A stretch of 40,932 nucleotides of DNA from an uncultured Solobacterium sp. GTDB lineage: Bacteria; Bacillota_I; Bacilli_A; Erysipelotrichales; Erysipelotrichaceae. Both the position numbers and the translations under genes were made by a program. The notes beneath the pieces are model-generated. The model was not told the DNA's origin, did not search any database, and was given only the letters and a program-made list of their open reading frames with translations. Positions 1 through 40,932 of this stretch are shown here, one piece after another. Numbering within the stretch: position 1 is the first letter of the stretch; every line of letters starts with the position of its first letter. The stretch is from the NCBI GenBank assembly GCA_900552125.1, contig URYK01000023.1, forward strand, positions 1-40,932. The letters run 5' to 3'.

Positions 1-69
1 TAGGAGCGATGATTTCTAAAGAAATATATATTAAGCGCAAGAACGTGCGCACACAGAGGAGGAATGAGT

Positions 70-926
70 ATGGCATTGTTGGAAGTACATAATATTAGTA
101 AATCTTTTAAAGATATACGTGCTTTAGATCATGTGACTTGTTCTTTTAATAAAGGGATTTATGGCCTAATTGGCGCAAATGGTGCAGGTAAAAGTACTTT
201 ATTTCATATATTAACAACATCTATGAGACAGGATGAGGGTGATATTTTATATAATGGAAAATCCATTCGAAATCTTAAAAGAGAATATCGTTCTCATATT
301 GGCTATATGCCACAGAATCAAAAAGGATATGAACAATTAAGTGCAAAACAGTTTTTATATTACATGGCAGCATTAAAAGGAATGAAGAAAGAAGATGCTT
401 CTAAGCAGATTGCAATATTAGCTGATAAAGTACATTTAAAGGAACATTTACATAGAAAAATGTCAGATTATTCAGGTGGGATGCGTCAGCGTTTATTGTT
501 TATGCAGGCATTATTAGGGAATCCTGATATTCTAATATTAGATGAACCTACTGCTGGACTTGATCCTTATGAAAGAATTGTTATGCGAAATCATATTTTT
601 GACATATCGCATGATAAAGTCGTAATTATTGCGACACATGTTATGCAGGATATTGAATATATTGCGGATGAAATCTTATTGATGAAGAAAGGAAAGCTTT
701 TGTATCAGGGAGAAAGCTCAACTTTAATAGAAGAATTATCAGGTCATGTTCATGAAAAATCATATCATTTGAACAATTAAAGGATTATCAGGAACGATAT
801 CGAATTGCGAGAATGCTTCGTATGAAAGATGGAGTTCGCATTCGCTATTTGACAAACGAAAAAGAAGAGGAAGCTGTAGCGGCAGATATGGAAGATGTAT
901 ATCTGTACTACATGATGGACTCATGA
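70..926 (+). pseudogene. ABC transporter ATP-binding protein, frameshifted near its C terminus
   Basis: This is the nucleotide-binding subunit of an ABC-2 type exporter. Visible motifs are Walker A (GANGAGKST), the signature YSGGMRQRL and Walker B with D-loop (ILILDEPTAGLDP). The ATG at 70 is preferred over the one at 64 because AGGAGG (57-62) lies 7 bases before 70 but only 1 before 64. The open frame stops at 780. The missing C-terminal tail (EQLKDYQERY... MEDVYLYYM, the usual end of such ATPases) continues without stops in another frame from about 756 and ends in TGA at 924-926. That TGA overlaps the ATG of the permease. One base appears to be missing, most simply from the A run at 755-759. 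The ATPase core is intact, so a truncated 236-residue product may still be made. Confidence 0.8.
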
Positions 927-3221
927 AATTAATGTATTATGAGTGGTTAAAGCTTATTCGTCAAAAGGCTTTTCTATTGCTTTTAATATTCGTGCTTATA
1001 TGTGATGTTTTCTTTATCTTTCTACAAAAGAATATGGAAGAAACAGATATAGTTAATGCACAATTTTCTGTACAGATGCAGGAGAAATTATACATGCTTT
1101 CAGAAGATGAACGATTGCCATGGCTTCAGAAAGAAAGTTCATTTTATGATAAAGCTGTTAGGTATTATCAGGAAGAAATATATGGAGTTCATGAAACAAG
1201 CTTATCAGATGAAGAATTGATACGTTATGAAAAGGAAAATAAATATGGGCTAATGCTTTATCAAAACATCATTTTAGATACTTTACAATATTATGAACAA
1301 GTTAACCATTATGAAGAGTATATCTTACAAGGAAAAAACTGAGACTATAAAACAAGGACCTTTATGGGATACCTATGATGAGAATAAGAAGCAGGAGTTA
1401 TTACTTCAAGCTGATATATATCAGAAATTAAGTAATCAAAAGATAGAAGCAGTTAACTATAAGGGAATAGAAATATTTGCGACTACTTCTTTGCTCGATT
1501 GTTGTCAGTTTTATTATTGTGTGGAATTGTGATTTTAGTATACAAAGATGATGATTCGGATATGAAAAACTTATTATTTTCAACAGCTTATGGGCAGAAA
1601 ACAACAGCAATCTACAAGGTTTTATTTATTGTATTTATTACTTTTATAAGTGTTTTGTTATTTATGGGAATTGATTATATCATGCATTTGCTATTTTATG
1701 GATATTGTCCACAGAACGTGGCAATACAATCGATTCCATGTTTATATGAAAGTCCATATGTTTATACAATCTTACAATGGTTTATCATTTTTAGTATACG
1801 ATTTGCATTTGTGATGAGTATGCTGTCAATCTTCTTTAGTATGCTTTATCAATTATGTGCAAGTAAATTGATATCCATCTTATTATTTATTCTTGTTTTA
1901 TTGATGGAAGCTGTATGTTATTTTCTTATTGATGAGACTTCTATCTTTGCGATACTTACAAGAATCAATATCTTACGTTTTATTATTGGAGTATCCTTGT
2001 ATTTATGCATGCCTTTGCAGCATTTCTTTGAACTATCTATATCTTCTGGTAATCTATTATTATTTGTTACAGTAACATTGGGAGTTTCATCTTTTATCAT
2101 ATATGTATTTATATATGGAAAACAAATGTGGAACATAAAGATGTCAATAAGAAATATTACATTTACTTCAACAAGTTTGTTCTTACAGGAAAATTATATG
2201 TTATTGTGGAGAAATAAAGGGATTCTTGCGATATTGATAGTTTTCATTTATTCAGGTTTTACCTTTTATCATAACTATACTGCAACCACTTCTTTGAGTA
2301 AACATCAGAAAGAAGTATATCAGGTATATGAACCATATCTTGGTAATTTGAATAAAAGTAAAGTTAAGGCATTAGAAAATACAGTGGAAAAATATCAGCA
2401 TATAGATGAGGACTTTGACAGTCTTAAAAACCAATATCAGGAAAACGAAATTACCTATCAACAATATAAACAGCAGGAAGCTGAGTTACAAAAAAAAGAG
2501 TAGCTATGGAACTATGTTAAATGAAGTTTTTGAAAAATCTCAAATCTATCCACAATATTTAGTTTATGGTAAAGGTTACTCTGCAATTTATGCCTTTCGC
2601 ATGATTGATCGTGATATGAAAGATAGTTTAGTCTTCATTATGGCTACAATTGTATTGTTGAGTGGACTTTATGTGGAAAATAAAGAGCAGGAAAACTTAT
2701 TAATTACCACAAAAAATGGTAAAACTAAACGAGCTAGAGCCAAATGGCTGAATGCAATTTTATGGGGTGGTGTCATCTTCATTTTGATTAATGGATTATC
2801 ATACTTACATTTTAGTTTGTTATATCCTATGACACAGCCGGATGCACCTATTGGAGCGATTGATCTAAGTGCGCAAACATTAGTTTTTCCATTATCATCA
2901 GAAATGAGTGTATTTGAATATGGTATGGCATTATGTGCAACACGTATCTTTGGCTTTATTTCACTTATAATTCTTTGTGTCTTTATTTCTAGAAAGTGTC
3001 ATAATCGAATACTAACAATATGTATTTTAGCAGCTATTTTGTTCTTTCCTGTTTGTTTATATTTAGCTGATGTGGAATTAGTAAAAGTATTCTCTTTATT
3101 TGATTTGATTATGGGAAATTTATTTCTTCAAAAGACATTTTCTACAGTAAAGATTATTCTACTAATGTTGATGGATATGTTAATGATAATATCAATTCAT
3201 AGAGAGATGAAAGAAGAATAA
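923..3221 (+). pseudogene. ABC-2 type permease, broken by three frameshifts
   Basis: Four consecutive open segments together read as one membrane protein of about 765 residues: 923-1337, about 1338-1495, about 1497-2490 and about 2490-3221. Each segment flows into the next with a change of frame and no loss of coding character. Shift 1 lies in the A6 run at 1332-1337 (one extra A). Shift 2 lies near 1490-1500 (one base missing, no homopolymer). Shift 3 lies in the A8 run ending at 2497 (one extra A). The reconstructed protein has an N-terminal membrane segment, a long polar extracytoplasmic loop, a cluster of membrane helices, a second polar loop and a final helix cluster, as in large ABC-2 permeases. 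The start overlaps the end of the shifted ATPase frame (ATGA at 923-926), as in a translationally coupled pair. The substrate is unknown. Confidence 0.75.
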
Positions 3222-3329
3222 TGGGACATTTAAAGAAAAAAATCAAATTACTTCCTTATTTTATAGTTTTGTAGTATATTACAGTTAGATATGGGTAACA
3301 TATAATATAAAAATATAAGGAGGTTACTT

Positions 3330-4280
3330 ATGAGTGAAAAAAGAAAACTTGTTTTAGTTGGTACTGGCTTTGTAGGAATGAGTATGGCTTATAGTTTTTT
3401 AAGCACAGGCGGAATCGATGAACTAGTACTAATTGATGTAGATAAAGAAAAAGCAATTGGAGAAGCAATGGATCTTCAGCATGGTTTACCGTATGCAAGA
3501 GGTAAAATGAGCATTTATGCAGGAGACTATGCAGACTGTAAGGATGCTAGTATTGTTGTGATTACAGCTGGGGCTGCTCAGAAGCCTGGAGAAACCAGAT
3601 TAGATTTAACTGCTAAAAATGCGAAGATTATGAAAAGCATTGTAGAACAAATCATGGCGAGCGGGTTTGATGGAATCTTAGTTATTGCCAGCAACCCAGT
3701 TGATGGTATGACGTATGTGGCACAGAAAGTTAGCGGCTTACCAAAGCATCGTGTCATTGGAAGCGGAACAATTTTAGATACAGCTAGATTACGTTATATG
3801 ATGAGTGAATATTTAGATGTATCTAGTTCAAATATTCATGCATATATCATGGGAGAGCATGGTGATTCTAGCTTTGTGCCATGGACACATGCCTATGTAG
3901 GAAGTAAGTCTTTATTAGAATTATTAGATGAAAAAGGAAAATCACTTTCTGACCTACATGATATTTATACAAATGTACGTGAAGCAGCTTATGAAATTAT
4001 TAATCGAAAGAAAGCTACATTTTATGGAATTGGTTTATCTTTAAATCGATTGGTTCATGCTATTCTAGATGATGAGAATGTTATTTTAACAATTTCAGCT
4101 TATCAGGAAAATGAATATGGACAAGAAGGATTATATATTGGAGTACCAGCAGTACTTAATCGCAATGGTATTCGAGAAATTATTCGTTTAGAGCTTAACG
4201 AAGTAGATCAGGCAAAGTTTGATGCTAGCTGTGATACTCTAAGAGAAATTAATCATGATGTCATTGATCCAATATTATAA
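3330..4280 (+). CDS. ldh: L-lactate dehydrogenase (first of a tandem pair)
   Basis: Cytoplasmic NAD-dependent L-lactate dehydrogenase reducing pyruvate to lactate and regenerating NAD+ in fermentation. The 316-residue length is normal. Visible features are the Rossmann motif GTGFVG (11-16), the substrate-discriminating Gln84 in AAQKPGETR (a malate dehydrogenase would have Arg), catalytic Arg90, NPVD, DTARLR with Arg153 and the catalytic histidine in GEHGDSS (His177). The ribosome site AAGGAGG lies just upstream of the ATG. A TATAAT box at 3301-3306 with only a weak -35 could be its promoter. A near-copy follows at 4376. Family assignment is firm; allosteric regulation cannot be judged. Confidence 0.95.
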   Translation: MSEKRKLVLVGTGFVGMSMAYSFLSTGGIDELVLIDVDKEKAIGEAMDLQHGLPYARGKMSIYAGDYADCKDASIVVITAGAAQKPGETRLDLTAKNAKIMKSIVEQIMASGFDGILVIASNPVDGMTYVAQKVSGLPKHRVIGSGTILDTARLRYMMSEYLDVSSSNIHAYIMGEHGDSSFVPWTHAYVGSKSLLELLDEKGKSLSDLHDIYTNVREAAYEIINRKKATFYGIGLSLNRLVHAILDDENVILTISAYQENEYGQEGLYIGVPAVLNRNGIREIIRLELNEVDQAKFDASCDTLREINHDVIDPIL

Positions 4281-4300
4281 ATTGAGATAAAAAATGCAGG

Positions 4301-4340
4301 AAATAAGGAAATCATTGACATTTTCTTATTTCTTTTTATA
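4301..4340 (+). terminator. AT-rich terminator hairpin between the two ldh genes
   Basis: A 12-bp stem (4301-4312 with 4320-4331, one G-U pair) has a 7-base loop and is followed by a T-rich tract. The stem is AT-rich, so termination may be partial. The loop contains most of the -35 box of the next promoter. Confidence 0.55.
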
Positions 4341-4344
4341 TGAT
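4315..4344 (+). promoter_or_regulatory. Promoter of the second ldh gene
   Basis: A perfect -35 TTGACA (4315-4320), an 18-base spacer and -10 TATGAT (4339-4344) lie about 30 bases before the ATG. The second ldh can therefore be transcribed independently of the first. Confidence 0.7.
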
Positions 4345-4375
4345 AAAGTTATAGAGAATATTTGGAGGTAGTATT

Positions 4376-5332
4376 ATGAATGAAAAAAGAAAAATAGTTC
4401 TAGTTGGCTGTGGCTTTGTGGGAATGAGCATGGCATACAGTTTCTTGAATACTGGTGGAATTGATGAACTTGTATTGATTGATGTTGATGAAGAAAAAGC
4501 AATTGGGGAAGCAATGGATCTTCAGCATGGACTTCCTTATGCAAGAGGAAAAATGACAATTCGTGCTGGTGGTTACGAAGAATGTAAAGATGCAGCTGTT
4601 GTTGTAATTACAGCAGGTGTAACACAAAAACCAACAGAAACACGTTTAGATTTAACTGCTAGAGATACTGTTATTATTAAAAGTGTAACTGAACAGATCA
4701 TGGCAAATGGTTTCGATGGAATTTTAGTTATTGCCAGTAATCCAGTAGATGCGATGACTTATGTAGCACAAAAAGTAAGTGGACTTCCAAAACATCGTGT
4801 TATTGGCAGTGGAACAATTCTAGATACAGCTAGACTTCGTTATATGATGAGTGAATACTTAAATGTTTCCACTAGCAATATTCATGCATATATCATGGGA
4901 GAACATGGAGATTCCAGCTTTGTACCTTGGACAAATGCTTATGTAGGATGTAAGAATTTATTGGAGCTATTAGATGAACAGAATAGAGATTTAAAAGACT
5001 TACATGACATTTATACAAATGTTCAGCAGGCAGGTTATGAAATTGTAAAACGTAAACGTTCAACTTACTATGGAATTGGTTTATCATTAAATCGTTTAGT
5101 ACATGCTATCTTAGATGATGAAAATGTAATCTTAACTGTATCTGCTTATCAGAATCAGGAATATGGACAAGAAGGATTATATATTGGTGTACCAGCAGTT
5201 GTAAATCGTCAAGGTATCCGTGAAATCGTAAAACTTCCATTAAATGAAGTTGATCAGACTAAATTCAATCAAAGCTGTGAAACGATTCGCAACATTAATA
5301 CAGAAATTATTAATCCATTATTAGAAAAATAA
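4376..5332 (+). CDS. ldh: L-lactate dehydrogenase (second of a tandem pair)
   Basis: A second complete L-lactate dehydrogenase (318 residues), aligned by eye at about 80 % identity to the upstream gene without gaps until the C terminus. All catalytic residues are kept: Gln84, Arg90, Arg153 and His177. Differences cluster in the mobile active-site loop (VTQKPTETR against AAQKPGETR), in the nucleotide-binding glycine motif (GCGFVG against GTGFVG), around residues 95-105, around 200-210 and at the C terminus. The ribosome site TTGGAGG precedes the ATG. A strong promoter lies in the intergenic gap and a terminator follows at 5345. The pair is a tandem duplication that has diverged, so it may have specialised in substrate or regulation. 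Confidence 0.95.
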   Translation: MNEKRKIVLVGCGFVGMSMAYSFLNTGGIDELVLIDVDEEKAIGEAMDLQHGLPYARGKMTIRAGGYEECKDAAVVVITAGVTQKPTETRLDLTARDTVIIKSVTEQIMANGFDGILVIASNPVDAMTYVAQKVSGLPKHRVIGSGTILDTARLRYMMSEYLNVSTSNIHAYIMGEHGDSSFVPWTNAYVGCKNLLELLDEQNRDLKDLHDIYTNVQQAGYEIVKRKRSTYYGIGLSLNRLVHAILDDENVILTVSAYQNQEYGQEGLYIGVPAVVNRQGIREIVKLPLNEVDQTKFNQSCETIRNINTEIINPLLEK

Positions 5333-5344
5333 AGTATTAAATAG

Positions 5345-5388
5345 AAGATTTTGGAGTCTAGATGAATAGATTTCAAAGTCTTTTTTAT
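5345..5388 (+). terminator. Terminator of the ldh pair
   Basis: A 14-bp stem with three G-U pairs (5345-5358 with 5369-5382) and a 10-base loop is followed by a T tract. Confidence 0.8.
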
Positions 5389-5426
5389 TACTTTACTCGC
5401 TTTTAGAGACGATTAGAAACTCTAGA

Positions 5427-5522
5427 ATGATATTAGCTGTTATGATAATTATGAGCGTTTCTGTTATGGCTTCATGGTTAGATAGCACTGATATTATAAA
5501 ACAAGTGATAAAAAAGGAATAG
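5427..5522 (+). CDS. Possible small hydrophobic peptide (31 codons)
   Basis: An ATG-initiated frame encodes one hydrophobic stretch (MILAVMIIMSVSVMASWL) followed by a charged tail (IIKQVIKKE). Its layout is that of a single-span small membrane peptide. No convincing ribosome site precedes it, and its stop lies inside the terminator hairpin at 5510-5543. It sits alone between two terminators. It could be chance coding. I do not recognise a family. Confidence 0.2.
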   Translation: MILAVMIIMSVSVMASWLDSTDIIKQVIKKE

Positions 5523-5543
5523 AATTTATGTTCTGTTCCTTTT
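5510..5543. terminator. Bidirectional terminator
   Basis: A 13-bp stem with one G-U pair (5512-5524 with 5531-5543) and a 6-base loop. It gives a six-base U tract on the minus strand and a U4 on the plus strand. It ends the minus-strand nitroreductase transcript. Confidence 0.8.
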
Positions 5544-5552
5544 AATTCTCTA

Positions 5553-6053
5553 TTAATCAAAGTATGATATTTTGTTTGGGTCATAGCGATCTTGGATAGC
5601 TTTCTCTTCTATTCCATAACCAATAGCTACTACACCGATAGGTAATAGATGATCCGGTAAATGATAGTATTCCTTAAAGTTTTTTATTCTTTCAGGTCGA
5701 GGACCTACTGCACACCAGCATGTAGATAAGCCTTGATGTCTTGCTTCAATTAAGATGTTTTCAATAGCAGCGCTACAATCACAGTATAAATACTCATTTA
5801 ATTCCGTAACGTTTTTATCTCCCATAACTAAAATTGCACAAGGTGCTGTTTTCATCATCTGCGTGTAAGGCTGAAGGGTATGCATTTCATCTAGAGCTTT
5901 ACGATTGCGAATAACTAAGAATCTCCAGCTTTGTGTATTTCTTGCGGTTGGCGCATGCATAGCGGCACGTAATACTTCTTCTAGTTTTTCTTCTTCTACT
6001 GGTTTATTATCATACCTTCGTATACTTTGTCTTGTCCAAATTTCATCTAACAT
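5553..6053 (-). CDS. Nitroreductase family protein
   Basis: FMN-dependent oxidoreductase of the nitroreductase family, 166 residues from the preferred start. The family signatures RQSIRRY (FMN phosphate binding), PTARNTQSWRF and AIENILIEARHQGLSTCW are present. Such enzymes reduce nitro compounds, quinones or flavins with NAD(P)H; the physiological substrate is not evident. The ATG at 6053 is preferred to the in-frame GTG at 6062, because AGGAGG lies 8 bases before the ATG and overlaps the GTG. It lies downstream of the deacetylase gene on the same strand but is separated from it by a terminator, so it is probably transcribed alone. Confidence 0.85.
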   Translation of the reverse strand: MLDEIWTRQSIRRYDNKPVEEEKLEEVLRAAMHAPTARNTQSWRFLVIRNRKALDEMHTLQPYTQMMKTAPCAILVMGDKNVTELNEYLYCDCSAAIENILIEARHQGLSTCWCAVGPRPERIKNFKEYYHLPDHLLPIGVVAIGYGIEEKAIQDRYDPNKISYFD

Positions 6054-6085
6054 AAAAGACACCTCCTAAGCTAGAGTATAACATA

Positions 6086-6119
6086 AAAAGAAAAAGATTT
6101 GTGCAACATGACACAAATC
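6086..6119 (-). terminator. Terminator of the deacetylase gene
   Basis: On the minus strand the stem GATTTGTG/CACAAATC (8 bp, 8-base loop) is followed by TTTTTCTTTTT. It begins at the stop codon of the upstream gene. Confidence 0.75.
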
Positions 6120-7485
6120 AGATTCCTAAGGCTTTTTCGGTTGGAACACCAAATCGATTGGAAAGAGTTGTTAGATAGTCTTTTTCATGTTCCATTAATG
6201 TAGAATAGGTCACAAACTGATATCCTTTCTCATGCAATATTGGCAGAATTTCCTTTAAGCTTTCCATACTTGTTTTGTGAATATCATGCATGAGAATGAC
6301 AATGTTACCGTATTTTAAACCATTTAATATATTTTCTTTAATACATGGTGTATTTCTGAATTTCCAATCAAGTGTGTCAATATCCCAAAGTGTATAACCT
6401 AGATAATTAGCATCTAATAGATTTTTACTTACTGCGCCAAAAGGTGGACGGAACCATTTAGGCTCTTCTCCGCATATCTTATAGATTTCATCCTGTGTCT
6501 TATAGATATTATCTCTGATTTCAGAAACAGAATATAAATTGTTTGAGTTTAAACCAATTCGATCAGAATGATTCCATGAGTGATTACCTAATTCAAATCC
6601 TTTAGTATAAATATCTTTAACAGTATCTTCATAATATTTTATATTATTTCCGACCATGAAAAATGTTGCTCTTCCATTATATTTATCAAATAGATCCATG
6701 ATTTCTGATGTGTAAGCACCAGGGCCATCATCAAATGTAAAAGCGATCATTTTTTTGTTTGGATCTATTTTGGGCTGTTCCTTTGCCTGTAAAGGTTCTT
6801 TTTGGTAAAGAGATGGAATATTTTTATCTTTAAGCTTTATGTACTTTTTATATTTTTCAAAAGAAATGGATAGAGTTGCATCTTTATCTAAATGAACCTG
6901 TAATTCTTTTGGTGTAAGGCTTAACTGAGTTGTGTGAAGATCAATCTTTTTATCATATGAAATATCTTTTTTTAGATTATCTAATAATGCAGGATAGTCT
7001 CTACGTAGTACATCAGATAAGTTTAATTGCTTTTTAGCTTTATTATCATATAAATAGTACTTTTTTTGAACATCTTTTTCTTTACCATCATTTGAATATG
7101 TATGTTTATCAAATACTAAATTTACGAAACGATCATTGACTAAATTACTTGCATAGTCGATACTTGTGATTTGATTCTTTGTATTACGAGCAGGTTCTAC
7201 TTCCTTTTCTTCATATGTTTTTACAATGTTATCTAATGCTTTATCATCATAAAAAGGGTATGTAAATGATACGAAGTTTTCTTCTTCATAGGAATCATAA
7301 GTTTGTTTAATCGTTCCAAATATTTTATTGTCTTCTTTATAAACTGTGTATTGTTCATAAGGGTTTAGCTTTAGAAATCCATATAATTTCCATACTCCAA
7401 AAACTGCTCCAGATAATAAAAGAATACATAAAAAAACTAGTATTCCAAATCGTTTATAATTTAATTTTTTTCTAGTATATTTCAT
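6118..7485 (-). CDS. Membrane-anchored polysaccharide deacetylase (NodB domain)
   Basis: Extracytoplasmic carbohydrate esterase family 4 enzyme, probably removing acetyl groups from peptidoglycan or another wall polysaccharide. The 455-residue protein has an N-terminal signal anchor (about residues 14-34). A region of about 200 residues without clear motifs follows, in the position of the accessory domain of PgdA-type enzymes. The C-terminal NodB domain runs from about 245. All five catalytic motifs are visible: TFDDGP (250-255), HSWNHS (302-307, metal histidines), RPPFG (346-350), DTLDW (370-374) and LMHD (398-401, catalytic His400). It should therefore be active. It is divergent from the gene at 7696. 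Peptidoglycan N-deacetylase is the best guess; the substrate is inferred. Confidence 0.88.
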   Translation of the reverse strand: MKYTRKKLNYKRFGILVFLCILLLSGAVFGVWKLYGFLKLNPYEQYTVYKEDNKIFGTIKQTYDSYEEENFVSFTYPFYDDKALDNIVKTYEEKEVEPARNTKNQITSIDYASNLVNDRFVNLVFDKHTYSNDGKEKDVQKKYYLYDNKAKKQLNLSDVLRRDYPALLDNLKKDISYDKKIDLHTTQLSLTPKELQVHLDKDATLSISFEKYKKYIKLKDKNIPSLYQKEPLQAKEQPKIDPNKKMIAFTFDDGPGAYTSEIMDLFDKYNGRATFFMVGNNIKYYEDTVKDIYTKGFELGNHSWNHSDRIGLNSNNLYSVSEIRDNIYKTQDEIYKICGEEPKWFRPPFGAVSKNLLDANYLGYTLWDIDTLDWKFRNTPCIKENILNGLKYGNIVILMHDIHKTSMESLKEILPILHEKGYQFVTYSTLMEHEKDYLTTLSNRFGVPTEKALGI

Positions 7486-7627
7486 CTTTATTCACATCCC
7501 TTGTTTTATAGTAAAAAATAATTAAACTATGCCAAAGATATTATGTCACAAAAAATACATTTTTGGAATATGGTAAATTCTTAAAAAACCTTAAAAATAA
7601 CGTATACATAACATATGAGCATTTTTC

Positions 7628-7656
7628 TTTACATTTTAGTAAAAGAGGTTCATACT
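7628..7656 (+). promoter_or_regulatory. Likely promoter of the flavin reductase-rubredoxin gene
   Basis: TTTACA (7628-7633), a 17-base spacer and CATACT (7651-7656), about 40 bases before the start. The -10 is imperfect. Confidence 0.4.
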
Positions 7657-7695
7657 AGAAGTAAAGATATGAGTTTGTAGAAGGAGGAATATAAA

Positions 7696-8319
7696 ATGGA
7701 TCAGACAGCATTTTTTAAATTGAGTTATGGACTATATATCATATCAGCAAATCATGATGGAAAGGATGCAGGATGTGTAGCTAACACACTTCATCAGGTC
7801 ACATCATCTCCTGCAAAATTAGCTGTTACTTTAAATAAAGAAAATTATACAGAACAGCTAATTGAAAAATCAGGACGTTTTACAGGTGTAGTATTAACAC
7901 AGGATTGTGATATGGAAGTCATTAAGACATTTGGTTTTGCGTCTAGCAAAGATACAGATAAATTTGCATCATTTGCACATAAACGTGATGAAAATGGTAT
8001 AGCTTATATTACAGATCATGTAGCTGCTCGTTATAGCTTAAAAGTAGAACAACAGGTGGATTTAGGTAGTCATGTAATGTTCATTGGTGAAGTAGAAGAA
8101 GCAGAAGTATTAAGTGAAGAAGAAGTTATGACTTATGCTTACTATCATCAGGTGAAGAAAGGCGGTACACCTAAAAAAGCTCCAAGTTATCAGGGAGAAA
8201 CTAAAAAGAGTGGATGGAGATGTACAATCTGCGGTTACATATATGAAGGAGATCCACTTCCAGAGGACTTTGTATGTCCATTATGTGGAGCACCAGCATC
8301 TGTATTTGAGAAGATCTAA
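7696..8319 (+). CDS. Flavin reductase-rubredoxin fusion (high-molecular-weight rubredoxin type)
   Basis: A two-domain redox protein of 207 residues. Residues 1 to about 150 are a flavin reductase-like split barrel expected to bind FMN. Residues about 172-207 are a rubredoxin domain with CTICG (Cys176, Cys179) and CPLCG (Cys194, Cys197) to hold one iron. The rubredoxin domain is the short form, lacking the loop usual between the two CxxC pairs. The layout matches Hrb of acetogens, which passes electrons from NAD(P)H to a flavodiiron protein for oxygen or NO detoxification. No flavodiiron gene is present here, so the partner is inferred. It has its own promoter region and AAGGAGG ribosome site, followed by a strong bidirectional terminator. 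Confidence 0.85.
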   Translation: MDQTAFFKLSYGLYIISANHDGKDAGCVANTLHQVTSSPAKLAVTLNKENYTEQLIEKSGRFTGVVLTQDCDMEVIKTFGFASSKDTDKFASFAHKRDENGIAYITDHVAARYSLKVEQQVDLGSHVMFIGEVEEAEVLSEEEVMTYAYYHQVKKGGTPKKAPSYQGETKKSGWRCTICGYIYEGDPLPEDFVCPLCGAPASVFEKI

Positions 8320-8326
8320 TCGAAAA

Positions 8327-8374
8327 GAAAAAGGAAGAAATCGTATCACATAAGTGATGTGTTTCTTCCTTTTG
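8327..8374. terminator. Bidirectional terminator between convergent genes
   Basis: A 12-bp outer stem (AAAAGGAAGAAA with TTTCTTCCTTTT) encloses an inner TATCAC-ATAA-GTGATG hairpin. U-rich flanks occur on both strands, serving the genes ending at 8319 (+) and 8380 (-). Confidence 0.85.
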
Positions 8375-8379
8375 ATGCT

Positions 8380-9456
8380 TTAAGGGTTATAAAGATGGAT
8401 GATACCGGAATCATTTAAGTTGATAATAATCATAATAAGAACTGGTAATGTGATGATACCTAAGAAACCAAATAATTTAGCTCCTAGATACATACATAAC
8501 AGCATCAGTAATGGATGCAGACCAATTTGATGACCAACAATTTTTGGTTCGATAATATTACGAATCAAAGTAACGATTAGATAAATAATAAGTAGACCAA
8601 TAGCTGTTTTCAATTGCTGATTTAAGAAACAGATAATGATCCAGGGAATCATGATACCTCCAGTTCCTAATACTGGGATGACATCAAAAACAGAAATTAG
8701 AAAGGCAATGACAACAGCATTATTAATACCCATAATGGATAATCCTATTGTCAGTTCTATAAATGTTAATGTCATGATTTTAGCATAAGCAATTACAAAA
8801 CGACGAATTGTTGTGGTAAAGGACTGCTGAGCCATGAATGCGATTTTCTTTCCTCTATCAGGGAGCTGTCTTATTAGAAATGACAAGATTTTCTGATAAT
8901 CAGCATTAAAGAAGAAAGATGATATAATCGCAAAGAAGAAGGAAATAATTAGATTAGGAAGAGAAGTCGCAAAGCTTGTAAAGAAAGAGACTAAGCTTTC
9001 TGATATTGATGATAAGATGGAGTAAATAGAATTCTGTAGTCCTTCTAAAAAGGATTCAATAGCCTGTGCTGAATTCATATCTACTCCTTTCCAAACTGTT
9101 TGTACATTAGAAATCGTAGATTGTAAATAAGGTTCTATGTAAGTTTGATATAAATCAGGAAGATCTTGTACAAAGTCTTTTAGAAAAGCAAATCCTTTAA
9201 TTGATAAGAGTGTTACAAAGGCACCAATCGTTGCGTAGAATAATAATATAACAATCGTTGACCATAGCTTTTCATGTCCATGAAATTTATTGATAAGTTT
9301 TTTTATAATCGGACGTAAAATATAGGCAATAAGAAATCCGATAAGGAATGGCATAATAGCATAGATAATATATCTAAGAAAGATATATAACATAGCGAAT
9401 ATGATACATAGATAAATAACATGTATAATGAATGCTCTTTGTTTTTCTGTATTCAT
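8380..9456 (-). CDS. AI-2E family / YtvI-like transporter
   Basis: Polytopic inner membrane protein of 358 residues in the PerM/AI-2E exporter (DUF20) family. It has two N-terminal helices, a polar extracytoplasmic region (about 85-150) and a C-terminal helix bundle. The conserved family motif DVIPVLGTGGIMIPW lies near residue 240. The sporulation protein YtvI is the closest well-known relative by layout, but function in this family is mostly unproven. It is the last gene of a minus-strand operon after the HAD phosphatase and CmpB-like genes, 21 bases behind the latter, with an AGGAGG ribosome site. Confidence 0.85.
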   Translation of the reverse strand: MNTEKQRAFIIHVIYLCIIFAMLYIFLRYIIYAIMPFLIGFLIAYILRPIIKKLINKFHGHEKLWSTIVILLFYATIGAFVTLLSIKGFAFLKDFVQDLPDLYQTYIEPYLQSTISNVQTVWKGVDMNSAQAIESFLEGLQNSIYSILSSISESLVSFFTSFATSLPNLIISFFFAIISSFFFNADYQKILSFLIRQLPDRGKKIAFMAQQSFTTTIRRFVIAYAKIMTLTFIELTIGLSIMGINNAVVIAFLISVFDVIPVLGTGGIMIPWIIICFLNQQLKTAIGLLIIYLIVTLIRNIIEPKIVGHQIGLHPLLMLLCMYLGAKLFGFLGIITLPVLIMIIINLNDSGIIHLYNP

Positions 9457-9477
9457 GAATATGCCTCCTTTTCTGTT

Positions 9478-10278
9478 TTATTTTTGTTTCTTATGTTTTT
9501 CAATACTTTGAACAATATGTTCGAATACATCGCTTCTTGGTTCTAAACGATTAGGGAAAGCTTTTTGAAGACGAGTAAGAACATTTTTACGTTTCTCTTT
9601 CATTTCGATAATGCGTACTTTTAGCTGTTGGATATGAGATAATAGTATTTCATCAGCATCCGTAGAGTCAAGAATTCGTTCAATTGTATCACTTAAGCTT
9701 TCCTGCAAAGGGAATATATTAGCGACTTTAAACTCTGCTCGTAATTCTTTGATACTGTCTTCGATTTCTTTGAAATCTTTGTTTCTTCTTAACAATGCAT
9801 GAGTAGTATTGATTAAATCATATATAAAATATACTAGTAAGACGACACATAAAACTCCTTGGGCAATAGGTGAGAATTCTTGAATCAAAGATGATAATAA
9901 GGGATGTACGATATAATATACAAAAATAGATAAGATACCAAATAGGATAGAGTTTTTAAGACAAACACGTCCATTTATGTTAAATGGTTCTTTGGAATAA
10001 TCCCACCATTTCGTGTGAAATAAAATTTCCATTCCCCAGCCTGTAATATATTCCAATATACTTGTAAGGATACACCCCATTAGGAATACTAAGGTAACAT
10101 GTTTACCAAAAGGCTGAAGCAGATGGAGTACAAAGAGCGCTCCTACACCATATATTGGACAATAAGGCCCAGCTAGAAATCCACGGTTGATGAAACGATG
10201 AGCAGGAATACCACAATAGATACATTCACAGATCCATCCTAGGAAACTATATAGGAAGAAATATAAAACTAACTCCAT
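9478..10278 (-). CDS. CmpB-type putative ABC transporter permease (PF06541)
   Basis: Membrane protein of about 266 residues. The N-terminal part carries the signature of the CmpB family: GWICECIY, the RFINRGFLAGPYCPIYG motif, EYITGWGMEILF and WWDYS near NINGRVCL. Five or so membrane helices are followed by a charged cytoplasmic tail from about residue 150 with coiled-coil character (ELRAEFK, LKVRIIEMKEKRK). The ATG at 10278 is preferred to the one at 10311. It has AAGGAG 7 bases upstream and follows the TAG of the HAD gene by one base, implying translational coupling. The family is named after an ABC permease, but no ATPase accompanies it here, so transport is unproven. Confidence 0.8.
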   Translation of the reverse strand: MELVLYFFLYSFLGWICECIYCGIPAHRFINRGFLAGPYCPIYGVGALFVLHLLQPFGKHVTLVFLMGCILTSILEYITGWGMEILFHTKWWDYSKEPFNINGRVCLKNSILFGILSIFVYYIVHPLLSSLIQEFSPIAQGVLCVVLLVYFIYDLINTTHALLRRNKDFKEIEDSIKELRAEFKVANIFPLQESLSDTIERILDSTDADEILLSHIQQLKVRIIEMKEKRKNVLTRLQKAFPNRLEPRSDVFEHIVQSIEKHKKQK

Positions 10279-10279
10279 A

Positions 10280-10912
10280 CTAAAACTCCTTATATAAGCG
10301 TTCATCCGCATAATCCTTTATCATCATATTCACATGATCCTTGATTAATGCATCATTATTACTTACAAGTACAACTGGAACACTTGCATGTTCTACCGCA
10401 AGAACGCCGCTTTCACTATCTTCAAATATGATGCAGTCACTAGGTTTTAAGCCTACCTTTTCCATAGCTACCTGATACATTTGTGGATCGGGTTTAGATT
10501 TTTGGACCTGCTGGGATGTTACCACAAAATCAAAAAAAGAAGTCACTTGCTTATCTTCTAAAATCTGATGAATAATATCTGTCGCATTGTTTGTACATAA
10601 ACAAAGTTTATAACCTTTTTCTTTCACATACTTTAAAAAGCGTAATGCATCTTTCTTTAAAGATGATTTTTTGTAATGATTCACTAGAAAGTCATGTATT
10701 TTTTGTATTAAGTCATTAGCTTCCTTATCCGGTAATTCATTTTGAATGATTTCTTCCATCACGGCAAAGCTATGTACATTAGCTTGCAGTATTTGTTTCA
10801 CAAGCTCTTTTTGTATTGTACTCATATCACGAAAAGCTTGTTTATAATCAAAATTTTCATATGTATTAATTAAAGTTCCATCCATATCAAATAAAATACC
10901 TTTTATTTCCAT
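10280..10912 (-). CDS. HAD superfamily hydrolase (phosphoglycolate phosphatase / beta-phosphoglucomutase type)
   Basis: Cytoplasmic 210-residue HAD hydrolase with a helical cap after motif I. Motif I is FDMDGTLINT (nucleophile and acid/base Asp), motif II is CTNNA, motif III Lys is in KSKPDP and motif IV is IIFEDSESG. This pattern is shared by phosphoglycolate phosphatases, beta-phosphoglucomutases and pyrophosphatase-type enzymes, so the substrate is undetermined. It is the first gene of a three-gene minus-strand operon, with a good promoter at 10953-10982 and AAGGAG before the ATG. Confidence 0.85.
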   Translation of the reverse strand: MEIKGILFDMDGTLINTYENFDYKQAFRDMSTIQKELVKQILQANVHSFAVMEEIIQNELPDKEANDLIQKIHDFLVNHYKKSSLKKDALRFLKYVKEKGYKLCLCTNNATDIIHQILEDKQVTSFFDFVVTSQQVQKSKPDPQMYQVAMEKVGLKPSDCIIFEDSESGVLAVEHASVPVVLVSNNDALIKDHVNMMIKDYADERLYKEF

Positions 10913-10952
10913 ATGATCACTCCTTATAAGCTGATATATATTATAAGTATAT

Positions 10953-10982
10953 ATTGTACAGCTAGTATTACTTTACTGTCAA
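10953..10982 (-). promoter_or_regulatory. Promoter of the HAD-CmpB-AI-2E operon
   Basis: On the minus strand: TTGACA, an 18-base spacer and TACAAT, about 40 bases before the HAD start codon. Confidence 0.65.
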
Positions 10983-11128
10983 TGAAATTTCTCAGTTTGA
11001 AGAAAGGAATGAAATATCAGATGCTAGTTAAGCATACAATAAAGATAAAGAGATTTTAGTGAATAAAAGTATGTAAAATTTTTATTTTAATGTTTATGAA
11101 AAAAACTACAAAATATTTTTGAAATCGC

Positions 11129-11156
11129 TTGCAAAAAACGTAAAATACGATACAAT
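11129..11156 (+). promoter_or_regulatory. Promoter of the leader ORF / ankyrin operon
   Basis: TTGCAA (11129-11134), a 16-base spacer and TACAAT (11151-11156). Transcription should begin near 11163. I see no gene in 10983-11128, which is AT-rich. Confidence 0.6.
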
Positions 11157-11195
11157 ATAAATATACTAGAAGTGATGAAAGAGGGTGCATGTCTT

Positions 11196-11297
11196 ATGAA
11201 AAACAATATCATGACACAAACAATTGTAGACAGAGTGTTCCCTGACGTACCTGATCAAGGAGTACGTAATTTCTTCATGGCCGTAGAATGGATGTAA
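11196..11297 (+). CDS. 33-codon leader ORF or small protein
   Basis: Short ORF starting MKNNIMTQTIVDRVF and ending RNFFMAVEWM, with a GAGGG ribosome-like site 10 bases upstream. It lies between a good promoter and an intrinsic terminator whose left arm contains its stop codon (11295-11297). The ankyrin/EF-G-like operon begins 63 bases after the stop. The arrangement fits a leader peptide controlling an attenuator, or a free-standing small protein. An overlapping 18-codon ORF begins at 11189 in another frame with a closer GAGGG, so the translated frame is uncertain. I recognise no family. An ACGTAC/GTACGT inverted repeat lies inside the ORF. Confidence 0.45.
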   Translation: MKNNIMTQTIVDRVFPDVPDQGVRNFFMAVEWM

Positions 11298-11324
11298 AGT
11301 GTATTGCTTTGCGTCCGTTTTTTT
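11290..11324 (+). terminator. Attenuator-like terminator upstream of the ankyrin gene
   Basis: A 10-bp stem with two G-U pairs (11290-11299 with 11307-11316) and a 7-base loop, followed after one base by seven T. It ends 36 bases before the ankyrin ATG and no clear second promoter is seen between, so the downstream operon probably depends on read-through. Confidence 0.75.
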
Positions 11325-11360
11325 ATTCGATTTGATTCATAATAAAAAGGAGGAATTGAA

Positions 11361-12032
11361 ATGGATCAGAAATTTAACAAGGCATTTTGGGATGCATGCG
11401 CAAATGGTGATTTTGCGACAGTATGTGCAGAAATAAAAAAAGGGGCCGATATTAATTATCAGAACGGGGATGGACGAACTGCATTAATGCGTGCTGCTAA
11501 ACGAGACTATAAAGATATTGTCCGTGTATTATTAGATAATGATGCGAAAGTAAATGTAGAAGATAATAAAGGAAAAACTGCTATTATGGGTGCAGCAAAA
11601 AAAGGAAATAAAACAATTTGTAAGAAACTGATTGAAGCCGGTGCGGATGTAAATGTGGCAGATGATCGTGGAAGAACCGCCTTGATGCGCGCTGCTTTCT
11701 TAGGCCATGATCGCTGTGTAGAAGTGTTATTAGATGCAGGAGCTGATATTAATGCTCAAGATGAAGTAGGAAGAACAGCACTTATGGAAGCTTGTGTTGC
11801 CTTTAAAAAAGATGTTATTCGTTTATTAATTAGTCGTGGTGCGGATGTAAATCTTTGTGATAATAATGGATGTACAGCCTTGATGCGTGCTGCTTATGGC
11901 GGCTATGTAGGATTGGTAGAAGATCTGATTGCGAATGGAGCAGATAAAGATTTAATTGATAAAGAAGGACATAAAGCAATTCATTATGTTCGTGAAGACT
12001 GCCTGGCTCAGTTAAAGCCAATTCTTAAATAG
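11361..12032 (+). CDS. Ankyrin repeat protein
   Basis: A 223-residue protein made almost wholly of ankyrin repeats. A capping helix pair lies at about 5-34, then five repeats at about 38-70, 71-103, 104-136, 137-169 and 170-202, and a C-terminal cap. Repeats carry the usual G-x-TALMxAA and GADVN motifs. No signal peptide or membrane segment is present, so it acts in the cytoplasm, presumably by binding another protein. It is followed after 12 bases by an EF-G paralogue with its own GGAGG site, so the two form an operon. The EF-G-like protein or the ribosome is a natural candidate partner, but this is inference from order only. Confidence 0.9.
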   Translation: MDQKFNKAFWDACANGDFATVCAEIKKGADINYQNGDGRTALMRAAKRDYKDIVRVLLDNDAKVNVEDNKGKTAIMGAAKKGNKTICKKLIEAGADVNVADDRGRTALMRAAFLGHDRCVEVLLDAGADINAQDEVGRTALMEACVAFKKDVIRLLISRGADVNLCDNNGCTALMRAAYGGYVGLVEDLIANGADKDLIDKEGHKAIHYVREDCLAQLKPILK

Positions 12033-12044
12033 GAGGGTAAGATC

Positions 12045-14129
12045 ATGAGAGACTATCTGAGCCATGAGGTACGCAACGTTGTAGTTTTAGGACATAGCGG
12101 TGTTGGTAAAACTGCCGTTATGGAAAGTATGTTATATTTTACAAAAGCAAGTGATCGCTTCGGAGTCACAAGTGAAGGAAGTTCTCTGATTGATTATGAC
12201 CCTGAAGAAATTCGCCGTGGTATATCCGTTTATGCTTCTTTAGTACCAATTGAATGGAAAGATTGTAAAATCAATTTTATCGATACTCCAGGATACGCTG
12301 ATTTTGTTCGTGGAGTAGAAGAAGGATTAGCTGTTGGTGATAGTGCTTTAATTGTAGTGGATGCGAAAGATGCTGTTCAGCCAGGAACAATCAAAGCATG
12401 GGAAGAGTCTCAGAAAAAGGGAATTCCTACTATCTTCTTTATAAATAAATTAGATGAAGAACATGCTTCTTTTGATAAAGCATATACAACACTACGTGAT
12501 ACATTTGGAAAGAGTGTTATTCCATTTGAAGTACCTATCGTAGAAAATGGAAAAACAATTGGTTCTATTAATATTTTACGTGATAAAGCATGGTATTTTG
12601 AAGGTGAATTAGCTGATCCAAATAAAGCACAGCCTGTTCCGGATAATATGAAAGATATCGTCGCAGATTATAAAAATCAGATTGCGGAAGCAATTGCGAT
12701 GAGTGATGATGAATTAATGGAAAAATACTTCAGTGGAGAAGAATTCAGTGAAGCAGAACTAACAAGAGGAGTTCGTTTAGGTGTTCGTAATGGAGAAATC
12801 CGTCCTGTATTCAGCGGAAGTGCAACACATACAGTTGGTATTGAACGTTTAATGGATCTGATTGTTAAATATTTCCCTACTTATGGTGAAGCTGGAAGTA
12901 TCATGGTAAGTGATGCGCAAAGTAAAGAACCGGTTATGTTAGAAACAAACGAAAAAGAAAGTCTATGTGCTCAAGTATTTAAAACGGTTGTTGATCCATT
13001 TGTTGGACGTATCTCTTATCTAAAAGTATTATCTGGTGTTATGAGCAGTGATTCAGTTGTATATAATGCAAATAAAGATACCAATGAAAAAGTTTCTAGT
13101 ATCTTTATTGTCAAAGGAAAACATCAGACGGCAGTAGGTAAACTATTCACAGGTGATATTGGTGCAGTTGTAAAATTACAGGTTACGCAGACAAATGATA
13201 CACTATGTGAAAAAGGTAAGGCTTATATTGCTGATCCAATAACATTCTCTGAGCCAATGTTAGGTATGGCAGTATTCCCTAATTCTAAAAATGATGAAGA
13301 TAAGATGAGTAATGCTTTGGCGCGCATGGTAGAAGAAGATTCTACATTGCGTCTTGAAAATAATCCAGAAACTAAACAAACAGTACTTTATGGTATTGGT
13401 GATCAGCATATTGATGTTGTCTTAAATAAATTAAAAAATAAATATAAAGTAGAAGTTCGTTTAGAAACACCAAAAGTTCCATATCATGAAACCATCCGTA
13501 AGACAGCAATTGGAGAAGGTCGCCATAAAAAACAATCCGGTGGTCATGGACAGTTTGGACATGTCTTTGTTGAATTTGCGCCAAATCCGGATGAAGAGGA
13601 AATGGTATTTGAAGAGAAAGTATTTGGTGGGGCAGTACCTCGTCAATATTTCCCAGCTGTTGAAACAGGACTTCGTGAATGCATGCAGCATGGTATTCTA
13701 GCTGGATACAAAGTAGTAAATATCAAAGCTACATTGTTAGATGGTAAATATCATGATGTTGATTCTAGTGAAATGGCATTTAAACTTGCGGCACGTTTAT
13801 CTTATAAAGCAGGTATGGCAAATGCGAAACCAATCTTACTAGAACCAATCGTTAGTATGACAGTTCGTGTTCCAGATGAATTTACTGGTACGATCATTGG
13901 TGACTTTAATAAACGTAGAGGTGCTATTATGGGTATGGATCTAGTAGATGGATATCAGGAAATTACAGCTACTGTACCACTTGCGGAAGTACAGAAATAT
14001 CCAATTGAACTTCGTGCTATGACACAAGGTCGTGGTGTATATACACAAAGCTTTGACCGCTATGAACCTGTGCCTTCCAATATTGCGGATACAATTATTG
14101 CACAGCATAAAAAAGAAATGGAAGAATAA
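12045..14129 (+). CDS. Elongation factor G-like GTPase (EF-G paralogue)
   Basis: A 694-residue translational GTPase with all EF-G domains. G1 is GHSGVGKT (16-23), switch I contains RRGIS (57-61), G3 is DTPGYADF (80-87) and G4 is NKLD (134-137). Domain IV keeps YHDVDSSEMAFKLAA and the C-terminal part has RRGAIMGMD. The key oddity is Tyr84 where canonical EF-G has the catalytic histidine (DTPGHVDF). This marks the EF-G-2/FusA2-type paralogues, whose GTPase behaviour differs from housekeeping EF-G. The true fusA should lie elsewhere in the genome. Context is an operon with an ankyrin protein behind a possible attenuator. A role in ribosome rescue, protection or stress translation is inferred, not shown. 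Confidence 0.88.
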   Translation: MRDYLSHEVRNVVVLGHSGVGKTAVMESMLYFTKASDRFGVTSEGSSLIDYDPEEIRRGISVYASLVPIEWKDCKINFIDTPGYADFVRGVEEGLAVGDSALIVVDAKDAVQPGTIKAWEESQKKGIPTIFFINKLDEEHASFDKAYTTLRDTFGKSVIPFEVPIVENGKTIGSINILRDKAWYFEGELADPNKAQPVPDNMKDIVADYKNQIAEAIAMSDDELMEKYFSGEEFSEAELTRGVRLGVRNGEIRPVFSGSATHTVGIERLMDLIVKYFPTYGEAGSIMVSDAQSKEPVMLETNEKESLCAQVFKTVVDPFVGRISYLKVLSGVMSSDSVVYNANKDTNEKVSSIFIVKGKHQTAVGKLFTGDIGAVVKLQVTQTNDTLCEKGKAYIADPITFSEPMLGMAVFPNSKNDEDKMSNALARMVEEDSTLRLENNPETKQTVLYGIGDQHIDVVLNKLKNKYKVEVRLETPKVPYHETIRKTAIGEGRHKKQSGGHGQFGHVFVEFAPNPDEEEMVFEEKVFGGAVPRQYFPAVETGLRECMQHGILAGYKVVNIKATLLDGKYHDVDSSEMAFKLAARLSYKAGMANAKPILLEPIVSMTVRVPDEFTGTIIGDFNKRRGAIMGMDLVDGYQEITATVPLAEVQKYPIELRAMTQGRGVYTQSFDRYEPVPSNIADTIIAQHKKEMEE

Positions 14130-14135
14130 ACAAAT

Positions 14136-14164
14136 TACGGGGATCGTTTGATTCCCGTATTTTC
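14136..14164 (+). terminator. Terminator of the ankyrin/EF-G-like operon
   Basis: A 10-bp stem with one G-U pair (14136-14145 with 14150-14159) and a GTTT loop, followed by T4. Confidence 0.8.
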
Positions 14165-14210
14165 TTAAATAAGATAAATACAAAATGTATTAAATATGGG
14201 AGTGATATAT

Positions 14211-14465
14211 ATGATAGCTGTATGGAATCGTAAAGAATTAATCATAACAATGGATATAGCTCAACAAGCTGCTGTTAGAGATATTCTTTCACAAAACGGC
14301 ATTGAGTATAAAGTAAAAACTATAAATCTTCAATCCGCAACGTTTGCTGGGGCAGAAAGAAGTCGCTTAGGGGGACTAGGTATTAATCAGAAATATTCTT
14401 ATGAATATAAAATTTATGTACATAAAAAAGATTATGAAAAAGCGAAGTATTTAATTAATGTATAA
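14211..14465 (+). CDS. DUF2007-like putative signal-transducing protein
   Basis: An 84-residue cytoplasmic protein resembling the DUF2007 family: a beta-alpha-beta fold that begins with a short strand and contains AVRDILSQNGIEYKVK, then a loop, then YKIYVHKKDYEKAKYLI. The ATG at 14211 is preferred over the one at 14196 because GGGAG lies 7 bases before 14211, whereas at 14196 these bases would be codons. Function is unknown in the family. The next gene follows after 66 bases. A 6-3-6 palindrome (AATACA-AAA-TGTATT, 14177-14191) lies upstream. Confidence 0.6.
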   Translation: MIAVWNRKELIITMDIAQQAAVRDILSQNGIEYKVKTINLQSATFAGAERSRLGGLGINQKYSYEYKIYVHKKDYEKAKYLINV

Positions 14466-14531
14466 TTATAAAAGATAAAAAGGAGAGGTATTATATAAAA
14501 TATAAGTTATAATATGCAGGGAGTGATCATA

Positions 14532-15485
14532 ATGAAAGAAATAACGATACAAGAAATGAAACATGTTTGTGTTGGACAGGCAGAAGATGAGAGAGCTGGT
14601 ACTGGCTGTACTGTAATCATATGTAAAGAAGGGGCAGTAGCAGGTGTAGATGTAAGAGGAGGAGGACCAGCAACTAGAGAAACGGATTTATTGAATCCTA
14701 TTAATATGGTTCAAAAGATTCATGCAGTTTGTCTAAGTGGAGGCAGTGCTTATGGACTGGATGCGGCTAGCGGTGTTATGCAATATCTAGAAGAACATGG
14801 AATTGGTTTTGATATGCAGGTTGCTAGAATTCCAATTGTATGTGGTGCTAGTTTATTTGATTTATCTGTTGGAGATCCTAATGTGCGTCCAGATAAAGCT
14901 ATGGGTTATCAGGCTTGCGTAAATAGTGAATCAGGATGTTTTGAAGAAGGAAATCATGGTGCAGGAACAGGTGCTAGTGTCGGGAAAATGTTAGGATTTG
15001 ACCATGCGATGAAAAGCGGTATTGGTACATATGGATTGGAAATGGATGGTGTTCAGGTAGTAGCTATTGTGGCGGTAAATGCCTGTGGAAATGTAGTAGA
15101 TTTTGATACAAATGAAGTACTTGCGGGAATGCTGGATAAAGATACAAATACCATTATAAAAGCGGAAGATGTACTGGAACAGTTTCGTAAAGCCCAGCCT
15201 TTAGGTAATACTACCATTGGCTGTATTATAACAAATGCCAAACTGACAAAGGCACAGTGTACGAAAGTTGCAGGTATTAGTCATAATGGATATGCTAGAT
15301 CCATACATCCTGTACATACCATGAGTGATGGTGATACTATTTTTGTATTAAGTACACAAGAGGTAGACTGCGATCCTGATATTATAGGTGTTATGGCTAC
15401 TAATGCTATGGGAAAAGCTATCAATCGAGCTGTCTATAAAGCAAAAGGTGCTTATGGTTTGAAGGCACACTGTGATTTAAAATGA
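14532..15485 (+). CDS. P1 family peptidase (DmpA/NylC type, self-cleaving Ntn hydrolase)
   Basis: An N-terminal nucleophile hydrolase of the P1/S58 family, about 317 residues. Members such as DmpA, BapA and NylC are made as one chain that cuts itself in two, exposing a Ser or Thr nucleophile. Here the cleavage motif GNTTIGC gives Asn226-Thr227 (numbered from 14532), as in NylC. Other family features are GTGCTVIICKEGAVAGVDVRGGGPATRETDLL and LSGGSAYGLDAASGV. The ATG at 14532 has GGGAGTG upstream and is preferred to the ATG at 14514. It overlaps the next gene by 4 bases (ATGA). The natural substrate, probably a short or unusual peptide or amide, is unknown. Confidence 0.85.
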   Translation: MKEITIQEMKHVCVGQAEDERAGTGCTVIICKEGAVAGVDVRGGGPATRETDLLNPINMVQKIHAVCLSGGSAYGLDAASGVMQYLEEHGIGFDMQVARIPIVCGASLFDLSVGDPNVRPDKAMGYQACVNSESGCFEEGNHGAGTGASVGKMLGFDHAMKSGIGTYGLEMDGVQVVAIVAVNACGNVVDFDTNEVLAGMLDKDTNTIIKAEDVLEQFRKAQPLGNTTIGCIITNAKLTKAQCTKVAGISHNGYARSIHPVHTMSDGDTIFVLSTQEVDCDPDIIGVMATNAMGKAINRAVYKAKGAYGLKAHCDLK

Positions 15486-16222
15486 AGATAAGCTTTTATC
15501 ATTGGGGTGTTCAATGTCCTATCATTTTTGAAATGTTAAGATTATTTCAAAATGATATGGTTGATAATGTTAAGTGTATTGATATTAGTAAAGATATTTC
15601 TTTAGTAGACCAGTCTATGTATTACCCATTTCTAACGGTAATCGATGAAGAAATTTACTGGTATGGTCCTATTACTTCATCTGTGTTAGAGCAGATAAGA
15701 AATAGAACACTTACAAAAGATATGCCGTATCAAATAATACAATCGCAAACAGTAATAAAAGGCGATATCGTATATTTAACAGATGACACGATCATAAATG
15801 CTCTACAAGGATGTACAATGTGCGAAGAATGTGGGCAGATATATAAAAAAAGAGAATTTCTTCAATCTCAGCAAATACCATTTTATGGTGTTTTACATAA
15901 ATATCAGGATAAAATCGTAGGTGGAGCAGAATGGATGCCTTCTACTAAAGTACCTTATCAGATTCCTAAAGATGATAAGTATGCCTTTTTAACTTGTGTT
16001 TACCATTCAGATGAAGAATATGACTACAAGGCTTATCCATTATCGGTCTTAGAAAAAGAGTTAGCTAAAAATTATCAGAAGATATTTGTAATTAGTGGTG
16101 AAACTGGTACATTTCCTAATGGACCTATGTCATGGTTTATAAAACAAGGATATAAGGATTTAGGGATTGTACAGAATATACCAGATTATGCATGTATACA
16201 TTTAATGGGGAAAGACTTGTAA
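15482..16222 (+). CDS. Uncharacterised protein with GNAT-like features
   Basis: A 246-residue soluble protein that I only partly recognise. The N-terminal part (about 1-100) starts ISFYHWGVQCP and looks like a small alpha/beta domain. A cysteine cluster CTMCEECG (Cys111, Cys114, Cys117) follows. The remainder has GGAEWMPSTKVPYQIP, YAFLTCVY and a C-terminal block FPNGPMSWFIKQGYKDLG, reminiscent of GNAT acetyltransferase-like proteins. Its ATG overlaps the stop of the P1 peptidase, so the two are translationally coupled and probably work in one process. It ends before a good terminator. Acetyltransferase activity is a guess. Confidence 0.5.
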   Translation: MKISFYHWGVQCPIIFEMLRLFQNDMVDNVKCIDISKDISLVDQSMYYPFLTVIDEEIYWYGPITSSVLEQIRNRTLTKDMPYQIIQSQTVIKGDIVYLTDDTIINALQGCTMCEECGQIYKKREFLQSQQIPFYGVLHKYQDKIVGGAEWMPSTKVPYQIPKDDKYAFLTCVYHSDEEYDYKAYPLSVLEKELAKNYQKIFVISGETGTFPNGPMSWFIKQGYKDLGIVQNIPDYACIHLMGKDL

Positions 16223-16255
16223 CCAAATATATAAAAGAATTTTATAACATTTTAT

Positions 16256-16276
16256 AGGCCATAATCGGCCTTTTTT
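16256..16276 (+). terminator. Terminator
   Basis: The stem AGGCC/GGCCT (16256-16260 with 16267-16271) is followed by a T tract. It closes the DUF2007-peptidase-GNAT-like group. Confidence 0.75.
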
Positions 16277-16360
16277 GTGTGCTTTATTGTGAAAAAAGCT
16301 ATAATTCATAAAAATATCGTCTATAAGCAATAAAAATATGTGAAAATTTACACAAAGTTA

Positions 16361-16389
16361 TTGGCATATAGTGGGAATTGTAATATAAT
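16361..16389 (+). promoter_or_regulatory. Promoter of the ECF S-component gene
   Basis: TTGGCA (16361-16366), a 17-base spacer and a perfect TATAAT (16384-16389). Transcription should begin near 16396, leaving a leader of about 115 bases. Confidence 0.7.
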
Positions 16390-16395
16390 ATGTAA

Positions 16396-16511
16396 GCTGA
16401 AAATCTATAGAAAATATTTTAACAGGATCGTAATTGAACTGTATAAAATGGGACAAGATATCAGCATCTTCAAAAACACTCGTATCGATTAGAACGAAAG
16501 TAGGAGGAATT
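16396..16511 (+). promoter_or_regulatory. Long 5' leader of the ECF S-component, possible regulatory RNA
   Basis: About 115 untranslated bases lie between the inferred transcription start and the ATG. Small hairpins are possible (AAGAT/ATCTT near 16457-16472; TCGT/ACGA near 16485-16501). Two similar blocks (ATCGTAATTGAAC and ATCGATTAGAAC) occur in it. ECF vitamin transporters are often riboswitch-controlled, but I cannot match this leader to a class I know. Confidence 0.3.
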
Positions 16512-17132
16512 ATGAAAACAAAGAAAACACAGTATATGGCAATTATGTCTATGTTTCTGGCTATTCAGATTCTTTTGACAGTTACCCCACTAGGGTATTT
16601 GCCTATTGGACCAATTAGTGCCACAACGATGCATATTCCGGTTATTATTGCTGGTATTGCGTTAGGAAAGAAAGCAGGGGCAGAATTAGGTCTTGTATTT
16701 GGTATCACAAGTGTATTGAACGCAACTTTTCGCCCAACTGTAACTTCATTCTGCTTTTCCCCCTTCATTCCTGTTGCTGGAATGAGTGGAAACTGGACAA
16801 GCCTTATCATTGCGATTATCCCAAGAATTTTGCTTGGATACTTAGCTGGACTTGTTTATGAAAAATTGAGCAGAAAAGATGTGAATGATTCATTGAGTAT
16901 ATCAATTGCCGCATTAGTAGGCGCAATCACAAATACTGTATTAGTGCTAGGTGGAATTTATGTATTTTTTGGTACATCCTATGCCCAAGCAATTGGTGTA
17001 GAGTATAACACATTAATAGCGGTATTATTTGGAGTAGTATTTACAAATGGTATAGCAGAGGCAATCTTAGGTGTTATCGCATCTTTATTGGTATGCAAGG
17101 CTATTAAGCCATTTTCTAAAAAATATAAATAA
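16512..17132 (+). CDS. ECF transporter S component (PanT-like substrate-binding membrane subunit)
   Basis: A 206-residue membrane protein of the PF12822 type, the substrate-specific subunit of an energy-coupling factor vitamin importer. Six membrane helices are expected. The family pattern YLPIGPISATTMHIPVIIAG followed by GKKAGAELGLVFGITS and FSPF is visible. The general EcfA/A'/T module is not in the window and must come from elsewhere. The ATG at 16512 follows AGGAGG (16502-16507). An upstream in-frame extension to 16434 lacks a ribosome site. The substrate cannot be read from sequence; pantothenate or another vitamin is plausible from family neighbours. A strong terminator follows. Confidence 0.8.
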   Translation: MKTKKTQYMAIMSMFLAIQILLTVTPLGYLPIGPISATTMHIPVIIAGIALGKKAGAELGLVFGITSVLNATFRPTVTSFCFSPFIPVAGMSGNWTSLIIAIIPRILLGYLAGLVYEKLSRKDVNDSLSISIAALVGAITNTVLVLGGIYVFFGTSYAQAIGVEYNTLIAVLFGVVFTNGIAEAILGVIASLLVCKAIKPFSKKYK

Positions 17133-17142
17133 ATACATATAA

Positions 17143-17179
17143 GGTGTATAAAGGTTGATCCTCTATACACCATTTTTTT
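17143..17179 (+). terminator. Terminator of the ECF S-component gene
   Basis: A 12-bp stem with one mismatch (17143-17154 with 17160-17171) and a 5-base loop, followed by T7. Confidence 0.85.
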
Positions 17180-17228
17180 AATAGAATATAATTTTTATGT
17201 ATGATACAATGCAGATAGTGGTGATAAA

Positions 17229-17576
17229 ATGAAGGAATTGATTGTGTGGATTATCTTATTAAATATAGATGGAATATTGTCTACTTTACTAATGCTTATT
17301 TTGGCATATATCTGTATGTTTCTTCAACATAAAAAACGTATTCAAGATTGGATTACATCACTTTCAGGAATACAGATAGGAGCATATTTGCTAGTTTCAG
17401 AAATTATAAGAATTATTGTTTTTTATATACTGTTAAGAGTTATTTTTCTATTACTTAGTATAAATAGTATTGTATGGATGATTACTATAATGGGAAGTAC
17501 GATGTTAACAACTTTATTTCGATGGTTTTCTTTATTCAAACATCGAAAAGAAATAAAGAAAGAACCCCAGTCATAA
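17229..17576 (+). CDS. Small hypothetical membrane protein
   Basis: A 115-residue protein with about three hydrophobic segments (near 5-31, 52-78 and 82-100), a basic loop HKKRIQDW and a basic tail HRKEIKKEPQS, so the C terminus is probably cytoplasmic. A TGATACAAT extended -10 (17202-17210) and a weak GGTG ribosome site precede it. No family recognised. It faces the zinc-ribbon gene across a short hairpin. Confidence 0.6.
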   Translation: MKELIVWIILLNIDGILSTLLMLILAYICMFLQHKKRIQDWITSLSGIQIGAYLLVSEIIRIIVFYILLRVIFLLLSINSIVWMITIMGSTMLTTLFRWFSLFKHRKEIKKEPQS

Positions 17577-17582
17577 ACTGGG
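17566..17582 (-). terminator. Terminator-like hairpin of the zinc-ribbon gene
   Basis: The stem CCCAGT/ACTGGG (17566-17571 with 17577-17582) lies at the stop of the plus-strand gene. On the minus strand it is followed by a T-rich run with interruptions. Confidence 0.5.
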
Positions 17583-17583
17583 C

Positions 17584-17796
17584 TTATCCTCCGATTAAAA
17601 AGTCAAGAATGTTCCATCCTGCCTCTGTTTCCTCACGATATATTTCAGTGAATCCGCATTGTGCACAGCTGATTGTAATGAATTTTTTATTTTGTACATC
17701 GAATAGTTTTGCAAAATTACCTCCAGTTGCTTGAAATTGATCGTTCACAAACTTTGTACATCCGCATTTTGGGCAGACATATGGTTTTTTATCCAT
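17584..17796 (-). CDS. Zinc-ribbon nucleic-acid-binding protein (DUF2082/YpzJ-like)
   Basis: A 70-residue protein with two zinc-binding knuckles: CPKCGC near the N terminus (residues 8-13) and CAQCGF about 35 residues later. Between them is QATGGNFAKLFDVQNKKFITISC, the pattern of the putative nucleic-acid-binding zinc ribbon family. One zinc ion should be held by the four cysteines. Function is unknown. A GGGGTT-type ribosome site lies upstream on the minus strand. Confidence 0.7.
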   Translation of the reverse strand: MDKKPYVCPKCGCTKFVNDQFQATGGNFAKLFDVQNKKFITISCAQCGFTEIYREETEAGWNILDFLIGG

Positions 17797-17835
17797 AAAA
17801 ATAACCCCTTTCTTCTTGATTTCAGTATATCATTT

Positions 17836-18009
17836 TTATATAGGAAAGTAACAATCTTTTTTGAATGTATTATTTGTATTCGTTGTTATTGGGGCTGGAA
17901 GATAATAATAAGGAGAACGTTCATCCTGTATAGCAAGTATTTTATCATCTGATAGAATAATAGCACAGACACGATAATCAAATTTTCCTACCTTCAGAAA
18001 TACAGTTAT
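17836..18009 (-). pseudogene. Relic of a Nudix hydrolase gene (N-terminal part only)
   Basis: On the minus strand an open stretch reads VGKFDYRVCAIILSDDKILA, then QDERSPYYYLP. This is the N-terminal strand region of a Nudix hydrolase up to the point where the glycine-rich Nudix box (GG...E...RE..EE) should begin. Instead the reading continues APITTNTNN and stops at 17836. There is no start codon: an ATA stands where a start might be, just after an in-frame stop at 18010-18012. No Nudix box is found nearby. The rest of 17797-18095 is the zinc-ribbon upstream region and the promoter of the next gene. Confidence 0.6.
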
Positions 18010-18031
18010 TTAATACATTTGGGCATGTAAA

Positions 18032-18060
18032 TTGCTTTCGGTATGATACTCTTGTATGAT
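18032..18060 (+). promoter_or_regulatory. Promoter of the pentose phosphate operon
   Basis: TTGCTT (18032-18037), a 17-base spacer and TATGAT (18055-18060), about 35 bases before the first ATG. Confidence 0.55.
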
Positions 18061-18095
18061 GATTATAGCTAATTAGATATAAATGGAGGATAATT

Positions 18096-19025
18096 ATGAG
18101 TAAAATAAAAGGTTTAGTAGGAACCTATGCACCAAGTAAAGGAATTTATTCTTTTATATTTGATACCGTGAAAGAAAAATTTATAGAGTCAAACGTATAC
18201 TGTGAAACAAGAGATGCGAAATATATATCATATGATCATGAACGATTAGCATTCCCAATACAAGAGGAGTTTGCTGGTGTCTGTGTTATGAAAGATGGGC
18301 AAGTTTATAAAGCAGGTAAAGAAGGCTGTACTGCTTGTTATGTGACACAGGATGAACATTATATATATACTACGAATTATCATGAAGGAACACTGATTCG
18401 TTATCGCTTTGAAAATGATCAGTTAGTGGAAGATAAAAAGGTGGAAATAAAAGAACATGCAGGAGCACATCAGGCAATTCTAACGAAATCATATGTGTAC
18501 GTGCCATGTCGTTTGTTGGATCGTGTATATGTATATGATCGCGATACGTTAGAATTTAAAAGAGTTATTTCTTTTCCAGAACATACTGGAATTCGTCATG
18601 GTGTTGTCAGTTATGATGAGCATATTTTATATATGATAAGTGAAGATAGCTGTGAAGTATTCGCATTAGATTTGAACGCAAATGGAGCTATTGTAAAGAA
18701 AATATCATTGTTGGAAGATAATGAGAAAGGTGGAGGAGCTGCGATTCGTTTAAGTCATGATGAAAAACGATTATATGTATCAATACGTGAAGTAAATCGC
18801 ATTTATGTAGTAGATACAGAAAACTTTAATGTTTTACAGGTGCTTTCAAGTGGAGGAGATCATCCTCGTGATATCAATCTTTCTCTTGATGATCATTACT
18901 TGTTTGCGACTAATCGAAATAGCGGTAATTTAGTTGCCTTTTCCATTAATGAAAATGGCTTATTAGAAGAAAAAGATAACATCAATACGATACCGGAAGG
19001 TGTTAGTATCGTATGTTATGAATAA
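18096..19025 (+). CDS. pgl: Lactonase family protein, probable 6-phosphogluconolactonase
   Basis: A 309-residue seven-bladed beta-propeller of the lactonase (PF10282) family. It hydrolyses 6-phosphogluconolactone to 6-phosphogluconate in the oxidative pentose phosphate pathway. Family signs include the N-terminal VGTY, HAGAHQAIL, RHGVV, the conserved GGDHPRDINLS and FATNRNSGNLVAF. It begins with a GGAGG site and is followed 13 bases later by gnd and then zwf, so the three steps of the pathway are encoded together. That context makes the lactonase assignment strong for a family that is sometimes mis-assigned. Confidence 0.88.
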   Translation: MSKIKGLVGTYAPSKGIYSFIFDTVKEKFIESNVYCETRDAKYISYDHERLAFPIQEEFAGVCVMKDGQVYKAGKEGCTACYVTQDEHYIYTTNYHEGTLIRYRFENDQLVEDKKVEIKEHAGAHQAILTKSYVYVPCRLLDRVYVYDRDTLEFKRVISFPEHTGIRHGVVSYDEHILYMISEDSCEVFALDLNANGAIVKKISLLEDNEKGGGAAIRLSHDEKRLYVSIREVNRIYVVDTENFNVLQVLSSGGDHPRDINLSLDDHYLFATNRNSGNLVAFSINENGLLEEKDNINTIPEGVSIVCYE

Positions 19026-19038
19026 AAGGAGGATGTAT

Positions 19039-20445
19039 ATGAATCAGATAGGTATGATAGGATTAGCTGTCATGGGTAGAAGCTTAGCTTTAAATATGGC
19101 AGATCATGGATATAAAGTAGCGGGATATAACCGTAGTTATGAGGTCACAAAACAGATGGTGGAAAAAACTCCACATGAGAATTTTACTCCATATGAAACA
19201 TTAGAGGAATTTGTAAAATCTTTAGAAAAGCCTAGAAAAGTAATGTTGATGGTGAAAGCAGGTCAAGCAGTAGATGCCGTGATTGAACAGCTGCTTCCGT
19301 TACTTGAAAAAGGCGATATCATTATGGATGGCGGTAATTCTTTCTTTGAGGATACGATTCGAAGAGAGGCTTATGTAAGAAGCCAGGGTCTTCATTATTT
19401 TGGAATTGGTATTTCAGGTGGAGAAGAAGGTGCTCGTAAAGGACCAAGTATTATGCCGGGTGGAGATCGTAATGCCTATGAAGAAATTCGTCCGATTTTA
19501 GAAAGCATTGCGGCGAAAAGTGAAGATGGAACTCCATGCTGTACGTATATTGGTGAAAATGGAGCAGGTCATTATGTGAAGATGGTGCATAATGGAATTG
19601 AATATGCAGATATGCAGCTGATTGCGGAGGCTTATCTGATTTTAAAACATATTGGGCATTTTAATAATCATGAATTAGGAAAGATTTTTAGTGAATATCA
19701 AGAAGGAGAATTAAATAGCTTCTTAATTCGTATTACCTCGGAAATATTCCAGGAAGCTGACGATATCACTGATCAGAGTTTAGTAGATATGATCAAAGAT
19801 AGTGCTCAGCAAAAAGGTACGGGACGCTGGACAAGTATGGAAGCATTGAAACAGGGAGTAGATGTTTCTATGATAGCTGCAGCTGGTAATGCGCGTGTGA
19901 TGTCGAATAAAGAAACGCGAAAGATGGCAAATGATCATTATCCAAGTTTATCTATTGCGAATATCAGTAATCCTGAAGCATTAATTGAAGATGTACGTAA
20001 AGGATTATATGCAGCTAAGATTATTGCCTATGCACAAGGTTTTGATCTATTAAAACAAGCAAGTATTGCGTATGGATGGGATCTACCATTAGGAAATATT
20101 GCCTCTATTTTCCGTGCAGGATGTATTATTCAGGCAAAATTCTTAAATGATATTACAAGAGCATATGAACGTAAAGAGAACCTATCTCATTTATTGCTGG
20201 ATAAGATATTTGAAGAGCGAGTAATTGCTTATGAAAAAGCATTACGTCAGATTGCGGCACAGGCAATGTTAAGCGGAATTCCTATTCCTGCTATGGCGAA
20301 TGCGATTAGTTATTTAGATTTATTTACAAAAGATCATGTCGGAGCGAATCTGATTCAAGCACAGCGTGATTATTTTGGTGCTCATACGTATGAGCGAATT
20401 GATCGAAGAGGCAGCTTCCATCATGAATGGGGGAATAAAGCATGA
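19039..20445 (+). CDS. gnd: 6-phosphogluconate dehydrogenase, decarboxylating
   Basis: Cytoplasmic enzyme oxidising 6-phosphogluconate to ribulose 5-phosphate with release of CO2 and NAD(P)H. Length 468 residues, normal. Motifs are the nucleotide-binding GLAVMG (8-13), DGGNSFFEDT, GIGISGGEEGARKGPSIMPGG, GAGHYVKMVHNGIEYADMQ (catalytic Lys and the His-Asn pair) and the C-terminal AQRDYFGAHTYER and FHHEW. The ATG at 19039 with GGAGG upstream is chosen; an in-frame extension to 19000 has no support. Its TGA overlaps the ATG of zwf (ATGA at 20442-20445). Confidence 0.95.
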   Translation: MNQIGMIGLAVMGRSLALNMADHGYKVAGYNRSYEVTKQMVEKTPHENFTPYETLEEFVKSLEKPRKVMLMVKAGQAVDAVIEQLLPLLEKGDIIMDGGNSFFEDTIRREAYVRSQGLHYFGIGISGGEEGARKGPSIMPGGDRNAYEEIRPILESIAAKSEDGTPCCTYIGENGAGHYVKMVHNGIEYADMQLIAEAYLILKHIGHFNNHELGKIFSEYQEGELNSFLIRITSEIFQEADDITDQSLVDMIKDSAQQKGTGRWTSMEALKQGVDVSMIAAAGNARVMSNKETRKMANDHYPSLSIANISNPEALIEDVRKGLYAAKIIAYAQGFDLLKQASIAYGWDLPLGNIASIFRAGCIIQAKFLNDITRAYERKENLSHLLLDKIFEERVIAYEKALRQIAAQAMLSGIPIPAMANAISYLDLFTKDHVGANLIQAQRDYFGAHTYERIDRRGSFHHEWGNKA

Positions 20446-21845
20446 GTGCTTTAACCTTTACTATTTTTGGCGGAACTGGAGATCTGACATTTCGTAAATT
20501 ATTACCAGCATTATACAATCTTCAGGCGCAAAATAAATTAGATGATGATTTCTCTATTGTCATTATTGGACGTCGAGCATATGATCATGCCAGTTATTGT
20601 GAAGAAGCAAGTAATTGGATCAAACAATTTGCTCGTCTTCCATATCGTGTAGATGAATATGAACGTTTCTCTAAACGTATTCATTATGTACAGATGGATT
20701 TTACCGATTTAAACAATTATGAAATATTAGATGCTTTCTATAAGGAACATGACTTAGAAAATCATATCTTCTATTTCGCAGTGGCTCCGCGATTCTTTGC
20801 GGTTATTGCGAAAGGTTTGGAACAAGTAGAAACAGCATGTCTTGGTAAAGTCATCATTGAAAAACCATTTGGCGAAGATTTGGCATCTGCTAAGGTGTTG
20901 AATGAGAACCTGGAATCTTTCTTTTCAAAAGATCGTATTTTCCACATCGATCATTATTTAGGAAAAGAAATGGTTCGCAATATGCAGGCTATTCGTTTTA
21001 TGAATCCGATTTTTCAGGATGTATGGAATGCAAAATATATAGAGCATGTGCAAATTAGTGCATTAGAAACGGTAGGAGTTGAAAATCGTGGAGGGTATTA
21101 TGACCAAAGCGGTGCTTTAAAGGATATGGTCCAAAATCACTTATTTCAGATTCTATCCCTTGTCGCTATGGAACAGCCGACAACATTCTTTGGAGAAGAT
21201 ATGCATCAGAAACAGTTAGATGTATTACGTACGTTACGTCCGGTAGAAAAGCTAGATATAAAGGATAGCGTTGTATTAGGACAATACTTTCATTATCAGA
21301 ATGAGGGTAAAGTAGCGAATGATTCGATGACAGAAACTTATGCCGCATTGCGATTATTTGTGGATAATGAACGCTGGAAAGATGTGCCATTCTATATTCG
21401 TACGGGAAAGAAACTGAATCGAAGAGAGATGGAAATCGTAATAACGTTTAAAAAGACAAATCCAGATGTGGATGCGAATATATTATTAATTCGTATACAG
21501 CCAACAGAAGGAGTATATTTCCAATTTAATATAAAGAAACCTGGAGATAGTGATGAAATCATTCCGACAAGTATGGATTTTTGTCAGAGCTGTTCTGATA
21601 TAAATCGAATCAATACTCCTGAAGCTTATGAACGTTTATTACAGGCTGCTGTTCAGCAGGATACATCCTGGTTCTCGAAATGGGATCAGATTGAGTGCAG
21701 CTGGGATTATGTAGAACAGTTAAAACAGAGAATGAAAGAAGAACAGTTACCATTATTTACTTATATGGCAGATAGTGATGGACCAAAAGAAGCAGATGAA
21801 CTATTAGCTCGCCATCATCATGCATGGAATACCATTTCACATTAA
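20442..21845 (+). CDS. zwf: Glucose-6-phosphate 1-dehydrogenase
   Basis: First enzyme of the oxidative pentose phosphate pathway, oxidising glucose 6-phosphate to 6-phosphogluconolactone. Length 467 residues, slightly short of the usual 480-490. Motifs are FGGTGDLTFRKL (9-20, nucleotide binding), EKPFG (140-144) and the active-site IDHYLGKE (169-176). It is translated from an ATGA overlap with gnd and ends before a terminator. Gene order is lactonase-gnd-zwf, the reverse of the reaction order for the first enzyme. Confidence 0.95.
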   Translation: MSALTFTIFGGTGDLTFRKLLPALYNLQAQNKLDDDFSIVIIGRRAYDHASYCEEASNWIKQFARLPYRVDEYERFSKRIHYVQMDFTDLNNYEILDAFYKEHDLENHIFYFAVAPRFFAVIAKGLEQVETACLGKVIIEKPFGEDLASAKVLNENLESFFSKDRIFHIDHYLGKEMVRNMQAIRFMNPIFQDVWNAKYIEHVQISALETVGVENRGGYYDQSGALKDMVQNHLFQILSLVAMEQPTTFFGEDMHQKQLDVLRTLRPVEKLDIKDSVVLGQYFHYQNEGKVANDSMTETYAALRLFVDNERWKDVPFYIRTGKKLNRREMEIVITFKKTNPDVDANILLIRIQPTEGVYFQFNIKKPGDSDEIIPTSMDFCQSCSDINRINTPEAYERLLQAAVQQDTSWFSKWDQIECSWDYVEQLKQRMKEEQLPLFTYMADSDGPKEADELLARHHHAWNTISH

Positions 21846-21851
21846 GATATG

Positions 21852-21876
21852 AAGAGTCAGTAAGCTGGCTCTTTTT
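21852..21876 (+). terminator. Terminator of the pentose phosphate operon
   Basis: A 9-bp stem with one G-U pair (21852-21860 with 21865-21873) and a TAAG loop, running into a T tract. Confidence 0.8.
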
Positions 21877-21954
21877 CTATCTAGAAGAAAAAGAGTGGAA
21901 AAAAATAACAGAATGCTTTATACTATTACTGTTATGTAAGAAAGAGGGAACAAC

Positions 21955-22506
21955 ATGAGTAATTTACGAAAGGATTTAATTCTTTGGAGTGAATCACTTC
22001 AAGACTTCCATCTTCCTCGCTGGGAGGAACTGCCTAACTTTGATTTGTATTTAGATCAGGTAATCACTTTGATTGAAAGTTATCTTCAGCCATTATTTGA
22101 TGAAGACAATGACACTATTTTAACGGCAGCGATGATTAACAATTATGTAAAATTAAAACTAATCCCAAAAGCTGAAAAAAAGCGTTATAATCGTGTACAT
22201 ATCGCTTATTTAATTGCGATTACGATTCTGAAACAGGTTCTTACGATTACAGAAGTAAAAGAAGGAATTGAATATCAGGCAGGATTGAATGGTTTAAAGG
22301 AAGCATTTAATCTATTCTGTGACGAACAGGAAAAGGCGATTATGGCGATGGCTAATCATATTCATAATCAAGATTCTACGTTTGTTATGGAAGGTATTAC
22401 AATGCATAATACTGCGATTAAAATGGCAACAATGTCATTTGCGGGTAAATTAGTTGCGCAGAAAATTTTATTTCTGCAGAATTCTTATAAAAAAGAGAAG
22501 AAGTAA
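21955..22506 (+). CDS. DUF1836 domain protein (YkrK-like, putative DNA-binding)
   Basis: A 183-residue soluble protein of the DUF1836 family. The signatures FHLPRWEELPNFDLYLDQVI and MINNYVKLKLIPKAEKKRYNRVHIAYLIAITILKQV are present; the second resembles a winged-helix or MerR-like DNA-binding region. YkrK in Bacillus is a relative; DNA binding is inferred from the family. Ribosome site AGAGGGAA before the ATG; terminator shared with the convergent AraC gene. Confidence 0.75.
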   Translation: MSNLRKDLILWSESLQDFHLPRWEELPNFDLYLDQVITLIESYLQPLFDEDNDTILTAAMINNYVKLKLIPKAEKKRYNRVHIAYLIAITILKQVLTITEVKEGIEYQAGLNGLKEAFNLFCDEQEKAIMAMANHIHNQDSTFVMEGITMHNTAIKMATMSFAGKLVAQKILFLQNSYKKEKK

Positions 22507-22529
22507 AAAACATCCGTGAGGATGTTTTT
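22507..22529. terminator. Bidirectional terminator
   Basis: A hairpin of about 8 bp (AAACATCC with GGATGTTT) with a GTGA loop, between the DUF1836 gene and the convergent AraC-type gene. U tracts lie on both sides. Confidence 0.8.
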
Positions 22530-23376
22530 ATAATGATTTAGTATGGTCATGATTTTTACGATAAGCATTAGGAGTCATTCCACATGATTTCTTAAATACC
22601 TGTGAGAAATAAGATTGTGACGAAAATCCGCAGGAATCAGAAATACTGGCAATGGAATAATTCGTTGTCTCCAGCAATTCTTTAGCCTGCTGGATGCGTA
22701 GGCGAATTAAATAATTGATTGGGGAAATACCTTTGTATTGTTTGAAGGCATGGACAAGGTAAAATTTATTCATATAAGCTTTTTCACTTAATAGTTCTAA
22801 GGTAATATCTTCATGATAATGCTTATTTATATATTGTTCGATGAAATGACACTCTTTGATAATCTTTTGAGATGGCGCAACAACCAGATTGGCCTTTGTC
22901 CTGCGTATCATATTAATTATCAATACTTCTAAAAGATTTTGGCAGATTTCTTCGTATTGTTCTTCCTGTCGATTCATTTCACTAATTAAGGTTTTAAGAT
23001 AAAAGAGTATCTCATGTTTAAATTCATGATAATTATGTACACTATAATCTTCATTTTCCATCTGGTTCATAAAACTTATGAACTGAAGTCCTTCAATGCC
23101 TAGTTTAATATATTCTAATGGGGAATCATCTTTACTCTTTTCTGTATGTGTAACATTTGGATTAATAATGATTAGATCATCTTCTTTAACATCGAATTCT
23201 TCATTGTTTACGACAAAGCTCCCCTTACCGCTTATTACATAAAACAATTCAGTGCAGTGATGTGCATGAAGATTGTTATGCATATCTTTTTCATCATGAT
23301 TGGTAGTTATATATAGAAGATGAAAGTTCATTTTTTCAAGTCTCTGATTTTTTAATGGATAACGTTGTGAGTTCAT
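22528..23376 (-). CDS. AraC family transcriptional regulator
   Basis: A 282-residue regulator. The N-terminal half is a cupin-type sensing domain (HAHHCTELFYVISGKGSFVV, DDLIIINPNVTHTE); the C-terminal hundred residues carry two helix-turn-helix motifs of the AraC family (LELLSEKAYMNKFYLVHAFKQY and IASISDSCGFSSQSYFSQVFKK). Such proteins usually sense a sugar or derivative. The inducer cannot be read. GAGGGAGGG precedes the ATG. The divergent neighbour is purine nucleoside phosphorylase, and the 200-base gap holds inverted repeats that might be its operators. Confidence 0.9.
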   Translation of the reverse strand: MNSQRYPLKNQRLEKMNFHLLYITTNHDEKDMHNNLHAHHCTELFYVISGKGSFVVNNEEFDVKEDDLIIINPNVTHTEKSKDDSPLEYIKLGIEGLQFISFMNQMENEDYSVHNYHEFKHEILFYLKTLISEMNRQEEQYEEICQNLLEVLIINMIRRTKANLVVAPSQKIIKECHFIEQYINKHYHEDITLELLSEKAYMNKFYLVHAFKQYKGISPINYLIRLRIQQAKELLETTNYSIASISDSCGFSSQSYFSQVFKKSCGMTPNAYRKNHDHTKSL

Positions 23377-23497
23377 ATTTTCCCTCCCTCGTAATTATCT
23401 TTTATTATATACAAGGAAGTATCTCTTTACAAGAATTATAATTAAGTGAAAATTGTCAATATATATAAATAGTTTTACTTGATATAAATAGAAAAAC

Positions 23498-23528
23498 AAG
23501 TAAGATTATGTGAAATATTATCTTACTT
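23498..23528. promoter_or_regulatory. Inverted repeat in the araC-punA intergenic region
   Basis: Perfect 9-bp inverted repeat AAGTAAGAT / ATCTTACTT separated by 13 bases, ending 12 bases before the TGG of the punA extended -10. A second, weaker pair (ACTTG / CAAGT) lies just upstream. It could be an operator overlapping the -35 region, or a hairpin followed by a short T run. Confidence 0.4.
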
Positions 23529-23539
23529 TTCTAGTTCCA

Positions 23540-23548
23540 TGGTATAAT
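23540..23548 (+). promoter_or_regulatory. Extended -10 promoter of the punA-rarA pair
   Basis: TGGTATAAT, an extended -10 element with no good -35, about 30 bases before the ATG. Confidence 0.55.
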
Positions 23549-23577
23549 AAAACAGATAAATACTAGGAGGTTATATC

Positions 23578-24393
23578 ATGTTTTATGATAAAGTAAAAGA
23601 GTCTGCAGATTTTATCTGTGAGAAAGTTTCTATAAAACCAGTGATTGGGATTATCTTAGGAAGTGGGTTAGGATCATTAGTTGATCATATGGAAAATAAA
23701 GAAGTTCTTCCTTATTCTGAAATCCCACATTTTCCACAATCTCATGTGGAAGGACATGCGGGAAATTTAGTGTTTGGGACAATCGGTGATCAGCCATTAG
23801 TTGTAATGCAGGGCAGATTTCATTATTATGAAGGATTTACAATGAAGGAAGTAACGTATCCGATTTATGTAATGAAGCTTTTAGGTGTAAAAGATTTGAT
23901 TGTGACAAATGCATGTGGTGGTATTAATCGTAGCTTTGCGCCAGGTGACTTGATGATCATTGATGATTTTATCAATACCTTAGATGTGAATCCTTTAATT
24001 GGAGATAATGATGAACGTTTTGGAGTGCGTTTTCCTGATATGTCAGAACCTTATTCCAGTGAATTGCGTACAAAAGCTAAGAAAGTTGCGGATAGCTTAG
24101 CAATACCATATCGTGAAGGAGTGTATACTTTATTCCAAGGTCCATATTATGAGACAGCAGCTGAAATTCGTATGTATGAACGCGCAGGCAGTGATGCGAT
24201 TGGAATGTCTACAGTACCAGAAACCATTGCGGCAAACTATTTAGGAATTCGTGTGTTAGGAATTGCCTGCATCACAAATATGGCAACTGGAATTGCCAAG
24301 AAAAAACATTCTCATGAAGAAGTTGTGAAAATGGCTAATAAAAGCAGTGAACAGCTTTGTCGCTGGGTAGAAACTTTATTACTGGAATGGTAA
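23578..24393 (+). CDS. punA: Purine nucleoside phosphorylase
   Basis: Trimeric-type purine nucleoside phosphorylase (271 residues) cleaving inosine and guanosine with phosphate, in purine salvage. Motifs: GIILGSGLGSL (phosphate-binding loop), QSHVEGHAGN, QGRFHYYEGF, NACGGIN, FQGPYYETAAEIRM (purine-binding Glu), GMSTVPE and CITNMATG. The length matches the family. The next gene, rarA, follows after 21 bases with an AAAGGAGG site, so the two are co-transcribed without an obvious functional link. Confidence 0.93.
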   Translation: MFYDKVKESADFICEKVSIKPVIGIILGSGLGSLVDHMENKEVLPYSEIPHFPQSHVEGHAGNLVFGTIGDQPLVVMQGRFHYYEGFTMKEVTYPIYVMKLLGVKDLIVTNACGGINRSFAPGDLMIIDDFINTLDVNPLIGDNDERFGVRFPDMSEPYSSELRTKAKKVADSLAIPYREGVYTLFQGPYYETAAEIRMYERAGSDAIGMSTVPETIAANYLGIRVLGIACITNMATGIAKKKHSHEEVVKMANKSSEQLCRWVETLLLEW

Positions 24394-24414
24394 GATAAAA
24401 AAGGAGGTGTCCCT

Positions 24415-25740
24415 ATGAAACAGGAATCATTATTTCAGAATGACGTAAGTGCTTCTCCTCTAGCATCTAGACTACGTCCAACCACATTGGAAGAATATGT
24501 AGGGCAGAAGCATATTTTAGGTAAGGGAAAAGTGCTATATAATTTAATTGAAAAAGATATGATTTCTTCGATGATTTTCTGGGGCCCTCCTGGTGTTGGA
24601 AAAACTACTTTAGCGCGAATCATTGCGCAAAAAACACAGTCACATTTTATTAATTTTAGTGCAGTTACAAGTGGTATCAAGGAAATAAAAGCAGTAATGA
24701 AGGAAGCTGAGGAAGCATTTCATTTTGGTCGCAGAACGATTGTTTTTGTGGATGAAATTCATCGTTTTAATAAAGCTCAGCAGGATGCTTTTTTACCATA
24801 TGTAGAAAAAGGCAGTATCATTCTTATTGGCGCAACAACTGAAAATCCATCTTTTGAGGTTAACTCTGCGTTATTATCGCGTTGTAAAGTGTTTGTGCTG
24901 AAAGCCTTAGAAACAGATGATATTGTGGAACTTTTACAGAATGCATTGCATGATGAAAGAGGTTTTGGAAATCAAACCATTTTTATTGAGAAGCCCGATT
25001 TAGAAAAGATAGCAATATTTTCTAATGGAGATGCGAGAATGGCGCTGAATACCTTGGAAATGGTTGTGAATAATGGAGATTGGAAAGAAGACGGCATTTA
25101 TATTACGGAAGATGTTCTCCAGCAATGTATTAGTCAGAAAACATTTCTGTATGATCGTCAAGGTGAAGAACATTATAATCTGATTAGTGCTTTACATAAG
25201 TCAATGCGTAATTCAGATGTTGATGCGGCAATTTATTGGTTATCCAGGATGTTAGAAGCTGGAGAAGATCCGCTCTATGTTGCAAGAAGACTTGTTCGCT
25301 TTGCGAGTGAGGATATTGGAATGGCAGATAGTAGAGCTTTAGAAATCTGTGTAGCTGTATATCAAGCTTGTCATTTTCTTGGTATGCCGGAGTGCAGTGT
25401 TCATTTAACTCATGCGGTAACATATTTGTCATTGTCTCCAAAATCAAATGCTTTATATACAGCATATGGCAGTGCCAGTGAAGATGCATTGCAACAGCTG
25501 AAAGAACCAGTTCCGCTCCATCTTCGTAATGCGCCAACTACTTTGATGAAAGATCTGCATTATGGTGAAGGATATCAGTATGCCCATGATTTTGAATCAA
25601 AAATGACAACCATGGAATGTATGCCTTCCTCTTTAAAGAATAAGACCTATTATCATCCAACGATGCAAGGTAATGAAGCACGGGCTGCTAAACGTTTAAA
25701 TGACATAAAAGAGTGGAAGAAGAATCACCAAAACAAATAA
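24415..25740 (+). CDS. rarA: Replication-associated recombination protein RarA (MgsA)
   Basis: AAA+ ATPase of 441 residues acting at stalled replication forks, related to clamp-loader subunits. Visible are Walker A GPPGVGKT (57-64), Walker B FVDEIHRF with Asp113-Glu114, the sensor-1 segment GATTENPSF and the C-terminal oligomerisation part (LSRMLEAGEDPLYVARRLVRFASEDIGMAD and YHPTMQGNEARAAKRL). It ends at a bidirectional terminator. Confidence 0.93.
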   Translation: MKQESLFQNDVSASPLASRLRPTTLEEYVGQKHILGKGKVLYNLIEKDMISSMIFWGPPGVGKTTLARIIAQKTQSHFINFSAVTSGIKEIKAVMKEAEEAFHFGRRTIVFVDEIHRFNKAQQDAFLPYVEKGSIILIGATTENPSFEVNSALLSRCKVFVLKALETDDIVELLQNALHDERGFGNQTIFIEKPDLEKIAIFSNGDARMALNTLEMVVNNGDWKEDGIYITEDVLQQCISQKTFLYDRQGEEHYNLISALHKSMRNSDVDAAIYWLSRMLEAGEDPLYVARRLVRFASEDIGMADSRALEICVAVYQACHFLGMPECSVHLTHAVTYLSLSPKSNALYTAYGSASEDALQQLKEPVPLHLRNAPTTLMKDLHYGEGYQYAHDFESKMTTMECMPSSLKNKTYYHPTMQGNEARAAKRLNDIKEWKKNHQNK

Positions 25741-25762
25741 AAAGGTCAATTTCGACCTTTTT
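25739..25762. terminator. Bidirectional terminator
   Basis: The stem AAAAAGGTC / GACCTTTTT (25739-25747 with 25754-25762) with a 6-base loop serves rarA and the convergent SIS gene. Confidence 0.8.
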
Positions 25763-25766
25763 TCGT

Positions 25767-26498
25767 TTATTTCGAGATGGATGGAATTACATATTTATCA
25801 AATAATTCCTTATTTCTTTCATCAGCTCCATCTGTATTACTGGAAACAAAGACAGGAGCATCTATTCCATGTTCAGTTAATAATTCCACAAAACGTCCTA
25901 CAACACTTTGTGCTAAAAAACAGCCTGTAATTGTACTAACAGGTCCCATGCATACATCATCTTTGATTGATGTTGTGGCATCTCCATAAGGAGCATAATT
26001 ATCTAATACAACATCCGCAAGTTCAAATAAACGTAAGCCGCTTTCATGTCTTGACGCAATGGTTTTACTGTGGGTGAGAGATGTAATTGCGATGATTTTA
26101 GCTCCTTTTTTCTTTGCGCGTAAAACATATTCAATTAGTAACGAATTTCTTCCGGAATTGCTTGTGACTAGAAGTACATCACCTTCTTCAATGCTATATA
26201 GAGTATCAAGTACATCAGCGTAAGCACTGGTTCTTTCTAACGTTGTACTTTTGGTAGGGTGTGTCGCAAGAGTCATTTCAATTTCACAGATGGGATAAAT
26301 TTTAGCATAACCACCTGCTCTTGCATATAAATCCTGACCGATCATATGGGAATGTCCAGTTCCAAATGTGTAGATCTTATGATGTTGTTTCTCTGCCTCA
26401 AATAATAATTCAGCAGCTTTTTCGATTAAGGAGCGTTGTTGTTTGATGCAGGATATGCGAGATTCAATTTCGTGAAAATATGTGTCAAGAAAAGTCAT
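25767..26498 (-). CDS. SIS domain protein (UPF0309 type)
   Basis: A 243-residue cytoplasmic protein with a sugar isomerase (SIS) fold. Family signs are FGTGHSHMIGQDLYARAGG (phosphosugar-binding loop), VLLVTSNSGRNSLLIEYV and KIIAITSLTHS. Members bind phosphosugars and act as isomerases, etherases or regulators; this subgroup is uncharacterised. It is monocistronic, with a TGCTATACT extended -10 just upstream and an AAGGATGATG ribosome site. Confidence 0.85.
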   Translation of the reverse strand: MTFLDTYFHEIESRISCIKQQRSLIEKAAELLFEAEKQHHKIYTFGTGHSHMIGQDLYARAGGYAKIYPICEIEMTLATHPTKSTTLERTSAYADVLDTLYSIEEGDVLLVTSNSGRNSLLIEYVLRAKKKGAKIIAITSLTHSKTIASRHESGLRLFELADVVLDNYAPYGDATTSIKDDVCMGPVSTITGCFLAQSVVGRFVELLTEHGIDAPVFVSSNTDGADERNKELFDKYVIPSISK

Positions 26499-26524
26499 TA
26501 TTCATCATCCTTTCTGTTAATCAT

Positions 26525-26533
26525 AGTATAGCA
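26525..26533 (-). promoter_or_regulatory. Extended -10 promoter of the SIS gene
   Basis: On the minus strand TGCTATACT lies about 27 bases before the ATG; no clear -35. Confidence 0.4.
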
Positions 26534-26643
26534 CGAATATAAGATGATAGCGTTATGAAAAGTTTAATATTTTGTAGTATTTATATGGAAGAGATTATTT
26601 AAATTTTATATACTTATAGAGACAAGGGAGAGAATGGAGGATT

Positions 26644-26790
26644 ATGGAAAAAGTAACATGTGAATTAAGTCAGGATGAGTATAAACTCATATGCTTTTAT
26701 CGAGAATTAAGTGAGGAGAAGAAAAGTAAGTTTTTTCATCTTGTAATGACTTTAGAAACTTTATTGGTAAGTGGAAAGAAAGCAGAGTAA
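26644..26790 (+). CDS. Small hypothetical protein (48 residues)
   Basis: Soluble, charged small protein starting MEKVTCELSQDEYKLICFYR and ending LLVSGKKAE. Support comes from a good GGAGG site 3 bases before the ATG, a possible TATACT -10 at 26609-26614, and a dedicated terminator 21 bases after the stop. The composition (ELSEEKKSKFFHLVMTLE) suggests two or three amphipathic helices. No family recognised. Confidence 0.6.
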   Translation: MEKVTCELSQDEYKLICFYRELSEEKKSKFFHLVMTLETLLVSGKKAE

Positions 26791-26811
26791 TGTAGTAAAA
26801 GGAATTCATTG

Positions 26812-26838
26812 GAAAGGGTTTGCGAATCCTTTCTTTTC
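26812..26838 (+). terminator. Terminator of the small gene
   Basis: A 9-bp stem with one G-U pair (26812-26820 with 26825-26833), a TGCG loop and a T tract. Confidence 0.8.
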
Positions 26839-26947
26839 ATATTGGATAAGAGAAAATTATGTATGCATAAATATTTCTAATTTTCATTTTTTTCCATTGC
26901 GTAGTATACTGATTTAGCAATTTAAGTTGATAAAGGAGAAAAATAAT

Positions 26948-27979
26948 ATGATTTTTATTAAGGAAAAAGGTAAAGGAATTTTACTATGTTTTTTTATAGG
27001 CTGTATTGCCCTATTCTTAGGGAAAAAGTTTCCTATTATTGGAGGACCGGTATTTGCGATTTTAATTGGAATGATAGTAACGTTATGTATAAAAGAAAAA
27101 CAGCAATTTCAAGCTGGAATTACATTTACTTCTAAAAAAGTATTACAATATGCAGTTATATTGTTAGGGTTTGGACTTAATTTATCGGTAATCGCAAAGA
27201 CTGGTAAACAATCACTTCCGATTATTTTATCCACGATTACAACATCGCTGGTAATTGCTTATGTGTTGAAAAAAAGAATGAAGATTTCTAGCAATATTGC
27301 GACTTTGGTTGGTGTTGGTTCATCCATCTGTGGAGGTTCTGCGATTGCTGCAAGTGCTCCTGTGATTGAAGCTGATGATGAGGAGGTCGCAACAGCAATT
27401 TCAGTTATTTTTTTGTTTAATGTATTAGCAGCGATTATCTTTCCTTGGTTAGGTACACTTTTACATTTTCAAGGCAGTGAAGGCTTTGGTGTGTTTGCAG
27501 GAACTGCTGTTAATGATACTTCTAGTGTTACCGCAACTGCTTCTACTTGGGATAGCATGTATCATTTAGGAAGTGCCACTTTAGATAAAGCTGTGACAGT
27601 TAAATTGACACGTACATTGGCTATTATCCCTATTACTTTAGGCTTAGCATATTTTAAAATGCGCAAAGCTGGAGAAAAAAGTAAAACAAGTACATTCTCA
27701 TGGAAGAAAGTATTTCCATTCTTCATTCTTTACTTTCTTATGGCATCTATTATCACAACGATTTCTACTAATGTATTTCATATTTCAAATGAAGTATTTC
27801 TTCCGTTAAAGGAATTAAGTAAATTCTTTATTATTATGGCAATGGCTTCCATTGGTTTGAATACTGATATTGTGAAACTGATTAAAAATGGTGGAAAGCC
27901 GATTCTTTTAGGATTTTGTTGCTGGGTAGGAATAACGATTGTATCATTATGGATGCAGTATATGCTTAAAATATGGTAA
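26948..27979 (+). CDS. YeiH-family putative sulfate exporter (PF03601)
   Basis: Polytopic membrane protein, 343 residues, about ten helices. The family pattern is clear: [43 protein letters not shown] followed by [25 protein letters not shown], and [14 protein letters not shown]. The family is annotated as putative sulfate exporter, but transport has not been generally proven. The ATG at 26948 is preferred (AAGGAG 9 bases upstream) over the in-frame TTG at 26927. A DUF308-like membrane protein follows 54 bases later with no terminator between. Confidence 0.85.
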
Positions 27980-28033
27980 AAAAGAGGATATAAGAAGAAA
28001 AAAGTGATATGATTAAGTATAGGAGGTCATATT

Positions 28034-28621
28034 ATGAATTTTAAAATAGAGAATTGGAAACTTTTTGTGCTTTCTATCTTTTATATCATTTTTTCGATTC
28101 TATCTTATGTAATTGAAAAAGAGAAGTTTTTGAATTTCTTTCAGATTGCGGGTATTATCATTATTCTGATAGGGTTCTTTCAAGTTTTAATTTATTTCTT
28201 TAAGAAAGATTATCAAAAGCCTGATGATTATAGTTTTTCTTTTGGTGTACTATACTGCATGGCAGGATTGATTGTAGCGACAAAACCCAATCTAATTGTG
28301 GATAATTATCCTAATGTTATATCAGGGGTAGTTGTTTTGGATGCGACACTTCGTCTGCAGTTTTCTATGAATTTATTTAGATTACAGGACAAACAATGGA
28401 AAATTCATTTAGGCTTAGCTGTTGTGCCTATCCTCTTAGGTATGAGTATTATATTGATTAAGATGCAGCCACATACATTACAAAATTTATTTAGTTTCTT
28501 ATTGTTGCTGGATGCAGCTGCGAATTTTTATACAATCCTTTATTATCGACATGTGATGAAACGTTATAATAGAAAAAATATACAGTTAGATGAAGAGGAT
28601 TATGAAATCATTGAGAAATAA
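28034..28621 (+). CDS. DUF308-like membrane protein
   Basis: A 195-residue protein with about six hydrophobic helices in pairs, as in HdeD/DUF308 proteins: WKLFVLSIFYIIFSILSYV, AGIIIILIGFFQVLIYFF, SFGVLYCMAGLIVA, NVISGVVVLDATLRLQFS, LGLAVVPILLGMSIILI and LFSFLLLLDAAANFYTI. The C-terminal tail is charged and cytoplasmic. Function unknown. It may be co-transcribed with the YeiH-like gene, and its AGGAGG lies properly before the ATG. Confidence 0.65.
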   Translation: MNFKIENWKLFVLSIFYIIFSILSYVIEKEKFLNFFQIAGIIIILIGFFQVLIYFFKKDYQKPDDYSFSFGVLYCMAGLIVATKPNLIVDNYPNVISGVVVLDATLRLQFSMNLFRLQDKQWKIHLGLAVVPILLGMSIILIKMQPHTLQNLFSFLLLLDAAANFYTILYYRHVMKRYNRKNIQLDEEDYEIIEK

Positions 28622-28668
28622 AAAAACACCTCATTATTTGTATAGGCACACAAGTAATGAGGTGTTTT
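28621..28668. terminator. Strong bidirectional terminator
   Basis: A 19-bp stem with one G-U pair (28623-28641 with 28650-28668) and an 8-base loop lies between convergent genes, with A and T flanks giving U runs on both strands. Confidence 0.9.
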
Positions 28669-28672
28669 CCTA

Positions 28673-29617
28673 TTAGTGAAACATATCTTTCTTTTTAAAA
28701 ATCCATATGGCAATTAGACAAGCAACCACAGAGATGAAAGTTGGGAACCACCAATGAGTGTTTCCAAAACCAGTTACGTTCATACCATAAAATGCAAAGA
28801 CTAATGCAGGAATCTGAACAACAAGTGTGATAACTGTTAATACTTTCATAACGATGTTTAGATTATTGGAAATAACAGAGGCAAAGGCATCCATTGTACC
28901 TGATAGGATATTGGAATAGATGTTACACATTTCAATTGCCTGGTGAACTTCAATCAATACATCTTCTAATAAGTCCTGATCTTCTTCATATAGCTTAATT
29001 AATCTTCCACGCATGATTTTGTTTAAAGTTACTTCATCGGTTTTTAATGATGTACTAAAGTATACTAGTGATTTTTCTAAACCAAGCATTTGAATTAATT
29101 CCTGATTTCTCATAGATTGGTGTAATTTTTGTTCTGTACGAGAAGAAATACGATCAATCTGACGTAGATAGATAAGGAAACGTTGTGAAATACGAAGCAG
29201 AAGCAATAATAAGAAACGTGTTTTCATATCCGTATTTATACCTTTGATTCTACCATTAGCCATATCTTCGATGCTTAGGTTTTCATATAAACAGATTGTG
29301 ATGACATAACCTTTCATGATTACGACGCCTAAAGGTAAGGTCGTATAAAGTAATGTGTTTTCATCAAAATTATCATCTTCTTCAGCACTAGGATAATCAA
29401 TGATAACTAGTGTCTGATTTACATCATCGTCATAGTCGATATGTGAGCTTTCTTCTTCATCTAGAGAAGATTTAATGAATTCAGGAAGGACTCCGATATG
29501 ATCAATTAAATAATCCACTTCTTCCGGTGTTGGTGCTACAGCGTTGATCCAGCATCCTGGTTCTGGCTGTTCAATGCGTTTTGTGACATTATCAAAAGTT
29601 TTGTAAAATTCCAACAT
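28673..29617 (-). CDS. corA: CorA family divalent metal ion transporter
   Basis: A 314-residue CorA-type channel protein, expected to take up Mg2+ (Co2+ or Ni2+ also possible). It has a large soluble N-terminal domain, a long helix rich in LEDVLIEVHQAIEM, then two C-terminal membrane helices with the selectivity motif YGMN at 277-280. The extracellular loop after GMN is VTGFGNTHWW, and the C terminus is basic (KKKDMFH). The ribosome site GGAGG (minus strand, 29629-29625) is inside a terminator-like hairpin. The upstream leader carries a proline/acidic peptide ORF, so expression probably responds to translation of that leader. Confidence 0.9.
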   Translation of the reverse strand: MLEFYKTFDNVTKRIEQPEPGCWINAVAPTPEEVDYLIDHIGVLPEFIKSSLDEEESSHIDYDDDVNQTLVIIDYPSAEEDDNFDENTLLYTTLPLGVVIMKGYVITICLYENLSIEDMANGRIKGINTDMKTRFLLLLLLRISQRFLIYLRQIDRISSRTEQKLHQSMRNQELIQMLGLEKSLVYFSTSLKTDEVTLNKIMRGRLIKLYEEDQDLLEDVLIEVHQAIEMCNIYSNILSGTMDAFASVISNNLNIVMKVLTVITLVVQIPALVFAFYGMNVTGFGNTHWWFPTFISVVACLIAIWIFKKKDMFH

Positions 29618-29663
29618 AAAAAAACCTCCTTTTTACAGGAGGAAAAGTAATATGCCTCCTGTA
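29618..29663 (-). promoter_or_regulatory. corA attenuator: antiterminator and terminator/SD-hiding hairpins
   Basis: On the minus strand the 9-bp hairpin TACAGGAGG / CCTCCTGTA (29663-29655 with 29642-29634) shares its right arm with a second hairpin, CCTCCT-GTAAAA-AGGAGG, followed by T7 (29642-29618). The two cannot form together. The second is an intrinsic terminator whose 3' arm is the corA ribosome site. A third segment CTCCTG (29706-29701) could pair with CAGGAG of the first arm. Confidence 0.75.
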
Positions 29664-29710
29664 TTATATTTTACATTTTTTTGACATGGACTCTCGGGCT
29701 CAGGAGACAT
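29633..29710 (-). CDS. corA leader peptide, proline/acidic (MgtL-like)
   Basis: A 25-codon ORF begins MSPEPESP and ends GGILLFLL, with AAGGTG 6 bases before its ATG. Its stop TAA lies in the shared arm of the attenuator, so a ribosome finishing the ORF would cover the antiterminator. Alternating Pro and Glu near the N terminus resembles enteric MgtL (which begins MEPDPTP or MDPEPTP). Such stretches destabilise translating ribosomes at low Mg2+. The ORF lies directly upstream of a CorA transporter. Translation and mechanism are inferred. Confidence 0.65.
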   Translation of the reverse strand: MSPEPESPCQKNVKYNTGGILLFLL

Positions 29711-29736
29711 ATAAACACCTTCTTTCTGACTGTGCT

Positions 29737-29745
29737 ATTATACCA
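29737..29745 (-). promoter_or_regulatory. Extended -10 promoter of the corA leader
   Basis: On the minus strand TGGTATAAT predicts a start near 29730 and a leader of about 113 bases. The rest of the gap, 29746-29850, is AT-rich with nothing recognised. Confidence 0.6.
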
Positions 29746-29850
29746 CAAATTTAAGTTAATAAAAGAGAAAAACTTTATATAAAATGAAAAAATTTTAAGT
29801 TAGGAAGAAAAAGATATAATTTTGTTTATAGTGTGTTATGGAAATATGAT

Positions 29851-29880
29851 AAAACAGGCAACAAAAGTTACCTGTTTTTA
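29851..29880 (-). terminator. Terminator of the DJ-1 family gene
   Basis: A 12-bp stem with one mismatch (29851-29862 with 29867-29878) gives a U tract on the minus strand. Confidence 0.7.
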
Positions 29881-29887
29881 GATGTAT

Positions 29888-30421
29888 TTAATAGTAAATT
29901 GACGCTTTTACTTCATCTGCTTTTTCTTTTCCTTCCAGTTTTTCGATGATTGCGAAAGCAAAGTCAATTACTGCAGCAGCACTTCTTCCAGTGATGATAT
30001 TTCCATCAGTTACTGTATACTGATCAATATAAGTACCACCAAAATCTTCGTTCATACTAGTGAAGCAGGTATATTTTTTATTTTTTAGATAACCTTGTTT
30101 TCCTAAAATAGTAGGAGCCGCACAGATTGCGCTGACTAGTTTATTATTCTCAATGAAATGTTTTAATATTGATAATACACGTTCATCCTTTTCTAGTTTT
30201 TGATAATGAGGTCCTCCAGGTAAGAAAAGCATATCATAAGCGTTGATATCCGCATCCTTTAAGTCTTTTAGGTTAGCACATGTGATATCAAAACGTCCAG
30301 TTGCGTTGGTATTATCAATGGCATATACATCAATAGTAATTCCAGTTCTTCTTAATAGGGCGATTGTGCCGATAGCTTCTAATTCTTCAAATCCATCTGT
30401 TAAAATACACATTACTTTCAT
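29888..30421 (-). CDS. DJ-1/PfpI family protein
   Basis: A 177-residue cytoplasmic protein of the DJ-1/PfpI superfamily. The likely catalytic Cys100 is in the nucleophile elbow SAICAAP, and Glu15 in GFEELEA corresponds to the conserved acidic residue beside that cysteine. FLPGG is also present. Relatives act as glyoxalases, deglycases, chaperones or stress proteins; the length and EELEA pattern are closest to the DJ-1/ThiJ group. It is monocistronic, with TGGTATAAT upstream and AAAAGGAGG before the ATG. Confidence 0.85.
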   Translation of the reverse strand: MKVMCILTDGFEELEAIGTIALLRRTGITIDVYAIDNTNATGRFDITCANLKDLKDADINAYDMLFLPGGPHYQKLEKDERVLSILKHFIENNKLVSAICAAPTILGKQGYLKNKKYTCFTSMNEDFGGTYIDQYTVTDGNIITGRSAAAVIDFAFAIIEKLEGKEKADEVKASIYY

Positions 30422-30447
30422 AACAAAATCCTCCTTTTTACGAAAAC

Positions 30448-30456
30448 ATTATACCA
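30448..30456 (-). promoter_or_regulatory. Extended -10 promoter of the DJ-1 family gene
   Basis: TGGTATAAT on the minus strand, about 27 bases before the ATG, without a clear -35. Confidence 0.5.
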
Positions 30457-30534
30457 CGTATTTTTGATCGGAATACATGATTTTATTCTTTTTATATAAG
30501 GAAGAGAATATGTTGTAAAAAGGGGTGTTAAGCT

Positions 30535-31878
30535 ATGGATAAATGGATACGAATCAATACGATGATTAATGGAATCGTATGGGGTAAGTATATGATTCTT
30601 TTTTTATTGTTAACGGGTTTATGGCTTATGTTACGGTTGAAGTTTTTGCCATTTACGCATTGGCGTCTACTATTTAAAAAGACAATAGGCTCATTAGGAA
30701 AAAAGAAAAAGGAACAGGGAATTACATCATTTCAGGCAGTCGCAACTGCTTTAGCTGGTACGTTAGGAGTAGGTAGTGTAGTAGGTGTCACAACTGCATT
30801 GACTATGGGTGGACCTGGTGCTTTATTTTGGATGTGTGTCAGTGCTATTTTAGGTATGATGGTAAAATATGCAGAGGTTGTGTTAGCTATTCATTATCGT
30901 AAAAAGATGGATGATGGAAGCTATATAGGAGGACCTATGACGACTTTGGAATATGGCTGTCGTATGGAATTTCTAGGGGTATTATTTGCGGTGCTATGTA
31001 TTTTTGCCTCTTTTGGAATTGGAAATGTGACACCTGCCAATACCATTACAGAGACAATTTCCATGTATTCAGACCTGCCTGCATGGGTGATTGGTGTTGT
31101 GCTTGCGATATTTGTGGCTTGGATCATATTTGATAAAAATAATCGAATTATGCGTTTTAATGAGATTACAATTCCTGTTATTTCTATTTTATATATAGGA
31201 GCTTGTTGTTATCTTATTTTCCTACATGCGGATAAGCTTGGCGGAGTGATTTCACTCATTTTAAAAGAAGCTTTTCAGCCGATTGCTTCAATAGGAGGAG
31301 TTAGTGGATTTGTGGTAGATCGAAGTATTCATTATGGAATATCACGTGGTGTATTCTCAAATGAAGCAGGAATGGGAAGCTCTCCAATTTCACATGCGTC
31401 TGTTTTACATGTTGATGCAATTGAACAAGGTTTTTGGGGTATTTTTGAAGTGTTTTTTGATACGATTGTGGTTTGTGTAATTACGGGATTGATGATTCTA
31501 ACAAGTGGTTTGTACGATAGCGGATTAGAAGGAGTAAGTCTAACGATTGCTTGTTTTACATCAGGTTTTGGCAAGGCTGGAGGTTTATTATTTGCGGTAT
31601 CGATTGTCGCCTTTGCGATTCCTTCCATACTTGGCTGGTATTATTATGCAAGAGAGTGTATACGATATCTTTGGAAGGGAAATATAATGTTGAGAATTTA
31701 TCAGCTGTTTTTTCTAATTTGCATAGTGGCTGGGGCACAGCTGGAATTACAGTTTGTATGGGATGTTGCGGATACATTAAATGGACTTATGGCAATTCCT
31801 AATCTAATTTCCCTAGTAATTTTATATCGAGTTGTGGTAAAATTAACGAAAGAATACATGAATAAAGTAGGGGAGTGA
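30535..31878 (+). CDS. Alanine/amino acid:cation symporter family protein (AGCS)
   Basis: A 447-residue membrane transporter of the AGCS family (sodium-coupled alanine/glycine uptake), with about ten helices. Family blocks: TALAGTLGVGSVVGVTTAL, MGGPGALFWM, MMVKYAEVVLAIHYR, GGPMTTLEYG and the late SRGVFSNEAGMGSSPISHAS. The canonical GTGNI of the first block reads GVGSV here, in the region that lines the ion and substrate site, so selectivity may differ. The gene is followed after four bases by glycerate kinase, suggesting that the imported compound may feed serine/glycerate metabolism. That link is inferred. Confidence 0.85.
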   Translation: MDKWIRINTMINGIVWGKYMILFLLLTGLWLMLRLKFLPFTHWRLLFKKTIGSLGKKKKEQGITSFQAVATALAGTLGVGSVVGVTTALTMGGPGALFWMCVSAILGMMVKYAEVVLAIHYRKKMDDGSYIGGPMTTLEYGCRMEFLGVLFAVLCIFASFGIGNVTPANTITETISMYSDLPAWVIGVVLAIFVAWIIFDKNNRIMRFNEITIPVISILYIGACCYLIFLHADKLGGVISLILKEAFQPIASIGGVSGFVVDRSIHYGISRGVFSNEAGMGSSPISHASVLHVDAIEQGFWGIFEVFFDTIVVCVITGLMILTSGLYDSGLEGVSLTIACFTSGFGKAGGLLFAVSIVAFAIPSILGWYYYARECIRYLWKGNIMLRIYQLFFLICIVAGAQLELQFVWDVADTLNGLMAIPNLISLVILYRVVVKLTKEYMNKVGE

Positions 31879-31882
31879 TGAA

Positions 31883-33022
31883 ATGAAAGTTGTAATAGCC
31901 TGCGATTCTTATAAAGGCTGCATGACTTCAAGAGAGGTTGCTCAACGTATGGAAGAAGGAATATGGCAAGTCGATTCTAATATCTGTACAAAGTCTTATA
32001 TCATTGCCGATGGCGGAGAAGGAACAGTAGAAGCATTTCATGAAACATGCCATGGAAAGAAACAGATTGTCCAGGCAAGTGATGCTTATGGAAAAAGAAT
32101 CATGACAGAGTATACAATCATTGATGATGGGAATACAGCAGTTATCGAGGTAGCGAATATTATTGGTTTAAATATGCATGAACGAGAAAAAAGAGCTCCT
32201 TTTTTTGGTAGCAGTTTTGGAGTAGGAACTGTTATTTTACATGCAGTGGAAATGGGATGTAAGAAAATTATTATTGGATTAGGCGGCAGTGCTACTAATG
32301 ATGGTGGTATGGGTCTATTGCAGGCTTTAGGGTGTCGTTATTATGATAGTATGCATCAATACTTATCTCCACAGGCGATGAATCTTGAGAAGGTTCGTTA
32401 TATTGATTTCAATAGATTGAATAAATTAGAAGGAATCGAACTAATTGCGGCATGTGATGTAAAAAATCATTTATTAGGTGAAAACGGAGCTACGTATGTG
32501 TTTGGTAAACAAAAAGGATTCTATCCTAATCAGATTCGAAAAATTGAAACGGGAATGGAAAATTTCCGTAATCAGATTCAGCGTTATACAAGTATTGACA
32601 TTAATGAATTTGAAGGGGGAGGAGCAGCTGGCGGAATTGGGGCTGTGCTGATTGGCTTATTAGGAGCTAAGATGATACCTGGTATTGATCTATTGTTGTC
32701 ATGCAGTGATATTGAAGAGGAGATTGCGGATTGTGATTTAGTGATTACCGGAGAAGGTCAAAGTGATCAGCAGACGATGTATGGGAAAGTTCCTGTGGGA
32801 ATTTTACGTTTAGCAAATCGTTATCAAAAGCCTTGTATATGTATTAGCGGAGCATTGGGAATCGGTTATCAGTCACTATATGATTTAGGATTTATTGGTA
32901 TTTATAGTATTGCGGATCGAGCGATGTCTTTCCAGCAGGCTTTGGAACAGGCACCTGAAAAATTAACTGCCGCAACGTATGGCATAATGAAAACTATTCA
33001 ATATTTTTATAAGGGACAGTAA
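31883..33022 (+). CDS. glxK: Glycerate kinase
   Basis: Glycerate kinase of the GarK/GlxK type, 379 residues, phosphorylating D-glycerate to a phosphoglycerate. Family signs: the N-terminal ACDSYKGCMTS, IADGGEGTVEAF, GLGGSATNDGGMGLLQALG, GGGAAGGIGAVLIGLLGAKMIPGIDLLL and TGEGQSDQQTMYGKVPVGI. The ribosome site GGGGAGTG overlaps the end of the symporter gene, so the pair is coupled. A terminator spans the stop codon. Confidence 0.92.
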   Translation: MKVVIACDSYKGCMTSREVAQRMEEGIWQVDSNICTKSYIIADGGEGTVEAFHETCHGKKQIVQASDAYGKRIMTEYTIIDDGNTAVIEVANIIGLNMHEREKRAPFFGSSFGVGTVILHAVEMGCKKIIIGLGGSATNDGGMGLLQALGCRYYDSMHQYLSPQAMNLEKVRYIDFNRLNKLEGIELIAACDVKNHLLGENGATYVFGKQKGFYPNQIRKIETGMENFRNQIQRYTSIDINEFEGGGAAGGIGAVLIGLLGAKMIPGIDLLLSCSDIEEEIADCDLVITGEGQSDQQTMYGKVPVGILRLANRYQKPCICISGALGIGYQSLYDLGFIGIYSIADRAMSFQQALEQAPEKLTAATYGIMKTIQYFYKGQ

Positions 33023-33042
33023 AATTTGCTGTTCTTTTATTT
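33011..33042 (+). terminator. Terminator of the symporter-glycerate kinase pair
   Basis: A 9-bp stem with two G-U pairs (33011-33019 with 33029-33037), the TAA stop in its loop, then a T-rich tract. Confidence 0.6.
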
Positions 33043-33049
33043 TTCCCTA

Positions 33050-33078
33050 TTTACAAACATCAAAATATGATATACAAT
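33050..33078 (+). promoter_or_regulatory. Promoter of the metal-efflux operon
   Basis: TTTACA (33050-33055), a 17-base spacer and TACAAT (33073-33078). The operator palindrome starts at the next base. Confidence 0.7.
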
Positions 33079-33102
33079 ACATATGAACAAATGTTCATAT
33101 GT
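33079..33102. promoter_or_regulatory. ArsR/SmtB-type operator
   Basis: Perfect 11-2-11 palindrome ACATATGAACA-AA-TGTTCATATGT, the classical form for ArsR/SmtB metal sensors (TGAACA-N2-TGTTCA core). It covers the expected transcription start, so a bound repressor would block initiation. Confidence 0.85.
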
Positions 33103-33116
33103 TGGAGTGTGATTAT

Positions 33117-33476
33117 ATGGAAGAAAAATTAGCATGTGAAGTTATAGAAGTACATGAGGATATTATAGCTAGAGTAAAACAGAAAGAATTGACTCAAGAG
33201 CAGTATCAGGATTTAGGAACTTTATTCAAAATGTTTTCTGATCCAACTAGATTAAAAATATTAAATGCCTTGTTTCAAGAGGAATTATGCGTATGTGATC
33301 TTTCAGAACTGCTAAATATGACACAATCGGCAGTTTCACATCAATTAAGTGTTTTGCGTCAGAATCGTTTGATCAAATATCGACGGAGTGGAAAAAATGT
33401 GTATTATTCCTTAGATGATGATCATATCAAAATGATATTTGATGCAGGCTTATCTCATATCTTAGAAGATCGATAA
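33117..33476 (+). CDS. ArsR/SmtB family metal-sensing repressor (CadC-like)
   Basis: A 119-residue winged-helix repressor from the ATG at 33117 (GGAG 9 bases upstream; the upstream ATG at 33099 lies in the operator). The recognition region is LLNMTQSAVSHQLSVLRQ. Two metal sites are visible. A CadC-type alpha-3N site would use Cys7 and the CVC of ELCVCD. An SmtB/CzrA-type alpha-5 site has D-x-H-x10-H-x2-E in the last helix. It should leave its operator on binding Cd2+, Pb2+ or Zn2+, derepressing the ATPase gene 28 bases downstream. Metal choice is inferred. Confidence 0.9.
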   Translation: MEEKLACEVIEVHEDIIARVKQKELTQEQYQDLGTLFKMFSDPTRLKILNALFQEELCVCDLSELLNMTQSAVSHQLSVLRQNRLIKYRRSGKNVYYSLDDDHIKMIFDAGLSHILEDR

Positions 33477-33504
33477 TATTTAAGAAAAAAGGTAGGTGTA
33501 ATAT

Positions 33505-35919
33505 ATGGAACAGTATTATAAAATCGATGGTCTAGATTGTGCTAACTGCGCAATGAAATTGGAAAAAAACATTCGAAAACTAGAAGGAATTCATACTTGT
33601 GAAATTGATTTTATACAGAAATCTATGATGGTAGATATGGAAGATGAGAATATTTTTGAAAAGGTAAAAAAAGTTGTTCATGAAATGGAACCAGATGTTA
33701 TTTTAGAAAAGAAACATTCTCACCATCATCATGAACATCACGAACATCATCATGATCATGAGAGTTGCTGTGGACATGAACATCATCATGGAGAATGTGG
33801 ATGTGGTCATCATCATGAAGAACATACGGATCGTATCCTTGATGGAGCATTAAAGCTGTATGTGAAAAATTTAGATTGTGCAAATTGTGCTAATAAAGTA
33901 GAACGTCATGTACAGGCTATGGAGAATGTGGCAGATGCTAGTATGAATTTTTCAAATGGTATTTTATTTGTGAAACTGAAGAATCAGAATAAGAGAGAAG
34001 AAACAATTCAGGCAATACAAAAGGAAGTACCAAAGATTGAGGATGGTGTTGTTGTTGAACTTGAAAATAAGGAAGAGAAGGAATCTTTATTTTCAATTCG
34101 TAAAAATGCACGCTTATATTTAGGAATCATATTATTTGTCATTGCGTTATTAACAGAATCTTATAGTTGGTCTTTTTGGGTATTTCTTGCGGCATATATT
34201 GTGGCAGGAGGTCATGTAGTTTATGTAGCGTTAAAAAATATAATAAAAGGAGAGGTTTTTGATGAAAACTTCTTAATGAGTGTAGCAACGATTGGTGCAT
34301 TCGCGATTGCATCTTATGAAGAAGCAGTTGCAGTAATGATATTTTATGAAATAGGAGAAATGTTTCAATCATATGCAGTACAGCGTTCACGTAAATCCAT
34401 TGCCTCATTAATGAATATTCGTGCTGATTATGCTAATTTATTGAAAGATGGAAAAGAAATTAAGGTATCACCGGAAGATGTAAAGGTACATGATTATATT
34501 ATTGTAAAACCAGGAGAAAGAGTTCCATTAGATGGTAAGGTTGTGGAAGGAAATAGCTCTTTGGATACCTCAGCTTTAACAGGTGAAACATTGCCTAGAG
34601 ATGTAGAGAAAAATGATGAAGTTTTAGCTGGTGTTGTTAATATTAGCGGATTATTGACAATTGAAGTTGAGAAAGAATATGGCGAATCAACGGTATCTCG
34701 TATTTTAGAATTAGTTGAGCATGCTAGCAGCAAGAAAGCTAAAATGGAGAAATTTATTACTAGGTTTGCAAGAGTATATACACCAACGGTTGTATTATTA
34801 GCGGTAGCGTTAGCTGTTCTTCCTATGCTGTTTGTAGAAGATGCAGTTTTTTCTGATTGGCTATATCGTGCATTAACTTTCTTAGTCGTATCCTGTCCAT
34901 GTGCATTGGTCATCAGCGTTCCACTTGGTATGTTTGCAGGTATTGGTGCTGCGAGTAAAGCAGGAATCTTAATCAAAGGCGGTAACTATCTGGAAATCTT
35001 AAAAGATGTAGATACTGTTGTATTTGATAAAACCGGAACTTTAACAAAAGGGATTTTTACAGTAACAGATGTTGAAAGTAAAATGTTAGAGCCTAATGAA
35101 TTAGTGGAATTAGCAGCCTATGCGGAAGCATATTCATCACACCCTATTGCAGTATCCATTCGTAAAGCATATGGAAAAGAAATTGACACAACTAAGCTTC
35201 ATGATTATAAAGAAGTTGCTGGTAACGGTATTCAGGTTGAAGTGTTTGATAAACAGCTTTTAGTTGGAAATAATAAATTGATGAAAGAGCATGATATCAG
35301 TTTTGAAGAAACAGATGTTTTAGGAACGATTGTTCATGTAGCTGCAGATGGTGTATATCAAGGATATTTGGTTATAGATGATGAAATTAAAGAAACAAGT
35401 AAAGAAGCAATACAGTCTTTAAAACAGGCTGGGGTAACCAAGTGCGTAATGTTGAGTGGGGATCATCAAAGAGTTGGTGATTATGTTGGTAAAAAATTAG
35501 GTTTAGATGAAGTTTATATGGAACTTCTGCCTGCTGATAAAGTAGAAAAAGTAGAGACACTGTTAGCTAATGAAACAGGAAAATTAGCATTTGTTGGTGA
35601 TGGAATCAACGATGCACCGGTTCTTGCAAGAGCGGATATCGGAGTTGCGATGGGTGGTATAGGAAGTGATGCTGCGATTGAAGCTGCGGATGTAGTTTTA
35701 ATGAAAGATGATCCAATGGCACTTACAACTGCGATTCGTATTGCGAAGAAAACAATGGGTATTTTATGGCAGAACATTATATTTTCATTAGGTATTAAGG
35801 TCTTGATTTTAATTCTAACAGCATTTGGTTTTGCGAATATGTGGCTAGGTGTATTTGCGGATGTTGGTGTTACATTAATCGCAATATTAAATTCTATGCG
35901 AGCATTGAATATTCGATAA
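33505..35919 (+). CDS. cadA: Heavy-metal translocating P-type ATPase (Zn2+/Cd2+/Pb2+ exporter)
   Basis: An 804-residue P1B-type ATPase exporting soft divalent metals. The N terminus has two metal-binding domains with DCANC (Cys12/Cys15 and Cys125/Cys128), joined by a His/Cys-rich linker (about 70-108) with some 19 histidines and four cysteines. The core has TGE (359-361), CPC (464-466), DKTGT (508-512), GDGIND and, in the last two helices, Lys765 and Asp786. These are 21 residues apart, like Lys693 and Asp714 of ZntA. CPC with the terminal Lys-Asp pair points to Zn/Cd/Pb rather than copper. It lies behind the CadC-like repressor. Confidence 0.93.
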   Translation: MEQYYKIDGLDCANCAMKLEKNIRKLEGIHTCEIDFIQKSMMVDMEDENIFEKVKKVVHEMEPDVILEKKHSHHHHEHHEHHHDHESCCGHEHHHGECGCGHHHEEHTDRILDGALKLYVKNLDCANCANKVERHVQAMENVADASMNFSNGILFVKLKNQNKREETIQAIQKEVPKIEDGVVVELENKEEKESLFSIRKNARLYLGIILFVIALLTESYSWSFWVFLAAYIVAGGHVVYVALKNIIKGEVFDENFLMSVATIGAFAIASYEEAVAVMIFYEIGEMFQSYAVQRSRKSIASLMNIRADYANLLKDGKEIKVSPEDVKVHDYIIVKPGERVPLDGKVVEGNSSLDTSALTGETLPRDVEKNDEVLAGVVNISGLLTIEVEKEYGESTVSRILELVEHASSKKAKMEKFITRFARVYTPTVVLLAVALAVLPMLFVEDAVFSDWLYRALTFLVVSCPCALVISVPLGMFAGIGAASKAGILIKGGNYLEILKDVDTVVFDKTGTLTKGIFTVTDVESKMLEPNELVELAAYAEAYSSHPIAVSIRKAYGKEIDTTKLHDYKEVAGNGIQVEVFDKQLLVGNNKLMKEHDISFEETDVLGTIVHVAADGVYQGYLVIDDEIKETSKEAIQSLKQAGVTKCVMLSGDHQRVGDYVGKKLGLDEVYMELLPADKVEKVETLLANETGKLAFVGDGINDAPVLARADIGVAMGGIGSDAAIEAADVVLMKDDPMALTTAIRIAKKTMGILWQNIIFSLGIKVLILILTAFGFANMWLGVFADVGVTLIAILNSMRALNIR

Positions 35920-35932
35920 AACTGGGTATAAT
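35905..35932 (+). promoter_or_regulatory. Possible promoter of the thioredoxin-like lipoprotein gene
   Basis: TTGAAT (35905-35910), a 16-base spacer and TATAAT (35927-35932), partly inside the end of cadA. No terminator separates the two genes, so read-through is also likely. Confidence 0.45.
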
Positions 35933-35962
35933 ATAAAAGAAGTATTAAAAGAGGTGACCTTA

Positions 35963-36400
35963 ATGAAAAAAATATTTTTATCTTTTCTATGCTGTTTGTT
36001 TCTGGTTAGCGGATGCAGTTCACAAGAACAGGAGCCTGGAAAGATATTAGAAATCGGAATAGAGGATGCATTTTCAAAGATGGACAATAAAGATACCTTT
36101 CTGCTTCTGGTATCTAGAGATAAGTGTTATTATTGTCAGCTTATGGAGAAAATGCTGGATGAAACCATTGAAGATCACCCAACTGTGATTTATAACGTTA
36201 AGATGGACGATTCAACTACAGATAAATTGTATGCAGATCATGATTTACTGAAGACCAGATTAGAAAAGCCTGGAACAACCCCACATGTGTATTACATTAA
36301 AGATGGTGAAGTAGAGGCAGATATGACAGGTTTTGATGAAAGTGAACCTGAGTTATTCTGGGATTGGGTAGAAGAAAACGGTATTGAAAATTTACAGTAA
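35963..36400 (+). CDS. Thioredoxin-like lipoprotein
   Basis: A 145-residue protein with a lipoprotein signal peptide (MKKIFLSFLCCLFLVSGCSS, lipobox VSGC), so it is anchored on the outer face of the membrane. The mature part has a thioredoxin fold with a redox CxxC motif in SRDKCYYCQLMEKML and a cis-proline candidate in TTPHVYYI. It resembles small thiol-disulfide proteins rather than housekeeping thioredoxin. GAGGTG lies 6 bases before the ATG at 35963. Position after cadA suggests protection of thiols at the surface under metal stress; this is inferred. Confidence 0.75.
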   Translation: MKKIFLSFLCCLFLVSGCSSQEQEPGKILEIGIEDAFSKMDNKDTFLLLVSRDKCYYCQLMEKMLDETIEDHPTVIYNVKMDDSTTDKLYADHDLLKTRLEKPGTTPHVYYIKDGEVEADMTGFDESEPELFWDWVEENGIENLQ

Positions 36401-36406
36401 AATAAT

Positions 36407-36439
36407 AGGAGAATGCTATTGTAGGTTCTCCTTTCTTTT
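36407..36439 (+). terminator. Terminator of the metal-efflux locus
   Basis: Stem AGGAGAA / TTCTCCT (36407-36413 with 36426-36432), then a T-rich tract. Confidence 0.7.
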
Positions 36440-36507
36440 AGGTTCATTTTTATTTCTTATGAAATGATAAGGAATGAAAAATACATATGAAAATAGTTCG
36501 AAAACCA

Positions 36508-36536
36508 TTGATAAATATTTTCATAAACGGTATAAT
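36508..36536 (+). promoter_or_regulatory. Promoter of the alpha-hydroxy-acid dehydrogenase gene
   Basis: TTGATA (36508-36513), a 17-base spacer and a perfect TATAAT (36531-36536), about 50 bases before the ATG. Confidence 0.7.
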
Positions 36537-36584
36537 AGTAAAGAAGTAAGCAGTTTTTTTGTAAATAGAAAGTGATGTGTTGAA

Positions 36585-37610
36585 ATGAAAACATGGCAAG
36601 AAGTTTACGCAAATGCAAAATCGCTTTGTAAAAAATGTAGATGTTGTCCTGTCTGTAATGGGATGGCTTGCCGAGGTGAAACGCCAGGACCAGGGGGGAA
36701 AGGCAGTGGCAGTTCTTTTGTGAGAAATGCAGAAATGTTGAAGAAAATCTTTATAAACATGGATACAATCAGTGATAATTCAGAGATTAGCACAGCCTCT
36801 GATTTTTTTGGACATAAGGTTTCTTTACCAGTGTATGCAGCTCCTATTAGTGGAATCCTTCAAAACTATGGTGCTGATTTAGATGATTTGAGTTATACTA
36901 AGGCTTTGGTTGAAGGATCTCTAAAAGCAGGAACATTAGCATTTACAGGAGATGGAATGCATGATGATATGTTTAAAGGACCGATGTCTATCGTAGAAAG
37001 TCATAAGGGTCTTGGCATACCGACGATCAAGCCATGGGCAAAAGAACACATGGATTGGAGAATAGATTTAGCTAAAGCTGGAAATGCCTTGGCAATTGCA
37101 AGTGATATTGACGCAAGCGGCTTAACGAACTTAAGAACTAGTGTAACTCCAGTTGGATTTAAAAATGTTTCTGACTTAAAAGAAATTAAAGAAAAATGTG
37201 GAGATACACCATTTATATTAAAAGGAATCTTAAGTGTAAAAGGTGCATTAAAAGCATTAGAAGCCGGTGCTGATGGTATTATTGTAAGTAATCATGGAGG
37301 TCGTGTCTTAGATGATTGCTTATCTGGTATTGAAGTTTTAGAAGATATTGTAAAAGCTGTTGATGGGCGTATGAAAATCTTTGTAGATGGTGCTATTCGC
37401 TCAGGAAATGATGTATTTAAAGCTTTAGCTTTAGGTGCAGATGGCGTATTGATTGGCCGTCCTGTTTCTCAAGCTGTCATTGGAGATGGCGTTGATGGAT
37501 TGGTTACTTATTTTGAAAAAATCCAATTAGAATTAAAGGAAGCCATGGCAATGACAGGCTGTAAATCAATACAAGATATTACAAGAGAATGTGTAACAGT
37601 AAAATTTTAA
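36585..37610 (+). CDS. FMN-dependent alpha-hydroxy-acid dehydrogenase with Cys-rich N terminus
   Basis: A 341-residue TIM-barrel flavoprotein of the lactate/glycolate oxidase family. The FMN and active-site block is clear: ILKGIL (Lys213), SNHGGRVLDD with catalytic His237 and Arg240, VDGAIRSGNDVFKALALGADGVLIGRP. The usual Gln in SNHGGRQLD is Val. Unlike classical members it starts with a cysteine cluster (Cys15, 18, 20, 21, 24, 29) and a glycine-rich GETPGPGGKGSGSSF. In an anaerobe it more likely passes electrons to a carrier than to oxygen, and the cluster could hold iron-sulfur or zinc; both are inferences. A pyrophosphatase-like gene follows after 13 bases. Confidence 0.85.
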   Translation: MKTWQEVYANAKSLCKKCRCCPVCNGMACRGETPGPGGKGSGSSFVRNAEMLKKIFINMDTISDNSEISTASDFFGHKVSLPVYAAPISGILQNYGADLDDLSYTKALVEGSLKAGTLAFTGDGMHDDMFKGPMSIVESHKGLGIPTIKPWAKEHMDWRIDLAKAGNALAIASDIDASGLTNLRTSVTPVGFKNVSDLKEIKEKCGDTPFILKGILSVKGALKALEAGADGIIVSNHGGRVLDDCLSGIEVLEDIVKAVDGRMKIFVDGAIRSGNDVFKALALGADGVLIGRPVSQAVIGDGVDGLVTYFEKIQLELKEAMAMTGCKSIQDITRECVTVKF

Positions 37611-37623
37611 AGGAGGAAAAAAG

Positions 37624-38013
37624 ATGAACGCTTTCGAAAATAATGCCTTTTTCTGGCAAAAACTAGATACATTGTTTTTATCAAGTAAATTGGTAATTGA
37701 TCGTCCAAAGAACACTTGTCATTATAAATACAGTAATTTGATTTATCCAGTTGATTATGGATATCTGAATGATACAAATAGCTCAGATCAAGCTCCTATT
37801 GATGTATTCAAAGGCAGTGAACAGAGCAATCTTGTACAATCTGTAGTGATTAGTGTTGATATTTTGAAAAAAGATTGTGAAGTTAAATTATTAGTGGGAT
37901 GTTCTGAAGAGGAAGAACATGATATTCTAGAATTCTTAAATCAGACAGAATTCCAGAAATCCGTTCTGATTCGTCGTGGGAATGAAGTTCCTGAATGGGC
38001 ACAAAATGATTAA
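37624..38013 (+). CDS. Inorganic pyrophosphatase-like protein with altered active site
   Basis: A 129-residue protein resembling family I inorganic pyrophosphatase: IDRPKNTCHYKY, YPVDYGYL, SSDQAPIDVF and DILKKDCEVKLLVGC. By alignment from memory with the E. coli enzyme, metal-binding Asp65, Asp70, Asp97 and Asp102 correspond to Asp55, Asp60, Asp79 and Asp84. The catalytic Asp67 is replaced by Ala57 and Glu20 by Asp. It is also shorter than usual (about 175). It may be inactive, slow or act on another phosphate compound. It is in an operon with the alpha-hydroxy-acid dehydrogenase, using an AGGAGG site. Confidence 0.7.
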   Translation: MNAFENNAFFWQKLDTLFLSSKLVIDRPKNTCHYKYSNLIYPVDYGYLNDTNSSDQAPIDVFKGSEQSNLVQSVVISVDILKKDCEVKLLVGCSEEEEHDILEFLNQTEFQKSVLIRRGNEVPEWAQND

Positions 38014-38035
38014 GCTGATGATTTCAGCTTTTTTT
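38012..38035 (+). terminator. Terminator
   Basis: Stem AAGCTGA / TCAGCTT (38012-38018 with 38024-38030), a 5-base loop and T7 including the stem end. Confidence 0.8.
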
Positions 38036-38057
38036 AATTAATTTTTTAGCATGATTG

Positions 38058-38095
38058 ACCTTCCTTTTCCATAAAGTAGAAAAAGGAGGTTTTTT
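38058..38095 (+). promoter_or_regulatory. Terminator-like hairpin that hides the DUF4358 ribosome site
   Basis: An 11-bp stem with one G-U pair (38058-38068 with 38080-38090) and an 11-base loop, followed by T5-6. The 3' arm contains AAGGAGG, the ribosome site of the gene starting at 38097. A 7-codon ORF (MIDLPFP, 38051-38074) overlaps the 5' arm but has no ribosome site. The hairpin could work as an attenuator, a translational switch or both. Confidence 0.6.
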
Positions 38096-38096
38096 G

Positions 38097-38579
38097 ATGA
38101 GAAAATGGATACTTATTTTATCAGTGTTTTTGTTTGTCGGATGTCAAGGGAAAATAGGAAGTTTTATTGATGGAGATGCGAATCTTGCCCTAGTTTTTGA
38201 TAAGATTCAAAAAGAAATCATAGATGAAGGAAATTCATTGGTATTGTGGAATGATGTACCATTAAGTGCAAATGAAATAGAAAAACTTTATCAGCTGGAT
38301 ATGACAAAGGTAGAAGAGTATTTAGTGAAAACAGCAGTTGTGGAAGCTCAATGCAGTGAGATTGCGTTTTTTAAAGTTGAGAAAGAAAAAGAAAGTTATG
38401 TAAAAGATGCGATTTCTTATCGTAAAGATACATTGAAGAATAGATGGGGAACGACAGTAGAAGAAGCATCTTATTTACTGGATAATGCATTAGAAGGCAG
38501 AATTGGTGCATATTATTACTTTGTTGTTGGTTCAGATAGCGAAAAGGTGGTAAACTATATTCAGAAGATGGATGAATAA
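38097..38579 (+). CDS. DUF4358-like lipoprotein
   Basis: A 160-residue secreted lipoprotein with signal peptide MRKWILILSVFLFVGC and lipobox FVGC. The mature part matches the DUF4358 pattern: a short helical region, NEIEKLYQLDMTKVEEYLVK, then AQCSEIAFFKVE followed by a long helix with YRKDTLKNRWGT, and a YYYFVVGSDSEKVVNYI end. Function is unknown. The ATG at 38097 is chosen for its AAGGAGG (38083-38089); the longer frame to 38055 runs through the hairpin. Confidence 0.7.
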   Translation: MRKWILILSVFLFVGCQGKIGSFIDGDANLALVFDKIQKEIIDEGNSLVLWNDVPLSANEIEKLYQLDMTKVEEYLVKTAVVEAQCSEIAFFKVEKEKESYVKDAISYRKDTLKNRWGTTVEEASYLLDNALEGRIGAYYYFVVGSDSEKVVNYIQKMDE

Positions 38580-38631
38580 TATGTCCGTTTATGGTATAGT
38601 TATACAGCAAATGAAACAGGCAGGTGGAAAT

Positions 38632-39447
38632 ATGCGGTGGATCAAAGACGTTATAAGAGAATTTACATCGTTTGATGGAAGTTTATTTAAATATTCTTTA
38701 TCATTTTCAATGTTGCTGGCAATTGCCCCAAGTTTATTGCTGATCGCAATGCTGTTTCGTTTTGCTTATTTACCAATGGATATTATTATGAATTTCATAA
38801 TTAATTTCATGCCAGATATGAGTATGGAGACATTAAATCAGATTTTTCAGTTTTTTGTTAATCAGAACTATGATATATCATCATTTATTGTTACTATGTG
38901 TGTATCGTTTTATCTTGCGAGCAGAAGCATTTTTTCATTTCTATTAATTAGCGCATCTCATGAAAAAGTGCATGTACCTAAATGGGCTATTCGAATCAAG
39001 GCAGTCATGATGTTTGTTTTATTAACGCTATTGCTTGTGATTTCTATTTATATAGCGACAAAGATGAATGAAGCTTTACCAATTGCGGCCGCATTGATTA
39101 TGTTGTTTTTGTTTACAATTCTTTATCGGTTTTTAAGTTTTCGTAAACGTGACTGGACATTTGGAATATTAGGCGCAATGTTTTCTACTGTTTGTATCTT
39201 AGTACTAGCAGCGGTATTTGTATCCATTGTCAGTCATTTCACATCATATAAAGATGTTTATGGTCCATTAGCATCGTTGGTAACTTTGTTGTTGGCAATT
39301 TATATAATTTCTTGTATCATTTACTTAGGTTTTTGTCTAAATCTTGTAAGTGAAGAAGAATATGGCAGAGAAGAAGAGCTACCTTTGAAAAATCAGAGGT
39401 TTTATGATTTATGTAGTAAAATATCCAATAAATTTGGAAAGCGGTAA
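38632..39447 (+). CDS. YihY/BrkB family membrane protein
   Basis: An integral membrane protein of about 271 residues in the YihY (formerly BrkB/RNase BN) family. It has six helices beginning with SLSFSMLLAIAPSLLLIAMLF and a conserved central FLLISASHEK region; the last helices are followed by a charged cytoplasmic tail. Function is unsettled, and older names are not reliable. The start at 38632 is chosen because AGGTGG precedes it; an ATG at 38581 is possible. A TGGTATAGT extended -10-like element (38590-38598) lies between. RlmD follows after 20 bases. Confidence 0.8.
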   Translation: MRWIKDVIREFTSFDGSLFKYSLSFSMLLAIAPSLLLIAMLFRFAYLPMDIIMNFIINFMPDMSMETLNQIFQFFVNQNYDISSFIVTMCVSFYLASRSIFSFLLISASHEKVHVPKWAIRIKAVMMFVLLTLLLVISIYIATKMNEALPIAAALIMLFLFTILYRFLSFRKRDWTFGILGAMFSTVCILVLAAVFVSIVSHFTSYKDVYGPLASLVTLLLAIYIISCIIYLGFCLNLVSEEEYGREEELPLKNQRFYDLCSKISNKFGKR

Positions 39448-39467
39448 GGCAAGGAAAGAGGAAGTAT

Positions 39468-40778
39468 ATGAGAGTAACAATTAAAAAAACAGGGATTAAT
39501 GGGGAAGGAATAGGTTATATTGACCGTACACCCGTATTTATCCCACAGGCATTAGTAGGAGAAGAAGTAGAAATACGTATTGTAGAGCGTAAAAATCGTT
39601 ATGCGATTGGTGAAGTATTGCGTGTAGTTAAAAGCAGTAAGAATCGAATTCGACCTAAGTGTTATATTCAAAATTCATGTGGTGGCTGTCCATTGATGAT
39701 TGCCAGATATCCAGCACAGTTAGAGTATAAACATGATCTGTTGAAACAGTCTTTAATTAAATATGCACAGATAGATCCTAGAAAGATAAAGAAAATCATT
39801 CCAAGTGATGATGTTTTTGGATATCGTAATCAGTTTAAACTTCCATGTGCAATGGAAAATGGTGAATTGACAAGTGGTCTATTCATGCCAAATTCTAATT
39901 ATTTCATTGATGTGAAAAAATGCTGGGTACATGAAGATGGACTTGAACGCATTAGAATGGATATTATGAAAGTACTGAATGCACATGGACTTCAATCTTA
40001 TCAGTCTCATGAGAAAAAAGGAATTCGTAATCTAATCGTAAGAGGATTTAATGGAATATATCAGTGTACTTTAGTAACTGGAAATGATGAGATTGATGAA
40101 TCTATAATTAATGATTTAATGAAAATTAAAGGTTTATATAGTTTATGGCAAAGTATACATACAATCAAGAAAACACCAGAAGTATTTGGACATAAAATGA
40201 TTCATCTTGCGGGAGAAACGCATTTACCATTGGAATTAGATGGAATGAAATTAGAGATTTCACCTCGATCATTTTTCCAGTTAAACACAAAACAGGCTGT
40301 TAAATTGTACCGTACAATTGCCTCTATGGTTGGTGACAACAAAAATCTGATTGTGGAAGCATATAGCGGTATTGGTGCTATTTCGTTATATTTAAAAGAT
40401 AAGGCAAAAGAAATCATCGGAATTGAAAGTATTAAAGATGCAGTTGTGAATGCGAATAAGAATGCTAAATTAAATAATTGTGAACATATATCTTTTATCT
40501 GTGATGATGCGGCCAATAAACTAACTTATTTATCAAAGAAAAGAAATATTGATGTATTAGTAGTCGATCCACCAAGAAGTGGATTAGATGATGCTATGTT
40601 GTCTTGTATCTTGAAGAGCAAGATAAAAGAGATTATTTATGTATCATGTAATCCAGCAACTTTAGGAAAAAATTTAGCTGTCTTAAGCTCACGTTATGAA
40701 GTAGAGAAGATACAGCCAGTTGATATGTTCCCACATACTCCGCATGTAGAGAGTGTTGTTTCTTTGAAGAGAAAATAG
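39468..40778 (+). CDS. rlmD: 23S rRNA (uracil-5-)-methyltransferase, RlmD/RumA family
   Basis: A 436-residue SAM-dependent m5U methyltransferase modifying 23S rRNA. It has an N-terminal TRAM RNA-binding domain (about 1-55) and a 4Fe-4S site with Cys65, Cys71 and Cys74 (C-x5-C-x2-C), probably completed by the cysteine in VKKCWVH. The catalytic domain has VEAYSGIGAISLYL (SAM), VVDPPRSGLDD and the catalytic cysteine in YVSCNPATLGKNL; HTPHVESVVSL is the general-base glutamate motif. Firmicute enzymes of this family may modify two sites (RlmCD); the sequence alone does not decide. Confidence 0.88.
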   Translation: MRVTIKKTGINGEGIGYIDRTPVFIPQALVGEEVEIRIVERKNRYAIGEVLRVVKSSKNRIRPKCYIQNSCGGCPLMIARYPAQLEYKHDLLKQSLIKYAQIDPRKIKKIIPSDDVFGYRNQFKLPCAMENGELTSGLFMPNSNYFIDVKKCWVHEDGLERIRMDIMKVLNAHGLQSYQSHEKKGIRNLIVRGFNGIYQCTLVTGNDEIDESIINDLMKIKGLYSLWQSIHTIKKTPEVFGHKMIHLAGETHLPLELDGMKLEISPRSFFQLNTKQAVKLYRTIASMVGDNKNLIVEAYSGIGAISLYLKDKAKEIIGIESIKDAVVNANKNAKLNNCEHISFICDDAANKLTYLSKKRNIDVLVVDPPRSGLDDAMLSCILKSKIKEIIYVSCNPATLGKNLAVLSSRYEVEKIQPVDMFPHTPHVESVVSLKRK

Positions 40779-40787
40779 AAAATAAAT

Positions 40788-40817
40788 AGGTCTGATGATG
40801 TTGAAATCAGGCTTTTT
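40788..40817 (+). terminator. Terminator of rlmD
   Basis: A stem of about 9 bp with two G-U pairs (40788-40796 with 40806-40814) and a T tract. Confidence 0.75.
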
Positions 40818-40883
40818 CTATGTTTTTATATGAGTGAAAGTGTTAGACTAATAGTAAATATGATGAGATAATTATTAGTGAAA

Positions 40884-40932
40884 TAGGCGAAGTCTAAAGA
40901 CCTCGCCCCTTCCCAAACGCAGCGGGCACCTT
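40884..40932. other. GC-rich window end, possible edge of another element
   Basis: The last ~50 bases are roughly 60 % GC, unlike the AT-rich remainder. A hairpin GGCGAAGTC-TAAA-GACCTCGCC (one mismatch) occurs at about 40887-40908. On the minus strand a frame enters from outside reading KVPAAFGKGRGL and stops at 40894-40896. It could be the end of a gene or of a mobile or repeated element; not identifiable from so little sequence. Confidence 0.3.

Follow-up and report, generated by a model that had tools for sequence, protein, structure and literature searches.

The locus raises the question of whether a short open reading frame that begins MSPEPESP, lying directly upstream of a gene for a CorA-like Mg2+ transporter, controls the synthesis of that transporter, and if so through which RNA structures and in response to which signal. 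We approached it by comparing the locus with the corA upstream regions of related genomes.

Layout of the corA locus

In the window (the whole stretch of DNA analysed, 40,932 nucleotides from an uncultured Solobacterium sp.), the minus strand carries corA, the leader ORF, the ribosome sites, the −10 element and the hairpins. The extended −10, leader ribosome site, 25-codon ORF and hairpins reported in a preliminary description of this DNA are all present; that description did not name the strand. The features, including the segments denoted A to D, are as follows.

29888-30421, minus strand: DJ-1 family gene, the next same-strand gene upstream of corA
29851-29878, minus strand: terminator-like hairpin that follows the DJ-1 family gene, upstream of the corA leader (terminator scan)
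29737..29745, minus strand: extended −10 promoter element TGGTATAAT
29716..29726, minus strand: leader ribosome site GAAAGAAGGTG, with columns mostly invariant or nearly invariant in 40 sequences
29633..29710, minus strand: leader ORF of 25 codons, MSPEPESPCQKNVKYNTGGILLFLL followed by a stop, beginning MSPEPESP; residues 3-6 (PEPE) are the proposed sensor
29701..29712, minus strand: segment A (ATATGTCTCCTG), leader start codon and codons 2-4; predicted partner B
29650..29661, minus strand: segment B (CAGGAGGCATAT); predicted partner A (OFF) or C (ON)
29634..29642, minus strand: segment C (CCTCCTGTA), anti-Shine-Dalgarno arm overlapping the leader stop codon; predicted partner B (ON) or D (OFF)
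29625..29630, minus strand: segment D (AGGAGG), the corA Shine-Dalgarno, predicted to be sequestered by C
29618..29624, minus strand: T7, between the corA Shine-Dalgarno and ATG; C:D with T7 makes an intrinsic-terminator-like site
28673..29617, minus strand: corA, 314 aa, CorA-like Mg2+ transporter (PF01544, 149.8 bits; YGMNV in the sequence)

The PDB relatives of the window CorA by sequence are solved CorA Mg2+ transporters (best E 5.3e-20); against the NCBIfam corA equivalog it scores 91.2, under the cut-off of 200.75. The gene begins 15 nt after the end of the leader ORF and is likely transcribed on its own, because the terminator-like hairpin at 29851-29878 separates it from the DJ-1 family gene. 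Among the 43 leaders searched, the promoter element TGNTANNAT was not found in L007 and L094; in the other 41 the leader ATG follows its end by 23-31 nt, a distance too short to offer an aptamer much space. As a single sequence, the window leader folds moderately better than chance (z −2.30; 6/200 shuffles as good); the decisive evidence is comparative.

Two hairpins had been described here earlier, and both were confirmed: the TACAGGAGG/CCTCCTGTA hairpin is the 5′ arm (B) with C, and the CCTCCT/AGGAGG hairpin overlaps the corA ribosome site. That set lacked one element: the ORF's own start (A), the fourth segment, which pairs with the hairpin 5′ arm (B).

The leader accompanies corA in the Erysipelotrichales

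A scan of genome contigs with the window CorA yielded 39 corA loci, of which 24 carry the leader. Most of these bear genus names such as Amedibacillus, Longicatena, Thomasclavelia, Traorella, Faecalicoccus and Holdemanella, with other labels at L007 (Clostridiales bacterium) and at L009 and L016 (uncultured Firmicutes). The leader is absent at 15 of the 39 loci (L022-L033, L036, L038, L039), which are labelled Acholeplasmatales, Anaeroplasmataceae, Enorma/Collinsella/Limicola, Eubacteriales, Lactobacillales or uncultured bacterium.

The order sampled was that of G001 (Amedibacillus dolichus, Erysipelotrichales), the same NCBI order as Thomasclavelia, and 71 of its 294 sampled genomes encode a CorA at E up to 1e-40. 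For 41 of those 71 the identity is at least 68%, and every one of these 41 has the leader (one CorA is split across two contigs). At 50-59% identity, judged by eye, the leader was found in two of 10 genomes (L094, MKEDPYSH...; L096, MFPDPEYR...) and not in the other eight, ORFs having been listed for three of the 10; L094 and L096, at 58-59% CorA identity, have very different letters (almost wholly different in L094) and, again by eye, the same segment layout. In none of the 20 genomes with CorA identity below 50% was a leader of the PEPE type seen, and in four of them another type of short ORF precedes corA.

This second type (L116, L117, L118 and L120; CorA identity 39-41%, same order) encodes the peptides MDAGPYHDQYDTNET, MDAGPYHDLLTYNLN, MDAGPDIKRRN and MDSGPYHSSLKEHN, each up to its stop codon. 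After each of them comes a stretch that could, as seen by eye, hide the corA ribosome site, and to judge from Asp2 and Pro5 the sensor may be similar. A search for this type (MDAGPY..) with the pattern MD[x]GPYH, which would miss the MDAGPD.. of L118, found it in one of 392 genomes of the phylum, the one already known. At L031 (Acholeplasmatales), a possible TTG-started short ORF (MDTYICNKNN...) and partly complementary stretches were noted by eye upstream of corA.

We built a covariance model, R1, from 40 leaders and ran it with stricter filters and 9-12 candidates scored per genome, settings with which weak relatives may be missed. Over 288 genomes of the order it gave 43 matches, 41 adjoining corA in the same 41 genomes as the set of at least 68% CorA identity, and two by chance; most are expected by construction because R1 was trained on the 40 leaders, while the matches in G098 and G168 lie outside the training set. 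Under the same settings, nine of 395 genomes of the class had matches, seven of them leader-bearing members of the order and two by chance. The downstream gene is corA in all 41 real matches. Weak matches in G071 (its second), G253, G627 and G417 were rejected: they proved to be either chance hairpins or an ATG preceded by a ribosome site, upstream of unrelated genes.

The working set comprises 43 distinct leaders: that of the window, those of 40 of the 41 genomes (without G098), L094 and L096. The 42 further distinct sequences of the order share with the window, upstream of corA, the start of the ORF, its ribosome site and the segments. An alignment of relatives' corA upstream regions, suggested earlier as a check, shows the short ORF, its Pro/acidic codons and the hairpins to be conserved. 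Three repeats (L080, L088 and L092, of L011, L014 and L034) were not counted, and outside the set stand L095, where the leader was not seen, and the G098 leader, found by R1.

Selection on the first residues of the leader peptide

Residues were counted in 42 of the 43 leaders, L093 being left out for its two-codon insertion (MSASPDPH). Position 3 is Pro in 37 of these, position 4 is acidic in 39, position 5 is Pro in 40 and position 6 is acidic in only 28, and from codon 7 onward residues are free to vary. The pN/pS ratio, from plain pairwise counts in 41 leaders (without L093 and L094) uncorrected for relatedness and repeated hits, is 0.17 at codon 3, 0.47 at codon 4, 0.08 at codon 5 and 0.63 at codon 6, and reaches 1.03 both at codon 7 and at codons 8-14 (codon 14 of L013 falls beyond its stop). 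The Pro/acidic ORF proposed from the window alone is borne out before corA as an ORF whose first residues are selected as peptide.

An acid beside Pro (41) or an acid-x-acid (2) is found within residues 2-8 of all 43 leaders and within residues 9-16 of one of 42. Residues 2-6 are 32% D/E and 36% P, as compared with 6% and 0.7% for residues 9-18. Leaders lacking both prolines carry acids instead (MSLDADG, MSLDSDG), and a non-acidic residue 4 is accompanied by an acidic residue 6 (MSPVPER, twice; MSPLPED). PP does not occur within the first 8 residues of any of the 43.

Pro5 is written CCC in 19 leaders, CCG in 16, CCA in 3 and CCT in 2; it looks selected as an amino acid, because it lies outside the counted A:B, B:C and C:D pairs and uses four CCN codons. 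For Ser2-Pro3, pairing may be part of the reason, since a match to B requires A to read CTCC. Peptide-level selection looks confined to the first six residues. Over the set the leader ORF is 12-31 codons long, and its remainder appears from the comparison to be free in sequence, yet it extends to or through B.

Four segments with alternative pairings

The comparison gives good support to a four-segment switch, in which A:B with C:D and, on the other side, B:C would be mutually exclusive. We aligned 40 of the 43 leaders (without L093, L094 and L096) with MAFFT; in this alignment, A1, some rows are off by one or two bases at C. A:B and C:D together are paired in 83.4% of cells (A:B 89.3%, C:D 73.1%), with 45 double changes vs 20.4 in shuffles (0/500 as high) and a covariation of 0.266 vs 0.181 (0/500). 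The number of pairs with a double change (9 vs 8.9 shuffled, 298/500) and the pair types (159/500) show no excess for these helices; two of the five covariation measures fail against the shuffles, which test both helices jointly. B:C is paired in 83.3% of cells, with 44 double changes vs 21.2 shuffled (0/500), and is weakly above shuffles in pairs with a double change (7; 13/500 as high) and in pair types (51/500). Shifting the partners by 1-3 columns leaves pairing at 44-55% for both helix sets. When partners were swapped between species (40 of the 43 leaders, with segment anchors set per sequence and fitted to pairing), own partners beat all 1000 swaps for each helix (0.806 vs a maximum of 0.772; 0.756 vs 0.694; 0.755 vs 0.741). 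Computed energies for the window helices are −19.0 (A:B), −15.5 (B:C) and −10.0 (C:D) kcal/mol.

The position of the ORF relative to the segments was counted in 40 leaders, L093, L094 and L096 being kept apart. In 38 of them the leader stop falls 10-35 nt downstream of where B begins and between −10 and +13 relative to where C begins; in the other two (L013, L064) it comes 4-7 nt upstream of B. With a ribosome footprint of about 15 nt to either side, ribosomes that reach the stop would lie over B or C in all 40 leaders, and a ribosome at codons 3-5 would cover A alone. The reading frame in which B falls is 0 in 23 leaders, 1 in 7 and 2 in 10, and this use of all three frames indicates that B is kept as RNA. 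From the stop to the corA ATG the distance is 10-29 nt in 38 leaders and 43 and 46 nt in the other two. Mutually exclusive hairpins, laid out so that ribosome position could be read out, had been put forward in the preliminary description, and both parts of that idea are supported here.

Output at the corA ribosome site

GGAGG precedes corA in all 43 leaders. Within the 15 bases upstream of corA the window has a run of 7 T; the longest T-run there is 4 in L096 and 3 in L076, and none of the other 40 leaders exceeds 2. A search for closer relatives in the nearest genus (that of G115) gave two genomes, L058 and L065, which were in the set already and lack the T7. Because T7 is found in 1/43 leaders while GGAGG is found in 43/43, the conserved output looks translational, not a terminator, and a conserved U-run after the 3:4 hairpin, a feature of trp-type attenuators, is lacking (1/43). 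In the window, the terminator scan finds C:D with 6 pairs followed by T7, and in the window's organism the OFF state may, through T7, include termination of transcription as well. The earlier proposal of competing hairpins that act through a T7 terminator therefore divides: the competition stands on the covariation of B:C and of C:D/A:B, and control by an intrinsic terminator is not supported, as it is the corA GGAGG that is kept.

With a ribosome placed at codon 3, the mean computed exposure of the corA site rises from 0.073 to 0.445 in the leaders, compared with 0.385 to 0.424 in 430 shuffles. The increase exceeds 0.3 in 27/43 leaders vs 42/430 shuffles, and exposure exceeds 0.5 in 19/43 leaders. 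At equilibrium the computed release is close to nil in some leaders (for example L003, L018, L020, L064 and L065), where co-transcriptional folding or repeated rounds would have to play a part.

Known RNA classes and literature

An Rfam search of the leader returned no family at gathering score, neither the M-box (RF00380) nor another class, in agreement with the earlier statement that the M-box consensus is not recognisable; matches to STnc280, RAGATH-25 and ncr952 lie far under their cut-offs and were set aside as chance. Of the 41 leader-bearing genomes, 37 were searched for an M-box: four have one elsewhere, in no case at corA, and the other 33 gave no match. The gene that follows it, as named from translations, is a P-type ATPase in L161 and mgtE-like in L163 and L164, and for the fourth no long ORF was found in the stretch scanned.

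In open-licence literature, searched by titles and abstract openings, no leader peptide before corA in Firmicutes is among the matches listed, and the earlier remark that no Firmicute corA precedent was known holds to that extent; the listed matches show no precedent and do not by themselves prove that there is none. By term search, the main text of PMC8040213 contains corA solely inside a person's name, and that of PMC11109978 does not mention it.

A proposed attenuator and its alternatives

We consider it probable, on the comparative evidence, that the leader is a translational attenuator in which CorA synthesis would be set by the progress of ribosomes through the short leader ORF. With ample Mg2+, ribosomes would get past PEPE, traverse B and finish at or near C; B:C would be melted, A:B would re-form behind the ribosome with the leader start codon hidden, and C would close onto D, so that no CorA is made. 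At low Mg2+, the Pro/acidic codons would make ribosomes pause or drop off; with A occupied and B left free, B:C would form, and D would be freed for translation of CorA.

These steps differ in their footing. Comparison across the leaders speaks directly for the exclusive helices, for selection on the start of the peptide and for corA after every real R1 match. We infer the pause or drop-off at PEPE, its dependence on Mg2+ and the direction in which early failure would turn corA on, the last because mgtQ behaves in this way. Mg2+ is a plausible signal in view of the downstream gene and the likeness to MgtL and MgtQ.

The same four-segment switch might instead serve a signal other than Mg2+, with corA turned on by any slow or aborted early elongation, as from a shortage of proline or charged tRNA-Pro, a shortage of EF-P or ABC-F, or a ribosome-targeting drug. 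We hold this to be unlikely. The layout would report ribosome position irrespective of cause, the sensor holds two Pro codons in most leaders, and Salmonella MgtP is described, in a passage of PMC8092293, as responsive to charged tRNA-Pro; however, L009 and L076 have no Pro in residues 1-8 and retain D-x-D, so proline cannot be the general signal, and the lack of PP at the peptide start and the constancy of corA after the leader (41/41 real R1 matches) also weigh against it. A transcription attenuator, with C:D and T7 as intrinsic terminator and B:C as antiterminator, would account for the 6 pairs and T7 of the scan and for the supported B:C competition, but we judge it very improbable because the run of 7 T is found in one leader of 43 and is missing from L058 and L065, and a GGAGG is found in all.

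At least as improbable is plain translational coupling without sensing, in which a leader ending near corA would let ribosomes re-initiate: the usual 10-29 nt between stop and corA ATG would suit it, but 43 and 46 nt in two of the 40 leaders and the lack of a fixed overlap would not, and it leaves the selection on the first residues and the covarying A:B and B:C helices unexplained. It is extremely improbable that the leader is a metal riboswitch, with an aptamer, whose ORF is incidental. A structured leader before a metal transporter gene would suit such a device, but Rfam gave chance-level matches alone, all below gathering score, the 23-31 nt between −10 and leader ATG are followed by mostly coding sequence, and the start of the peptide is under codon-level selection.

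Retaining the translational attenuator, we lean on balance towards a broader reading. A Mg2+ sensor made of nascent peptide and ribosome would have arisen independently in the Gram-positive Erysipelotrichales, where it would control CorA translation; its RNA would be a D-C-B-A chain of complementarity that tends to force Ser-Pro codons, with acid4-Pro5-acid6 added as the sensor, and it would replace the M-box in most of these genomes. If true, this would suggest that bacterial ribosomes are generally open to use in Mg2+ sensing and that such use has evolved more than once: a distant phylum and a different transporter would share the same Pro/acid register in a conserved, codon-selected leader. 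It would also give common gut bacteria, most of them seemingly without an M-box, a likely Mg2+ control circuit, and the 43 natural variants are available for asking which residues matter.

Comparison with known systems

Translational attenuators of the erm type also switch between 1:2 with 3:4 and 2:3, and free a ribosome site when a ribosome stalls early. Those respond to drug-induced arrest and control resistance genes, whereas here an acid/Pro start precedes a metal transporter.

In enteric bacteria, passages of PMC11552253 describe corL-corA, which like the present locus has a uORF before corA and two exclusive RNA structures, with a response to Mg2+ reported in E. coli; unlike the present leader, corL is Rho-dependent and has fewer Pro/acidic residues. 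The gamma-proteobacterial corA motif, marked by a three-way junction and the corL ORF, is reported, in the portion of PMC6429828 drawn on here, in gamma-proteobacteria only. With this motif and E. coli corL, a leader ORF before corA is already known in another phylum (PMC6429828, PMC11552253).

The mgtL leader of mgtA (E. coli, Salmonella) had been cited as a precedent from the outset, and its Pro/acid register is indeed shared: EPDP puts Pro at 3 and 5, as does M-x-P-[DE]-P here, with a Mg2+ importer downstream in both (PMC11282234, PMC11552253). As passages of PMC11282234 describe it, EPDP (Glu2, Asp4) makes ribosomes drop off when Mg2+ is low, mutation of Glu2 and Asp4 leaves an mgtA reporter without detectable expression, and with EttA present a toeprint places Pro3 in the P-site. 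The present leaders have the corresponding Pro/acidic motif in their first residues, kept as peptide. They differ in output, since mgtL controls transcription (Rho-dependent in Salmonella; PMC11282234, PMC11552253), and sequestration of a ribosome site is the likely output here.

Missed in the preliminary description was a closer precedent, mgtQ-mgtB of Salmonella, for which we draw on passages of PMC8092293. There, too, a short ORF has early acidic residues, segments pair as 1:2 and 3:4 vs 2:3, and the gene for a Mg2+ transporter has its ribosome site hidden in 3:4, giving a translational output; the four exclusive segments, a 3:4 helix with the corA ribosome site and the early acidic residues are all found in the present leaders. 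The mgtQ layout is supported by mutants: translation of mgtB falls when the start codon is lost or Asp/Glu are changed to Ala, and rises when 1:2 is disrupted (PMC8092293). The stability order is also the same, −16.4 vs −12.26 for mgtQ (PMC8092293) and B:C (−15.5) stronger than C:D (−10.0) in the window. The protein bL31 is reported to counteract the effect (PMC8092293); it is encoded in all 12 leader-bearing genomes searched (12 of the 41), which is weak evidence because it is expected of most bacteria. The two differ in peptide and in locus. MgtQ has 8 residues with Asp2 and Glu5, and its single Pro matters via pairing alone, whereas the ORFs here have 12-31 codons and mostly P3-acid4-P5; mgtQ lies inside an operon between mgtC and mgtB (PMC8092293), whereas here a 5′ leader with a promoter-like element precedes a stand-alone corA in the Erysipelotrichales. 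The present leader would thus work like mgtQ-mgtB at a different locus and, if our reading is right, would sense like mgtL.
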